This document shows positions 1 to 45,291 of a DNA stretch of 45,291 nucleotides, one piece after another. The first letter of the stretch is position 1; every line of letters begins with the position of its first letter. The position numbers and the translations under genes were made by a program. Origin of the DNA: a virus. Location: positions 1 to 45,291 of the IMG/VR virus record IMGVR_UViG_3300009147_000004, one strand, 5' to 3'. The notes under the pieces are model-generated. The model had not been told where the DNA came from and ran no database searches. It saw only the letters and a list, made by a program, of their open reading frames with translations.

Positions 1-663
1 ACCGACCATGCCGGAGAGGATCTGGTTGGTCAGCGACACCAGCGCCTCGGTCAACGGCACGACGAGCTTGGCCATCTCGCCGAAGACCGGGCGCAGTGTC
101 TTGGCCCACCGGACGGTGGCCTCCTCGATGACGCCCAGGGCCTTGACGACCGGCTTGATGAAGGGCTTCGCGGCCTCCTTGAACGCCTTGGTCGCGGTGG
201 TGGCCAACTTCTTCGCGGCGTTCTTGACCACCTGTTCCTGGGCCGCGATGAACACGCCGAAGCCGATGAACGCCACGCCGGTCAGGGCCGCGGTGAGCGC
301 GCCGATGAATGCGGCGGCGAAGACGGCGGCCAGCGCGGCGGCGGCGATGCCGATCGGCGTGGTGAGTACACCCACGATGCCGTCGCTCATCTGGCTCAGC
401 GCGCGGAAGAACCGCTTGGTGCCGCTGACCGTCCAGCCTGCGCTGAACGCCTTGCCGATGCGGTCGGCCATCCAGCGTCCGGTGCGGTCCAGCTCCGGGC
501 CGGTGCGGCGGATTCCGGCCCGAACCTGGGTGCCGAAGGTGTCCAGGTCCGGCCTGACCTTGACCTGGGGCTGCCGCATAGCGGTCAGCCGGGTCTTCAA
601 CTCGCGGGCAAATCCGGTGAGGTCAGGCTTGATCTCGACGTACGCCGTGCCCACCTTGGCCAT
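1..663 (-). CDS. Tail tape measure protein, N-terminal part (continues at 45168)
   Basis: This is the first 221 codons of the tape measure protein, which sets tail length and lies inside the tail tube. The start is ATG at 661-663. The N terminus reads MAKVGTAYVEIKPDLTGFAR, the usual small beta-rich opening of actinophage tape measures. A long Ala/Gly/Ile/Phe-rich hydrophobic stretch follows at about residues 97-150. The frame is open to base 1 and joins exactly, without a phase break, to the frame ending at 43717 if the 123-bp terminal repeat is collapsed. The joined protein is 704 aa. At the usual rule of about 0.15 nm per residue this predicts a tail near 105 nm. The start overlaps the upstream chaperone extension by about 40 nt. 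Confidence 0.9.
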   Translation of the reverse strand, partial: MAKVGTAYVEIKPDLTGFARELKTRLTAMRQPQVKVRPDLDTFGTQVRAGIRRTGPELDRTGRWMADRIGKAFSAGWTVSGTKRFFRALSQMSDGIVGVLTTPIGIAAAALAAVFAAAFIGALTAALTGVAFIGFGVFIAAQEQVVKNAAKKLATTATKAFKEAAKPFIKPVVKALGVIEEATVRWAKTLRPVFGEMAKLVVPLTEALVSLTNQILSGMVG

Positions 664-1335
664 GTCGGCTCACCCCCTTGTGGCCGGCGCGCAGCACGGC
701 GAGAACTTCCGCGACGGATTCGGCTCGCCGGGGCCGGGGTGGCGCGACCGTCCGATGTGGACGAGGAATGCGCAGTGGTGCCGGCAGCCGGGACTTGCGC
801 ACACCGTGCGCGGACAGGTAGGCGCGGTAGTGCTCGAAGGCGATTTCGGCGCTGAGCGCGGCCAGCTCGTCGGCGACCGACCATCCACCGCTCAACTCAC
901 GGGCCAGTGCGCCATCGTCCGGCAGGTACCGCACCAGGTGAACCAGTCGCGTCACGTCTAGCGCGCTTGGTCCCCAACACGAATCGGCAAGATCTCGTCG
1001 ATAGCTGCGCGCGAAGTCGGCCTCGATGGCGCCCCAGTGCTCGTCGAGGAGCCGGCCGAGGCCGAGGATTCCCCCAGCTCGACGCCGTACGCCTCCACGA
1101 TGTCCATCACGTCGTGCATCGTCGGGGACTGGGCCAGGAACCGGGGCCAGTCCGCCTCGCCGACGATGAGCTTGATGGCGGCGGCGAACTCGTTGATCTC
1201 CACCAGCTCCATCACCGCGACAGGCAGCTCGGGCGCCAGCGTGAAGCTCTCCTCACCGAGGACCACGACGAGCCCTTCACCCCGGGTGGCCGCACGGGCG
1301 GCCCGCTTGGCGTTGAGGTCGATGCGCGTCATCAC
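623..1335 (-). CDS. Tail assembly chaperone, frameshift fusion (gpG-T type)
   Basis: This is the long form of the tail assembly chaperone. It is read from 1335 in frame 0 to the slippery heptamer at 1075-1069, then in the -1 frame to the stop at 623, giving about 237 aa. The -1 frame is open across the whole overlap and encodes a recognisable chaperone segment (ILGLGRLLDEHWGAIEADF) before the GTG at 955. That conserved stretch would be lost if the second ORF started independently at 955, so frameshifting is the better reading. In the lambda paradigm the G and GT products load the tape measure for tail tube assembly. The extension is followed directly by the tape measure gene, as expected. Confidence 0.8.
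958..1335 (-). CDS. Tail assembly chaperone, short form (gpG type)
   Basis: A 125-aa protein with ATG at 1333-1335, overlapping the stop of the major tail gene (ATGA). The first 90 residues (VMELVEINEFAAAIKLIVGE, then a region predicted helical) look like actinophage tail assembly chaperones. The last 36 residues, beyond the slippery site, are Ser/Thr-rich and lack family character, as is usual for the unshifted product. Together with the fused form it should chaperone the tape measure during tail assembly in the cytoplasm. Its position between major tail protein and tape measure is diagnostic. Confidence 0.85.
   Translation of the reverse strand: MMTRIDLNAKRAARAATRGEGLVVVLGEESFTLAPELPVAVMELVEINEFAAAIKLIVGEADWPRFLAQSPTMHDVMDIVEAYGVELGESSASAGSSTSTGAPSRPTSRAAIDEILPIRVGDQAR
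1069..1075 (-). promoter_or_regulatory. Programmed -1 ribosomal frameshift site GGGGGAA
   Basis: On the minus strand the frame-0 codons CTG GGG GAA contain the heptamer GGGGGAA, a type described in actinophage chaperone genes. Slipping back one base moves ribosomes into the 623-955 frame, which is open from here onwards. A GC-rich sequence follows that could fold as a stimulator; I did not model it. Confidence 0.75.
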
Positions 1336-2099
1336 GCATCACCCGCAACCCACGCGCTGCTGGACCAGTGGGCGTGGCTGGCGTCGCCGAGGATCACGTG
1401 CTGGCCGGTGGTCCAGGCGGTGGCCGGCGCGGCGACGATGCCGGACATCGCGGCCAGGTTCTCCGGCGGTGTAGCGCCAGCCGGCGTGAAGGTGCCGGGG
1501 GTACCCGCGGTGGCGCCGGTGGCCACGATCCCCGTCGGGAAGTTCTCCGAGCCGAAGATGAGCTGGAACGGATCCTGCCCGGACTCGCCGAGCAGAGCGA
1601 ACGTCACCCCGAGCAGAGCCGCCTCGTCCTTCTTGAACGTGGTCTCCTCGCGCTCCAGGATGCGACCGCGACCGTAGTAGATGCCCATCTTGATCGGGTC
1701 GTCGAGCACCTTGAGGAACAAGGCACGTTCCTGACTCTCGCCGGGGCCGGGCGGGTGGTAGGTGGTCAGGTCGTTGGCCGCGTCCTCGGTGAACGTGCCG
1801 CCGCCGAGCGCGAACGGGATGCTCACCCGATCCCACTCCATCAAGGCGAAGGCGAGAGTGCCGGTCACCGAGACGGACAGGATGCGCTCGGGGTACAGGT
1901 GCTGCCAACTGTGGATGTCCTCGGTCTCCTCCTCCATCGGCATCCAGGTGGCGCCGTCCTCGGAGATCAGCCCGAGCTTGGTCCACGGCGCGGCGGGGTT
2001 GTCGATTGAGGTCGGTGGCGCGGTGCCGGCTGGCGCGGAGTAGGCGTCGCCGTAGACGCCGACCAGGACGCGGTTGTCAGTCGTGATGGGTGTGGTCAT
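1332..2099 (-). CDS. Major tail (tube) protein
   Basis: A 255-aa protein likely to form the tail tube. Start ATG 2097-2099. Features typical of siphovirus tail tube proteins are a Gly/Thr-rich start, the acidic segment EEETEDIHSW (about 56-65), and a core rich in predicted beta structure. The last 60 residues (Ala/Gly/Thr/Pro-rich, ending SSAWVAGDA) look like an appended surface domain. It lies between the tail terminator and the chaperone, the standard place for this gene. There is a gap of about 54 nt to the upstream gene, containing a plausible RBS (GAGAGGTCGCC). Assignment rests on synteny plus composition. Confidence 0.85.
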   Translation of the reverse strand: MTTPITTDNRVLVGVYGDAYSAPAGTAPPTSIDNPAAPWTKLGLISEDGATWMPMEEETEDIHSWQHLYPERILSVSVTGTLAFALMEWDRVSIPFALGGGTFTEDAANDLTTYHPPGPGESQERALFLKVLDDPIKMGIYYGRGRILEREETTFKKDEAALLGVTFALLGESGQDPFQLIFGSENFPTGIVATGATAGTPGTFTPAGATPPENLAAMSGIVAAPATAWTTGQHVILGDASHAHWSSSAWVAGDA

Positions 2100-2153
2100 G
2101 GCGACCTCTCAGAAGGCACGGAAGAGGCCCCGCAGCGCCGCGCTGGCGGGTTC

Positions 2154-2567
2154 TCAGGGGTGGGCGGTGACGTTGACCAGGGCCACGTAGCGGGGCCGCG
2201 CGTGGCCCGCCTGGTCGGCCGAGTCGTCGTCCGGCTCGTAGGCCAGGGAGCCGGCGCGGGCCAGCGTCACCGCGCCCTCGGGGTAGCGCCTGGCCAGCCG
2301 GGACAACATGGTGTCGACGACCGCGCTGGCCAACGTGCGAGCCTGACCGTGGTTAGTGCCCCATGCGTCGATGCGCAGGGCGACGGTTTCGATCCAGCCG
2401 TGTGCGGTGAACGCCGAGCTGGTCCGGGTGAGCAACACCAGCGGGTAGGTGCGGTCGCTGGCGTTGGGCAGGTCGGTGTAGACCCGCTGTTCCACGATCG
2501 CGGTGACCTCGGGCTGGGCGCGCAGGAACGATGCGACGATGGCCTCCACGTCCACGGGTGCCGGCAT
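2154..2567 (-). CDS. Tail terminator/completion protein
   Basis: A 137-aa protein opening PVDVEAIVASFLRAQPEVTA and VYTDLPNASDRTYPLVLLTR, the pattern of the small alpha/beta tail terminator proteins (lambda gpU-like) that cap the tail and join it to the head. It sits immediately upstream of the major tail gene and downstream of the gp10-like connector, as in HK97-like modules. The start is ATG at 2567, preceded by GAGGAGGCCACC, a strong RBS. The assignment combines N-terminal pattern and synteny; sequence conservation in this family is low. Confidence 0.7.
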   Translation of the reverse strand: MPAPVDVEAIVASFLRAQPEVTAIVEQRVYTDLPNASDRTYPLVLLTRTSSAFTAHGWIETVALRIDAWGTNHGQARTLASAVVDTMLSRLARRYPEGAVTLARAGSLAYEPDDDSADQAGHARPRYVALVNVTAHP

Positions 2568-2580
2568 GGTGGCCTCCTCG

Positions 2581-2901
2581 TCAGTGGTGGCGTTCCTCCA
2601 GGCGCAGCCCGAGGGCGCGACACGCCTTGCGCAGCGGCGCCCGTGGGGGGAAGACGCTGCCGGGTCGGATGGCGCCGAACTCCATCCACCACGCCTTGAA
2701 GTCGGTCGATCCGAATGTGCTCATCGCCACAGCGCCCTGGTCGCGGTCGGCGAACACGGCCGCGTCGTAGTGGCCGGTGCGGTCGGTGGAGAACCGTTTG
2801 GCGGTCAGGGCCGCGAGCTTGGCCACCTCGTAGATGTGGTCGTGCAGGAATCGCTCCCGGTCCAGCGCCAGGCAGGCCACCTCGTCCACGTCGTTGTTCA
2901 T
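2581..2901 (-). CDS. HK97 gp10-like neck protein
   Basis: A 106-aa protein with the hallmark of HK97 gp10-like connector proteins: an amphipathic start, a central TGHYDAAVF strand, then KAWWMEFGAIRPGSVFPPRAPL, which matches the W-x-E-F-G...PRAPLR signature. These proteins act at the head-tail interface during tail joining. The start overlaps the stop of the head-tail stopper gene at 2898 (ATGA), so translation is probably coupled. Confidence 0.7.
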   Translation of the reverse strand: MNNDVDEVACLALDRERFLHDHIYEVAKLAALTAKRFSTDRTGHYDAAVFADRDQGAVAMSTFGSTDFKAWWMEFGAIRPGSVFPPRAPLRKACRALGLRLEERHH

Positions 2902-3245
2902 GCCTGGCTCCGAATCAGGGCGACCTCTACGTGGTGGGTCCTACTGGCGTGCAGCGCCCGGTGGACCGCGGGTGGCCCGTCAGCCTCGTATGTGACGCCG
3001 CCGACGACGAACTGCACGTATGCGTCGACCAGGCTCTCGGCCTCGGCGGGCAGGTGCAGCAGAAGCGCGCCGACACCTGCCCGCCCGAGCTGGATCTCGG
3101 TTTCGGACACTGGCTGTAAGAAACACGTCGTCTCCGTGTCCACTGTGGAATATGTGTCGTTGCCGTATTCGTCGGTGCCGGACTTGACTCGGCGCCGGAT
3201 CGTGCACGGCCGGTTGAGGTTGGCCAGAAGCCAGGTCGGGGTCAT
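2898..3245 (-). CDS. Head-tail stopper (head closure protein)
   Basis: 115 aa. ATG at 3243-3245 overlaps the upstream TGA (ATGA) and was preferred over the longer open frame reaching 3722, whose upstream part is only the shadow of the adaptor gene. The protein reads RPCTIRRRVKSGTDEYGND and later ETTCFLQPVSETE, a layout seen in SPP1 gp16-like stoppers that plug the connector after packaging. The order adaptor, stopper, gp10-like, terminator is classical. Confidence 0.7.
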   Translation of the reverse strand: MTPTWLLANLNRPCTIRRRVKSGTDEYGNDTYSTVDTETTCFLQPVSETEIQLGRAGVGALLLHLPAEAESLVDAYVQFVVGGVTYEADGPPAVHRALHASRTHHVEVALIRSQA

Positions 3246-3715
3246 CGGGCCACCACCCAGACATCGACATCGGCCGCCCAGGTGGGGTCGGCCGGGCCGC
3301 CCCAGGTGGCGCCGAGCTGTCCGACGCCGGCCGTTGCGGTGGGCTGATCCGGGCAGCACGCCGCGATGAGCTGGTCGAGCACCCGTTGTTCGCCGTCGCT
3401 CAGCCCGAACGAGCTGGTCGCGGCCACGGCGTCCACGTCGTACGTGACGTTGGTGGAGCCAACCGATTCGCTGCGCACCCCGGGGGCCGGCGCGGACGAA
3501 GCGGCGTAGACGTGTGCGCAGGCCATGGAAACCAGCACGTCCGGATACGCCGCCGCCACCTCGTCCGCACAGTCTCCGAGGTAGAGGCAGATCAGGTCGG
3601 CCGCGTCGTCGAGCCAGACCTGCACCGTGGGTTCCTGACTGTCGGGAACGTCGATGCCGGTACGCAGCTCGTACTGCGCGAGCGTGACGGTGAAGCACGA
3701 AGCGGGCTGCGTCAT
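3242..3715 (-). CDS. Head-tail adaptor protein
   Basis: 157 aa. It contains PTVQVWLDDAADLICLYLG, a helical segment typical of phage head-tail adaptors (HK97 gp6 / SPP1 gp15 family) that extend the portal ring. The region after residue 75 is Ala/Gly/Ser-rich. It is located just after the capsid module and translationally coupled to the stopper. The ATG at 3713-3715 is preceded by GAGGTGAGCC. Confidence 0.7.
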   Translation of the reverse strand: MTQPASCFTVTLAQYELRTGIDVPDSQEPTVQVWLDDAADLICLYLGDCADEVAAAYPDVLVSMACAHVYAASSAPAPGVRSESVGSTNVTYDVDAVAATSSFGLSDGEQRVLDQLIAACCPDQPTATAGVGQLGATWGGPADPTWAADVDVWVVAR

Positions 3716-3723
3716 GGCTCACC

Positions 3724-3909
3724 TCATGCGGTCGGCGCGGTGGACTCCGGCGCTGGTTCCTCGACGGCGATCTCTTCGGTGGTGACGCCGGTGACCCGGT
3801 ATCGCTTTCCGGTGGCGTTGTCGATGTACTCCGCGGGCAGGTGCGCGGCCCACCACGGGCTGGTTTCGTCCAGCTCTGTGGCCTCCGGCTCTGGTGCGGG
3901 CGCGGTCAT
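3724..3909 (-). CDS. Small head-module protein sharing the YIDNATG motif
   Basis: 61 aa, acidic at both ends, with PAEYIDNATGKRYRVTGV in the centre. The same motif, and 22 identical bases (3807-3828 equals 4234-4255), occurs near the N terminus of the Ig-like protein upstream. Function unknown. It may be a head-bound accessory peptide or the remnant of a partial duplication. The RBS GAGGGGTGAGCT precedes ATG at 3909, and a plausible RBS argues that it is expressed. Confidence 0.6.
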   Translation of the reverse strand: MTAPAPEPEATELDETSPWWAAHLPAEYIDNATGKRYRVTGVTTEEIAVEEPAPESTAPTA

Positions 3910-4255
3910 AGCTCACCCCTCTCGGTCAGGTGGCGGTGAAGGTGAACGGGCGGGTGGGCGTCGCTTGTCCGTCCGGGTTGCGGACTAGAACCTGCACGAC
4001 ACTCGCGCCGCTGGCCGTGGACGGCTTGACGATGGTGGTGACCTCGGTGTCGGAGACGTAGACGGTGTTCTCCACGCCTCCGCCGAAGACGATCACCGAG
4101 CCGCGCTTGAATCCGGTACCGATGCAGCGCATGGTCAGGTCCGGGCCGCCGACCACGGCCGTGGCGGGCACCAGTGAGGTCAGCGTCGGAGCTGCCTCTA
4201 TAAACGCGCCGTCGACCACCAACATGCGCCGGGTTCCGGTGGCGTTGTCGATGTA
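3807..4255. repeat. 22-bp exact repeat in two head-module genes
   Basis: The same 22 bases occur at 3807-3828 and 4234-4255, both encoding YIDNATG on the minus strand, with continued similarity downstream (GCGGGCAsGTGCG). Divergence outside this block is complete. Confidence 0.75.
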
Positions 4256-4306
4256 GGTCGCGGGCACGTGCGGTTGGTCGTGTGGGTTGTAGCCGGGGAT
4301 GGTCAT
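3926..4306 (-). CDS. Ig-like (IPT/TIG) head decoration protein
   Basis: 126 aa from ATG 4306 (RBS GGGAGGTC; a TTG directly before it is an alternative). Residues 1-35 carry VPATYIDNATGTRRMLV. The rest (SLVPATAVVGGPDLTMRCIG, TGFKRGSVIVFGG, ending NPDGQATPTRPFTF) is a single IPT/TIG-like Ig domain. Such domains next to the capsid gene normally decorate the head surface and may help carbohydrate or surface attachment; the latter is inference. It lies 10 nt after the capsid stop. Confidence 0.7.
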   Translation of the reverse strand: MTIPGYNPHDQPHVPATYIDNATGTRRMLVVDGAFIEAAPTLTSLVPATAVVGGPDLTMRCIGTGFKRGSVIVFGGGVENTVYVSDTEVTTIVKPSTASGASVVQVLVRNPDGQATPTRPFTFTAT

Positions 4307-4319
4307 CAAGACCTCCCGG

Positions 4320-5315
4320 TCACTTCAGGTTGGTTGGGCTGAGCGTCGCGAACGGGAACGGAGCGGCGATTCCCGGTTGCTTCGGCGCGACGATGCCGAA
4401 CGCCAGCCGGATCTTCACCCGCAGCGCCACCATGTCCCGCTCCGCCAGGTTCAGCGGAGCCGCGGTACCGGTGCCGACCGTCGCCTCGGTGAGCCGGGTG
4501 GCGGTCAACCGCTGCCGGATGCCGAGGATGGCGAAGCGCGGGTCGCCCATGATTGCCGCGCTCTTGGTGGCGTTCCAGGTCCCCGGCAGCATGAAGCCGA
4601 CCGGAACCCCGTACACCGAGTCGGCCGGTACGCCGTTCACGAAGTCGGTCGCGTAGACCGGCGCACCCGTGCTGTCGCGCATGCCGCGCAGCTTGGCCTT
4701 CAGGCTGGTTGCGGCGTAGGAGTTGGTGACGTTGAAACCATCGGCTTCGACCAAGGCCATCGCCTGGTTCCAACCCTCTACCGCGTCCACGTTGCCGGGT
4801 GCGACAGGACTGATGTACTCGTTGCCGGCGGCCACCGCTCGGCCGTGGATGCCGCCGAGGGGGAAGCTGGCTGGAATGGCGGTACCACCCAGCGTGTCCT
4901 CGCCAAAGAACACCGTCTTGTCGATCAATCTCGCGATGGCCTCGGCGGTGCGGGTCTCGATCTCGGCCCACAGGTCGACCTCGGCGTCATCGATGACGTT
5001 CTCTGGAATAGCCACGATGGTCGCGGCCTCCTCCGCCGTGATCGACTGCGGCACCCAGGTCATGTCGGTCATCGGCTTGAGCGCAACGTCCACATCGGTC
5101 GGTGAGACCGGCGCCGACATGGCGGGCAGCAACCACTGCGCGGACGGGAAGGTGTCGAGCAACGCCATCTGCAAGGTCTTGGACCCCATAGGCATCTGGC
5201 GGAACGTACGCATCGCCACGCTCTGCTGCGCGGCAACCGCGATGATCTCGCGGCTGTACTGCGTAATGATCGTCGCGGCGGCATCGGCTCGCGACACGTA
5301 TGCAGGTTGGGTCAT
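4320..5315 (-). CDS. Major capsid protein (HK97 fold)
   Basis: 331 aa. The N terminus has the helical segment ADAAATIITQYSREIIAVAA, then MRTFRQMPMGSKTLQMALLD and TWVPQSITAEEAATIVAIPE, followed by the E-loop/spine region (VDLWAEIETRTAEAIARLID). This is the usual order in HK97-fold capsids of actinophages. The end (IRLAFGIVAPKQPGIAAPFP) matches the C-terminal strand pattern. It is preceded by the scaffold gene and followed by the decoration gene. No separate protease was seen; the long N-terminal propeptide of HK97 itself is absent. Confidence 0.9.
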   Translation of the reverse strand: MTQPAYVSRADAAATIITQYSREIIAVAAQQSVAMRTFRQMPMGSKTLQMALLDTFPSAQWLLPAMSAPVSPTDVDVALKPMTDMTWVPQSITAEEAATIVAIPENVIDDAEVDLWAEIETRTAEAIARLIDKTVFFGEDTLGGTAIPASFPLGGIHGRAVAAGNEYISPVAPGNVDAVEGWNQAMALVEADGFNVTNSYAATSLKAKLRGMRDSTGAPVYATDFVNGVPADSVYGVPVGFMLPGTWNATKSAAIMGDPRFAILGIRQRLTATRLTEATVGTGTAAPLNLAERDMVALRVKIRLAFGIVAPKQPGIAAPFPFATLSPTNLK

Positions 5316-5357
5316 TGCGTCGCCTCACGTGAGCACGGACGGCGCACGCCCAGGGGG

Positions 5358-5939
5358 TTACTCGCGGGACAGTGCCCAGCGCATCAACTCGTTGCGCTTG
5401 GCCTTGTCGTCGGTCGGGCCGACGAGCTGTTGTGCGGTCACCCGGGTCTGGCCGGCGCCAGTGGCGGAAGGCAACGTGGGTGTGGAGCCGGGAGCGAGCA
5501 TGGGGTAGCGGGCCAACACGTCGTCGATCCTCTGCCCGAGCAGTGCGGTGTCGACGCGACCGTTCGCGTCAACGTCTACATCGGACAGATCCATCGCACC
5601 GAGTGCCAACTCGGCTCCTTGGACACCTCTGGCAGCCAGCAGTTTCAGCGCCTCGTTGGCCAGGACGGTGGTCCGCCATCTGGCCTGGAACTCCGCTGCG
5701 CCCTCGGTTCGAGCCTTGGCAACCGCCTGCTCGGCCTCGGACATGCCCTGCTGCTTGAGCGTGTCGTACTCGCCCTGTAGTTTCTTCAGCGCCGCTCTGG
5801 CCTTACGTAGCTCGGCGCTCTCCACGTTGGTTTGGGGGTACTGCTGCGGTGCCTCGGGGGTTGGCCTCGGCGGGGCCGGCGTTGGGCGCGGCCCCGCGCC
5901 CTGGTCAACAGAACCGGTAGGTTCGTCAGGTGTGGTCAC
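5358..5939 (-). CDS. Capsid assembly scaffolding protein
   Basis: 193 aa from GTG 5939, chosen because GGAGGTTCAG precedes it; a TTG at 5951 would overlap that RBS. A Pro-rich N terminus (PRPTPAPPRPTPEAPQQ) precedes a strongly predicted coiled coil (about 45-90, KARAALKKLQGEYDTLKQQG) and a basic C terminus ending MRWALSRE. Coiled coil plus charged tail directly upstream of the capsid gene is the standard scaffold layout; it should template the procapsid and then leave. Confidence 0.8.
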   Translation of the reverse strand: MTTPDEPTGSVDQGAGPRPTPAPPRPTPEAPQQYPQTNVESAELRKARAALKKLQGEYDTLKQQGMSEAEQAVAKARTEGAAEFQARWRTTVLANEALKLLAARGVQGAELALGAMDLSDVDVDANGRVDTALLGQRIDDVLARYPMLAPGSTPTLPSATGAGQTRVTAQQLVGPTDDKAKRNELMRWALSRE

Positions 5940-6003
5940 CTGAACCTCCAACGAAGTGTTGGGTCAGAGAACTCGTCCACAAGGGACGGTGAACACGCGG
6001 CGG

Positions 6004-7521
6004 TTAGGCCGGTGGCTTGGTGGGCGCTGGTGCCGGCACGGTGGCCGGCGGGGCGCCGGTTTGGAGTTGCTGGATCGCCTCGGCGACCACGGGCAGCTCT
6101 GGGGCGATGAGCTGACCGGCCTCGGCGGCGACGGCCGCGACGGGTACGCCGGGCACCTGGGACAGCTTGAGCAGCGCGTCGGCGCTCTCGGCCTCGGAGT
6201 GAGCTTCCACGTCGGCCCAGGCAACGGTGAGCTGGTCGTCGTTGGCTAGTCGTTCGTCGCCCACCGCGAGCCCGGCCAGTCGCAGGGCGTCACCCCATGT
6301 GTCCCCATAGGACTGTTGGCGGTTGGCGACCTTGCGGGACAGCCCATACTCGGTAGCCCGCACCGACTCGCCAGACGGAAAGACCGCCTGGCCGGCGACC
6401 AGGTAGTGCGGCGGGGTGCGACTCTGGGTGGCCAGAGCCTGGATGTCCGCGGTGTTGGCGTCCAGGTAGCCCTGAAGGCTGGCCGCGTCGAACTGGCCGA
6501 GCCGGGCGTCCGGGTTGTCCACCGTCCACACTCGATCGACTGCCGCATCCCATGGTTCCTTCGGCCGTCCGGTGTTCGGGTCGGTCGGGATGTCGATGCC
6601 GGTCACCCACCGCTGCGGGAAGGCGGCGAACTCCTGCGCCAGCAAGCGGTCGAACGTCGTCTGGTTGATCCGGTCCTGAATGGACAGGATCGGCTCGATC
6701 TCGCTCTGGTAGCCGCCGAGCAGGTCAGGCTTGGTCCGCATCCGGACGTACGGCACCACGCCCAAGGGGTTCTCGCGCACCAGCGGAGCGCCGTCGACAC
6801 TCCGCCAGGTCCATGACATGCGGGAGAAGTCCCAGCTCCACACCATCCGGTCCGGCCCGTTCCAGCCCCATGTGTACGGGCGGCGTTCGACCTCGCCGGC
6901 GGACATCAGCCCGAACTGGTAGTTGGGTGTGGTGTAGTCGGCGAAGATGCGTCCGCTCGCCCGGTCGAACCACATCCGGATGGCTTGCAGGCACGCCCCG
7001 GTGGCCATGTCGAACGCCGCGTACGCGCTCAATGGGGACTCTCCCATGATGGTCGGCACACCCGGCTTCTTGCCGCCGGGCCAGACCGACACGTAGGCGT
7101 AGCCGTAGGTCAGCGCCTCCACGTGAACCATCGAGGAGACCTGATCCATGTTGTTGGTCTGCCACCAGTCCCAGCCCGTCTCGTCGCGGATCGGGAACTC
7201 AGTCGAGCGGATGCTGTCGATGCGCAGCCGCTCGTCCACCACGTCCACCACGAGGCTGCACCAGTTGGACACCGACATCTGAGCCAGCGCGGCGTACTGC
7301 CGCGTCATCCGCTCCGGATTCCTTGGTGGCGCGGGGTTTCCGCGGTAGTAGGCGTGCAGCATCATCAGCCAGGGCTGGATCGAGCCGAACTCTGCGGTCA
7401 GGTCGTAGGCGGCGGCGATCACCTCGGAGCCGACCTCATCGGTGATCATCTGCGCCGGATCGGGCGAGTAGAGCAGCCCGTCGAGCAGGTAGTCGCCGGG
7501 GTACATGCGTGGCGGTGGCAT
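6004..7521 (-). CDS. Portal protein
   Basis: 505 aa, SPP1 gp6-like portal. Recognisable blocks include YYRGNPAPPRNPERM near residue 60, VDVVDERLRIDSI, YGYAYVSVWPGG, the wing region with VERRPYTWGWN and LGVVPYVRMRTKP (stem/clip), then QDRINQTTFDRLLAQEFAAF and a C-terminal segment with SGESVRATEYGLSRKVANRQ. It forms the dodecameric DNA gate at one capsid vertex and binds the terminase. Its ATG overlaps the end of the upstream 106-aa gene by one base. Confidence 0.9.
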   Translation of the reverse strand: MPPPRMYPGDYLLDGLLYSPDPAQMITDEVGSEVIAAAYDLTAEFGSIQPWLMMLHAYYRGNPAPPRNPERMTRQYAALAQMSVSNWCSLVVDVVDERLRIDSIRSTEFPIRDETGWDWWQTNNMDQVSSMVHVEALTYGYAYVSVWPGGKKPGVPTIMGESPLSAYAAFDMATGACLQAIRMWFDRASGRIFADYTTPNYQFGLMSAGEVERRPYTWGWNGPDRMVWSWDFSRMSWTWRSVDGAPLVRENPLGVVPYVRMRTKPDLLGGYQSEIEPILSIQDRINQTTFDRLLAQEFAAFPQRWVTGIDIPTDPNTGRPKEPWDAAVDRVWTVDNPDARLGQFDAASLQGYLDANTADIQALATQSRTPPHYLVAGQAVFPSGESVRATEYGLSRKVANRQQSYGDTWGDALRLAGLAVGDERLANDDQLTVAWADVEAHSEAESADALLKLSQVPGVPVAAVAAEAGQLIAPELPVVAEAIQQLQTGAPPATVPAPAPTKPPA

Positions 7522-7841
7522 CAGGCACCTGGCCCCAGGTAGGCGAGGCCGTCCGAGCCGGCGACGAGGCGGTTGTCGGCGTCAGCGGAAACGCTCAGCG
7601 AGCCGTGCTCGATGAGGGTCAGCGACAGCCCGGTGACGAACTCCCCGCTGGGGAGCTGGTAAGCGACGGTCCAGTGCACGAACGGGTCGGGTACGGACAG
7701 GCTGATGTACCAGCAGCCGTCGCCCTGGCTGTACTTGACCTGCGTCACAGTGGCCGGGAAGTCGGGAATGGCTTCGTCCAAGGGGTGGCAGGTCACCCGG
7801 TCGCCGATGGCGAAGTGGGGGGTGGGCTGGATTTGTGTCAT
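7521..7841 (-). CDS. Unknown protein upstream of portal, SH3/KOW-like
   Basis: 106 aa. The opening TPHFAIGDRVTCHPLDEAIP and the repeated short strands suggest a small beta-barrel (SH3/KOW-like), but I recognise no family. The C-terminal part (DADNRLVAGSDGLAYLGPGA) is Gly/Asp-rich. It sits between the displaced fibre paralogue and the portal with a 1-nt overlap to portal, so it is co-expressed with structural genes and could be a minor virion component. Confidence 0.6.
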   Translation of the reverse strand: MTQIQPTPHFAIGDRVTCHPLDEAIPDFPATVTQVKYSQGDGCWYISLSVPDPFVHWTVAYQLPSGEFVTGLSLTLIEHGSLSVSADADNRLVAGSDGLAYLGPGA

Positions 7842-7852
7842 GCCGGGCCTCC

Positions 7853-8377
7853 CTAACGGCCTAGCCGGACGACGCTCATCCAGGCGGTTACCTTGAAGCT
7901 CACGCCCGTTGTGGCGTTATCCCAGGTCAAGCAGTGCAGCAGCTCGCCCGCCGTGAACCGGCTGATCATGCTCATCGTGGTGGCCGGTCCGGTCGACGGC
8001 GACGACGTACCTGGACGGCAGTCCCGCATGATGAGGCGTCCGGTCGTGGTCTCGCACAAATAGGCCCGGACGCCTCCGGTGCCAGTGGCGGGATCGGTGA
8101 CGATGACAGCGCTCACCACCCAGATCCCGTCACGAGTGATCTTGATGTCGGCGCCGCCGGGCTGCAACATCGCCAGCGGGTCCTCCAGCACCACGTCCCA
8201 GACGATGTTCTTGGTGTTGCCGTTGGTGGTGTACTGGTTGCAGCTCAACCGGCAGCAGTCCGGGGTCGTGGCGACGGTGGACTCGACGGCTTCGGCGAGA
8301 GCCTTGATGTCGCGTGGTACATCGGGGGTGAACGATTGCTCCGGATAGGGCCAGGCGAATACTGGCGTTGCTCCCAT
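7853..8377 (-). CDS. Displaced tail-fibre/minor tail paralogue
   Basis: 174 aa. It opens MGATPVFAWPYPEQ and continues with a helical ALAEAVESTVA segment, matching the openings of the three proteins encoded at 39024-40754. The remainder (ADIKITRDGIWVVSAVIV, then RFTAGELLHCLTW, ending VVRLGR) has the strand pattern of C1q/TNF-like jelly-roll trimers used for receptor binding. The DNA around its start, 8371-8389, is identical over 19 bases to 40156-40174. Its position between portal and terminase, far from the other fibre genes, is unusual. The extra cysteines near residue 43 are not in the paralogues. Confidence 0.75.
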   Translation of the reverse strand: MGATPVFAWPYPEQSFTPDVPRDIKALAEAVESTVATTPDCCRLSCNQYTTNGNTKNIVWDVVLEDPLAMLQPGGADIKITRDGIWVVSAVIVTDPATGTGGVRAYLCETTTGRLIMRDCRPGTSSPSTGPATTMSMISRFTAGELLHCLTWDNATTGVSFKVTAWMSVVRLGR

Positions 8378-8391
8378 GTGGACACTCCTCG

Positions 8392-8622
8392 TCAGCGCCG
8401 ACGCCGGACTCTCGTACGGGCGGCGTGCTGCGCGGGCCAGATCCCGATCGCCTGGTGGTGGCGCAGGTTGCAGTAGCCCTTGGCCTGCCTGCGCGACATG
8501 TGCTTGCTGACCAACCGCACGCACCGGTTGAAGTCCCCGTGCGTACCCCAGCGGACCCGTCGTCCGCCCTTGCCATGCGCCCAATAACGACGCAGCGTGG
8601 TGGCATTCCCTCGTCCGGCCAC
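8392..8622 (-). CDS. Conserved actinophage basic protein next to terminase
   Basis: 76 aa, very basic (ends RTRVRRRR). The core GTHGDFNRCVRLVSKHM and AKGYCNLRHHQAIG has invariant-looking Cys/His positions that I have seen in small proteins beside actinophage terminase genes. Function unknown; a DNA-binding packaging accessory is possible. The GTG start at 8620-8622 follows AGGAGTCCACA. Confidence 0.6.
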   Translation of the reverse strand: MAGRGNATTLRRYWAHGKGGRRVRWGTHGDFNRCVRLVSKHMSRRQAKGYCNLRHHQAIGIWPAQHAARTRVRRRR

Positions 8623-8631
8623 TGTGGACTC

Positions 8632-10311
8632 CTAGCTGAAACCGACCGCCTTGCCCCGCACCGGCTGGGCGCCGCGGATCTGCCAGGCACCGACCGCCAG
8701 GGCCGCGCTGACCACCGCGTCGATGCGGGCTTCCTTGGGGCCGCGCTGGGGCTTGACGGGCTTGACCAGATCGGGGTTGTCGACCGCCCGCCGGACCTCC
8801 ACCGCGCCAAAGCAGAAGTCCGCGACCGGGTTGGCGTGGTGGGCGATACCGCGGGTCAGGGTCAGCGCCATCAGCTCGCGCATCGGCACGGTCATCCCGA
8901 CGAGCGTCGGTTCGTTGGCGACGAACGGAATCCGCCGGCCGAGCAGACCCTGCAACGTCTGCCGTACGTACTCCCCGGACCACTTGTCGTAGCAGACCTC
9001 GCGGACACGCATGAGTTTGAGCCGGTTGGCGATCTGCGTGCACAGCTCGGCGTAGTCGATAACTTCGCCGTCCATCAGCGTCAGCCAGCCTTGCCGGACC
9101 CAGACCGAGGCGGCCGAGCTGGTGGCGGTGTCCAGGGTGGGCAGCGCAGCCTCGGGCAGCCAGTGCCACCACGTCATGTCGGCCGGACCGTCCACTGTTG
9201 GCGCGACCACACACATCGACACGAGGTCGTGCTTGGCCGACAGGTCCAGACCGACCCAGACCTCACGCCCGACAAGGCTTTGCGGACTGGGCTGTGTCCA
9301 CACTGGACCGGCGGCGGCCCGCCACACATGCATGGACATCCACCTGGTGGCCTGGCTGACCCACTGATTGAGACGGAACTGCCGGAACGCGTTCTCCTTG
9401 GCCGGGTCGTTGCGCGCCTCGGTCGCCTCGTCACGCAGTGCCTCGATGGACAGGAAGTCACCGAGCGCCGGGTTGGAGTACGGCCAGTTGGCCTCGTCGA
9501 ACGGATCGGCCCGCACGTCGGTGTTGCGCACGTAGACGAACCGGTGCGGTGCCCGAGCTGGACTCTCCGCGACCCGCACGCACTCGCTGTGCTCGGCCGC
9601 CGCGAAGGACGCCGGATCATTGCCGGCCGTAGTGGCAGCCGCGAGCAGGGGCTGGACCCGCGAGCCCATCGCGGTACGCATCGCGTTCCACAGCGCGTCG
9701 TCCGGTTGGGCGATTACCTCGTCGAACAGCACGGCGTGCGGGTCGTAGCCGAGGTTGCCCAGGGCGTCGCGGGCCAGCGTGGTGTACGTGCTGCCGGTGC
9801 GGTGGTCGTAGATGCGCTTGTCGTGCCGGTACACCCGAAGGCCGCGCCGCTGACTCAGCCGCGGAGAGAGCTGCACCATCCGGGCGGCCACGTCCCAGAT
9901 CAGCCGGGCCTGGTCGCGGTCCCTCGCGCAGCCGTAGATCTGCGCGGCCTCCTCGCCGTCGCACAGCAGCAGGTACAGCGCCAGTCCGGCCAGCAGCTCG
10001 GACTTGCCGTTCTTCCTCGCGACCTCGATCCAGGCTTGCCGATAGCGGCGGACGAACCGCTGGTACTGCGCGCTGTGCTCCACTGTGGACATCAGTGGGG
10101 ACACGATGTCGTCGCGTTGCCACGGAGCCAACGTGAAGGGCTTTCGGGCATAGATGCCCTTGGTGTGCACCAAGACGTGGTGGAAGAACCCGGCGACATG
10201 GGCGGCTCGGGTGGGGCAGAGATGCGACCCGACCGCCTCGCAGGTCGGCAGGTCCGGGTGCTGGAAGCGGGGCAGCGTCCCCGCGTCGCAGGGCACCAAC
10301 GAGGTCGGCAC
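8632..10311 (-). CDS. Terminase large subunit
   Basis: 559 aa. This is the ATP-driven packaging motor and headful or site-specific nuclease. Walker A-like ARKNGKSE is at about 98-105 and a Walker B-like segment DPHAVLFDEV lies around residue 190. The C-terminal nuclease half includes VGLDLSAKHDL (first acidic ligand), CYDKWSGEYVRQTL and a late acidic residue in AVDNPDLVK...ARIDAVVSAALA. Family: Terminase_1-like. The GTG start at 10309-10311 is preceded by GGAGGTCC. It is separated from the small subunit by an oppositely oriented gene. Confidence 0.92.
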   Translation of the reverse strand: MPTSLVPCDAGTLPRFQHPDLPTCEAVGSHLCPTRAAHVAGFFHHVLVHTKGIYARKPFTLAPWQRDDIVSPLMSTVEHSAQYQRFVRRYRQAWIEVARKNGKSELLAGLALYLLLCDGEEAAQIYGCARDRDQARLIWDVAARMVQLSPRLSQRRGLRVYRHDKRIYDHRTGSTYTTLARDALGNLGYDPHAVLFDEVIAQPDDALWNAMRTAMGSRVQPLLAAATTAGNDPASFAAAEHSECVRVAESPARAPHRFVYVRNTDVRADPFDEANWPYSNPALGDFLSIEALRDEATEARNDPAKENAFRQFRLNQWVSQATRWMSMHVWRAAAGPVWTQPSPQSLVGREVWVGLDLSAKHDLVSMCVVAPTVDGPADMTWWHWLPEAALPTLDTATSSAASVWVRQGWLTLMDGEVIDYAELCTQIANRLKLMRVREVCYDKWSGEYVRQTLQGLLGRRIPFVANEPTLVGMTVPMRELMALTLTRGIAHHANPVADFCFGAVEVRRAVDNPDLVKPVKPQRGPKEARIDAVVSAALAVGAWQIRGAQPVRGKAVGFS

Positions 10312-10339
10312 GATCGGACCTCCGGGCCTGCTAGGCTTC

Positions 10340-10355
10340 TCGAACGGGTGTTCGA
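10340..10355. promoter_or_regulatory. LexA (SOS) box TCGAACGGGTGTTCGA
   Basis: This is a perfect inverted repeat TCGAAC-N4-GTTCGA, identical in its defined positions to the LexA box of actinobacteria and Bacillus. It lies in the 56-nt gap between the divergent starts of the large terminase (10311, minus) and the gene at 10368 (plus). The right half-site touches TAAAGT (10356-10361), a -10-like hexamer correctly placed for a leaderless GTG start at 10368. The simplest reading is DNA-damage control of the plus-strand gene by host LexA. Confidence 0.75.
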
Positions 10356-10367
10356 TAAAGTGGCCAG

Positions 10368-10742
10368 GTGAGCGAGTGGGTGCGCCGGTGGCACGTGACG
10401 ATCCGCTGGGACGAAGCGCGCCACTCGCCGATGGGCGTGGCCACCTACAGCACCCGTGTGGACACCCCGGCCGCGCTGCGCCGCCTGATCGAGCGAGCCC
10501 GCGCGGACCCGCACGTCATCGCGTTCCCGTACGAGTCGGTACGTGAGCTGGCGGGAGACAAGCCCCAGGAGTGTCGTCGTGGACACCTCTACGACGGAGG
10601 CTCAGCCACCCGGGCACTGCTGGGGTGGGCGCAGTGCGGCTGCGGCGGACACGTGATCTACCTGTGCCAGGCGTGTGACGACGACCGGCTCGACCCCGCA
10701 CCAGGCCCGGACTGCGTACCTCGGCGAAGTCACGCCACGTAG
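10368..10742 (+). CDS. Putative SOS-controlled zinc-ribbon protein between the terminase genes
   Basis: 124 aa on the strand opposite to its neighbours. N-terminal half: HVTIRWDEARHSPMGVATYS and LRRLIERARADPHVIAFPYE, an alpha/beta region. C-terminal half has CRRGHLYDGG, then WAQCGCGGH and YLCQACDDD, a probable zinc ribbon. Codon third positions are G/C-rich in this frame. Similar small proteins occur in actinomycete genomes, without known function. The start GTG lies about 7 nt downstream of a -10-like TAAAGT and a LexA box, so a leaderless SOS-induced transcript is likely. The 3' end overlaps the small terminase gene by 13 bp. An antirepressor or packaging regulator is conceivable but unproven. 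Confidence 0.65.
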   Translation: MSEWVRRWHVTIRWDEARHSPMGVATYSTRVDTPAALRRLIERARADPHVIAFPYESVRELAGDKPQECRRGHLYDGGSATRALLGWAQCGCGGHVIYLCQACDDDRLDPAPGPDCVPRRSHAT

Positions 10743-11131
10743 AAGTCGCCGAGGCTGTTCTGCCCGGCCTCGGTGTCCGGCCAACGCCGGACCAGCTCGC
10801 CGCGCACGTGTGGGGTCAACCCCAGCTCGCGAGCGTGCCGGAGCACCTGGTCCTGGACGCGGTGCAGCTCGGCCAGCAGCGGGTGGGCGTGCAGGTTGCC
10901 GACAGAGTTGTACGCGACCAGCTCGGACAGACCGGCGACGATGGTGGCCAGGCGCTGGCGCAGCTCGCACGCTACGGCGAAGCCGGCCAGCGCCTCCAGG
11001 TCCGCGGTGTTGGCCAGGTCCAGCTCCGTCAGCTCGGCGAGGGTGTTGAACCAGTAGACCTTCTGGGCGTTGGTCAGCCAGCCCGGCGGGTCGGGCCGCG
11101 TGCCCTCGGCCACCTTCACGGTACGCAGCAC
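10730..11131 (-). CDS. Terminase small subunit
   Basis: 133 aa. Contains DPPGWLTNAQKVYWFNTLAEL, then LANTADLEALAGFAVACELR, a helical layout close to P27-type small terminases, which recognise phage DNA and stimulate the large subunit. The GTG start is at 11131. It lies upstream of the large subunit in the late operon and downstream of the lysin gene. The family match is by pattern only. Confidence 0.75.
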   Translation of the reverse strand: MLRTVKVAEGTRPDPPGWLTNAQKVYWFNTLAELTELDLANTADLEALAGFAVACELRQRLATIVAGLSELVAYNSVGNLHAHPLLAELHRVQDQVLRHARELGLTPHVRGELVRRWPDTEAGQNSLGDFYVA

Positions 11132-11142
11132 GACGGCCTCGC

Positions 11143-12045
11143 TCAGCTCGGCGGCGGTGTGGCCGGCTGCGCCTGGCCGGACAGCTCGACGGTGAACGTC
11201 TGGCCGGTCTGGATCTTGCCGGCCAGCGCTGTGGACAGGGTGTCGATGAATTCCTCGTTACCGGCCAGCGCGTTAGCCAGCTCCACCGGGTCGACCGGCG
11301 GTTTGGCCAGCAGGGCGTCGGCCTTGGCGTGCAGGCTGCGGGTGTCGCCGGTCTCACCCGGGCCGGCGGCGTCACCGAGGACGCGGACGAGCCAGTTGAT
11401 GGCCTTGCCCCCGTCCGCGGTCTGGTTGCCCTCCGGCCGCTCGCCGGTCTCCAGGATGTGATCGACGCGCTCTGATGCGCCCACGTCGCCCTCCTCCCAA
11501 TCGGTTCCTGACTGTCCAGAAAGGACAGACAGCATGGCGGCCTTGTTGTCCCACGAGGTGACCTGGCCGCGGTCTTCGGAAAAGTGGATGTGCCACAGGT
11601 GCGAGGAGTCGGGCGTCCGCTGGGTGTGGTAGCGGAAGTCGTAGCCCTCGGCGTAGCCGTCGTAGTCGGACTGGCCCAGGGCCTCGCGCCAGCCGGCCAC
11701 GCGGGGATCGCGGTTGGCCCACGCCGCTTCGAGCCGGTCGCAGTAGAGCTTGATCCGGTCGTAGTCGCCCGACTGGGCGCTGGGGAAGGTCCAGTCGTAG
11801 GCAGCGGCCTTGTCAATCGGGCCTTGCTTGTCCTCCGCGTCGCGCACGCTGTAGTCGTTGGAGCTGTTCTGCGCTCGGGTGTTGTGGTAGCCCGGCTTGT
11901 TGGCGTAGATGCCGCCGTTCTGCGTACCCGGTTCGAGCTTCAGCAGCTCCTCCATGAACCGGCGCGACTCGTCGGTGTAGTAAGAGCTGGACGGCACGCC
12001 CTTGGTCGGCGGGTTGACCGGCTCGGGTTCCAGTGGTCCGGTCAT
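11143..12045 (-). CDS. Endolysin (M15-like peptidase/peptidoglycan hydrolase)
   Basis: 300 aa from ATG 12045, chosen for the RBS GGGAGGTGC upstream. Residues about 45-180 form the catalytic region: NDYSVRDAEDK, DKAAAYDWTF and SSHLWHIHFS. The D and H-x-H resemble the zinc ligands of M15-type L,D/D,D-peptidases, though the first His of the classical motif is not evident. A linker rich in Glu/Gly leads to a C-terminal helical region (LHAKADALLAKPPVDPVELA) common to actinophage lysins. It should cleave host peptidoglycan at the end of infection. It has no signal peptide, so it relies on a holin. Confidence 0.7.
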   Translation of the reverse strand: MTGPLEPEPVNPPTKGVPSSSYYTDESRRFMEELLKLEPGTQNGGIYANKPGYHNTRAQNSSNDYSVRDAEDKQGPIDKAAAYDWTFPSAQSGDYDRIKLYCDRLEAAWANRDPRVAGWREALGQSDYDGYAEGYDFRYHTQRTPDSSHLWHIHFSEDRGQVTSWDNKAAMLSVLSGQSGTDWEEGDVGASERVDHILETGERPEGNQTADGGKAINWLVRVLGDAAGPGETGDTRSLHAKADALLAKPPVDPVELANALAGNEEFIDTLSTALAGKIQTGQTFTVELSGQAQPATPPPS

Positions 12046-12158
12046 GGCGATGCACCTCCCTTCTTCGGCTTGTGTTGGCAGTCGCACCAGGTCTTGTCGC
12101 GGAGTTGGCAGACCTCGTGCTCACCGCGGGCGCAGGCGACGCATACGAAGCCGGCCAT
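12042..12158 (-). CDS. Small Cys-rich (zinc-knuckle-like) peptide
   Basis: 38 aa, MAGFVCVACARGEHEVCQLR then KTWCDCQHKPKK. Cysteine spacing C-x2-C-x7-C-x6-C-x-C-x-H suggests a metal-binding knuckle. Its stop overlaps the lysin start (ATGA) and its start overlaps the stop of the membrane protein gene at 12158, so it belongs to the lysis cassette by position. Unknown function. Confidence 0.6.
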   Translation of the reverse strand: MAGFVCVACARGEHEVCQLRDKTWCDCQHKPKKGGASP

Positions 12159-12313
12159 CACGAGACGAGCCGGTCGAACGTCGGGACCAGCACGGTCAGC
12201 ACCCAGAACAGAAGGCCCAGCGGGAGCAACTTGACCCTCGCCTGGACATCGAAAGCCGCCAACGCGAAGCACACGGCGGCGGCGATGAGCATGATCAGGA
12301 TGAACGCGTCCAT
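12158..12313 (-). CDS. Small two-helix membrane protein, possible holin
   Basis: 51 aa from ATG 12313 (RBS GAGAGGTG). Two hydrophobic helices, AFILIMLIAAAVCFALAAF and LLPLGLLFWVLTVLV, are separated by a short charged turn (DVQARVK). Actinophages often carry such a peptide next to the endolysin; a holin role is inferred from size, topology and position only. First gene of the long leftward late operon. A longer frame upstream has no RBS and was not used. Confidence 0.65.
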   Translation of the reverse strand: MDAFILIMLIAAAVCFALAAFDVQARVKLLPLGLLFWVLTVLVPTFDRLVS

Positions 12314-12578
12314 GATCGACACCTCTCGGGTTGCGAATCGATAGCGCGCGAAAAAGGGGCGGCCCTCGGTGCTGGCCGCTTGCGGCTCGCTCAGGTACCC
12401 CCCTGGGCCTGCTGTGCCGGCCGCTGAGCAGCCCATGGGGCGCCTTGCACGGTCCGGTGCACACCCGCGCACCGGGGAATCAGGCAGAGGTCAGCTCAGC
12501 ACGATCCACAGTAGACAAATCCACAATGGACAGAGGCTCGGACCTGCCAAAACTGTGTCACAGCACACTATCCAAGGC

Positions 12579-12607
12579 TTGACGGTGCCATCTTCCCTAG
12601 GTAAGAT
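12579..12607 (+). promoter_or_regulatory. Strong rightward sigma70-type promoter
   Basis: TTGACG at 12579-12584, a 17-nt spacer, then TAAGAT at 12602-12607. This is close to the vegetative consensus and the best promoter match in the window. It would drive the early genes from 12752. The sequence CCTAGGTAAGAT around the -10 recurs almost exactly at 16643-16654. Confidence 0.8.
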
Positions 12608-12678
12608 TGAACTACAACAGAGAGAACCGAGACACAGCAACGGAGCGAGACGCACGCGGGCACTCGGGCACTCACGAA

Positions 12679-12695
12679 CCTTGAGAACTACACAG
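12679..12695 (+). promoter_or_regulatory. boxA-like antitermination/leader element
   Basis: CCTTGAGAACTACACAG lies in the 5' leader about 70 nt after the promoter. The core TTGAGAACT is the hallmark of actinobacterial rRNA leader and spacer boxA sequences bound by NusB/S10. It suggests that the early transcript is made termination-resistant with host Nus factors. Confidence 0.5.
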
Positions 12696-12751
12696 CGGAG
12701 ATCCGTACGCAGTCGAGGGACAACCATGCCCAACACCAAGGGAGGAAACCC

Positions 12752-13030
12752 ATGAGCGAAGAGACACCCGTACCGCGTCCCCGCGTAGGGGACATGACCG
12801 TACGTCAGGCCATGCGCAGGGTGCGGCTGATAGCCATCGGCGCAGCCGTAGGCGTAGGCGGCATCTTCCTAGCCGCGAGCATTGCGGCCGCATCGGATGA
12901 ACCGGCTACCCCGCGAGAGAGCGTGATCGTGGTCCCCATGTGTGACGGGGCGAGCGATTACAACTGTCTGGAAACCGAGGACGAGGCAGGCTCGCCCATC
13001 ACCGGTATCCGACTCAGGCCGCGCGCATGA
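12752..13030 (+). CDS. First early gene: small membrane-anchored protein
   Basis: 92 aa. A basic cytoplasmic start (VRQAMRRVRL) precedes one membrane helix (IAIGAAVGVGGIFLAASIAA, about residues 27-46) and an acidic outer tail with two cysteines (MCDGASDYNCLETEDE) that could form a disulfide. The N-in orientation follows from the positive-inside rule. Unknown function; as the first gene of a strong early transcript it may act on the host envelope, for example in superinfection exclusion (speculative). The RBS AGGGAGGAAACCC is strong. Confidence 0.65.
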   Translation: MSEETPVPRPRVGDMTVRQAMRRVRLIAIGAAVGVGGIFLAASIAAASDEPATPRESVIVVPMCDGASDYNCLETEDEAGSPITGIRLRPRA

Positions 13031-13221
13031 CCATCACGGAGCGAGCAACGCGGGAGCGTAGACGGCTGATCGTGGCCGTAGTGCGCTCCCGTAGAGCACG
13101 GCAAGCGAGCCAACCCACACCCGACCATGAGCCGATCGGCGTAGCAGAGCTATGCGAGGTCTACGCCGACACTCCCTTGTGGATAGACGGCGATCTGTAC
13201 GAACCCGAAGACCATCGATGA
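13027..13221 (+). CDS. Small early protein with basic N terminus
   Basis: 64 aa. ATG overlaps the previous stop (ATGA). Arg-rich N terminus (RATRERRRLIVAVVRSRRAR) and acidic C terminus (VYADTPLWIDGDLYEPED). No family recognised. The charge split resembles small phage proteins that bind nucleic acid or a host protein, but nothing more can be said. Confidence 0.5.
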   Translation: MTITERATRERRRLIVAVVRSRRARQASQPTPDHEPIGVAELCEVYADTPLWIDGDLYEPEDHR

Positions 13222-13300
13222 TCTCGGATGGGCGATTTGGCTCCGGCCGGTCACCCGTCCAAGGTCCAAGGTCATCGGCGGCAACCCAGAAAGGACGATC

Positions 13301-13717
13301 ATGGCCACGTGGCAACACAAGTCACGCCTATCACAGCCGGATGGTGACCCATGGGGCGGCATCGTAGCGACGTTCGGCGATGGCTCCTCGATCACGATGG
13401 TTTCGCGCGGCAGCACTCGCGATCCGGACCTTGACAGCGGTCCGCGCCAGACCTACGCCTACTCGATCAATCAGCCCGAGGTACCGCGCACAGTGGACGC
13501 GAACATGGTCCGTTCCGGTTGCGGCGACCCATTGAGCTACCTCCGGGCGCTCTCCACCCTCTGTTCATTCCTCGGCGCCGACGCGGAGCACTACGCCAGA
13601 CACTACGGCGCGCAGTGCTGTGGTCAGTCACTCGCCCTACTGGCGTGGGCCGACGAACACGCGGACGAACTCGCCCTACTGCAAGACGAACTTGATCAAG
13701 AGTGCAATCCACAGTAG
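13301..13717 (+). CDS. Unknown early protein, Cys-containing
   Basis: 138 aa. N-terminal half is beta-like (GGIVATFGDGSSITMVSRGS), the rest helical and acidic (HYGAQCCGQSLALLAWADEH, ADELALLQDELDQE). RBS AGAAAGGACGATC precedes ATG 13301. The TAG stop is part of a TCCACAGTAGA site (13708-13718), and a 15-bp direct repeat flanks that site. Not recognised. Confidence 0.55.
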   Translation: MATWQHKSRLSQPDGDPWGGIVATFGDGSSITMVSRGSTRDPDLDSGPRQTYAYSINQPEVPRTVDANMVRSGCGDPLSYLRALSTLCSFLGADAEHYARHYGAQCCGQSLALLAWADEHADELALLQDELDQECNPQ

Positions 13718-13734
13718 ACGATCAAGAGTGCAAT
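13694..13734. repeat. 15-bp direct repeat around a TCCACAGTAGA site
   Basis: GATCAAGAGTGCAAT occurs at 13694-13708 and again at 13720-13734, a 26-bp period, with TCCACAGTAGA between the copies. The first copy lies in the end of the 138-aa gene; the second is intergenic. It may be a composite operator for the DUF932 gene that follows. Confidence 0.6.
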
Positions 13735-13771
13735 ATCAATATCACCATCGCTCGATGAAAGGACGCACATC

Positions 13772-14746
13772 ATGAGTCGCGAAAACCTCGATTGGCTGAA
13801 CGACAACGTTCTCGTTGGCTTCACGGACAAGCGCGGCCACGCCTGGCACTACCGGGCAGGCTCGGACAACCACTTTCCCGGTGCCGTGCCGGTGGGCGAG
13901 GTACAGCGCCGACTGTTCGACTGGGAGCCAGTGACGAACATCCTCGCCTGCCCGTGCGGGTGTGGGGACAGCTTCAAGTCCGTATCCCGGAGCGACAACC
14001 GGCACCGGATGGGCATCTTCCGGGAGGGATACGAGCCACACAGCTACCGGACGTGGCTACTTCAGTCCGTGTCCACGATCCTCGGCGACAGCTTGCAGAT
14101 TGGCTCTGCCGGGCTGTTGCGAAGCGGCGCGGTGGCATGGGTCAGCGTCGAGGTACCCGACAACGTGGCCACGCCGGAGGGCATGGAGTTTCGCCCGCAC
14201 CTGCTGGCTACGACATCCTTCGATGGCTCGATCGCCACGACGTACAAGCGAGTGATCACTAACGTCGTATGCGACAACACCCGCGACGCGGCGCTGAGCG
14301 AGACGGGCCAGACGTACAAGGTCAAGCACACTCGCAACTCAGCGGTCAAGCTGGGCGATGCCCGCGCGGCGCTGGCGATGGTGCACACGATCGCGGACGA
14401 CTACGCGGCGGAGGTCGCCAAGCTGGCAGCCATTGAGGTCAGCGAGCGGCAGTGGTCCAGGTTCCTCGATGCCTACGTGCCGGTACCGGAGGACAAGGGT
14501 CGCAGCCAGACCATGGCGGAGAAGAAGCGCGACACGCTCACCCGGATGTACCGCTTCGATCACCGGTGCTCGCCATGGATGGGTACGGCGCTCGGCGTGG
14601 TGCAGACCGTGGACACCTACACGCAGCACGAGGGGATCGTGCGCGGCGCCACACGAGCCGAACGAAACATGGTCAACGTGATCACGGGCGCCACGGTCAA
14701 GACCGACCGGGAAGCCTTCGCCACCCTGCAAGCAGTGCTTGCCTGA
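13772..14746 (+). CDS. DUF932-family protein
   Basis: 324 aa. The pattern SRENLDWLNDNVLVGFTDKR, then VPVGEVQRRLFDWEPV, GIFREGYEPHSYRTWLLQSV, and later ATTSFDGSIATTYKRVITNVV matches the DUF932 (TIGR03299) family common in phages, plasmids and conjugative elements. The late segment WMGTALGVVQTVDTYTQHEG is also typical. The biochemical function is unknown. One deviation is a short Cys cluster (ACPCGCGD, about residue 58). RBS AAAGGAC before ATG 13772. It is the largest gene of the early rightward region. Confidence 0.85.
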   Translation: MSRENLDWLNDNVLVGFTDKRGHAWHYRAGSDNHFPGAVPVGEVQRRLFDWEPVTNILACPCGCGDSFKSVSRSDNRHRMGIFREGYEPHSYRTWLLQSVSTILGDSLQIGSAGLLRSGAVAWVSVEVPDNVATPEGMEFRPHLLATTSFDGSIATTYKRVITNVVCDNTRDAALSETGQTYKVKHTRNSAVKLGDARAALAMVHTIADDYAAEVAKLAAIEVSERQWSRFLDAYVPVPEDKGRSQTMAEKKRDTLTRMYRFDHRCSPWMGTALGVVQTVDTYTQHEGIVRGATRAERNMVNVITGATVKTDREAFATLQAVLA

Positions 14747-14757
14747 CGAGACGGGTT

Positions 14758-14796
14758 GCCGGCGCTGGGAATGCTGATATCACTCCCAGTGCCGGC
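14758..14796 (+). ncRNA. Intergenic hairpin 1 with conserved 13-nt loop
   Basis: A 13-bp stem (14758-14770 with 14784-14796, one G-U pair) closes the loop ATGCTGATATCAC. No U-tract follows, so it is not a standard terminator. A second hairpin at 15395-15429 has the same stem closure GGGA/TCCC and 11 of 13 identical loop bases. A structured cis-RNA or mRNA-processing element is likely. Confidence 0.65.
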
Positions 14797-14842
14797 CCGT
14801 CCCACTCTAGTTCATACGAAGTAGAAGGACGAACCACGCGCC

Positions 14843-15010
14843 ATGACAACAACCATGATCGATACCTACCCCGGCGAGGCGCTGTCCATTGTGGACGGCT
14901 TTCGCTTCGAGCTATGCAGCGAGTGCACCCGCGACCTTGACGAGCACCTGATCGGCCCAGACATGTTCGGCCACGCTCACGCGTGGTGCCTGGTCGGTGA
15001 ACACGAGTGA
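14843..15010 (+). CDS. Small Cys/His protein
   Basis: 55 aa, MTTTMIDTYPGEALSIVDGF, then FELCSECTRDLDEH and HAHAWCLVGEHE. The C-x2-C plus later His/Cys suggests a zinc site. ATG 14843 is preceded by GAAGGAC about 13 nt upstream. Its end overlaps the GTG of the next gene (GTGA). Function unknown. Confidence 0.55.
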   Translation: MTTTMIDTYPGEALSIVDGFRFELCSECTRDLDEHLIGPDMFGHAHAWCLVGEHE

Positions 15011-15381
15011 TCATCAGGCTGGTGATCGGCTTTACCGAGTCCGATCGCACGAACAACTACGTGTCCTTTGTAGACGGATGGCGACCCGACGCCGCGCAAC
15101 GCGTAGAAGAGGTCTCCATCGATCTCAGTGAGTACAGCGAGGTCGCGGCGATGCCCGACACGGATTGGTGCACAGCCGTGTTCGTGGCCACCAACGCGCC
15201 GACGTTGGCGCTTATCGCGGCCCGGCCCGGCGCCGCCGACATCCACCTACAGCTTGCCCACCGTCGCGTGCGCTCGCTGTCCGTGGGGGACACGGTGACC
15301 GTGATCAAGGGTGCAATGCCCGCCCACACCTACGAGTGCGTCAGCAACGGCTGGCGCGAGATCGAGCAGGACGAGAGCTAG
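15007..15381 (+). CDS. Unknown early protein
   Basis: 124 aa, GTG start coupled to the upstream stop. Mixed alpha/beta: IIRLVIGFTESDRTNNYVSF, SIDLSEYSEVAAMPDTDW, DTVTVIKGAMPAHTYECVSN. No family recognised. It is bracketed by the two related hairpins (14758-14796 and 15395-15429), so the pair 14843-15381 may form a unit regulated or processed by them. Confidence 0.55.
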   Translation: MIIRLVIGFTESDRTNNYVSFVDGWRPDAAQRVEEVSIDLSEYSEVAAMPDTDWCTAVFVATNAPTLALIAARPGAADIHLQLAHRRVRSLSVGDTVTVIKGAMPAHTYECVSNGWREIEQDES

Positions 15382-15394
15382 CCGGAACGAGGGC

Positions 15395-15429
15395 CGGGGT
15401 TGGGAATGCCGATAACACTCCCAACCCCG
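15395..15429 (+). ncRNA. Intergenic hairpin 2 with conserved 13-nt loop
   Basis: An 11-bp stem (15395-15405 with 15419-15429) closes ATGCCGATAACAC. The stem sequence differs from hairpin 1 (outer pairs GGGGTT/AACCCC against GCCGGCGC/GTGCCGGC), while the loop is conserved. That is the pattern expected of an RNA recognised through its loop. Confidence 0.65.
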
Positions 15430-15483
15430 ACAGCCCGAAGCCTACAGACAGAACCATCTAGAAGCCCGAGGAGACACGCCCCC

Positions 15484-15711
15484 ATGGCCAGCTACACCTT
15501 CGACCAGATCAAAGAGGCAATGAACCAGGCGTGCAACGACATCAAGCACGCCGCAGGGCTTCCCGACGCGGGCACGGCCGACGCGCTGTACCTGCTCGTC
15601 AACGCGACCCTGCACTACCTCGACTTTCCGGAAGACCGGTCGCTCGATGCGGCCGTGCAGGAGAACTACAGCGTGGACCTGGATGACGTTCTCAAGTGGA
15701 TCACGTCATGA
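15484..15711 (+). CDS. Small acidic helical protein
   Basis: 75 aa from ATG 15484, RBS CGAGGAGAC. Largely helical and acidic (TFDQIKEAMNQACNDIKHAA, then LYLLVNATLHYLDFPEDRSL). Resembles many small phage early proteins of unknown role. The stop overlaps the next start (ATGA at 15708). Confidence 0.6.
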   Translation: MASYTFDQIKEAMNQACNDIKHAAGLPDAGTADALYLLVNATLHYLDFPEDRSLDAAVQENYSVDLDDVLKWITS

Positions 15712-16274
15712 CGCCGCTGCCACTGATGGCGTGCCGCACGTGCAAGCGCGTGTTGGCCCGATGGACCGCGCCGACCGGTGAGCGCTGGGTTCACAACGAG
15801 GAGCTACGCGGAGAGCGCGTCGACCACCAGGCCGAGCCGGCTCCGCTGTCCGAAGTCCCCGACGCGCATCGGGAGTGCGACTTCTGCAAGGCGCCAGACC
15901 CGATCTACGGCTACCCGACCGACGTCGTGAGGGTCACGCCGAACGTGGTCACCGAGCAAACCGTGGGGCTGGCCGACTACCAGGCCAGGCACCGCGCCGC
16001 CCGGGTCCTGTCCAGGCGCACCGAGAGGGGCGTCACGCAAGATCTCGGCGGGGAGTGGGCAGCGTGTCAGCCGTGCGCCGATCTGATCGACGCGCGTGAC
16101 CTGCTCGCGCTCGTCCGCCGGGTCAGCGAAGCGCTTCCGGCGAAGCTCACTCGTGGGCAGCGTCTGGTCGAGACACGCGCCCGACTCTTCGACATGTACG
16201 GCCGGCTGTTCGACTCGCTCGGCGCACGCACCGATATCCGACCATCCACACAGGACACCGAAGGAGGTGAATAG
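15708..16274 (+). CDS. Zinc-binding protein with three C-x2-C pairs
   Basis: 188 aa from ATG 15708 (ATGA overlap); a GTG at 15696 is possible but less well placed. C-x2-C pairs occur at MACRTCKR, ECDFCKAP and ACQPCADL, enough for one or two zinc sites. The tail is helical (LVETRARLFDMYGRLFDSLG). The CDFC...CQPC..LID arrangement is seen in actinobacterial hypothetical proteins. Function unknown. Confidence 0.6.
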   Translation: MTPLPLMACRTCKRVLARWTAPTGERWVHNEELRGERVDHQAEPAPLSEVPDAHRECDFCKAPDPIYGYPTDVVRVTPNVVTEQTVGLADYQARHRAARVLSRRTERGVTQDLGGEWAACQPCADLIDARDLLALVRRVSEALPAKLTRGQRLVETRARLFDMYGRLFDSLGARTDIRPSTQDTEGGE

Positions 16275-16460
16275 ATGGATGCCAAGCAAATGGCCGACGC
16301 GGTGGCCGAGTTGCTGGGCCAGGATCGCCGGTTCACCGTGGACGACAAGTTGTCGTGGAAGGTGCATCGGATGAACGACGAGCACCAGGACGCGACCTCG
16401 GTCGAGTTCGGTGTCGAGGACCAGGACGGCGCCCGCCACGGGTTCTTGATCGAGACCTGA
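16275..16460 (+). CDS. Small acidic protein
   Basis: 61 aa, MDAKQMADAVAELLGQDRRF then KLSWKVHRMNDEHQDATSVE. Very strong RBS AAGGAGGTGAAT in the end of the previous gene. Predicted helix followed by short strands. Unknown. A hairpin 10 nt after its stop probably ends this transcript segment. Confidence 0.6.
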   Translation: MDAKQMADAVAELLGQDRRFTVDDKLSWKVHRMNDEHQDATSVEFGVEDQDGARHGFLIET

Positions 16461-16470
16461 CAGACGACGG

Positions 16471-16494
16471 CGAGCCGGTACCGTTGCCGGCTCG
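16471..16494 (+). terminator. Terminator-like hairpin
   Basis: A perfect 8-bp stem CGAGCCGG/CCGGCTCG around TACCGTTG, followed by TTCC. It is located 10 nt after a stop codon. The short T-run makes it a weak intrinsic terminator, but such hairpins are common in high-GC genomes. Confidence 0.55.
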
Positions 16495-16642
16495 TTCCAA
16501 CCCGCACTGGAGGGGACGGGCATCCTGGCAGGCGTTGCAGGGTGCCCGCCCCGACTCGCTGGGCCTACCCGCCAACCCAGCCGCACGTCGAGCAAACCCA
16601 CCGAGTCCAGCCCACGTGTCCCGACCATGATCAAGACAGCTG

Positions 16643-16654
16643 CCTAGGTATGAT
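16643..16654 (+). promoter_or_regulatory. Possible promoter -10 region CCTAGGTATGAT
   Basis: This matches CCTAGGTAAGAT of the main early promoter in 11 of 12 bases and lies 30 nt upstream of the RHH gene. I see no good -35, so an activator or extended -10 would be needed. Confidence 0.4.
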
Positions 16655-16684
16655 CGGCCGGAGGACCGACTCACGAGGAGAGCG

Positions 16685-16897
16685 ATGACCACCGATCTTC
16701 GCGAGCACACGATCGCGTTCACGGATCCGATGTGGGAGGAGCTGAAGCAGATCGCCGCCACCCGCGGCATGAACGTGTCCGCGCTGATCCGCGACCTCGC
16801 CGAGGTCGAGCTACGCAGGCTGGGCAGGTGGCGCGAGGACATGGAGTCCAGCGTCAACCAGAACTATCTAACGGCTGTCCGTCCCCCTCGGGAGTAG
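16685..16897 (+). CDS. Ribbon-helix-helix (CopG-like) DNA-binding protein
   Basis: 70 aa. HTIAFTDPMWEELKQIAATR is the beta strand plus helix A, and GMNVSALIRDLAEVELRRLG is helix B of an RHH fold. Dimers of such proteins bind short operators, often as autoregulators. It is convergent with the DUF5753 regulator gene, which ends only 4 nt away. RBS ACGAGGAGAGCG before ATG 16685. Possible targets are the early promoters nearby. Confidence 0.7.
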   Translation: MTTDLREHTIAFTDPMWEELKQIAATRGMNVSALIRDLAEVELRRLGRWREDMESSVNQNYLTAVRPPRE

Positions 16898-16901
16898 CCG
16901 C

Positions 16902-17747
16902 TCAGGGGCCTGCGCCAAGGGCATTGAAGGCGTCGGTAGCCAGCTTCCGCATCTCGTCGCCATAGATCGCCTTGGCCGCGAGCTGCTCGAACACGCGGGC
17001 GTACAGAGCAACCTCGTCGGGGTCTCGTACATGGATCTCGGCTGCGATGGTCTCGAAGGTGACGATAACGTCGTCGAAGATCCAGAAGCCGTTGAGGGGA
17101 GCCACGGGAAGCTCGACCGCAAAGGGCAGGACGCCGAGGCGGACGTTGGCCAGGCCCGAGACGACGATGAGCCTGTCGAGTTGTCCCCGCATCACTTCAA
17201 CCGGACACAGCAGAGTCCGAACGACAGCCTCACTCAGGACGAAATGAAACCTCTTCGATGCGTCGTAGATGACCTGTTGACGCCGCATGCGGACATCGAG
17301 TGCGGTCGGGGTGTCGTCCGGGGCGCTGTGGAGCGTTGACATCTCGCCGAGTCGGTAGCGTGCGTACTCTGCCGTCTGTAGAAGGCCGGGAACTACGCAC
17401 GTCTCCAACCCTCGGATGACGCTGGTACGCGATTCGAGCTTGAGGAAGTTGAGCTGCTTCCGTCGAGTGCCCGCGCGCAACTCTCGACGCCAGGTTGCGT
17501 AGTCGGACTCGATGTTCGACAACATCGAGAGCAGGTCGGACACGAGGTCGGGGTGCCCGTCAGTCGCATCGACCCAGGCCGCAACGTCATCCGGCGTCGC
17601 CGTCTGCCGACCGCACTCCACGCGGGAGACCTTCGACTGCGCCCAGCCGAGCCGGACAGCAAGATCTGACCCGGTGATCCTCGCGTTGCGTCGCAACTCG
17701 CGGAGGCGTATTCCGAGTAGCTCACGGTTGCGCTGGAAGTCGGACAA
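16902..17747 (-). CDS. XRE-family regulator with DUF5753 domain
   Basis: 281 aa. Residues about 10-65 are a Cro/CI-type HTH (IRLRELRRNARITGSDLAVR, LGWAQSKVSRVECGRQTATP). The rest is the DUF5753 domain, with the family signature LETCVVPGLLQTAEYARYRL and FVLSEAVVRTLLCPVEVMRG. Such regulators are very common in actinomycetes, usually beside a small partner; here the DUF6879 gene is 9 nt upstream. Start TTG 17747 with GAGG upstream. It is a candidate lysogeny repressor, although host-type regulators of this class also control morphogenesis and toxin-antitoxin-like pairs. Confidence 0.85.
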   Translation of the reverse strand: MSDFQRNRELLGIRLRELRRNARITGSDLAVRLGWAQSKVSRVECGRQTATPDDVAAWVDATDGHPDLVSDLLSMLSNIESDYATWRRELRAGTRRKQLNFLKLESRTSVIRGLETCVVPGLLQTAEYARYRLGEMSTLHSAPDDTPTALDVRMRRQQVIYDASKRFHFVLSEAVVRTLLCPVEVMRGQLDRLIVVSGLANVRLGVLPFAVELPVAPLNGFWIFDDVIVTFETIAAEIHVRDPDEVALYARVFEQLAAKAIYGDEMRKLATDAFNALGAGP

Positions 17748-17756
17748 CTGCGTCCT

Positions 17757-18296
17757 CTACCTCGACGCCGGGTCGATCGGACTCTGGGTCATGTACTGCT
17801 GGTAGGAGATCGCCGTAGCGATGGCCCGTTCACGTGCGTCGATGTGGGCGGCAACCGCTGACGCAGCCGGCACCAGCTCCGCACCCAGGAAGAAGCCGTC
17901 ATCGGTGAATTGCATGATTGCCAGCCGGGCGTCGTCAAAGAGCCAGAAGTCGTAGTCGGGCAGTCCGAGGGTGGCCGCCGTGGAACGGGTCAGGACCCGG
18001 ATGTCTTCCCCAGCCTCAAGATTGGTAGGGGTCACGGCCAGCTCGAACCGCTGGTAGTCCGTGGGCGGCTCGTCCATCACTCTGACGCGTCGCATCGTGC
18101 GGCCCGATGACGTTAGGCTACGTATTCCGGCCAACCAGGGCTCGAACCAACCGAGGTCGTAAGGCTCACCGGCAAGGAACTGCCGAAGGGCGTCGCGTTC
18201 CTCGTCGACCACGTAGTGGCGGCAGGTCTCCAGACGAAACGCGTCTCGGTCAAAGGTCTCGAACAGCCGCGAGAAGTCCTCACCGACGAGCCTCAA
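17757..18296 (-). CDS. DUF6879-family protein
   Basis: 179 aa. Reads MRLVGEDFSRLFETFDRDAF, then RHYVVDEERDALRQFLAGEP, RVRVMDEPPTDYQRFELAVT and LPDYDFWLFDDARLAIMQFT, the standard course of DUF6879. It is found in actinomycetes next to XRE-DUF5753 regulators, where an antitoxin/toxin-like or signal-sensing role has been suggested by context. TTG start at 18296, three bases after the stop of the 66-aa gene. This forms a three-gene leftward operon. Confidence 0.8.
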   Translation of the reverse strand: MRLVGEDFSRLFETFDRDAFRLETCRHYVVDEERDALRQFLAGEPYDLGWFEPWLAGIRSLTSSGRTMRRVRVMDEPPTDYQRFELAVTPTNLEAGEDIRVLTRSTAATLGLPDYDFWLFDDARLAIMQFTDDGFFLGAELVPAASAVAAHIDARERAIATAISYQQYMTQSPIDPASR

Positions 18297-18299
18297 CGG

Positions 18300-18500
18300 T
18301 CACCCCAGGTGGTCGGCAAGCTCGGCCAACAGCGCGGCGGGCACCTCGACCGCCGTCTCGTGGTCCGGGATCGTCATGGCGGACAGAGCTTCTGGGTCCT
18401 CGATTCGCCAACCCTGGATGACGAAGGTGTCCCTGTCGGTCCGGTAGAGCGTTGGGCTCTGGCCGCCATTCGACTCACTACGGATCTTGGTCAGCTTCAC
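18300..18500 (-). CDS. 66-aa partner of the DUF6879/DUF5753 module
   Basis: Contains SPTLYRTDRDTFVIQGWRIE and IPDHETAVEVPAALLAELAD. Small proteins of this form precede DUF6879 genes in many actinomycetes. A clear distant paralogue is encoded divergently at 18729 (CPAVYRAGDGADYIVVGALV, VAVRLPDAVFDAV). GTG start 18500 with RBS AAAGGAG. First gene of the leftward regulatory operon. Confidence 0.7.
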   Translation of the reverse strand: MKLTKIRSESNGGQSPTLYRTDRDTFVIQGWRIEDPEALSAMTIPDHETAVEVPAALLAELADHLG

Positions 18501-18728
18501 GGACAGCTCCTTTGGCGCGCTGGGAACTTCAGACGCCCGAAGTATGCGGGCTACCTGCCCGCCGGCCGCAAGACATCATATGCATACACCCGAATTTTCC
18601 GAACGTGCGGCCGGTGCACGGAGCATTCTCCTCGCATAATCGCGCATATGCTTGCATGCTGTCGGTACGGACGCACATACTCTGGGCGACCTCGCTCGGG
18701 GTCACGTCAATAAGCAGGAGTCGATCTA
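18501..18728. promoter_or_regulatory. Divergent regulatory region with TATGC-type palindromes
   Basis: 228 bp between the divergent 66-aa and 148-aa genes, noticeably more AT-rich than its surroundings. It contains repeated TATGC/GCATA half-sites: TATGCATA near 18580, and GCATATGC plus GCATGC near 18645-18660. A leftward -10-like TATGAT overlaps the first palindrome. Rightward TTGCAT-N18-CATACT is a possible promoter for 18729. It is a likely operator region for the XRE regulator. Confidence 0.55.
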
Positions 18729-19175
18729 ATGTCACGGCCGCACTGCTTGATCGCAAAGGATCCACGCTCGGGGGACAGCAACTGCCCGGCCGTCTACCGG
18801 GCCGGCGACGGTGCCGACTACATCGTGGTAGGTGCGCTCGTGCAAGACCACGCCGGCCTCACCGGAGGCGTCGCGCCCGACGAGGTGGCGGTCCGGCTGC
18901 CCGATGCCGTATTTGACGCCGTGATGCGCGACCAGTACGGCATCGAACCTGGCACCGTTCAATTCGAGGTCAGCGCGGACAGTGATGTCGTACTCGTGGA
19001 GGCGCACTCGGGCCGGCCCGCCGGTCTGGCCGTTGACAACGGTGGCACCGAGCTACAGCTCGTTCCGATCGGCGCCGGCCCAAGCGACCGGCTTGCCGCG
19101 ATCGACAAACTCCTCAGTCAGCTCAGCGAACTTAGAGTCGCGACCAGTGAGGAACTGGAACCACCGACCCAGTAG
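18729..19175 (+). CDS. Paralogue of the 66-aa regulatory-module protein, extended
   Basis: 148 aa. The first 70 residues align by eye with the 66-aa protein on the other side of the control region (AVYRAGDGADYIVVGAL against TLYRTDRDTFVIQGWRI; VRLPDAVFDAV against VEVPAALLAEL). It carries an additional C-terminal region ending in a helix (LAAIDKLLSQLSELRVATSE). Two cysteines, CLIAK and NCPAV, are near the N terminus. RBS AGGAG before ATG 18729. It may act with, or oppose, the leftward module. Confidence 0.6.
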   Translation: MSRPHCLIAKDPRSGDSNCPAVYRAGDGADYIVVGALVQDHAGLTGGVAPDEVAVRLPDAVFDAVMRDQYGIEPGTVQFEVSADSDVVLVEAHSGRPAGLAVDNGGTELQLVPIGAGPSDRLAAIDKLLSQLSELRVATSEELEPPTQ

Positions 19176-19248
19176 AAACCAGTGACGGTACGTGCTCCGC
19201 ATCTCCGTGCCGCCGACACCTCCCCGACCTCCGTCCACATAGGAGCGG

Positions 19249-19635
19249 ATGATGGACCCTGCCGCGCTCGACTCCGATCCCCTACCACGCCGAAGCACCA
19301 CCAACCCGCCCCGCCCGACTGCCTATGACGACAGGCAGCCGTGGCATGTGGCGAGCGAGTTCCACGGGGAAAGAGTTTCCTTCGACGTCATGCTGTGGGC
19401 GGCGCAGCTCACGATCCGCATGCACGAGCCGATGCCGGTACGGCAGACCAGGATGGATCCGCACGCTCGCTGGCGGGATGTGGTCATCAACAACTCGACG
19501 ACCTACGTACCGCAGCGCTGCCGGAGGTGCGCCGATCTGGACCTAGCGGCCGGATGTCCAGCGCTGATCGAGGCCATCGTGTATGTCGAGACCTACGGCC
19601 CGATGATCGCCGCCAAAAAGAGTCGCGCCGCGTAG
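19249..19635 (+). CDS. Actinobacterial hypothetical protein with C-x2-C
   Basis: 128 aa. Disordered Pro-rich start, then WHVASEFHGERVSFDVMLWA, ITIRMHEPM-like strands, and CRRCADLDLAAGCPALIEAI, a probable zinc site. RBS AGGAGCGG before ATGATG at 19249/19252. Unknown function. A strong hairpin follows at 19698-19748. Confidence 0.55.
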   Translation: MMDPAALDSDPLPRRSTTNPPRPTAYDDRQPWHVASEFHGERVSFDVMLWAAQLTIRMHEPMPVRQTRMDPHARWRDVVINNSTTYVPQRCRRCADLDLAAGCPALIEAIVYVETYGPMIAAKKSRAA

Positions 19636-19697
19636 ACCTCAACCCTGCCGTGGCCCCCGCCGCACCGAACTCCGCCCATGCGGGCCACGGCACCCCG

Positions 19698-19748
19698 GGC
19701 CGCCCACCCCGCGCGCCAGCCCCCCGATATCCCCTGGGGTGGGCGGCC
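19698..19748 (+). terminator. Strong GC-rich hairpin
   Basis: A 13-bp perfect stem GGCCGCCCACCCC/GGGGTGGGCGGCC, extendable outward by three more pairs with one G-U, and a 25-nt loop. It stands between the stop at 19635 and the RBS of the secreted-protein gene. There is no U-tract. It may be a terminator or an mRNA stabiliser. Confidence 0.5.
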
Positions 19749-19781
19749 TGGCCAACCCTGTCCACAGTAGAGAGGAGGCAC

Positions 19782-20387
19782 ATGCTCAGGAGGTTGCACA
19801 GGACGCGGTACGTGCTCTACGCAGTAGTCTTCCTAGTCGTGTCAACGATGGGTCTGGCAACGGTGCCGGCACCCGCCCGAGCCGACGACGGCAAGCCGAC
19901 CAGCATGCGAGTCACCGTGGAGATGGTGCGGATCGGTGTCGACCACGCCATCGCGGAGGCTGCCGGCTACGAGGTTCGCGTCGACAGCAAGGGCGTCGAG
20001 TACGCGGTACCCAGAGGCAGCCCGCGCACCATCGACAATGAGGTCCCCGGTCCGTGCGGCACGTCGTGGGTCGAGTGGGTCGAGATCGATTGGTTCCGGC
20101 ACAGCGCCAAGATCTACACCGGGTTCGAGATCCTTTCCGGGTGGCCGAACGCCATCTCGGTGCCGAACTGGATCACCACGGTCACCGACAATTACGGAGT
20201 GTCCACAAGGGAGCACGGCCCGCCGTTCGATGCGATTGCACCGGCTCACGTGTGGGTCGGCAAACGGTTGGGCTTCACCGCTGGCGGAGCGACCGGCGCC
20301 TGGGTCGAGGTCACCTACGGCCTGGCGATACTGGCCAACGGCACGTTCTGTTGGTCGCTCAACCCGTGGGACTTCACCGAACTGTGA
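19782..20387 (+). CDS. Secreted protein with Sec signal peptide
   Basis: 201 aa from ATG 19782 (RBS AGAGGAGGCAC). Signal peptide: basic RRLHRTRY, hydrophobic YVLYAVVFLVVSTMGLA, then cleavage after PAPARA. The mature part (about 168 aa) is rich in Trp and predicted beta strands (SWVEWVEIDWFRHSAKIYTG, then WVGKRLGFTAGGATGAWVEV), with two Cys that could pair. Export from the lysogen would let it alter the cell surface or medium. A TCCACAGTAGA site immediately precedes its RBS. Family not recognised; it could be a lysogenic-conversion gene. Confidence 0.65.
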   Translation: MLRRLHRTRYVLYAVVFLVVSTMGLATVPAPARADDGKPTSMRVTVEMVRIGVDHAIAEAAGYEVRVDSKGVEYAVPRGSPRTIDNEVPGPCGTSWVEWVEIDWFRHSAKIYTGFEILSGWPNAISVPNWITTVTDNYGVSTREHGPPFDAIAPAHVWVGKRLGFTAGGATGAWVEVTYGLAILANGTFCWSLNPWDFTEL

Positions 20388-20398
20388 GGAGCTGAGCC

Positions 20399-21004
20399 AT
20401 GAAAGACCGGTCGGGGCCAGGTCCCTTGCCAGAGCCAACCCCGTTCATCCCAGCGGTCCTGGCCGGTCTGCTCGGCGCCCCGGTAGCCATGCTGGTCACG
20501 CCGCCGGGCCTGACGCACTACGCCACCGACCAGAGCCACAGCATCGGCCACGATCCACAGATCCCGATCGCGGTGACCGTCGAGCACCGCTACGACAGCG
20601 CCGACCCCCGCGACCCTGGACCCGCAGTCATGGTCTACGTGCGGACGCGGCTACGCCAGGCACGGGGCGAGGAAGGCGTTACTACTGCGCAGCAGAATCT
20701 GGTCGACGCCGTACACGGCTATTTGGAAGGCAGCGCGGCCCGAGCCGGCGTCTCCATACGGCCGGGCACTGTTGGCCGTCAACGACTGGACGACCGCATG
20801 CGGCAACCGTTGTCCGGGTGGAGCTGGCGCGAAGTGACAGTGGACAACACGCCAATGGGCTGGCCGTTCGTCAGCGTCATCGACCACACGACCAACGACG
20901 AGATCATCGGCACCGGCGGCGCGGTGGGCATCACGCTGGTGGCGGTGGTCGGCCCGGCGCGTCTGCTCGACAGGATCGAGCTGGCGCTACACCATCCACA
21001 GTAG
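20399..21004 (+). CDS. Unknown protein
   Basis: 201 aa, RBS GAGGAGCTGAGCC. The N terminus has a moderately hydrophobic stretch (FIPAVLAGLLGAPVAMLVTP) that may be a membrane helix. The remainder is alpha/beta, with VMVYVRTRLRQARGEEG and GTGGAVGITLVAVVGPARLL. It is coupled with the secreted-protein gene 11 nt upstream. Not recognised. Its TAG stop is part of a TCCACAGTAGA site. Confidence 0.55.
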   Translation: MKDRSGPGPLPEPTPFIPAVLAGLLGAPVAMLVTPPGLTHYATDQSHSIGHDPQIPIAVTVEHRYDSADPRDPGPAVMVYVRTRLRQARGEEGVTTAQQNLVDAVHGYLEGSAARAGVSIRPGTVGRQRLDDRMRQPLSGWSWREVTVDNTPMGWPFVSVIDHTTNDEIIGTGGAVGITLVAVVGPARLLDRIELALHHPQ

Positions 21005-21017
21005 AGACGGAGAACCG

Positions 21018-21596
21018 TTGCCCGCGTTCACCATCGTCTGCGAGGGAACCTCGCCGCTGCTGATGCACAATGCTCGGCTGGTCGACCCGTTGGACGAGAT
21101 AGTCAGACAGATCCGTGCCGTGTCCAGCAAGACCAAAAAGACCGACGACGACCACCGTCTCGTCGCCGAGCTGGAGTGGATGGGCGGCATCTACTACCTA
21201 CCCGACATCGGGCCGTACGTGCCGGCCACGAACCTCCAGAAGTGCCTCATCGAAGCGGCACGGCTGAGCCGGGGCGGCAAGAAGATCGAGCGCGGCGTAC
21301 TGATCACGACGATGGCCATTGCGATCAAGCACGATGGCCCAGCGGAGCTGACGAAGCTCTACGCTGACAAGCGCTTTGTGCACCGGGCGCCAGTCCGAGT
21401 CACCAACAACCGAGTGATGCGGACGCGCCCGAAGTTTCCACAGTGGACACTCTCGGCCGCTGGAATGTACGACACGACGGTGATCAACCTAGCCGACCTC
21501 ACTAGCGCGGCCGAAATTGCCGGCACGATGATCGGGCTCGGCGACGGCCGTCCCACGTACGGGCGGTTCACCTGCAAGCTGGAGGCCGAGGAGTGA
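21018..21596 (+). CDS. Conserved phage protein, LLMHN-type
   Basis: 192 aa, TTG start with GGAG upstream. Blocks EGTSPLLMHNARLVDPLDEI, DDHRLVAELEWMGGIYYLP, PYVPATNLQKCLIEAARLSR and the Gly-rich end LGDGRPTYGRFTCKLE occur in a family I have met in phages and prophages without known biochemistry. The arrangement of a short beta start and a late G-rich loop faintly recalls RAMP/Cas7-like folds, but that is only a thought. Its end overlaps the next GTG. Confidence 0.6.
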   Translation: MPAFTIVCEGTSPLLMHNARLVDPLDEIVRQIRAVSSKTKKTDDDHRLVAELEWMGGIYYLPDIGPYVPATNLQKCLIEAARLSRGGKKIERGVLITTMAIAIKHDGPAELTKLYADKRFVHRAPVRVTNNRVMRTRPKFPQWTLSAAGMYDTTVINLADLTSAAEIAGTMIGLGDGRPTYGRFTCKLEAEE

Positions 21597-22150
21597 CCGA
21601 GGAGGTCGAGGCGCCACGCTGGAGGCGCCTCTACGACGAGCTGGCCAGGCTAAAGCCGGGTGACCTGTACTGCTACGAGGACATGGGGTTGCTGCTCGGT
21701 CTGGACTTCCTGGAGCCCGCCGACCGCAAGGTGATCGGCGTCCTGGCCCGCCGGGCGGCAGCCGAGCTGCGTCGCAAAGACAACCGGGTGTGCCGGATCA
21801 TGCGTGGCCACGGCTACCAGGTTGCCCAACCTGGCCAAGTCATCGAGATAGCTCAGCGCCACCAGCGACGAGCCGTGGTCGAAGTCGAACGAGGGATCGC
21901 GGTGGTCGAGACGATCGACCAGGCCGAGGTCGACGTGACGACGGCCCGACTGGTGACAGCCACCCTGCTCGGGTTGTCCCGGCAGGCCGCCATGATGCGC
22001 CAGCTCGATGTCCGGCAGGACCGGCTGGAAGTGGCGATGGCCGCGCTCACCGACACCACATCGACCCAACTCATCGAGACGCGCGCTGCGGTGGATCAAC
22101 TCCGTGAACGTCTCGACGAGATGGACCGTCGCAGCGGACGGCGACGATGA
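21593..22150 (+). CDS. Unknown protein, winged-helix-like N terminus and coiled-coil C terminus
   Basis: 185 aa, GTG start overlapping the upstream TGA. Residues 10-85 look like a winged helix (YDELARLKPGDLYCYEDMGL, VIGVLARRAAAELRRKDNRV). After about residue 105 it becomes a long helical region with heptad character (QDRLEVAMAALTDTTSTQLI, AAVDQLRERLDEMDRRSG). It is the last gene of the rightward transcript; it may bind DNA as an oligomer. Confidence 0.55.
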   Translation: MTEEVEAPRWRRLYDELARLKPGDLYCYEDMGLLLGLDFLEPADRKVIGVLARRAAAELRRKDNRVCRIMRGHGYQVAQPGQVIEIAQRHQRRAVVEVERGIAVVETIDQAEVDVTTARLVTATLLGLSRQAAMMRQLDVRQDRLEVAMAALTDTTSTQLIETRAAVDQLRERLDEMDRRSGRRR

Positions 22151-22255
22151 GCTTCCCGACTTGGTGTCGGGGAGGCCCAACCCGTGGCAAGGCATGGCAC
22201 GCCTGGGCATCGGCCGGGCGGGGCTCGGCGAGGCTCGGCAGGGCAAGGCAGGGTA

Positions 22256-22287
22256 GCCCGGAGCGTGGCGCTATCTGCGCTCCGGGC
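22256..22287. terminator. Hairpin, 10-bp perfect stem
   Basis: GCCCGGAGCG pairs with CGCTCCGGGC around a 12-nt loop, shortly after the last rightward gene. No T-run. Confidence 0.55.
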
Positions 22288-22407
22288 ACGCCCCGACATG
22301 AATGCTTCCTCCCTATCGGGAGGGAGGCCGACGCTCGGCGCGGCAAGGCTCGGCCTGGCAGGACCCGGCTTGGCATTGGCATGGCAGGGCAAGGCTACTC
22401 AGGGTAG

Positions 22408-22435
22408 TTCGGGGTGCGGCTCGCCGTGCCCCGAA
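22408..22435. terminator. Hairpin with CTCG tetraloop
   Basis: A 12-bp stem from TTCGGGGTGCGG to CCGTGCCCCGAA with two G-U pairs, closed by CTCG. The stem reads TTC...GAA at its base, symmetrical for both strands. Confidence 0.55.
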
Positions 22436-22527
22436 CACGCTAGGCTGTCGGGCGCGCTCCCGCCCGCGCGGCCTCATCGGCGAGCACGCGGGCGGGGCGT
22501 CCAATGTGGACTCGGGCGAGCCGACGG

Positions 22528-22545
22528 CCCCACCTCTCCGTGGGG
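22528..22545. terminator. Hairpin CCCCAC/GTGGGG followed by TT
   Basis: A 6-bp stem with loop CTCTCC, then TTCCCC. It lies 66 nt before the end of the leftward operon and may serve either direction. Confidence 0.45.
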
Positions 22546-22610
22546 TTCCCCGGGGGGTCGGGGGAAGCGGGGCCGGGCTCTCGACCGCCGAAGCACGAGA
22601 ACGGCGGGAG

Positions 22611-22856
22611 CTATCTGCGACGGCGGCGGCTCGACGTGCTGCGCCGCCGGCTGGTCTTGCAGGCTGGCATAGTCGGGTAGCGCCGGCACACCGCGGCCTT
22701 GACCGCTGCGTAGGTACCCGAGGTCTTCTTCTGAGCGGCACGCGACAGCGCGTTGCGCGCGTGGGCCAGGTCGTGGATCGGGTACGAGCGGGTGCTGGGG
22801 TAGACAAACGCGCTAGCGCTCAGACGCTTCCGGCGCTTCGCGGTCAGGCGGGCCAT
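22611..22856 (-). CDS. Small basic phage protein (YPIHDLAHARNAL type)
   Basis: 81 aa from ATG 22856 (GAGGAGC 9 nt upstream; GTG 22865 also possible). SAFVYPSTRSYPIHDLAHAR followed by NALSRAAQKKTSGTYAAVKA resembles the DUF6582-like segment found at the ends of phage capsid or protease proteins and as stand-alone peptides. Very basic C terminus (SRRRSTSSRRRRR). Last gene of the leftward operon; it overlaps the previous gene by 44 nt. Confidence 0.65.
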   Translation of the reverse strand: MARLTAKRRKRLSASAFVYPSTRSYPIHDLAHARNALSRAAQKKTSGTYAAVKAAVCRRYPTMPACKTSRRRSTSSRRRRR

Positions 22857-22989
22857 CGCTGCCACGCTCCTCGATGTGTTCCAGGCCGGGGATCATCGGC
22901 TGCTCCGGCTCCGGGGGCGGGTCGGGCTGAGCCGGCTCGCGGTGAGCGCCGGGCGGCGGCTCCTCGGCACGGTATGGCTCGTGGGTCAT
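22813..22989 (-). CDS. Small Pro/Glu-rich protein
   Basis: 58 aa, MTHEPYRAEEPPPGAHREPA, clearly disordered and acidic. Strong RBS AGAAGGAGGCACCG. ATG overlaps the stop of the HNH gene (ATGA). No function can be assigned; a flexible adaptor is possible. Confidence 0.55.
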   Translation of the reverse strand: MTHEPYRAEEPPPGAHREPAQPDPPPEPEQPMIPGLEHIEERGSDGPPDREAPEASER

Positions 22990-23306
22990 CGGTGCCTCCT
23001 TCTGGTGGTGGGCTGTTCCCTCGGGGTGATCACGTTGTGGCAGGCCCAGCACAAGCTCCGTACATTGCGCGGATCCAGCCGCTTGCCACCGAGGCGAACC
23101 GGGACGATGTGATCGACGAGGCGAGCCGGCCGCCGCCGTCCCTGGGTAGCGCACCGAGCGCACCACGGATGGCGGACCAGCCAGGCAGCGGCGAACGCCG
23201 CCCAGAGGGTGTCGTAGCCCGCGGAGCGGCCATCGTGGCGGTGTTCGGGGCATGGGTGAAAGTACGGGCAGCCCGGCTGGGCGCAGGGCCGGTCGGCGCG
23301 TTTCAC
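22986..23306 (-). CDS. HNH endonuclease
   Basis: 106 aa. Two Cys-x2-Cys pairs (WCARCATQG and LCWACHNV) flank VDHIVPVRLGGKRLDPRNVR, the complete HNH core (DH..., N, then H). In many actinophages a small HNH enzyme next to the terminase assists packaging; here it is at the end of the replication operon instead, far from the terminase. It may therefore act in replication or homing. The N-terminal CAQPGCPYFHPCPEH adds a further metal-binding knuckle. Confidence 0.88.
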   Translation of the reverse strand: MKRADRPCAQPGCPYFHPCPEHRHDGRSAGYDTLWAAFAAAWLVRHPWCARCATQGRRRPARLVDHIVPVRLGGKRLDPRNVRSLCWACHNVITPREQPTTRRRHR

Positions 23307-23578
23307 CGCTGGCGCCGGCCCCGTCCGGCGTACCAGGTGCCCCGACCCCGCCGGGCACCGACGCCGGTCCGGTTCTTGCGGATGGCCCGGGTGCCGAGCT
23401 GCTTGCGCGCGGTGCGGTAGGTCCGGACCGAGATCCCGGCCCCGGTGACCGCGCGTTGGACGGCCGTGGAGCGCTTGGCCGTCTTGCCGACCATGGCGGT
23501 GATGATTGCCTTGGCCCGGTTGAGCTTGGTGGGCCGGCGGGGGCCGCGCACGGCGGAGCGCCTACGTCGCGTGGCCAT
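23303..23578 (-). CDS. Basic HTH-like protein
   Basis: 91 aa from ATG 23578, overlapping the HNH start. KLNRAKAIITAMVGKTAKRS and AVTGAGISVRTYRTARKQLG form a helix-turn-helix-like segment similar to the regulatory module at the end of some phage RepA/primase proteins (G-x-S-x-x-T...R-x-x-LG). The C terminus is Arg/Gly-rich. A hairpin (23592-23610) lies directly upstream. Likely DNA binding. Confidence 0.6.
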   Translation of the reverse strand: MATRRRRSAVRGPRRPTKLNRAKAIITAMVGKTAKRSTAVQRAVTGAGISVRTYRTARKQLGTRAIRKNRTGVGARRGRGTWYAGRGRRQR

Positions 23579-23591
23579 GCGCAGCACCCCT

Positions 23592-23610
23592 CTCTGTGTC
23601 CCCCACAGAG
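23592..23610. terminator. Small hairpin CTCTGTG/CACAGAG
   Basis: A 7-bp perfect stem with a 5-nt loop between the promoter at 23746-23775 and the ATG at 23578. In the leftward transcript it sits just upstream of the RBS region, so it could affect translation rather than terminate. Confidence 0.4.
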
Positions 23611-23745
23611 CCGGTCTCCCGGGCGGGCAGGCAGCGGCGACCGAGATCGATGCGAAAGGTGTGGGATCGCGTGCGCTCGCCCGGGAGAGAAGATCCGGAA
23701 AGCCCGCTTCGTCCATCGTGGGCGGACGGAGGCCAACCTAAGAAG

Positions 23746-23775
23746 AGTCTGCTTCGATACGCTGCGTAATGTCAA
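23746..23775 (-). promoter_or_regulatory. Leftward promoter TTGACA-N18-CAGACT
   Basis: A perfect -35 TTGACA (23775-23770) and a -10 CAGACT (23751-23746) are separated by 18 nt. It reads toward the basic HTH and HNH genes and starts inside the end of the 66-aa HTH gene. The 190-bp gap after that gene fits an independent transcript. Confidence 0.6.
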
Positions 23776-23972
23776 TCACGAAAGCGGGGCGCGTTGTGGT
23801 ACAGCCGGGCGCGACGCTCCGCGCTGGCCAGCTCGGCGAACGGGTAGACGTGGGCGTTGCCCCGCTTGCCGGCCGCGACGAGCTGATAGCGCCGGACCCA
23901 AGTGCGCACGGTAGCGGGGCGGACGCCGAAGAACCACGCCGCCTCGGCCACGGTCAGCCGGGCCTGGCTCAC
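23772..23972 (-). CDS. Helix-turn-helix (MerR/excisionase-like) protein
   Basis: 66 aa. RLTVAEAAWFFGVRPATVRT, then WVRRYQLVAAGKRGNAHVYP, is a classical winged HTH of the HTH_17/MerR type. Such small proteins in phages regulate transcription or bend DNA. No integrase is adjacent, so a regulatory role is more likely than excision. Confidence 0.75.
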   Translation of the reverse strand: MSQARLTVAEAAWFFGVRPATVRTWVRRYQLVAAGKRGNAHVYPFAELASAERRARLYHNAPRFRD

Positions 23973-24004
23973 ACCGCGAGCGTAGCCCGACCGCAGCGGT
24001 CAGC

Positions 24005-24739
24005 TCACTTCTTTGCCTTGGTCACCCGAGGCTCGACCCAGCGCGCCCAGACGCCGGCTACCTTGGTGCCCTCTTCGGCCTCGATCGGCCGGTGGACCAG
24101 CTCGACCTGCGGGTAGTCGTTGGCCTCCTTGAGCGCCTTGACCTGCTTGCCGGCCCGGTCGTACGGGTTGGCGCCGCCTTCGACCCTGGCCACCAGCATC
24201 CACCTACCGGGGTTGTCCTTGAGCTGACCGAGCACCCGATCCACGTGCGCCCTGACGGACTCGGTGATCCTGGCCGGGCTTCCTGCCGGCAGCGGCGGGG
24301 GGCTCCAGTCGGTGGTCAGGGTCACCACCACGTTGGACCGGAGACCACGCAACACGACGGGTTCCACGCTCTCGGGTTCCGGCTCGGCTGGTGGCGGTTC
24401 GTCGACCAACCCGGGCTCCGGCGCGGCGGCGGGTTCGACGGCGGGCGCGGCCGGCGCGGGCACCGATGCGGACTTCAGCCAGCCGGTGGCGTACTTGTGC
24501 CCGTTCGGGGTCACCTGGTACTGGCCGCGTCCGTCCAACTTGGTCAGTCGGCCTTCCTTGGCCCAGACGCCGAGCTGCTGGCGCAGCGCCGAGTCGCTGA
24601 AGTTGTCGTTGGGGGTGAACAACTCGATCAGCTCAGCGACGGCGAACTTCTCGCCCGCCTTGCATGCGGCGACCCACAGAGCTACAGCCTCGGGTGTGCT
24701 GGAGACCTTTCGTGGGTCGACGGTGGCGATGGCCTTCAT
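24005..24739 (-). CDS. Winged-helix protein with Pro/Glu linker
   Basis: 244 aa from ATG 24739 (RBS GAAGGAAGG); the frame is open to 24865, without an RBS. Residues 15-90 look like a winged helix (TPEAVALWVAACKAGEKFAV, LRQQLGVWAKEGRLTKLDGR). Then a 55-residue Ala/Pro/Glu linker follows, and a C-terminal domain (ITESVRAHVDRVLGQLKDNP, YDRAGKQVKALKEANDYPQV). Unknown; possibly a DNA-binding adaptor in replication. Confidence 0.6.
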   Translation of the reverse strand: MKAIATVDPRKVSSTPEAVALWVAACKAGEKFAVAELIELFTPNDNFSDSALRQQLGVWAKEGRLTKLDGRGQYQVTPNGHKYATGWLKSASVPAPAAPAVEPAAAPEPGLVDEPPPAEPEPESVEPVVLRGLRSNVVVTLTTDWSPPPLPAGSPARITESVRAHVDRVLGQLKDNPGRWMLVARVEGGANPYDRAGKQVKALKEANDYPQVELVHRPIEAEEGTKVAGVWARWVEPRVTKAKK

Positions 24740-24877
24740 GGTGTGCCTTCCTTCTGTGGGGGACGTTGAGTCGTCGATTGGTGGTTGGGGATTGGGTCGG
24801 TACGGCCCGCGAGCCCTACGTGCGGCCAACTTTCTCCGCTTGCGGAGTCGACTCGCGTGGCTCACAGGCCCCCCTGT

Positions 24878-25141
24878 CTACAGCGGTGGAGTGTCCACGA
24901 TGGAGAGTGGGACGGTGCCGATCATTCGCATGCCGCCCTGCCCGCCGTCGCGGTTGCCGATGCGATAGGTGCCACGCACCAGCGCGTACGTTCCGTCCGG
25001 CACGGTCGTGTCGTCGGGGTCGGCCATCAGGTACTCGATGTGCCCCTCCCAGGAGTCGCCGATCTCGACACGCGAACGCATGTCCTCCAAGACATCGGCC
25101 AGCTCGTCCTGGGTCATCGGCTCCGGGATCAGGTTGCTCAC
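24878..25141 (-). CDS. Unknown small protein
   Basis: 87 aa from GTG 25141, overlapping the upstream stop (GTGA). IPEPMTQDELADVLEDMRSR is helical, then HIEYLMADPDDTTVPDGTYA and GTYRIGNRDGGQGGMRMIGT form strands. Not recognised. Confidence 0.5.
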   Translation of the reverse strand: MSNLIPEPMTQDELADVLEDMRSRVEIGDSWEGHIEYLMADPDDTTVPDGTYALVRGTYRIGNRDGGQGGMRMIGTVPLSIVDTPPL

Positions 25142-25932
25142 CGTCGCCTGCCTCTCCGCCGGCTGTGGCCGTTGGCAGCGGCCAGCTCGCGACGCACCCG
25201 GGCCATCAGCACCACGGCTGGCTCGGGCTCTGGGGTCAGGGTCTGCCGGTCGACCGCTGGCACGTTGCCCGGCTCGGCGTACTTCGCGTCGACCGCCCGG
25301 TAGTCCAACGAGGTCGTCGTGGTCTGCTGGTCGTCGACCGTCAGCGCGACGAACTGGGGGTAGCTCCATCGCGCGCCGCATGTCAGGCAGGCGAAGTAGT
25401 CTGCGCCGGCTCTGGAGATGATGGTCATCGATCGGCATTCGGGGCACGGCCGCTCGATCCGGGCGTCGCGGGCCTCGCCGCAGACCTCCACCAGCGCCCG
25501 GTGCATCCGGTAGAGCCCGTCGCAGTAGTCCAGTCTCAGGGCGCTATCGGCCAGTACCTGGTCCCACAGCTTCAGCGAGTCGATGGCCCGCTGGAACAGG
25601 AACGACGCCCGGACGGTGGCCAGGCCCGGCAACGGTGGATGGTCGGCGAGCTGGCGTACCCAGAGCGCCCAGCCGACGACGCCGGTAAGAACTTGTTCGA
25701 TCGCGGCGTAGACGGCCAGTCGCATCGGCGGGGCGCTGCTGCTGCGTCGGCCACCGACGCGGGTCAGGTCGATCGGCGGGGCTGATGGCGGCAGGAGCGT
25801 GTGTGCCCGCACCCACAGCTCGGGTAGCGTGTCGCGGTGCAGCGCGCGGTGGTCCCAGCACGTCTGGCAGATCGTCCGGGGCGCGACCACCTCGTTGTTG
25901 CAGTGCGCTCCCCAGCACAGGTAGCTACCCAT
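25138..25932 (-). CDS. Zinc-finger protein of the replication operon
   Basis: 264 aa. N-terminal Cys set (YLCWGAHCNNEVV, TICQTCWDH) and a second treble (CPECRSMTIIS, FACLTCGARW) bracket a helical middle (AVYAAIEQVLTGVVGWALWV). The C terminus is basic (HSRRRGRRR). Proteins with this two-ribbon layout are common in actinophage early regions. DNA binding is likely, function unknown. Confidence 0.65.
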   Translation of the reverse strand: MGSYLCWGAHCNNEVVAPRTICQTCWDHRALHRDTLPELWVRAHTLLPPSAPPIDLTRVGGRRSSSAPPMRLAVYAAIEQVLTGVVGWALWVRQLADHPPLPGLATVRASFLFQRAIDSLKLWDQVLADSALRLDYCDGLYRMHRALVEVCGEARDARIERPCPECRSMTIISRAGADYFACLTCGARWSYPQFVALTVDDQQTTTTSLDYRAVDAKYAEPGNVPAVDRQTLTPEPEPAVVLMARVRRELAAANGHSRRRGRRR

Positions 25933-26116
25933 CGTCGGCCTCCCCGGTGGAGTACCGCTCGGCGATCACGTCCTCGTGCTCGGGGAACCGTTCTGTGGTG
26001 ACTCGACGCCAGGTGCCGCCACGGTCGCGCACCCACTCCTCGCCGGCCTCGTTGCTCCACCGGCCCCAGTACAGATCGGGTTGGCCCCGGGGCGGATCGG
26101 TTTCGGGCTCAGCCAT
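25925..26116 (-). CDS. Small Trp-rich protein
   Basis: 63 aa, PDLYWGRWSNEAGEEWVRDR, then GGTWRRVTTERFPEHEDVIA. It overlaps both neighbours by a few bases. Unknown. Confidence 0.5.
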   Translation of the reverse strand: MAEPETDPPRGQPDLYWGRWSNEAGEEWVRDRGGTWRRVTTERFPEHEDVIAERYSTGEADDG

Positions 26117-26459
26117 GCTCGCGCTCCCACTTCTCCAGGTACGCGGTCATGAAGGGCAGGTACAACCCGCCGCTCGTGGTGACGTACCAGTCGCGGGGGT
26201 GGCCCTTGCCGGGCCGCTTGTGCCAGACGACACCGGCGTTGAACTCGGTGCGCCGAACCATCTCGTCCAGCTCGTCGACCCAGACACCGAGCCGGTACTC
26301 GCGCTGGTTCTTGCAGCTCACCACGAACGGGATGCCGCCCAGGTCGCCCACGTCGTTGTGCGTGCCGGCTCGTGGTCGGTACACAGTGGACGCGTAGAGA
26401 GCAATCAGGTTGCGCACCGGTGCCTCGCCCGCGTAGCCCTTACGGCTGTTCGCGCTCAT
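26109..26459 (-). CDS. Holliday-junction-resolvase-like nuclease
   Basis: 116 aa. KGYAGEAPVRNLIALYAS carries the early Glu, THNDVGDLGGIPFVVSCKNQ the Asp and Lys of a PD-(D/E)XK core, and YRLGVWVDELDEMVRRTEFN the trailing helix. The usual E-x-K is S-C-K here, so one acidic ligand appears replaced or shifted. It fits phage resolvases that process recombination or replication intermediates. RBS GGAGGTGCGCG. Confidence 0.6.
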   Translation of the reverse strand: MSANSRKGYAGEAPVRNLIALYASTVYRPRAGTHNDVGDLGGIPFVVSCKNQREYRLGVWVDELDEMVRRTEFNAGVVWHKRPGKGHPRDWYVTTSGGLYLPFMTAYLEKWEREHG

Positions 26460-26655
26460 CGCGCACCTCCGTATCGAGCACGGTCGGTGGGTCGGGCACC
26501 GTGATGTCGATGGCCTGGGCCTGGATGCGTCCCCAGCCGTCCGGGAAGTGCAGCTTGATCGGGAACGCCACCTCGCCCTCGCGGATGCGCGGTCGGCTGT
26601 TCACCCGGACCTCGCCGGTTGCACTCACCACGAGGTAGACCGTCTTAACGCTCAT
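26440..26655 (-). CDS. Small beta-rich protein
   Basis: 71 aa, VKTVYLVVSATGEVRVNSRP then GEVAFPIKLHFPDGWGRIQA. This is a common actinophage early protein pattern of unknown role. RBS GGAGGTCGCGCG, nearly the same as for the next gene. Confidence 0.6.
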   Translation of the reverse strand: MSVKTVYLVVSATGEVRVNSRPRIREGEVAFPIKLHFPDGWGRIQAQAIDITVPDPPTVLDTEVRDEREQP

Positions 26656-26908
26656 CGCGCGACCTCCGTACCCGGCGCCGCTTGGGTGGCTGGCCCCGTT
26701 GCGGCAGCACCATCACGTCCGGGGGGTACAGGTCGGCCCGGCGGATGATCACCCAGCCGCCGGCGGCCAGGCAGGTCACAACGAGCTGGGCCAGGGTCTC
26801 CACCGTCACCTCGTCCTCCTCGTGGTCGCTCCACGTTCGACGCGTGCCGTTGCCGAGCTGGGCGCGCAGGCAGCTCGCGATTGCATCGACCACGCCGAGG
26901 TGGGCCAT
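26645..26908 (-). CDS. Small protein with basic tail
   Basis: 87 aa from ATG 26908. GVVDAIASCLRAQLGNGTRR and DEVTVETLAQLVVTCLAAGG are helices, then VIIRRADLYPPDVMVL and an Arg-rich end. Unknown. It is coupled to the upstream gene (TGATG). Confidence 0.5.
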   Translation of the reverse strand: MAHLGVVDAIASCLRAQLGNGTRRTWSDHEEDEVTVETLAQLVVTCLAAGGWVIIRRADLYPPDVMVLPQRGQPPKRRRVRRSRDER

Positions 26909-27171
26909 CAGCTTCGCCCCCGGTATCGGTAGTGCACGCGACCCTGCTCGTCGACCAAGGGCCGATCGCGGTAGGACGCCTGCTCGTAGACCTCGCGCTC
27001 GACGAACGCGGACACCCATCGGGAGACCTCGGGCTCACCGGCGGGCAGAAGTACCACCCGCGGTCCCTGCCGGGTCGGTACGTACAGCCAGCGGGCGTCG
27101 GGCAGCCGCGTCTCCAGGCCGTCATAAGGCCCACCGATCAGCACCGCGACGATGCCGTACGCCTTGGCCAT
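26908..27171 (-). CDS. Small IGGPYDG-type protein
   Basis: 87 aa from ATG 27171 (RBS AGGAGACCTG). IVAVLIGGPYDGLETRLPDA resembles the opening of the 80-aa protein at 37782 (ELLGGPADGAIRDVE); both end in short strands with a Tyr-Arg motif. The family is widespread in actinophages, function unknown. Confidence 0.6.
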   Translation of the reverse strand: MAKAYGIVAVLIGGPYDGLETRLPDARWLYVPTRQGPRVVLLPAGEPEVSRWVSAFVEREVYEQASYRDRPLVDEQGRVHYRYRGRS

Positions 27172-27184
27172 CAGGTCTCCTCGT

Positions 27185-27370
27185 TCAGGCCCGGCACGCG
27201 GCCCGGCGGCAGAGGATGACATCGAAGCGCTGGTTCGTGTACTGGCACGACCAGTTGCTCACGTCGACTCCGCAGCTCGGCTGGGTCGTGCCGGTGACGC
27301 ACTTGTGTTGGCACACCGGTCGGTCCGAGATGCCTCGGGCCAACACGTAGGTCTCTCTGGTAAGCGTCAT
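27185..27370 (-). CDS. Small Cys-rich protein
   Basis: 61 aa with six Cys (RPVCQHKCVTG, QPSCGVDV, WSCQYTN, VILCRRAAC). RBS GGGAGAACAACC. No signal peptide, so a metal site is more likely than disulfides. Not recognised. Confidence 0.45.
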   Translation of the reverse strand: MTLTRETYVLARGISDRPVCQHKCVTGTTQPSCGVDVSNWSCQYTNQRFDVILCRRAACRA

Positions 27371-27397
27371 GGTTGTTCTCCCGTCAGGGGCGGACCT

Positions 27398-27619
27398 TCA
27401 GGTGGCGTACGGTTCCTTGGGCATCGGCCCGGGGTCGGTGAAGTCGATCGCGTGTGCCCAGCAGTCGATGTGCACCACCGGGTCGCGGAAACGGAAGACT
27501 TGGTGGCCACACGTGGCCCAGGCGACCTCCAGCACCACGACCTCGAATGGCGTGTACGGCATCCGCAACCTGTCGCCCACCACCACGATCGGCTCCTCGG
27601 GCATCCGTCGAGCGATCAC
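27398..27619 (-). CDS. Unknown small protein
   Basis: 73 aa, IVVVGDRLRMPYTPFEVVVL then HQVFRFRDPVVHIDCWAHAI. A compact beta-rich protein. ATG overlaps the upstream TGA. Confidence 0.5.
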   Translation of the reverse strand: MIARRMPEEPIVVVGDRLRMPYTPFEVVVLEVAWATCGHQVFRFRDPVVHIDCWAHAIDFTDPGPMPKEPYAT

Positions 27620-27834
27620 TTGATCACCTCCGGGTGCTGGCTGGCCATGTGCCGAGCCACGTTGGCGAACGTGCGGTTGCAGTGCGGGCAGACTCCCTTG
27701 TGGACTCTGCGCAGCTTGGTGTTCTCACCCTTGAGTGCGCTGACGCTGCGTTTGGTCGCGTCGTGCTGGTCACGCTCGGAGACGAGCCCGCAGTCCAAGG
27801 TCTCCAGGACGATCTCGTGGGTGAGCGTGGTCAT
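27616..27834 (-). CDS. C2H2-type zinc-finger protein
   Basis: 72 aa from ATG 27834. Helical start (KRSVSALKGENTKLRRVHKG), then CPHCNRTFANVARHMASQH, a textbook C-x2-C...H-x4-H finger near the C terminus. Phages use such single fingers in early regulators. Start coupled to the upstream gene (ATGA). Confidence 0.7.
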   Translation of the reverse strand: MTTLTHEIVLETLDCGLVSERDQHDATKRSVSALKGENTKLRRVHKGVCPHCNRTFANVARHMASQHPEVIK

Positions 27835-28241
27835 ATCGACCTCTTTCCATCGACGATGCCGGTGAAGTCGGGAGTGACCGGCTTGCCGTCGAGCCGCCCG
27901 TACAGGTGCAGGGCGTTGTTGTGGATGTTGACGTGCTCCTCGGGGGGTGGGAAGAGGAGGTACGCCCAACCGTTGTTGAACACCGCGCGGTGCAGCATCA
28001 CCAGGTCGTCGTAGCTGGGCATGTGGTCGGCCCAGGCGATCGAGGCGTGTACCCAGTCGTGCTCGTCGTGCGGGGCTACGGTGACGATGACCGAGCCGGT
28101 GCCGTCCTTGCGGGCGAACGCCCAGCCGTCGTTGCCGAACATCAGCGGGCGTCGCCACTCGTCGCGGCCGAGGTACCGGCGAACGGTCATCGCGTTGATG
28201 CTCTGCGGGCCACGGCCTTGCAGGATCACGGTGTTGTTCAT
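27831..28241 (-). CDS. Conserved phage protein (DUF7694-like)
   Basis: 136 aa. VIVTVAPHDEHDWVHASIAW, ADHMPSYDDLVMLHRAVFNN and GWAYLLFPPPEEHVNIHNNA match a family frequent in actinophage early operons. No known activity. Coupled to neighbours at both ends. Confidence 0.65.
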   Translation of the reverse strand: MNNTVILQGRGPQSINAMTVRRYLGRDEWRRPLMFGNDGWAFARKDGTGSVIVTVAPHDEHDWVHASIAWADHMPSYDDLVMLHRAVFNNGWAYLLFPPPEEHVNIHNNALHLYGRLDGKPVTPDFTGIVDGKRSI

Positions 28242-28771
28242 AGCCCGGCCCTCTTCACCAGCTCAGCGAACTCGTCCGCGACGGACTCGCCCGAGCGCTC
28301 GCGCTCCAGGTGGCGGTGGCAGGCCAGGCAGTGGCTCCGAGCCCGCGGTCCGTACCGGACGATGGTCCTGAAGCACCGCGCGCACGGCCCGAGGTTGGGG
28401 TCGGCCAGCTCCATCACGAACCGCTGGGCCGGCGCCTGGTCCTCGCCGTAGTAGTAGATGTCGGTGGCCCAGCGCATGGTGACGGTGATCATCACGGCCT
28501 GCGGCTGGAACGCGTCGGCGTCGATGTAGCCGGCGTCCGGGTTCGGCTCGTGGATCTCCACGGGGCCGAACGCGTCGACCAGCGCGAAGATGGCGTCGAG
28601 CACCTGGGCCTCGCTCGCCTCGCGCCAGTAGCCCGGGTGGCAAGGTAGGCAGCGTCCGTTCTTGGTCTGTCGGGGGGCGGCCCACAGCGTCGGCTCCCCG
28701 CACTTGTCGCACTTGCGGGGCTCGGCCAGCGGAATGAGGTCGACGTATTCCTTGGCCTTCGTGGCGGTCAT
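28238..28771 (-). CDS. Protein with two zinc ribbons
   Basis: 177 aa from ATG 28771 (RBS GGGGAGGGGAA). Ribbon 1: KCDKCGEPTLWAA...GRCLPCH. Ribbon 2: GPCARCFRTI...SHCLACHRHL. The acidic middle has MRWATDIYYYGEDQAPAQRF. It lies directly downstream of the primase-helicase with ATGA overlap, so a role at the replication fork is plausible. Confidence 0.6.
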   Translation of the reverse strand: MTATKAKEYVDLIPLAEPRKCDKCGEPTLWAAPRQTKNGRCLPCHPGYWREASEAQVLDAIFALVDAFGPVEIHEPNPDAGYIDADAFQPQAVMITVTMRWATDIYYYGEDQAPAQRFVMELADPNLGPCARCFRTIVRYGPRARSHCLACHRHLERERSGESVADEFAELVKRAGL

Positions 28772-30729
28772 TTCCCCTCCCCTTGATAGGTGAGCGGGTT
28801 GTGCGTCTTGCAGCGAACGACCCAGTACGGCCGGAACCATTTGACGGCATCCGCCGACCCGCATATCTGGCATTGGTCGGGCAGTGCGCGCAGCTCGTCG
28901 TCACGATCAACATCCAGTGACTCTTTGTCACCAGCCGCCAGTTTCGCCGGGTCCAACTGCTCCGTACGCTCATCTCGTCTGTCAGTGAGCAAGCGATCAG
29001 ATGGAGCAGATGGGACCGATGGAGGTGACGCGCCGTCACCGGCCAGCAGGTGCTCGGAGTAGCCCCAGCAGGTCGACCGACGCCCCTCGGAACCGACGAC
29101 CTTTACCAACCTGGACTTCGGTCGAATGCGCCGCAGAGTGATTTCGGAATAGCCTTCCTTACGACCCTGGGCAACGATTTCCTTCCACGCCATCGGGGTG
29201 CCGTTCTGCACCACCGTGTTGAGGAATTCCACCGCGTCCTGGCGGTCGGCGCGGGAGTCGCCGTCGAGCACGCCTTGGGCGTCCAGGTCGACCGGTCCGT
29301 GCCAGATCAGGTAGGGACCGTTCGGCCCGTTGTCGACGGTGTAGGCCAGGCTCGGGGGCTCCGGGGCGATGTTCATCTTGACGCAGGCCATGATCCGACG
29401 ACGCCGGTCGTCAGGGTCGCGGCCGATGGCGTAGGCGCACCGGGCGGCGCCGATGAAGGCGATGCTCCCGCCGCCCCGGTAGATCGCTCGACCAGTGCCC
29501 TTGTTGAGGTGTCGGACGGTGAGCACCGCGGCTCCGGTGTCGCGGGCCAGCCGGTACAACGGGTAGAGCGCGCGGCGCACGCTGGCGTCGTTGTGCGAGT
29601 CCGTCTTCTCGCCGACGAAGGCCATCAGCGGATCGAGAAAGACGATCTTCGCGTCGAAGGCCACTATCTTGCGGTAGAGCGCCGGCACGTCCAGCGACAG
29701 GTCGAACGGCCGGTCCGGATGGCTGCCCCGGTTGATGATCTCCACCCGGCCGAGGTCCGCCCGCGCCGCCATCAGGCGGGGCACGATGGTGTCCTCCGGG
29801 TCGTCCTCACCGGTGATCATGACCGCGTTGTAGATCTCTTTGCGCGGCGAGCCGTCCGGCATGGTCACGTCGGCCAGCCCGCTGGTCCACCGCCCGACGA
29901 GATCCACGCTCAGGATGGACTTACCGTCACCGGGGTCGCCCTCGATGATGGTGACCTTCCCCAGCGGGATTACCCCGTCCCAAGCCCAGAGCACCGGACG
30001 CACCCGGACGTTGGCCGCGCGGATGGCGCCCAGCTCGTCGTCCTCGGGGAGCGGGTCGAGCATGTCGATCCGCCAGCCGGCATCCAGTAGGTCGCTGACA
30101 TCGTTGCCGTAGCGGGGCTGGGCGACTTGTACGGTCAGCGCTGTTCGGGCCACTGACGTGGCCACAGCCCGTGCGTGCGCCCTTCCCGGCGCGTCGTTGT
30201 CCGCCACCACCAGCACGTGACAGCCGGCGAGCTGGTCGGCGTAGTGGTCCAGCCAGCTCCCGGCCCCGCCGACGTTCGTGGTGGCCGGTACACCGAGCTG
30301 GGCCAGCCGGTCGCAGTCCTTCTCGCCCTCCACCACATAGAGCGCCCGATCGTGCTCGCGCGCCCAGCTCACCGCGTCGAGTTGGTAGAGCACCCGGCGG
30401 GCCGGCGGAGGCAGGCCGGGCACACAGCGGAACGTCTTCGGGTTGACCCAGCGCTGTACCTGATAGGCCAGCGCGCCCGTCTCGTCGTGGTAGTCGTAGG
30501 TCGCCACCACGTGGGGAACCCCCGCCAGGTCGCCCAAGCTGAGCCCCAGTGCACCAACCACCATTTCGGACGGGCACCCGGCGTGGCACTTGATCACGAT
30601 CCCGCCGTCACGGCCAGTGTTGACGGACAAGCTCTGTACCTGATCGGCGTGGCTCGGGCAGCGCGCAGAGATGCCGGACGGCTGGTATCTCACACCGTCC
30701 AACATGGACAGAAATGCGTCCAGCTCCAC
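28768..30729 (-). CDS. Bifunctional DNA primase-helicase (CHC2, TOPRIM, RepA-like)
   Basis: 653 aa from GTG 30729 (RBS GGAGG). The open frame upstream of this belongs to other genes. Zinc site: C24, H27, C48, C52 (CPSH...KCHAGC). TOPRIM: VVEGEKDCD (132-140) and VADNDAPG (175-182). Hexameric helicase/ATPase: Walker A EGDPGDGKS (263-271), then KIVFLDPLMAF as Walker B and TVRHLNKGTG as the sensor loop. The C-terminal region carries a separate C-x2-C segment (DQCQICGS). It should prime and unwind phage DNA. No separate helicase is encoded in this operon. Confidence 0.9.
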   Translation of the reverse strand: MELDAFLSMLDGVRYQPSGISARCPSHADQVQSLSVNTGRDGGIVIKCHAGCPSEMVVGALGLSLGDLAGVPHVVATYDYHDETGALAYQVQRWVNPKTFRCVPGLPPPARRVLYQLDAVSWAREHDRALYVVEGEKDCDRLAQLGVPATTNVGGAGSWLDHYADQLAGCHVLVVADNDAPGRAHARAVATSVARTALTVQVAQPRYGNDVSDLLDAGWRIDMLDPLPEDDELGAIRAANVRVRPVLWAWDGVIPLGKVTIIEGDPGDGKSILSVDLVGRWTSGLADVTMPDGSPRKEIYNAVMITGEDDPEDTIVPRLMAARADLGRVEIINRGSHPDRPFDLSLDVPALYRKIVAFDAKIVFLDPLMAFVGEKTDSHNDASVRRALYPLYRLARDTGAAVLTVRHLNKGTGRAIYRGGGSIAFIGAARCAYAIGRDPDDRRRRIMACVKMNIAPEPPSLAYTVDNGPNGPYLIWHGPVDLDAQGVLDGDSRADRQDAVEFLNTVVQNGTPMAWKEIVAQGRKEGYSEITLRRIRPKSRLVKVVGSEGRRSTCWGYSEHLLAGDGASPPSVPSAPSDRLLTDRRDERTEQLDPAKLAAGDKESLDVDRDDELRALPDQCQICGSADAVKWFRPYWVVRCKTHNPLTYQGEGK

Positions 30730-30796
30730 GCGGGCACCTCCACCCGTCAGAACGGGCAGTCGCTGATGTCGCCTGGCTCGCCGAGCACACGTCGTC

Positions 30797-31504
30797 TCAG
30801 GGCCGCCACGGCGGCCTCTCGGCGGGCTGCGCGGTCGGCTGGGGAGGGGGGACCGGTGGTGGCCCGGCGGGCTGAGCCGGCTGCTGCGTGGGCCATGTCT
30901 GTTGGGCCGGCGGGGGCTGCGCCGGTGGCGGTGGAGGCTGGGCCGGCGGCGCGTACTGGGCAGGCTGACCGGCTGGTGCGTATTGCTGCACCGGCTGCTG
31001 CTGGTAGTTGTTGCCACCCCAGCCCTGGGGCGGACCACCGGCCTGGCGGTCCTGGGCCAGCAGTCCCGCCTCGGTCACCCGGAAGTCGTTGATTGCCTCG
31101 GCCACGAGCTGGTCCAGCCGTCCCGGGTAGTAGTTCACCCAGCCGGCGGCGATCTGCTCGTCGGCGGGCGTCGGGTCGGCCAGCTCCTTGCTCGGGTTGG
31201 CGCCCTGCCCTGGGCCGTGGGCGAGGCGGTGCAGCAGCGTCTGACCGACGCAGCCCTTCAACCGGGGCACCAGCCTGGAGCCGTAGAGGACGACCGCGGT
31301 GTGCTCCTCGCCGATCGCGGAGGCGATCGTGCCGCCGCCGACCGGGCCATCGAGGATCACCAGCGTGCATCGGGCGCAGGCCCGGACACCCCACTGCGAC
31401 TGCCGGGGCGGATGCACGCCCCCGACGATGATGAATGCGAGAGCGCCGACGTGTCCGGCCCAGTCGAAGCCGACCGGCCCGGCGCTGCCCCACGGTCTGG
31501 TCAT
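30797..31504 (-). CDS. Single-stranded-DNA-binding-like protein
   Basis: 235 aa from ATG 31504 (ATGA overlap with the nuclease gene). An OB-like core holds GALAFIIVGGVHPPRQSQWG, CTLVILDGP, TAVVLYGSRLVPRLKGCVGQ and DPTPADEQIAAGWVNYYPGR. A low-complexity Pro/Gln/Ala tail follows from about residue 150. This layout is typical of SSB-like proteins next to actinophage primases. The frame ends WRP without an acidic tip, but the -1 frame just beyond carries EPGDISDCPF, which looks like a typical SSB tip. Confidence 0.65.
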   Translation of the reverse strand: MTRPWGSAGPVGFDWAGHVGALAFIIVGGVHPPRQSQWGVRACARCTLVILDGPVGGGTIASAIGEEHTAVVLYGSRLVPRLKGCVGQTLLHRLAHGPGQGANPSKELADPTPADEQIAAGWVNYYPGRLDQLVAEAINDFRVTEAGLLAQDRQAGGPPQGWGGNNYQQQPVQQYAPAGQPAQYAPPAQPPPPPAQPPPAQQTWPTQQPAQPAGPPPVPPPQPTAQPAERPPWRP

Positions 31505-32259
31505 CGGGGGCCTCCCTTCGCGTTGCCGGGGCAACTGCGCGACAGATCAGTGGAGTTGGGGTTGTAGTGGTGGCACCACGGGCAGAGCCGGTCCGGCATG
31601 CAGGGCACCGTCGCGGGATCTCGCCCCCGCAGCGTCTCGACCCGACTCACCGCCTCGTCGGCCACGCGCAGGTCCACCACGCCGCGCCATAGCCACGAGT
31701 CGCCCAGCTCGCCGTCGATCGGGATGTAATGCAACGCGACGAACCGCGGGTCCTCGCCGAGCGCGACCAGACCGCGGGCGTAGAGCTGGAGCTGCACGAC
31801 GGAGACCATCGGCGGTCCGTCGCGGCGGAGCTGGGGCAGCTTGGCCTTGGTCGTACTCTTCCAGTCGACCACTGTCCGCATTGGACGGTCGTAGAGATCG
31901 AGCGTGCCGGGGACGGTGCCGTGCGCCACGGCCGCGTCGGTGAGGAACCAGCCGGCAACGCCACCGCCGAGCCGGCCGAACAGGTCGCGCAGTACGAGGT
32001 GGAGCCCGAGGCCGACCAGCGTGCGGACCGGATCACGGTGGTTCACGGCTGGGGTGCCAGCCAGCCGATAGGCGATCCGCCGATCGCACGGGTAGCCCAC
32101 CTCGGACGACCCGATGGAGACTTGCGTGGAGCGCGGCGAGCCGGCGGCGCCGAGGGCGATCAGGCCGTTGTACCGGCCGCGCAATAGATCGGCATCCGGG
32201 TCGCTCGGCGCGTCGGGTGCTGGTGGGCCTGCCGTCGTCCACGGCACCGCCTGGGTCAT
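31501..32259 (-). CDS. RecB/Cas4-like PD-(D/E)XK exonuclease with Fe-S cysteines
   Basis: 252 aa from ATG 32259 (ATGA overlap). Catalytic residues: H88-region helix, D121 in GTLDLYD, D132-W-K134 in VVDWKSTTK, Q158 and Y160 in VVQLQLYARG. Cysteines C58 (YPCDRRIAY) and C220/C226/C229/C243 (CMPDRLCPWCH...SCPG) fit the 4Fe-4S ligands of Cas4/AddB-type nucleases. It probably resects DNA ends for recombination with the SSB-like partner. Confidence 0.82.
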   Translation of the reverse strand: MTQAVPWTTAGPPAPDAPSDPDADLLRGRYNGLIALGAAGSPRSTQVSIGSSEVGYPCDRRIAYRLAGTPAVNHRDPVRTLVGLGLHLVLRDLFGRLGGGVAGWFLTDAAVAHGTVPGTLDLYDRPMRTVVDWKSTTKAKLPQLRRDGPPMVSVVQLQLYARGLVALGEDPRFVALHYIPIDGELGDSWLWRGVVDLRVADEAVSRVETLRGRDPATVPCMPDRLCPWCHHYNPNSTDLSRSCPGNAKGGPR

Positions 32260-32441
32260 GGCAGGCGCCAAACCCATACCGCTAGCCCGGTCAGGCCCAC
32301 CAGCACGATCGGGACGGCCACGATCACACCGATGTTCCAGGCGATGTCGCGGGCCAGGCGGACGAGCACCCGAATGCGACCGTGACGGGTCAGTGTCTCG
32401 GGGAACGGCCCAGCGTTGGGAGCCATACGCAGTGCTGCCAT
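32256..32441 (-). CDS. Small single-pass membrane protein
   Basis: 61 aa; one C-terminal membrane helix (WNIGVIVAVPIVLVGLTGLA) after a basic helix (HGRIRVLVRLARDIA). The start may be ATG 32441 or 32426. It is an odd insertion in a recombination operon; role unknown. Confidence 0.5.
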   Translation of the reverse strand: MAALRMAPNAGPFPETLTRHGRIRVLVRLARDIAWNIGVIVAVPIVLVGLTGLAVWVWRLP

Positions 32442-32448
32442 GGCGACC

Positions 32449-32763
32449 TCAATCCGCCGCCAGGCGCACCGATACCACCTCTTGCTCGGCCGGCTCCACG
32501 TAGGCCGTGTAGAGGTCCGGGTGGTCGTTCTTGAACTTGCTGGAGTTGAAGCGGTTGGGCCGATTCCGGATGACGATCACCCGACGCTGGCCGAGCACAT
32601 TGAGGTACTTGCCCTCGCCCGCGAGGTTGGCGAGCTGGCCGGCGCACTTGCGCTCGATTTCCTGCCAGCCCTTGATCGCGGCGCGAGCCTGCGCGAGCTG
32701 GTCGACGAGATCTGCCCCGTTGGCATCAAGTTCGACAGTCTCGTGGACCAACTCGCCAGTCAT
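32449..32763 (-). CDS. Nuclease-associated coiled-coil protein
   Basis: 104 aa. Helical N terminus (ADLVDQLAQARAAIKGWQEI), then RRVIVIRNRPNRFNSSKFKN and DHPDLYTAYVEPAEQEVV. The F-x-x-x-x-FK-x-DHP-x-LY pattern occurs in small partners of phage RecB/YqaJ exonucleases. It probably works with the downstream nuclease. Confidence 0.6.
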   Translation of the reverse strand: MTGELVHETVELDANGADLVDQLAQARAAIKGWQEIERKCAGQLANLAGEGKYLNVLGQRRVIVIRNRPNRFNSSKFKNDHPDLYTAYVEPAEQEVVSVRLAAD

Positions 32764-33077
32764 GAGTCGGAACCCCGGCCGCGCCGTTGCTTCCGCTGTG
32801 ACCGGAGAAGTTCGATGCGCTGCGCCTCGTCGTCCGCGCGGCGCTGCGCCTCGGTCGTGCGGGCCTCGAAGTCCGCAAAGTGCTGGTCAGTAAAGCGAAC
32901 CAGCACCCCCGCGCCGATCGTGGTGAAGCTGAGCAGCCCCTGCTTGCGCCACCGATCGATCGTCCGCTCGTGTACGCCGTAGCGCTCCGCAGCCTGCCGG
33001 CGGGTGTAGAAGCGCGTCGATCTCCCGGGTCCGTCCGAACGCGATGAGATCACCGCCGCCTCCATCATCCGGGACAC
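32760..33077 (-). CDS. Helix-turn-helix protein, first gene of the replication operon
   Basis: 105 aa from GTG 33077 (RBS GAAGGAGAG). YTRRQAAERYGVHERTIDRW, then RKQGLLSFTTIGAGVLVRFT, is an excisionase/MerR-like HTH. The C-terminal part is a charged helix (EAQRRADDEAQRIELLRSQR). It could autoregulate the operon through the repeat-rich DNA just upstream. Confidence 0.7.
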   Translation of the reverse strand: MSRMMEAAVISSRSDGPGRSTRFYTRRQAAERYGVHERTIDRWRKQGLLSFTTIGAGVLVRFTDQHFADFEARTTEAQRRADDEAQRIELLRSQRKQRRGRGSDS

Positions 33078-33738
33078 GATGCGCTCTCCTTCATCACCGT
33101 CGAGGAGCTGGACCAGGGAAAACACGAAGAGTCCACAAGTTATCCACAGGCACGAGAGGAGCCAAACCACCCAGCGTGATCTCATAGAAACCCGTAACTA
33201 AACGTGAGTAGACATGGGCAGACATGGACAGACACCGCCGGGTATGAGTCCACAGTGGTCAGCGCCAGCCAGCGCCTCGTGATCAGCTAGCTGACCTGCA
33301 CAAACGCCTTCCCGGTAGGCCATTGAGCATCGCCGTTACATTCCGTCAATCCTTCGCCCGGTAACGGTTTGATAACAACGGAAGGAGGTCATTGAGTGCG
33401 CCAATGCGCATGTATCCGTCGCGGACCGTATCCAGATCGACTGGAATTGATCCATCCCCCACAAGTACCGAGCGCTGACATTGCCCATGTCGTCACGGTC
33501 GCAGCGCTCAGGCTGCGCACCGCGTTAGCCTCGCCGCGGGTGATCGTCGATAACGGCAGCGGGTTGGACGCGGCGTGCAGGCGGCTAGCCTGCTCCAGGG
33601 TCAGGCCCGGCATCGTCACCGCGGATCTCCGTCTCGGCGTCGATGCCCATGAAGGTCACCCTAGCCACGCGTGTTGACCACCGCACGTCCTGCTCAGACC
33701 CATGTCTGACATATCTGCCAAGATCGATAAGTGAGTTG
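33078..33738. promoter_or_regulatory. Repeat-rich non-coding region: candidate origin and leftward control region
   Basis: 660 bp, more AT-rich than average. It contains a perfect DnaA-box TTATCCACA (33140-33148), tandem 10-bp repeats GACATGGGCA/GACATGGACA (33211-33230) continuing as GACACC, a TCCACAGTGG site (33249-33258), and a perfect palindrome TCAGCTAGCTGA (33283-33294). A plus-strand frame at 33396 has an ideal SD (AAGGAGGT) and a minus-strand frame at 33619-33389 has coding-like third positions; neither gives a recognisable protein. Confidence 0.5.
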
Positions 33739-34014
33739 TTACCTACTGCGTATGTTGCCGCGACGCCCCGTGTCGTATCGCGCGGACTTGGCGTTGCGGA
33801 TTTTCACCGTCCGCACGGTAGGCAGGCGGCTCGCCTCGATCAGCGCCTCGACCTCATCCGCGTCGACCCGAAGCGATCGGGGACCAAGCCGGTAGCCGGT
33901 CAGCGCACCGGCGCTGATCTTGCGGCGAACCGAGCGCGGGCTGATGCCGAGCTGGTCGGCCGCCTGGTGCAGGTCGATCAACCGCCTACGCGATGCTCGT
34001 GCCGTGGTGGGCAT
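33739..34014 (-). CDS. xis: Excisionase-like HTH protein
   Basis: 91 aa. IDLHQAADQLGISPRSVRRK and ISAGALTGYRLGPRSLRVDA form a winged HTH of the excisionase class, followed by DEVEALIEASRLPT and a basic tail. It lies 66 nt downstream of the integrase on the same strand. RBS GGAGGGAGGCGACCCG. Probably the directionality factor for excision, acting at attP. Confidence 0.75.
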   Translation of the reverse strand: MPTTARASRRRLIDLHQAADQLGISPRSVRRKISAGALTGYRLGPRSLRVDADEVEALIEASRLPTVRTVKIRNAKSARYDTGRRGNIRSR

Positions 34015-34080
34015 CGGGTCGCCTCCCTCCCGACCAGGCGGACGCTAGCCGCTGGCGGTGGAGGTCCACAAGACCGACGC

Positions 34081-35232
34081 TTATCCGGTCCGGCGCCGCT
34101 TCGCCGTGGTGATGTCGACGACGTTGGCCGGCTCGACCAGTTGGCTCAGCCGCTTGGCGATCTCCGCGTCCCGACCGGCGGCGATGTGCTGGTACCGCAT
34201 CGCGGCATCCACAGTGGAGTGTCCGAGGCGGCCCATCAGCTCGGCGAGAGTGGCGCCGGACTGTGCGGCGAGTACCGCGCCGGAGTGCCGCAGGTCGTGG
34301 AAGCGTAGGTCGTCCCGGCCAGCCTTCTCCCGCGCCGGGTAGTAGACCCGGTACAGCGAGGCAGGCAGCATGTGGCAGCCGCCCTGGGTGGGCGAGAACA
34401 ACAGCGACTCCTTCGCCGAGCCGGTGAAGTCCTCCAGGTGTTCTTTCACCGTGGGCAGCAGGTGCGGTGGGATCGCCACGGGGCGCACACCGGCCTCGCT
34501 CTTGGGCGGGCCGATGACGCACTGCCCATCCGGGTGGGTCACTCCGCGGCGGACGTGCAGGACCCCCTTGCGCACGTCCACATCCTTGCGGCGTAGTTCG
34601 GTCAGCTCGCCGAAGCGCAGTTGGCACCACGCGGCGAGCAGCACCATCAACCGGTACTTGCGCGGCACCGACTCGACGATGACGGCTAGCTCGTCGATCG
34701 TGGCGGGCTCGATCTTCACGACCCGCTTGGTGGTCCCGGCGCCCTTGATCCGGCACGGGTTGGCGGTCGGGATCACGTCGTCGTCCACCGCGGTCGCATA
34801 GATCGCCTTCAGCAACCCGTAGGCATGCGCCCGCAACGTCGGCGTGCCCGGAGCCAGCTCGGCGTACCACGCCCGCACCTCGGCCGGGGTGATCACAATG
34901 TCGCGCTCGCCGAACGTGGGCAGGATGTGGTTGTCCAACAGGCTGCGGTAGTCGGAACGGGTGCGCGGGGCCAGCTTCCGCGCCTTCAGCCACGCCGCCG
35001 CGTAGGCGCCGAAGGTCAGCGTCGGGGGCGGGGATGGGTCGATCGGCTTGCCGGTGATGTGCTCGGCCTGGCGCACCGCCAGCCATGCCTCCGCATCCGC
35101 GACAGTCAGGAACGTGGTTGGCGCGGCCGTGCGGGTGCGCTCCGGGCCGGTGATGTAGCTGGCCTGGTAGCGACCCGAGGGGAGCTTGCGGACCGCGCCG
35201 AACGAACGGCGTTGCGGACGGCGGGTGGCCAT
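34081..35232 (-). CDS. int: Tyrosine integrase
   Basis: 383 aa from ATG 35232 (RBS GAAGGAGATC); the frame is open further up without an RBS. N-terminal arm-binding region (RRSFGAVRKLPSGRYQASYI), SAM-like core-binding domain (about 70-155, TFGAYAAAWLKARK, LLDNHILPTFGERDI), and catalytic domain with R206 (LRFGELTELR), K244 (GPPKSEAGVR), H312 and R315 (FHDLRHSGA), H338 (LGHSTVDAA) and nucleophile Y347 (MRYQH). All catalytic residues are present. attP lies directly upstream. Confidence 0.93.
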   Translation of the reverse strand: MATRRPQRRSFGAVRKLPSGRYQASYITGPERTRTAAPTTFLTVADAEAWLAVRQAEHITGKPIDPSPPPTLTFGAYAAAWLKARKLAPRTRSDYRSLLDNHILPTFGERDIVITPAEVRAWYAELAPGTPTLRAHAYGLLKAIYATAVDDDVIPTANPCRIKGAGTTKRVVKIEPATIDELAVIVESVPRKYRLMVLLAAWCQLRFGELTELRRKDVDVRKGVLHVRRGVTHPDGQCVIGPPKSEAGVRPVAIPPHLLPTVKEHLEDFTGSAKESLLFSPTQGGCHMLPASLYRVYYPAREKAGRDDLRFHDLRHSGAVLAAQSGATLAELMGRLGHSTVDAAMRYQHIAAGRDAEIAKRLSQLVEPANVVDITTAKRRRTG

Positions 35233-35259
35233 GGGCGAGGGATCTCCTTCGATGGGGCT

Positions 35260-35281
35260 CCGTGCGACAACGTGCAACAGG
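35260..35281. repeat. Arm-type repeat pair, left
   Basis: Two CGTGCRACA units about 11 bp apart, the second reading CGTGCAACAGG. The same pair recurs at 35470-35491. Helically phased pairs on either side of the core suit integrase arm-binding sites. Confidence 0.6.
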
Positions 35282-35304
35282 GGATGGTACTTCCTGTCCC
35301 TCCG

Positions 35305-35318
35305 TGACACTAGTGTCA
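35305..35318. promoter_or_regulatory. Perfect palindrome TGACACTAGTGTCA upstream of integrase
   Basis: A 14-bp perfect palindrome. Its left end on the minus strand completes TTGACA (35319-35314), a consensus -35 for the integrase gene. It is a probable operator; TGTCA half-sites also occur upstream of the HTH-ATPase gene near 36980. Confidence 0.55.
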
Positions 35319-35393
35319 ACATGGAAGACGATCAATATACGCAGGTACCCCGACGTTTCCGCAGGTAGCTATCGCCTAGGAGATGATCTCGTT

Positions 35394-35421
35394 CACTGAT
35401 TCGATCCCAGTATCGCCCACA
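35394..35421. other. attP core resembling the 3' end of tRNA-Val
   Basis: ACTGATTCGATCCCAGT is a T-arm (loop TTCGATC, stem ACTG/CAGT with one mismatch at the loop), followed by the acceptor strand ATCGCCC and ACA. Actinobacterial tRNA-Val genes end with this arrangement (T-arm, then ATCGCCCAC). The 5' part of a tRNA is absent, so it is a core for integration and not a tRNA gene. Confidence 0.7.
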
Positions 35422-35469
35422 CATGTTTCCGCAGCTCAAGGCCCGTGCGAGGAGATCTTGCACGGGCCT

Positions 35470-35491
35470 CGTGCAACTATCGTGCAACAGG
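35470..35491. repeat. Arm-type repeat pair, right
   Basis: CGTGCAACTAT followed by CGTGCAACAGG, with the same 11-bp phasing as the left pair. Confidence 0.6.
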
Positions 35492-35707
35492 CTGTTGATA
35501 CGTCCGCTCGGCGTGGAGTGTGGAGCGAAAAGATCTTGCTGGGCTTCGGAGCACGCCGACGGCACTGTCTGCGTCATCCTCATCTGCGGCACCTGAGATC
35601 AGAAGCCCTTCCGCGTCGAAGCGCTGAGGCCGCCCGTGGGCTGTGGCGCCCCCAGGCGCCGGCCCTTCCACCGGAGGCACGGGACGACGGCATACAGAAT
35701 CGGTCGG

Positions 35708-36958
35708 TTAAGGCTGGTAAACGACGGCCATATCCACAAATCGCGAGAGGTGGAGCTGAGCGGCGACGATCACGATATCTGTTGGCCCATCCCGGTGTCT
35801 CGCCACGATCAAATCCGCCTCCCCTGCTCGTGGTGACTCAACATCGTAGTAGTCGTCCCTATGAACGAAGATGACAACGTCAGCGTCATCATCCATTCCC
35901 TTGAGGTCTTCAAGTTCCGGCACCTTCGGATGGAACGTTCCTTTGTTATCCAACCCGTGTTGGACGCCACTAACTAGGACGACGGGGATTCGAAGCTCAA
36001 GCGCCAGCAACTTAAAGAACCGAGATATGTCACGCTCTGTTGGTCGGTTATTCGGGCTCTCGCCCTGTTCCATTAGCTGCTGCACGCTATCAACGATGAG
36101 CAGTTGAATGCCGTGCTCTCGCGACGCTTCACGAGCTTCCGTAGCAACAGTGTCCATGCTCGGCGCATAGTCGTCGTTGATGAATAAGGGTGCCTCATTG
36201 ATCTCGCCCATTCGTCGGGCCAGCTTCGTCCAATCATCGTCAGACAGACGAGCCGCACGAAGCACGTGTAGGGGGATACGCGCCTCAGCCGAAAAGATTC
36301 GTACGAGAATCTCATTCTTCGTTGCACGAGTAGAAATGAACAAAGTCGGTAGCGTTTGTCTAATGGCAGCATTACGGCCGATACCGAGCGCTAGCATCGA
36401 TTTTCCAATGGCCGGTCGGCCAGCAATGATGATTAACTGCCCTGGTTCAAGCCCATTCAACAGACGGTCCAAATCAACGTGTCCGGTCAAAATCGGTTCA
36501 GATGAGCCGACTCCAACTCGCTCCAACTTATCTACGAATCCAAGAAGCAAATCACCTAGTATCTCAGTCTTTGGGTCCCGGCTATCCCGCCCATGTGGGG
36601 CCGAGTCGATAACCAAATTGTCGGACGCTGGTGGCGTTCCATCCGTCGGTTTTGATATTTCCAGTTCTTGGGTAATTCCGCGTTTCGCGTCACGCGCGTC
36701 AATCCAAAGGTTTCGAAACTCCTCGACGTCGCCGCCTAGCTGCTCCACGACTAGCTCCAACTGACCCCAGGTGGGGAGCGTTGCGCAGCGCAAGACGTTG
36801 TGCACAGTCGTGTGGCTAATCGCACGACCGGTACGTCCCGAGATCACCCGCGTGCTGGGCTCCCCGTTGTGAACATGAAGGCGTTCGATCTTGTGCCTCA
36901 GCACTTCGAGCGCATCGTCTTCGGCCCGATGGGCCGGCATCGAGGAATCCTCTGTCAT
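35708..36958 (-). CDS. HTH-DnaB-like ATPase fusion protein
   Basis: 416 aa. Residues about 33-90 are an actinomycete-type HTH (VISGRTGRAISHTTVHNVLR, LPTWGQLELVVEQLGGDVEE). After a linker, residues 158-410 follow the DnaB C-terminal RecA fold: GHVDLDRLLNGLEPGQ, Walker A AGRPAIGKS (179-187), Walker B LLIVDSVQQL (287-296), LELRIPVVLVSG, DDADVVIFVHRDDYYD, and ARHRDGPTDIVIVAA. The DnaB N-terminal domain is missing. GC content and third-position bias are clearly lower than in neighbours, suggesting recent acquisition. It may regulate lysogeny, defend the host, or load on the origin. Confidence 0.82.
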   Translation of the reverse strand: MTEDSSMPAHRAEDDALEVLRHKIERLHVHNGEPSTRVISGRTGRAISHTTVHNVLRCATLPTWGQLELVVEQLGGDVEEFRNLWIDARDAKRGITQELEISKPTDGTPPASDNLVIDSAPHGRDSRDPKTEILGDLLLGFVDKLERVGVGSSEPILTGHVDLDRLLNGLEPGQLIIIAGRPAIGKSMLALGIGRNAAIRQTLPTLFISTRATKNEILVRIFSAEARIPLHVLRAARLSDDDWTKLARRMGEINEAPLFINDDYAPSMDTVATEAREASREHGIQLLIVDSVQQLMEQGESPNNRPTERDISRFFKLLALELRIPVVLVSGVQHGLDNKGTFHPKVPELEDLKGMDDDADVVIFVHRDDYYDVESPRAGEADLIVARHRDGPTDIVIVAAQLHLSRFVDMAVVYQP

Positions 36959-37143
36959 GTGAACTACAACTACCGATCTCTGTCAACCACTGTCAGGAAT
37001 CGTTTCCACCAGGTAACCAATCGTAGGGATCCGTCAACGCACGCCCAACACCCCGCATGATTATCGTAAGCGCCACGGACTAACAAGCCCCGTCAAGCGA
37101 GGCGCCCGCGTCCACCTCATCCCGCGGAAGGATCCGCTCCATC
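36959..37143. promoter_or_regulatory. Divergent intergenic region
   Basis: 185 bp. On the minus strand TTGGGC-N17-TACGAT and a separate TTGACA close to the HTH-ATPase start are possible promoter parts. Direct repeat TGTCAACCACTGTCA lies near 36978. It may hold the operator for the HTH-ATPase protein. Confidence 0.4.
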
Positions 37144-37278
37144 ATGCCTGGCCCCTGGCTTGCGTTGGTAACTCTCGTCGGAATCATGGTCCTGGCGGGT
37201 ATCTACCTCTGGTCGCGTGACCCTGCCCTGCGGGCTCGCGCGCTCTGCCTATTGAGGATGTTCATCCTCGGACGGTAG
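37144..37278 (+). CDS. Small single-pass membrane protein (YLWSRDP type)
   Basis: 44 aa, too short for ordinary gene calls. One membrane helix (WLALVTLVGIMVLAGIYLW) is followed by SRDPALRARALCLLRMFILG. Very similar short proteins (helix, then Y-L-W-x-R-D-P-x-x-R-x-R-A-x-x-LL) are common in Streptomyces and relatives. The TAG stop is at 37276-37278. RBS AAGGA is somewhat distant. A terminator-like hairpin follows 53 nt later. Confidence 0.6.
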   Translation: MPGPWLALVTLVGIMVLAGIYLWSRDPALRARALCLLRMFILGR

Positions 37279-37330
37279 CAATCATGCGCCCGCCGCGCGG
37301 GTGGCCATTTCAGGCCCTGCCGGACTGGGA

Positions 37331-37368
37331 GGGAGCGGCCGCAGTTAAGCCTCCCTGCGACCGCTCCC
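37331..37368. terminator. Bidirectional terminator-like hairpin
   Basis: GGGAGCGG-C-CGCAG pairs with CTGCG-A-CCGCTCCC, 13 bp with one mismatch and a 10-nt loop. It sits between the 44-aa gene (plus) and the 37461 gene (minus), which converge here. A second small hairpin GCCGCG-ACAT-CGCGGC is at 37397-37412. Confidence 0.65.
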
Positions 37369-37460
37369 TGATCGTCTACCGCCCTACCGCGCGCACGCCG
37401 CGACATCGCGGCAACCGCCGCGAGCAGGCCCCGCCACCGCCGTGAATTATCGCTCCTGGT

Positions 37461-37727
37461 TCAGTCGAGCTTCACACGCTCGGCCCATCTGATCGCTTCG
37501 ATGGCTGTGCCAGTAGGCCGGCTGTACTCCGCTCGATCACCGCGAACGACGGATGCTACGTACCGCGTCGAACGGGTCGGCTGTGTCATCGGTTGCACGC
37601 GCACGGTCAATGTCGTGTCGGGCGGAGCGTAGATCGCCGCGCGGCCGTCGATCCGCCAGTGCGGCCGGTCCTGGACCGCGCCGGCCAGCTCGTCGTCTAG
37701 CTCCATCGTACGACTGTACGCGATCAT
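37461..37727 (-). CDS. Unknown small protein
   Basis: 88 aa (or 81 aa from ATG 37706). DELAGAVQDRPHWRIDGRAA, then IYAPPDTTLTVRVQPMTQPT and GTAIEAIRWAERVKLD, a compact alpha/beta protein. GCAGG before ATG 37727 favours the longer form slightly. Not recognised. Confidence 0.5.
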   Translation of the reverse strand: MIAYSRTMELDDELAGAVQDRPHWRIDGRAAIYAPPDTTLTVRVQPMTQPTRSTRYVASVVRGDRAEYSRPTGTAIEAIRWAERVKLD

Positions 37728-37731
37728 GGCG

Positions 37732-37774
37732 TTGACCTGCGGGTTCGGGCAGAGTCGACTGATCCGCGTACCCT
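37732..37774 (+). promoter_or_regulatory. Possible promoter for the Ntn-hydrolase unit
   Basis: TTGACC (37732-37737), 17 nt, TCGACT (37755-37760) is one candidate. TACCCT at 37769-37774, ending 7 nt before ATG 37782, would give a leaderless transcript, consistent with the absence of an RBS. Confidence 0.4.
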
Positions 37775-37781
37775 ACCCGGC

Positions 37782-38024
37782 ATGGCTGTGGTCGAAGTCG
37801 AGCTGCTTGGTGGTCCAGCGGATGGGGCGATTCGCGATGTCGAGACCGGGACGGATGGTTGTCCGCCACCACTGCTGACCCTGCGCCAGAACGGCGCGTA
37901 CATCGGCGCCAGCACCGAGGCCGAGCCCGGCCGGGAGCACGTCTACGTGCGGGAGCCGAGCGGGTACGAGGTCGGTCCGGCTTGGACGTACCGGTATGCA
38001 CAAGGGACCGGAGCGCTGCAATGA
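37782..38024 (+). CDS. LLGGPADG-type small protein, partner of the Ntn hydrolase
   Basis: 80 aa, VVEVELLGGPADGAIRDVET, then LTLRQNGAYIGASTEAEPGR and GPAWTYRYAQGTG. A small beta-rich family often seen in actinophages, related to the 87-aa protein at 26908. No RBS is seen, and a -10-like TACCCT lies 7 nt upstream, so translation may be leaderless. Its stop overlaps the Ntn-hydrolase start (ATGA), so the two are translationally coupled. Confidence 0.6.
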   Translation: MAVVEVELLGGPADGAIRDVETGTDGCPPPLLTLRQNGAYIGASTEAEPGREHVYVREPSGYEVGPAWTYRYAQGTGALQ

Positions 38025-38893
38025 CGATGATCATTTGCGCAGTTGCGGTCGATCAGGTTGTTATGGTGTCCGACCGCAGGGCTACCAATCCAACTAAAAT
38101 CGGCTCCGAGATCGAGAATAAGGCGGTGGTTCTGAACAACCAGTGGGTTCTCGGCTATACCGGCTTAGTAGATATCGAAGGAACCCCAACTGATCGGTGG
38201 GTCGTTGAGGCTCTCGCTGGGGTGGCGCCGGAGGACTATTTCAGGACTCTTGCCGCCCGCGCAACGAACGCGCTTATGGGAGTCGATAGGAAGGACCGAC
38301 GCCAAGCTTTTCTCGTTGCGGGTTGGCTAACACCACCAGAAGGGGCACGTCCGATCGCCGTTGAGATCGCGAACTTCAACTACGACGACCAGGGTCGGCC
38401 AACGGCGGCCGGGGATCGGCTCACTATTAGGAAGCTCAACACGCCGCCGGAGGAGGTCTCAGTTTTTTCAGCCGGTCGCCGCCTCAGACGTGCGGAGAAA
38501 TCCAGCGTGGAGACAACCCTGCGGGAGATCAGTCGCACCTCCGCTCATCCTCTTGATATCGCAGCGGTTCTCGGCGATCGGATACGGGACCGGGCCAGGT
38601 CGGACAGGGGTGTGGGAAGTAATCTCATGGTGGTCAGCATTCCCAAGGTTGCGGTTGGTCGTCCTCTCAGTTGGGTGTCCCAGCGTGAGGCGTGGCGCCA
38701 AGAAATCTGCGCCGCCTATGTTGGCGTCGATGACGACTGTTTTCAATACATGCCCGCATTGGTGCTACCAGGCGTGGCCTTTTCCGACGCCTGGATGTCG
38801 TCCGACCCGACGAGTTATCCCCTGGGTCCGCTAGAGAGAAGGCCACTACCACTGCGCGACGGTGGCATACCTCCACGACCCGGTGGCGCATAG
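38021..38893 (+). CDS. Putative proteasome-type Ntn-hydrolase peptidase
   Basis: 290 aa from ATG 38021 (RBS GGAG). The second residue is Thr, so Met removal would expose an N-terminal Thr. Numbering that as 1: Thr1 (TMIICAVAVDQVVMVSDRRA), Asp17 in SDRR, Lys33 in ENKAVV and Gly47 in GYTG fall exactly at the proteasome/HslV positions. Further on, VFSAGRR could be the Ser129 region, and SDRGVGSNLMVVSI mimics the D166-x2-S169-G170 segment with Val replacing Ser. An insertion of about 30 residues near 105-135 and a long C-terminal tail are extra. No AAA unfoldase lies beside it. Lower-GC codon use than structural genes. Confidence 0.7.
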   Translation: MTMIICAVAVDQVVMVSDRRATNPTKIGSEIENKAVVLNNQWVLGYTGLVDIEGTPTDRWVVEALAGVAPEDYFRTLAARATNALMGVDRKDRRQAFLVAGWLTPPEGARPIAVEIANFNYDDQGRPTAAGDRLTIRKLNTPPEEVSVFSAGRRLRRAEKSSVETTLREISRTSAHPLDIAAVLGDRIRDRARSDRGVGSNLMVVSIPKVAVGRPLSWVSQREAWRQEICAAYVGVDDDCFQYMPALVLPGVAFSDAWMSSDPTSYPLGPLERRPLPLRDGGIPPRPGGA

Positions 38894-39023
38894 TCGAACG
38901 ACGACCAACCCAGCGGAGAGTCGTTACTGCCGAGCATGAATGCCCCCTAGAGGTTCAGCTCCCAGACATGCCGAGAATGCCCCGGCGCAGGCGGAGGCTG
39001 CCTGGCCGGGGCGGGTGGGGTGG

Positions 39024-39593
39024 TCAGGTCCACGATCCCCAGCAGTGCAGGATCGTCAAGTGGGCCTGGTAGGCGGCGGCGACGTTGAGCGCGAGCGGGG
39101 CTCCAGACGACTGCCACACGCGGAGGTCGATGGTGTCGGCCGGGTTGAGGAAGACGATCCGGGCAGGCGTGTTGTGCACGATGGGGTGGACCTGGCTGGC
39201 CAGCGGCGCCGGGCTTCCGGACTGGCCGATCGAGTTGCCGGCGTGGAAGATGCCGGCGATGCGCTCGCCGGGCTCGCCGCCCACGGTGGCCCAGCTCGCT
39301 CCGCCGGCCACGAGGTAGTACCCGGCTGGCCGGGGTGAGCCCAGGGTGTTGACCTCCACGGTGTCCATCGGGATCGGCGTCCAGGCGCTGTTGGCAGTGC
39401 TCAGCGCCGCGACGCGTCGGGCGAAGTACACGTGTCGGTTGTTCCATCGGGTCCGTTGGGCGGTGATCTCGGTCTCGATGGCCTGAAGGCTGGCCTCCAC
39501 CGCCAGGGCGAGCTGTTCGAGGTTGTGCGACATGTCGGCCGGGTCGCCGCGCACCGGGTACGGCCAGGCGAAGTTGGGCGTGGTCGCGGTCAT
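39024..39593 (-). CDS. Tail-fibre/minor tail protein, copy 3
   Basis: 189 aa. It opens MTATTPNFAWPYP, then a helix (LEQLALAVEASLQAIETEIT), then a jelly-roll-like domain (GYYLVAGGASWATVGGEPGE, then PADTIDLRVWQSSGAPL) ending with strand AAYQAHLTILHCW. It is the last recognised gene of the late operon. Start overlaps the stop of copy 2 (ATGA). It is probably a trimeric receptor-binding tip. A further 28-codon frame (39033-38947) overlaps its end, without clear support. Confidence 0.75.
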   Translation of the reverse strand: MTATTPNFAWPYPVRGDPADMSHNLEQLALAVEASLQAIETEITAQRTRWNNRHVYFARRVAALSTANSAWTPIPMDTVEVNTLGSPRPAGYYLVAGGASWATVGGEPGERIAGIFHAGNSIGQSGSPAPLASQVHPIVHNTPARIVFLNPADTIDLRVWQSSGAPLALNVAAAYQAHLTILHCWGSWT

Positions 39594-40162
39594 GGCCTTG
39601 GTCCGTAGATGTAGAGGGCGAGCAACCGGGGGCAGTTGTCCACTGCGGTGTCGCTGCTCAGCGCCACGCCCGAGTCCTGCCACCCGGCGATGTCGAGAGT
39701 GTCGGCGGGCACGAGGTAGATGCCGGTGTCCTGGTTGGGCACACGGATCGCAAACGTCCCGTTGGCCTTGGTGTTGTGGTTCGTGCACGGCAGGTTGAGC
39801 GTCGATGCGTTCTTCCGGTAGACGACCTGCCGGCCGCCGGTCGCATTGCCGCTGAAGGCCACCACGCCGGAGCACAGCCACCAGCCCTCGGGTTTGGCCG
39901 TCCACGGACCAGGGAGCTTGCTGTGCTCGGTGGTGTCCATCGTGATCGGCGTGGTGGCGTTGTGCGGCAGGCTCTGCACAGCACGCCGGGTCTGTTGCAG
40001 GAACCGCATGTCCCGACCCTGCGTGCTGGCCGCGACAGTGAAGTTCTGGAGCTGTTTGACAGTGGCGTCCATGGCCAGCGCCAGGTTCTTGACGACCGTG
40101 GAGCCGTCCGCCGCGTCGGTGTACTCCGGCCATGGCCAGGCGAACAAAGGGGTGACTCCCAT
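39590..40162 (-). CDS. Tail-fibre/minor tail protein, copy 2
   Basis: 190 aa. MGVTPLFAWPWPEYTD, helix (VVKNLALAMDATVKQLQNFT), then GWWLCSGVVAFSGNATGGRQ and YLVPADTLDIAGWQDSGVAL, with strand CPRLLALYIYG at the end. Same plan as copies 1 and 3. The sequence around its start is identical over 19 bases to that of the displaced copy at 8377, including the RBS AGGAGTGTCCAC. Confidence 0.78.
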   Translation of the reverse strand: MGVTPLFAWPWPEYTDAADGSTVVKNLALAMDATVKQLQNFTVAASTQGRDMRFLQQTRRAVQSLPHNATTPITMDTTEHSKLPGPWTAKPEGWWLCSGVVAFSGNATGGRQVVYRKNASTLNLPCTNHNTKANGTFAIRVPNQDTGIYLVPADTLDIAGWQDSGVALSSDTAVDNCPRLLALYIYGPRP

Positions 40163-40172
40163 GTGGACACTC

Positions 40173-40754
40173 CTAGGGCGGAAAGCCTGACGGCAGTGGG
40201 CCGGCGACGTGGATGATCGTCAGGTGCGCCTGATCGGCGGTCGGCGCGGAACGGATCTGGAGCGGTCCGCCGCTGTTCTGGAACACGCTGACGGTCACCG
40301 TGTCGGACGGGATGAGGGTGACCAGCAGCATCCGGCCCTTGCACATCGTGATGTAGGAGGCGGTGGCAAGTGGTGGCGGATCACTGGCCCCGCATGGGTG
40401 GGCGACGCCGTTGATGCGCAACGTGGATGCCCGGAAGCCTGCCGCGTTGGGGTCGAAGCCGACTCCCCAGGTGACCAGGTACCAGGCGGTCGGCCGTACC
40501 GGGCCGAGCGTGTTGACATCGGTGGTGTCGAACGGAACCACTGTGTCGACCGCGTTGTTGACGCTGAACACGGCGTTGCGCCGCTGTTTGAGCATCGGCC
40601 GGTTGAGCATCAGGTACTCGACATCTTCGGCGTTGGTCCAGATCCGGGCGACCTCGGTCTCCACCGCGCGAGCCAGGGTCTCCAGGGCGAACGGGCCGTC
40701 CGCGGCGTCGGGTGGCTCGGGGAAGGGGAAGCCGTAGACCGGTGTCGTGCCCAT
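40173..40754 (-). CDS. Tail-fibre/minor tail protein, copy 1
   Basis: 193 aa. MGTTPVYGFPFPEPPDAADG, helix (ALETLARAVETEVARIWTNA), then VRPTAWYLVTWGVGFDPNAA and LIPSDTVTVSVFQNSGGPL, ending ADQAHLTIIHVAGPLPS. It is the first of three consecutive paralogues. RBS GAGGTGAGCC. Like the others it should form a trimer through the helix and expose a C-terminal binding domain. Confidence 0.78.
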   Translation of the reverse strand: MGTTPVYGFPFPEPPDAADGPFALETLARAVETEVARIWTNAEDVEYLMLNRPMLKQRRNAVFSVNNAVDTVVPFDTTDVNTLGPVRPTAWYLVTWGVGFDPNAAGFRASTLRINGVAHPCGASDPPPLATASYITMCKGRMLLVTLIPSDTVTVSVFQNSGGPLQIRSAPTADQAHLTIIHVAGPLPSGFPP

Positions 40755-40771
40755 GGCTCACCTCCTCGATC

Positions 40772-41395
40772 TCACTGGCCGGCGCCGAGGAGGACGACAC
40801 TCAGCTCGAATCCAGCTAGCAGGTTTCCGGTGAAGGCGTTCATGATCGCCGTCACCGTGTAGGTGTAGGTGCCGGCCACCAGGCCACGCCGGATGCGCGA
40901 GGCGTAGAAGGGGTAGCTCGGCCACGCCGCGATGGTGGTGAAGGTGAACACGCGGGTGGCCAGCGCGACGCCGTTCTCGCGCAGGTTCACGGTGAGCTGG
41001 CGGTTGTCACCGTTGGAGTTGCCCAGCCCGTTCATCTCGACCTTGATCACGTCGCCTGGCAGGAAGTCCCAGGCAACGCTCAGGACCGTCCCTTCGGACG
41101 TGCCAACGCCAGCGTTCGCACCGAGGGTCTGGTGGTTCTCGATGTTGCGCGGGCCGACGCCGAGCATGGGGACGGCGCCGATGGCCAACCAGGCGCCGGC
41201 TTGGAGGACGACGATCACCTGGTCCCCCACGACGGGGCTGTACCCCTTGGCCCGTGCAGCGGCCACCAGGGTGCCGTCCACGTTGACCGTGACGGTGGTC
41301 GCGGTAAAGCTCATACACGGGGCCAGCCGCATGACGAGCGTGGTGTTACGTCCGGAGACTTGGCTGGATTCGGCGATGGCGTCGATGAGCCTCAC
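40772..41395 (-). CDS. Minor tail protein with small barrel N terminus
   Basis: 207 aa. The N-terminal 85 residues contain GYSPVVGDQVIVVLQAGAWL and AIGAVPML, the G-D-x-V...W-L-x-IG pattern of OB-like domains in tail spikes and baseplate hubs. The C-terminal part (TVNLRENGVALATRVFTFTT, GLVAGTYTYTVTAIMNAFTG) is an all-beta sandwich. It connects the hub (upstream) with the fibres (downstream). Start overlaps the stop of the DUF5047 gene. Confidence 0.72.
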   Translation of the reverse strand: MRLIDAIAESSQVSGRNTTLVMRLAPCMSFTATTVTVNVDGTLVAAARAKGYSPVVGDQVIVVLQAGAWLAIGAVPMLGVGPRNIENHQTLGANAGVGTSEGTVLSVAWDFLPGDVIKVEMNGLGNSNGDNRQLTVNLRENGVALATRVFTFTTIAAWPSYPFYASRIRRGLVAGTYTYTVTAIMNAFTGNLLAGFELSVVLLGAGQ

Positions 41396-42882
41396 GTCGC
41401 CTCCTCTTCAACCTCCACAATGGATCGGTTGGTGAGCGTCATGGCGCCCTCCGGGCCGAGCGGCAGGGTGTAGCTGTCCACGATGTGCTGCTCGTGGGTG
41501 AGGTCGGGCAGGATCAGCTCGATGAGGTCGCCGATCTGCATGCCCGGGTTGGGCACCGTCTCGACGATGCGTTGCCGGGACAGCCCGATCGCCTTGGCCA
41601 GGATCGCGTTGGCGGCGGCCTGGGCCTGAGCCACGGTGTAGATGAACGGAGAGCTGTAGAAGCGAGGTACGTTGCCGAACGGCCCGTTGTACCGAGTGGG
41701 TGAGGCCGGGTTGTTGTCGTAGGCCACCGCGCGCACGCTGGGTTGGTCGGTCGGCTCGCCGATCGCGATCACCGCGTTGTAGACGCTCTCGCGGTCCTGC
41801 GACGACACCTCGCGCACGATGGTGCCCTGTGGTCCGGTCTGGATCAGCCAGTCGGGCACGCCACCCAGCGCCGGCACCGGGCGGATGGTGAAGATCACGC
41901 CGGCCCCGACGGCGCCGCGCTCGTGGTACCACTCCGCGCCGATGGAGCGGGCGAGCTGATCCAGCGCCTCGCCGCGATCCCTCTCCCATACGCCGGTGTT
42001 GCCGCTGACCCGATCGGTGTACGCGAACTCGACGTTGACCACGGTCGTGGCGCCGACCGCCTCACGGATCAGGGCGATCATGGTGTCGGTGATGAGCTGG
42101 TTGAACGGCGGTGTGCGGGGTTGCTCGAATCGCGCGTCCTGCACCTGGGCGGCCAGGTCGCTGGCGCGGATGCGGACCGCCTCGCCAAATCCCTGCTCCA
42201 CCACGTCGATGCGGCCGGAGAAGACTTCGTAGGGCAGCTCCTGCCCGGACGGGATGACGATGTTTCGCCAGACGGTGATCTTTGACCCGTACGGCCAGAC
42301 CGGGGCGATATCGGGGGCGTCCACTGTGGAGTCCGGCGCCACGATCAGCTCGCAGGTTCGCCGTACCCGCCCCGAGCCGGACGCGGTGACCGAGCCGTCG
42401 ATGACGTTCAGCTCACGCGGATTGTCGACGCCGTAGTAGACGGTGGCCTTGGTGCTGATCCGGTGCGGGAGTCCGATGATGGTGCCCAGCGCGAACTCCG
42501 GCGTCACCGTGAAGGTGGAGATCGACAGCGGGGCCGACCACGCGGTCTCTGGCGGGCTTGGCGGCGGCTCCAGGCTGGCGTCGCTGAGTACCGAGTAGGT
42601 CGCGATCTGAGCGACCACCTCGCTGTAGTGGGACAGTTGCAGCGCCGTCACATCGGCGTACGAGGCCACCGTCTTGCCCCGTACGTCGTAGGTGTACTCG
42701 GTTCCCGAAGTCAAGCCGGCGTCGTGGTAGCTGACCGTGCGTCGGGGCAGCACGGCTACCATGTCGCCGTCGCGGCGCAGCTCGTAGACGGCCGCACCCG
42801 GCACATCGGTCCACCCGGTGGCGATGAAGTCGAATCCGACATCCACCCCGACCAGCTCGGGCGGCTCAGGCGGCGAAGTCAT
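41392..42882 (-). CDS. Tail hub/minor tail protein (FN3-like start, DUF5047-like core)
   Basis: 496 aa. Residues 1-75 are a fibronectin III-like repeat (ATGWTDVPGAAVYELRRDGD, then GLTSGTEYTYDVRGKTV). Residues about 140-260 hold RTCELIVAPDSTVDAPDIAP, IRASDLAAQVQDARFEQPRT, the DUF5047/Tal-like hub. The C-terminal part ends in QIGDLIELILPDLTHEQHIV. It should form the trimeric hub at the tail tip. Overlaps the upstream gene by 17 nt. Confidence 0.78.
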   Translation of the reverse strand: MTSPPEPPELVGVDVGFDFIATGWTDVPGAAVYELRRDGDMVAVLPRRTVSYHDAGLTSGTEYTYDVRGKTVASYADVTALQLSHYSEVVAQIATYSVLSDASLEPPPSPPETAWSAPLSISTFTVTPEFALGTIIGLPHRISTKATVYYGVDNPRELNVIDGSVTASGSGRVRRTCELIVAPDSTVDAPDIAPVWPYGSKITVWRNIVIPSGQELPYEVFSGRIDVVEQGFGEAVRIRASDLAAQVQDARFEQPRTPPFNQLITDTMIALIREAVGATTVVNVEFAYTDRVSGNTGVWERDRGEALDQLARSIGAEWYHERGAVGAGVIFTIRPVPALGGVPDWLIQTGPQGTIVREVSSQDRESVYNAVIAIGEPTDQPSVRAVAYDNNPASPTRYNGPFGNVPRFYSSPFIYTVAQAQAAANAILAKAIGLSRQRIVETVPNPGMQIGDLIELILPDLTHEQHIVDSYTLPLGPEGAMTLTNRSIVEVEEEAT

Positions 42883-43717
42883 GGAGCGGTAACCTCCCCG
42901 GGAACAGCCACCGACGCCGGCTCGCCCGGCCCAGCTCGCCGGTGGGCTGATTGAGGACTTCGGCCCAGGTGTTCAGGGCCTCGAAGAAGACCTGCCAGGT
43001 GGCGTAGGTGTTGTAGACATCGAGCCATCGGTAGCCTTCGGCGGCGACCGCCAGGCCGAACGGGCGATCGACGATCGTGAACGGGATGGTGAACCGCCGG
43101 TCCTGGACCATGTAGAGCGGGCTGATCCGTTCCTCGGTCACGTCGGCCGGGGCGATGTAGAGGTTGCCCAGGTTCGCGGCGCCGGGAGTTTGCAGCAGGA
43201 GCACCGCGCCGTCCGCGGTGACGTTGCGGATGGCCTGAGCCTCGTTGTAGGTCCGGGTAGTCAGGACGAGCGTGCCGGCGCCGGTGGACCGCACGTCGGT
43301 GACGGCGACGGGTGTGGCCCGCCCGATCACATCGAACAGGCCCATCCGCGCCGCGCGAGTCAGGACGTTGAGCGACTGGACAGAAGCCAGGCGACAGCTC
43401 AGCGTGGGTTTGCCCGGGTGAATCAGGAAGCTGAAACCGTTGCTGGGCACGGTGATGGTGTTGGACAGCGCGGTCTCCGCGCCCGCCGGGGTGACCTGCG
43501 TTGCGGTGTAGAAGATCGGTACGTCCAGCGGCGCCTCCATGTCGAAGGCCGTACGCAAGCCGCTGGTCAGGTCCAGGGCTTCACCGGAGCGGATGGTGAC
43601 CGGGAACTTGCCCGGGTCCTGGCGCTGCACGCGGACCTCGGTGACGGAGGCGGCGAACGCGATGTCCAGCGCCACGCCTTCGCCGCTGGGCAGCACCGTG
43701 GCGACGATCGTTCCCAT
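42866..43717 (-). CDS. Distal-tail-like minor tail protein
   Basis: 283 aa. Beta-rich N terminus with an FN3/Ig-like section (VPIFYTATQVTPAGAETALS), then LIHPGKPTLSCRLASVQSLN, and a C-terminal domain with EERISPLYMVQDRRFTIPFT and WLDVYNTYATWQVFFEALNT. Position directly after the tape measure and before the hub is that of Dit. The ATG overlaps the tape-measure stop by one base. Confidence 0.75.
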   Translation of the reverse strand: MGTIVATVLPSGEGVALDIAFAASVTEVRVQRQDPGKFPVTIRSGEALDLTSGLRTAFDMEAPLDVPIFYTATQVTPAGAETALSNTITVPSNGFSFLIHPGKPTLSCRLASVQSLNVLTRAARMGLFDVIGRATPVAVTDVRSTGAGTLVLTTRTYNEAQAIRNVTADGAVLLLQTPGAANLGNLYIAPADVTEERISPLYMVQDRRFTIPFTIVDRPFGLAVAAEGYRWLDVYNTYATWQVFFEALNTWAEVLNQPTGELGRASRRRWLFPGRLPLHDFAA

Positions 43718-45291
43718 CAGGTGAACCTCCGTCCGGCCATCAACTCGCGAGCGGCAACGTCACCGAGGAAGTCGGTCTCGACCCGCACCAGGTCACGCAG
43801 CTCCTTGTCGCCGATGAAGACCTTGACCAGGGCCGTCAGCGCGCCGGTGGCCGTCATCTGCCCAGCCAGATCGCCGCGCGGCATCGTGGGCACGGTGACC
43901 ATGCGCTGCACCGCGGAAGACACCAGCGGTGTGTCCTTGGCGATGCCCTGCGCCATGCCGCGTGGTAGCTCCCGGCCGATCGCGGCGAACACCTTGGACG
44001 GTGAGCCGATGCCGAGCATGTCGCGTACGGGGCCGGGAATCTTGTTGATCAGAGCGCGTACCCTGTCGGTGACCTTCCACCACATCGACTGGATGCCGTT
44101 GACCAGACCGTTCACAATGGACTGTCCGACGCCGTAGAGCAGATTGCCGAGATTGCCCAGCGAGCGCAGGATGGCCTTCGGGATTCCCGAGAAGAACGCA
44201 ACGAGCCCGTTCCAGGCCGACTTGGCGACGCTGACGATCTTGTTCCAGGCGCCACTGAACTGGGTCTGGATCGCGCCGAGGAAGGCGAACCACAGTCCTT
44301 TGAGGAGATTGGCCGTAGCCTGCCACCCGCCGGTGATCGTCTTCATCGCGCCGAAGAAGATGTTCTTGATCCCGGTCCAGGCTTTCGACCAGTCGCCGGT
44401 CAGGATGCCGGTCAGTACCTGGAAGATGCCTTGGATGATCTGGAACGCACCCTGGAGGATCTTGAGCACGCCTTTGAGCGCGCCCTCGATCGAGGACATG
44501 ATCTGCTTGCCGAAGCGGTTCCAGATCCCCGTGGCGATCCGGTCGATGTAGCTGAACCAGAACGCGATGCCGTTGGCCGCGTTGCGTACCACCGCCGCGA
44601 CGAACTCGAAGACGGACTTGAACAGCGCGCCGAGCTGGGTCAGTACCGGCTGCGCCTCTATCCACAGTCGACGGAACATCGGCACGAAGTGCTGTTGGAA
44701 GATGGCGACCCACTTCGACACGATCGGCGAGACGACGGCCCAGAGTTGGGTGAAGGACTTGCGGATGTCGGCGGTCGCCGCAACGGCGCCGTCGCGGACC
44801 TGGGTGAGCAGGTCCCGTACACCCGTGGGCATGTTCGCCGGGCTGAGCCCGGTCTTCAGCGCCTCCCCGGCCTTGGCAACCTCGGCCCGGAACTGCTGGA
44901 TCTTTGGGTTGTTGGCCACCCAGTCCTTGATGCCGGCGGTGAGTTTGTCGATCATTTCCTGCCAGCGCACCGTGGCGACGATCGCGAACTCCATGACCGC
45001 GGTGACGGCCTTGATCGCGCCGACCAGCCGGTCACCGAGGATCGTGATCAGCTTGGCGATCTCGTCCGGGTGCCGGCCCAGCATCCGGAAGAAGTCGCCG
45101 ATCGCCACGCCGATCTTCGACAGCACCGGGAACAGGGCTTGCAGCGAGGACTTCATCGCCGGTAGGGCACCGACCATGCCGGAGAGGATCTGGTTGGTCA
45201 GCGACACCAGCGCCTCGGTCAACGGCACGACGAGCTTGGCCATCTCGCCGAAGACCGGGCGCAGTGTCTTGGCCCACCGGACGGTGGCCTC
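43717..45291 (-). CDS. Tail tape measure protein, C-terminal part (starts at 663)
   Basis: This is codons 222-705 plus the 123-bp terminal duplication. The frame runs to the window edge and continues at base 123 on the other end of the circle. It contains alternating helical and hydrophobic stretches rich in Trp/Phe (FWFSYIDRIATGIWNRFGKQ, GALKGVLKILQGAFQIIQGI) and a GPVRDMLGIGSPSKVFAAIG segment near the C terminus that is typical for actinophage tape measures. No lytic domain is visible. 704 aa in total is on the short side for actinophage siphoviruses. Confidence 0.9.
   Translation of the reverse strand, partial: EATVRWAKTLRPVFGEMAKLVVPLTEALVSLTNQILSGMVGALPAMKSSLQALFPVLSKIGVAIGDFFRMLGRHPDEIAKLITILGDRLVGAIKAVTAVMEFAIVATVRWQEMIDKLTAGIKDWVANNPKIQQFRAEVAKAGEALKTGLSPANMPTGVRDLLTQVRDGAVAATADIRKSFTQLWAVVSPIVSKWVAIFQQHFVPMFRRLWIEAQPVLTQLGALFKSVFEFVAAVVRNAANGIAFWFSYIDRIATGIWNRFGKQIMSSIEGALKGVLKILQGAFQIIQGIFQVLTGILTGDWSKAWTGIKNIFFGAMKTITGGWQATANLLKGLWFAFLGAIQTQFSGAWNKIVSVAKSAWNGLVAFFSGIPKAILRSLGNLGNLLYGVGQSIVNGLVNGIQSMWWKVTDRVRALINKIPGPVRDMLGIGSPSKVFAAIGRELPRGMAQGIAKDTPLVSSAVQRMVTVPTMPRGDLAGQMTATGALTALVKVFIGDKELRDLVRVETDFLGDVAARELMAGRRFT
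45169..45291. repeat. Terminal direct repeat identical to 1-123
   Basis: All 123 bases match positions 1-123. The repeat lies inside one continuous coding frame, and removing one copy restores the tape-measure gene, so it marks assembly closure of a circular or circularly permuted molecule. Confidence 0.95.

Follow-up and report, generated by a model that had tools for sequence, protein, structure and literature searches.

The 45,291-base stretch of viral DNA analysed here (the window) contains a gene for a 290-residue protein that is almost certainly proteasome-like in fold and family, as judged from structure models. It would be a single-chain Ntn hydrolase of the proteasome-like branch, and a temperate phage of actinobacteria would carry its gene as cargo. 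The kind of protein is not new, because 22 orphan proteasome-like subfamilies, some of them phage-borne, were described in 2021 by Fuchs, Alva and Lupas; these share the same four active-site residues, lack a propeptide and occur without AAA+ partners, and no informative genomic context was reported for them (PMC8665760). For this known but uncharacterised kind of protein, the analysis adds a setting as cargo and a connection to a lysogenic transcript that can be tested. Taken as a whole, the reading of the protein as a lysogeny-expressed accessory threonine hydrolase, plausibly acting in defence against superinfection, may be right or wrong with about equal probability.

The window carries an identical direct repeat of 123 bp at its two ends (positions 1-123 and 45169-45291), and the tape measure gene is interrupted by this repeat. 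The terminal repeat indicates that the genome is probably circularly permuted and complete, as a circular assembly would give. Genes for terminase, portal, capsid, tail tube, tape measure and integrase are all present, and the phage is a temperate siphovirus of actinobacteria. Pfam also identified one DUF5753 and one DUF6879 protein, probably encoded within 16902-18500 (minus strand); both are regulator-type families, which suggests a filamentous actinomycete host. Four further proteins with like N-termini (TPxFAWPxPE-like) are encoded at 39024-40754 and 7853-8377 (both minus strand) and flank the structural region. These look like duplicated small tail proteins, and the PHROGs search placed three window proteins in a single virion structural family, phrog_13989.

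Table 1. Coordinates of the Ntn hydrolase gene, its predicted functional elements and its neighbours in the window.
Feature	Position	Strand	Basis or remark
Integrase	34081-35322	-	
80-aa GGPADG protein	37782..38024	+	Upstream of the Ntn gene, overlapping it by ATGA
Proteasome-like Ntn hydrolase, 290 aa	38021..38893	+	ORF and translation, homologues, AlphaFold2 fold, PDB matches
Thr1 codon (ACG), next to the start codon	38024..38026	+	Predicted nucleophile; T in 14/14 homologues
Asp17 codon	38072..38074	+	D in 14/14 homologues
Lys33 codon	38120..38122	+	K in 14/14; paired by hhalign with the PrcB lysine region
Gly47 codon, putative oxyanion-hole glycine within GYTG	38162..38164	+	G in 14/14
SDRGVG segment, putative equivalent of the D166-G170 turn	38600..38617	+	hhalign against PrcB, 14-member alignment
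C-terminal extension, about 78 residues past the Ntn core	38657..38890	+	AlphaFold2 segment 213-290, pLDDT <50
Tail genes	from 39024 onward	-	Convergent with the Ntn gene

The Ntn gene is flanked by the integrase and the tail genes (Table 1), which confirms the original prediction that it lies outside the structural and replication modules. Its G+C content is 0.593, compared with 0.66-0.70 in the integrase and tail genes on either side, and the difference is greater at third codon positions (just 0.62 as against about 0.9). Because of this low G+C, especially at third positions, a codon-usage gene caller trained on the window phage missed the gene; the open reading frame is taken as real because it is conserved among homologues. 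The low G+C and deviant codon usage further indicate that the gene is acquired cargo. A consensus promoter scan upstream of it revealed no sigma-70-type promoter. The original prediction also held that no unfoldase is encoded nearby. Indeed, a Pfam scan of 40 window proteins yielded no AAA+ unfoldase, and the sole ATPases among them were of the RecA/DnaB/KaiC type or terminase. The cargo stretch between the integrase and the Ntn gene also contains a gene (35708-36958, minus strand) of very low G+C for this phage (0.548), whose 416-residue product has a DnaB_C (RecA-type ATPase) domain, preceded by a region that resembles a helix-turn-helix at the N-terminus.

The open reading frame starts ATG-ACG, and its 290-residue translation begins with the Met-Thr pair that had been noted originally (MTMIICAVAVDQVVMVSDRRATNPTKIGSEIENKAVVLNNQWVLGYTGL). 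The mature protein is predicted to start at Thr2, numbered here as Thr1. Counted from this threonine, residues 2, 18, 19, 20, 34 and 48 of the translation are T1, D17, R18, R19, K33 and G47. The placement of T1, D17, K33 and G47 at the proteasome positions, as originally proposed, was upheld, and a survey of homologues for conservation of the Thr, Asp and Lys found that each of these residues, and also the glycine, is invariant in 14/14 aligned sequences. The aligned proteins are encoded by phages of Gordonia, by actinobacterial genomes and by a mycobacterial plasmid, and most of them are about 21-30% identical to the window protein. The D17-K33 spacing is exact in the window protein, and some relatives carry insertions there. 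Invariance across 14 such divergent homologues rules out a chance match to the motif, and the retention of catalytic residues in highly divergent members suggests selection for activity. From its residues, the window protein is likely to be catalytically competent. The further claim that SDRGVG mimics the D166...G170 segment stands in part: its V-G falls on the S169-G170 turn when aligned to PrcB with hhalign, but, by eye, the last glycine is serine in 4/14 homologues and the aspartate four residues earlier is kept in a minority.

An AlphaFold2 model of the window protein was built on an alignment of eight sequences. The mean pLDDT was 60.5, with the core better defined, and residues 213-290 scored below 50 and were not confidently folded. 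The order of strands and helices in the model is like that of a proteasome beta subunit, and the beta core (S1-S10 and two helix pairs) is present in both the predicted topology and the matching PDB structures. Foldseek comparison with the PDB returned 619 chains at E<=1e-3, and all among the matches listed were proteasome or Anbu subunits. Using VIA-align, the model gave Z 13.6 against Anbu (184 residues, 4.2 A) and Z 13.3 against the Mycobacterium tuberculosis beta subunit; in the superpositions model residue 2 (Thr) coincides with the catalytic threonine of the Anbu and M. tuberculosis beta chains, which is numbered 1 or 301. A relative for which closer homologues were available (locus L013) was modelled better (pLDDT 70.6, pTM 0.76) and matched Anbu with Z 18.1. 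Anbu, which assembles in helical or split-ring form, is thus the closest solved fold for both proteins; sequence identity to it is about 12-15%. HslV, BPH and connectase were absent among the matches listed (50 per model), which has no bearing on kinship. Alignment of the family profile with twelve actinobacterial PrcB-type sequences by hhalign covered 177 columns, placed Thr on Thr and gave E 1.9e-4, with an HHalign probability of 48%. The structure-prediction check that had been suggested therefore returned a proteasome/Anbu-type Ntn fold for two members of the family.

At the level of sequence models the protein is a distant relative of the proteasome family: it matched Pfam PF00227 with 12.2 bits against a curated cut-off of 22.4 (E 0.14), and NCBIfam, PADLOC, Pfam and PHROGs contained no model fitting the family. 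The curated PADLOC defence models gave no match for three family members. Searching the PDB with the window protein by phmmer returned nothing relevant; the only match, Rab11, was judged spurious. Scans of viral and genome contigs for close relatives, with the window protein as sole query, gave no match. By tblastn, Gordonia phage proteins aligned weakly from residue 1 (E 0.1) and a protein from a Mycobacterium marseillense plasmid aligned with E 4e-5; profile searches seeded from these matches then recovered Nymphadora gp30, loci in Mycolicibacter and Mycobacterium, and more actinobacterial genomes. The phage relatives CarolAnn gp36, Ruthy gp33 and Nymphadora gp30 are annotated as hypothetical proteins. 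They share the catalytic residues, a similar size and the position between tail and integrase genes, and differ in being about 21-30% identical to the window protein.

The label 'orphan proteasome homologue' is correct. The label 'HslV-type', in contrast, does not hold, there being no HslU and no propeptide, and the PHROG 'peptidase HslV family' is matched no better than by chance (E 0.46). PrcB and HslV share the catalytic residues and the fold with the present family, which differs from them in having no propeptide and no alpha-subunit or HslU partner gene, and in its C-terminal extension and mobile-element distribution. In the window the threonine directly follows the start methionine and an alpha subunit gene is absent among the local genes; identity with HslV or with a 20S beta subunit was excluded on these grounds, namely no propeptide and no partner genes. 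By architecture and host range, and judged from its published description, the subfamily that the window protein would best fit is DAH (Distant Actinobacterial proteasome Homolog). The shared features are Thr1-Asp17-Lys33 with Gly47, the proteasome beta core, the missing propeptide, an extra C-terminal region (here about 78 residues), occurrence in Actinobacteria and phages, and no known AAA+ partner. PPH, of about 140 residues and without helix H2, was rejected, as the window protein has 290 residues and helices 57-65 and 70-85 at the H1 and H2 positions.

The original prediction coupled the Ntn gene to a small upstream gene. The two genes do overlap by ATGA, but the 80-residue product is not a conserved partner: a survey of this neighbour found that the Gordonia phages carry an unrelated small upstream gene (phrog_6153 type). 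The 80-aa gene was rejected as a functional partner, since its best relatives are elsewhere in mycobacteriophages and a second GGPxDG protein is encoded far off in the window. The two small proteins with the GGPxDG motif (26908-27171, minus strand, and 37782-38024, plus strand) both have relatives in mycobacteriophages. Across lineages, no conserved partner gene was found.

Homologues were carried by 5/396 genomes of a phylum sample, 7/399 of an order sample and 3/301 of a family sample (about 1-2%), frequencies that are lower bounds because few candidates were scored per genome. Their settings (plasmid, prophage, integrase-linked and conjugative-type) are mostly mobile elements. As in the window, the homologue lies between the tail genes and the integrase region in the Gordonia phages Ruthy, CarolAnn and Nymphadora, and in Mycobacterium marseillense it is borne by a mobilizable plasmid. 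In most of the loci measured the G+C of the homologue is below that of its surroundings, an island in Mycolicibacter engbaekii (L012) being an exception. The N-terminal parts of the homologues on this island (L012:8001-8630) and on the M. marseillense plasmid (L005:1381-2268) are closely similar (tree distance about 0.2), which is a sign of recent horizontal transfer. The L012 island has an integrase, and upstream of its homologue are GmrSD_N, a UvrD-type helicase and a methylase-like gene. Elsewhere, a SIR2-domain protein adjoins the homologue in a probable prophage (L013), ArdC-like protein and SSB genes are directly upstream (L029), a TIR protein is encoded downstream on the same element (L034), a lone integrase lies beside it (L035), primase-polymerase and resolvase genes flank it (L036), or a Type IIG enzyme is located about 4 kb away (L037). 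This association with defence genes is a descriptive listing; mobile elements carry such genes anyway. Broken copies were also observed: L006, L012 and L076 carry a frameshift or a stop, L035 is split and L038 is truncated. These may reflect frequent decay in lysogens or errors in draft assemblies. For this lineage, then, a recurrent location in temperate phages and an association with mobile elements are established, and CarolAnn gene 36 connects it with a transcript already published for a lysogen, whereas the 22 subfamilies were described without a functional clue from context (PMC8665760).

RNA sequencing of a CarolAnn lysogen by Montgomery et al. showed that genes 34-36, the last of which is the homologue, are transcribed, somewhat below genes 38 and 39, and that genes 43-45 are likewise transcribed (PMC6426606). 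Genes 43 and 44 protect against phages of cluster CZ and some others, and the lysogen restricts phages including Huffy, Vendetta, Woes, Monty, Wizard, Utz, Blueberry and UmaThurman by something besides 43/44; this remaining defence is predicted by the authors to come from variable genes in the centre of the CarolAnn genome (PMC6426606). Gene 36 is one of several candidates, genes 38 and 39 being more strongly expressed and equally good. CarolAnn gp43/gp44 and the lambda RexAB exclusion system resemble the Ntn family in that their genes are expressed from a prophage and belong to the same accessory region in the centre of a temperate phage genome; they are unrelated in sequence and were shown to defend, whereas for the Ntn family defence is a proposal. 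The literature searched contained no plating experiments with family members. Because the CarolAnn homologue is transcribed in a lysogen with partly unassigned defence phenotypes, the role of the family is now testable, and since the CarolAnn host, Gordonia terrae 3612, is a laboratory strain with a phage panel, this can be done with existing strains.

Threonine at position 2 permits removal of the initial methionine by methionine aminopeptidase. In the proposed mechanism the host enzyme would strip this residue and so expose Thr1, which Lys33 and Asp17 would activate, with Gly47 providing the oxyanion hole. Without an unfoldase, the enzyme may cleave a specific peptide or amide bond in a few accessible substrates, or catalyse a transfer as connectase does. 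The prophage-borne gene would be transcribed in the lysogen, to the benefit of the lysogen; by analogy with CarolAnn, cargo expressed in lysogeny is on balance the probable status of the window gene. The most plausible benefit would be that rival phages, or mobile elements of other kinds, are interfered with. Of the roles originally suggested, one in defence or anti-defence thus draws backing from genomic context and from the published transcription of the CarolAnn homologue, and we infer, with somewhat less than even confidence, that the window protein defends against other mobile elements. If so, proteolysis or ligation by a threonine nucleophile would join the immune chemistries of prophages. 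The broader proposal, that the family consists of lysogeny-expressed factors in prophage immunity or inter-element conflict that cleave or ligate a specific invader or host protein, is tentative and rather doubtful; if true, it would assign the first biological role to this orphan branch of proteasome homologues.

Other explanations were weighed against defence by the lysogen. That the protein is not an Ntn hydrolase at all, its residue spacing having arisen by chance, is exceedingly improbable: the subthreshold PF00227 match and the phmmer result would agree with it, but it is contradicted by the invariant residues, by AlphaFold2 models of two different members and by the profile alignment to PrcB. 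If the protein were a catalytically inactive structural homologue or a relic that the phage can spare, the several broken copies could be accounted for; given the invariance of the catalytic residues across highly divergent members, and given that some breaks may be assembly errors, this too seems improbable. A modulator or decoy, a phage subunit that would associate with the host 20S proteasome or poison it, had been among the original suggestions and would fit both the resemblance of the active-site strand SDRRAT to GDRRAT of PrcB and the presence of PF00227 proteasome genes in 11/11 homologue-carrying genomes tested, compared with 131/296 in the phylum sample. This co-occurrence lends the idea weak support, however, as it comes from few independent carriers and both lineage and genome size confound it. 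Moreover, some members lack the SDRR part of the motif, and the protein is about 15-17% identical to PrcB, has no propeptide and has a C-terminal extension, so that a decoy is hardly probable.

The homologue directly after ArdC-like anti-restriction and SSB genes in L029 would fit a different role, in anti-defence or establishment, with the protein produced soon after entry and cleaving a host defence or regulatory protein on behalf of the phage or plasmid. ArdC-like and SSB genes occur in this combination in plasmid leading regions. The phage copies, in contrast, are located where the tail operon ends, are oriented opposite to it and lie away from the early genes, and expression of the CarolAnn homologue was seen in an established lysogen (PMC6426606); an early role of this kind is therefore unlikely. 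A part in the regulation of lysogeny, by processing of the phage repressor, antirepressor or excisionase or by setting the balance between lysis and lysogeny, would suit the proximity to the integrase and the location of the CarolAnn copy in the genome centre with integration and immunity genes. It is less easily reconciled with homologues on plasmids and on elements with different regulators, or with the finding that the homologue loci share no conserved regulatory neighbour, and we likewise consider it unlikely.

The family need not share a single role, given that its distant chromosomal relatives L019:1501-3297 and L020:1501-3216 are longer proteins that combine the M-T...D17...K...G core with HAF-type or TPR repeats in one chain; no defence context was noted at these two loci. 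Proteasome-like proteins of another type were also observed in actinobacterial genomes (L062 in G002 and L063 in G027), of which L063 starts M-T-L and has D17 and GYTG.
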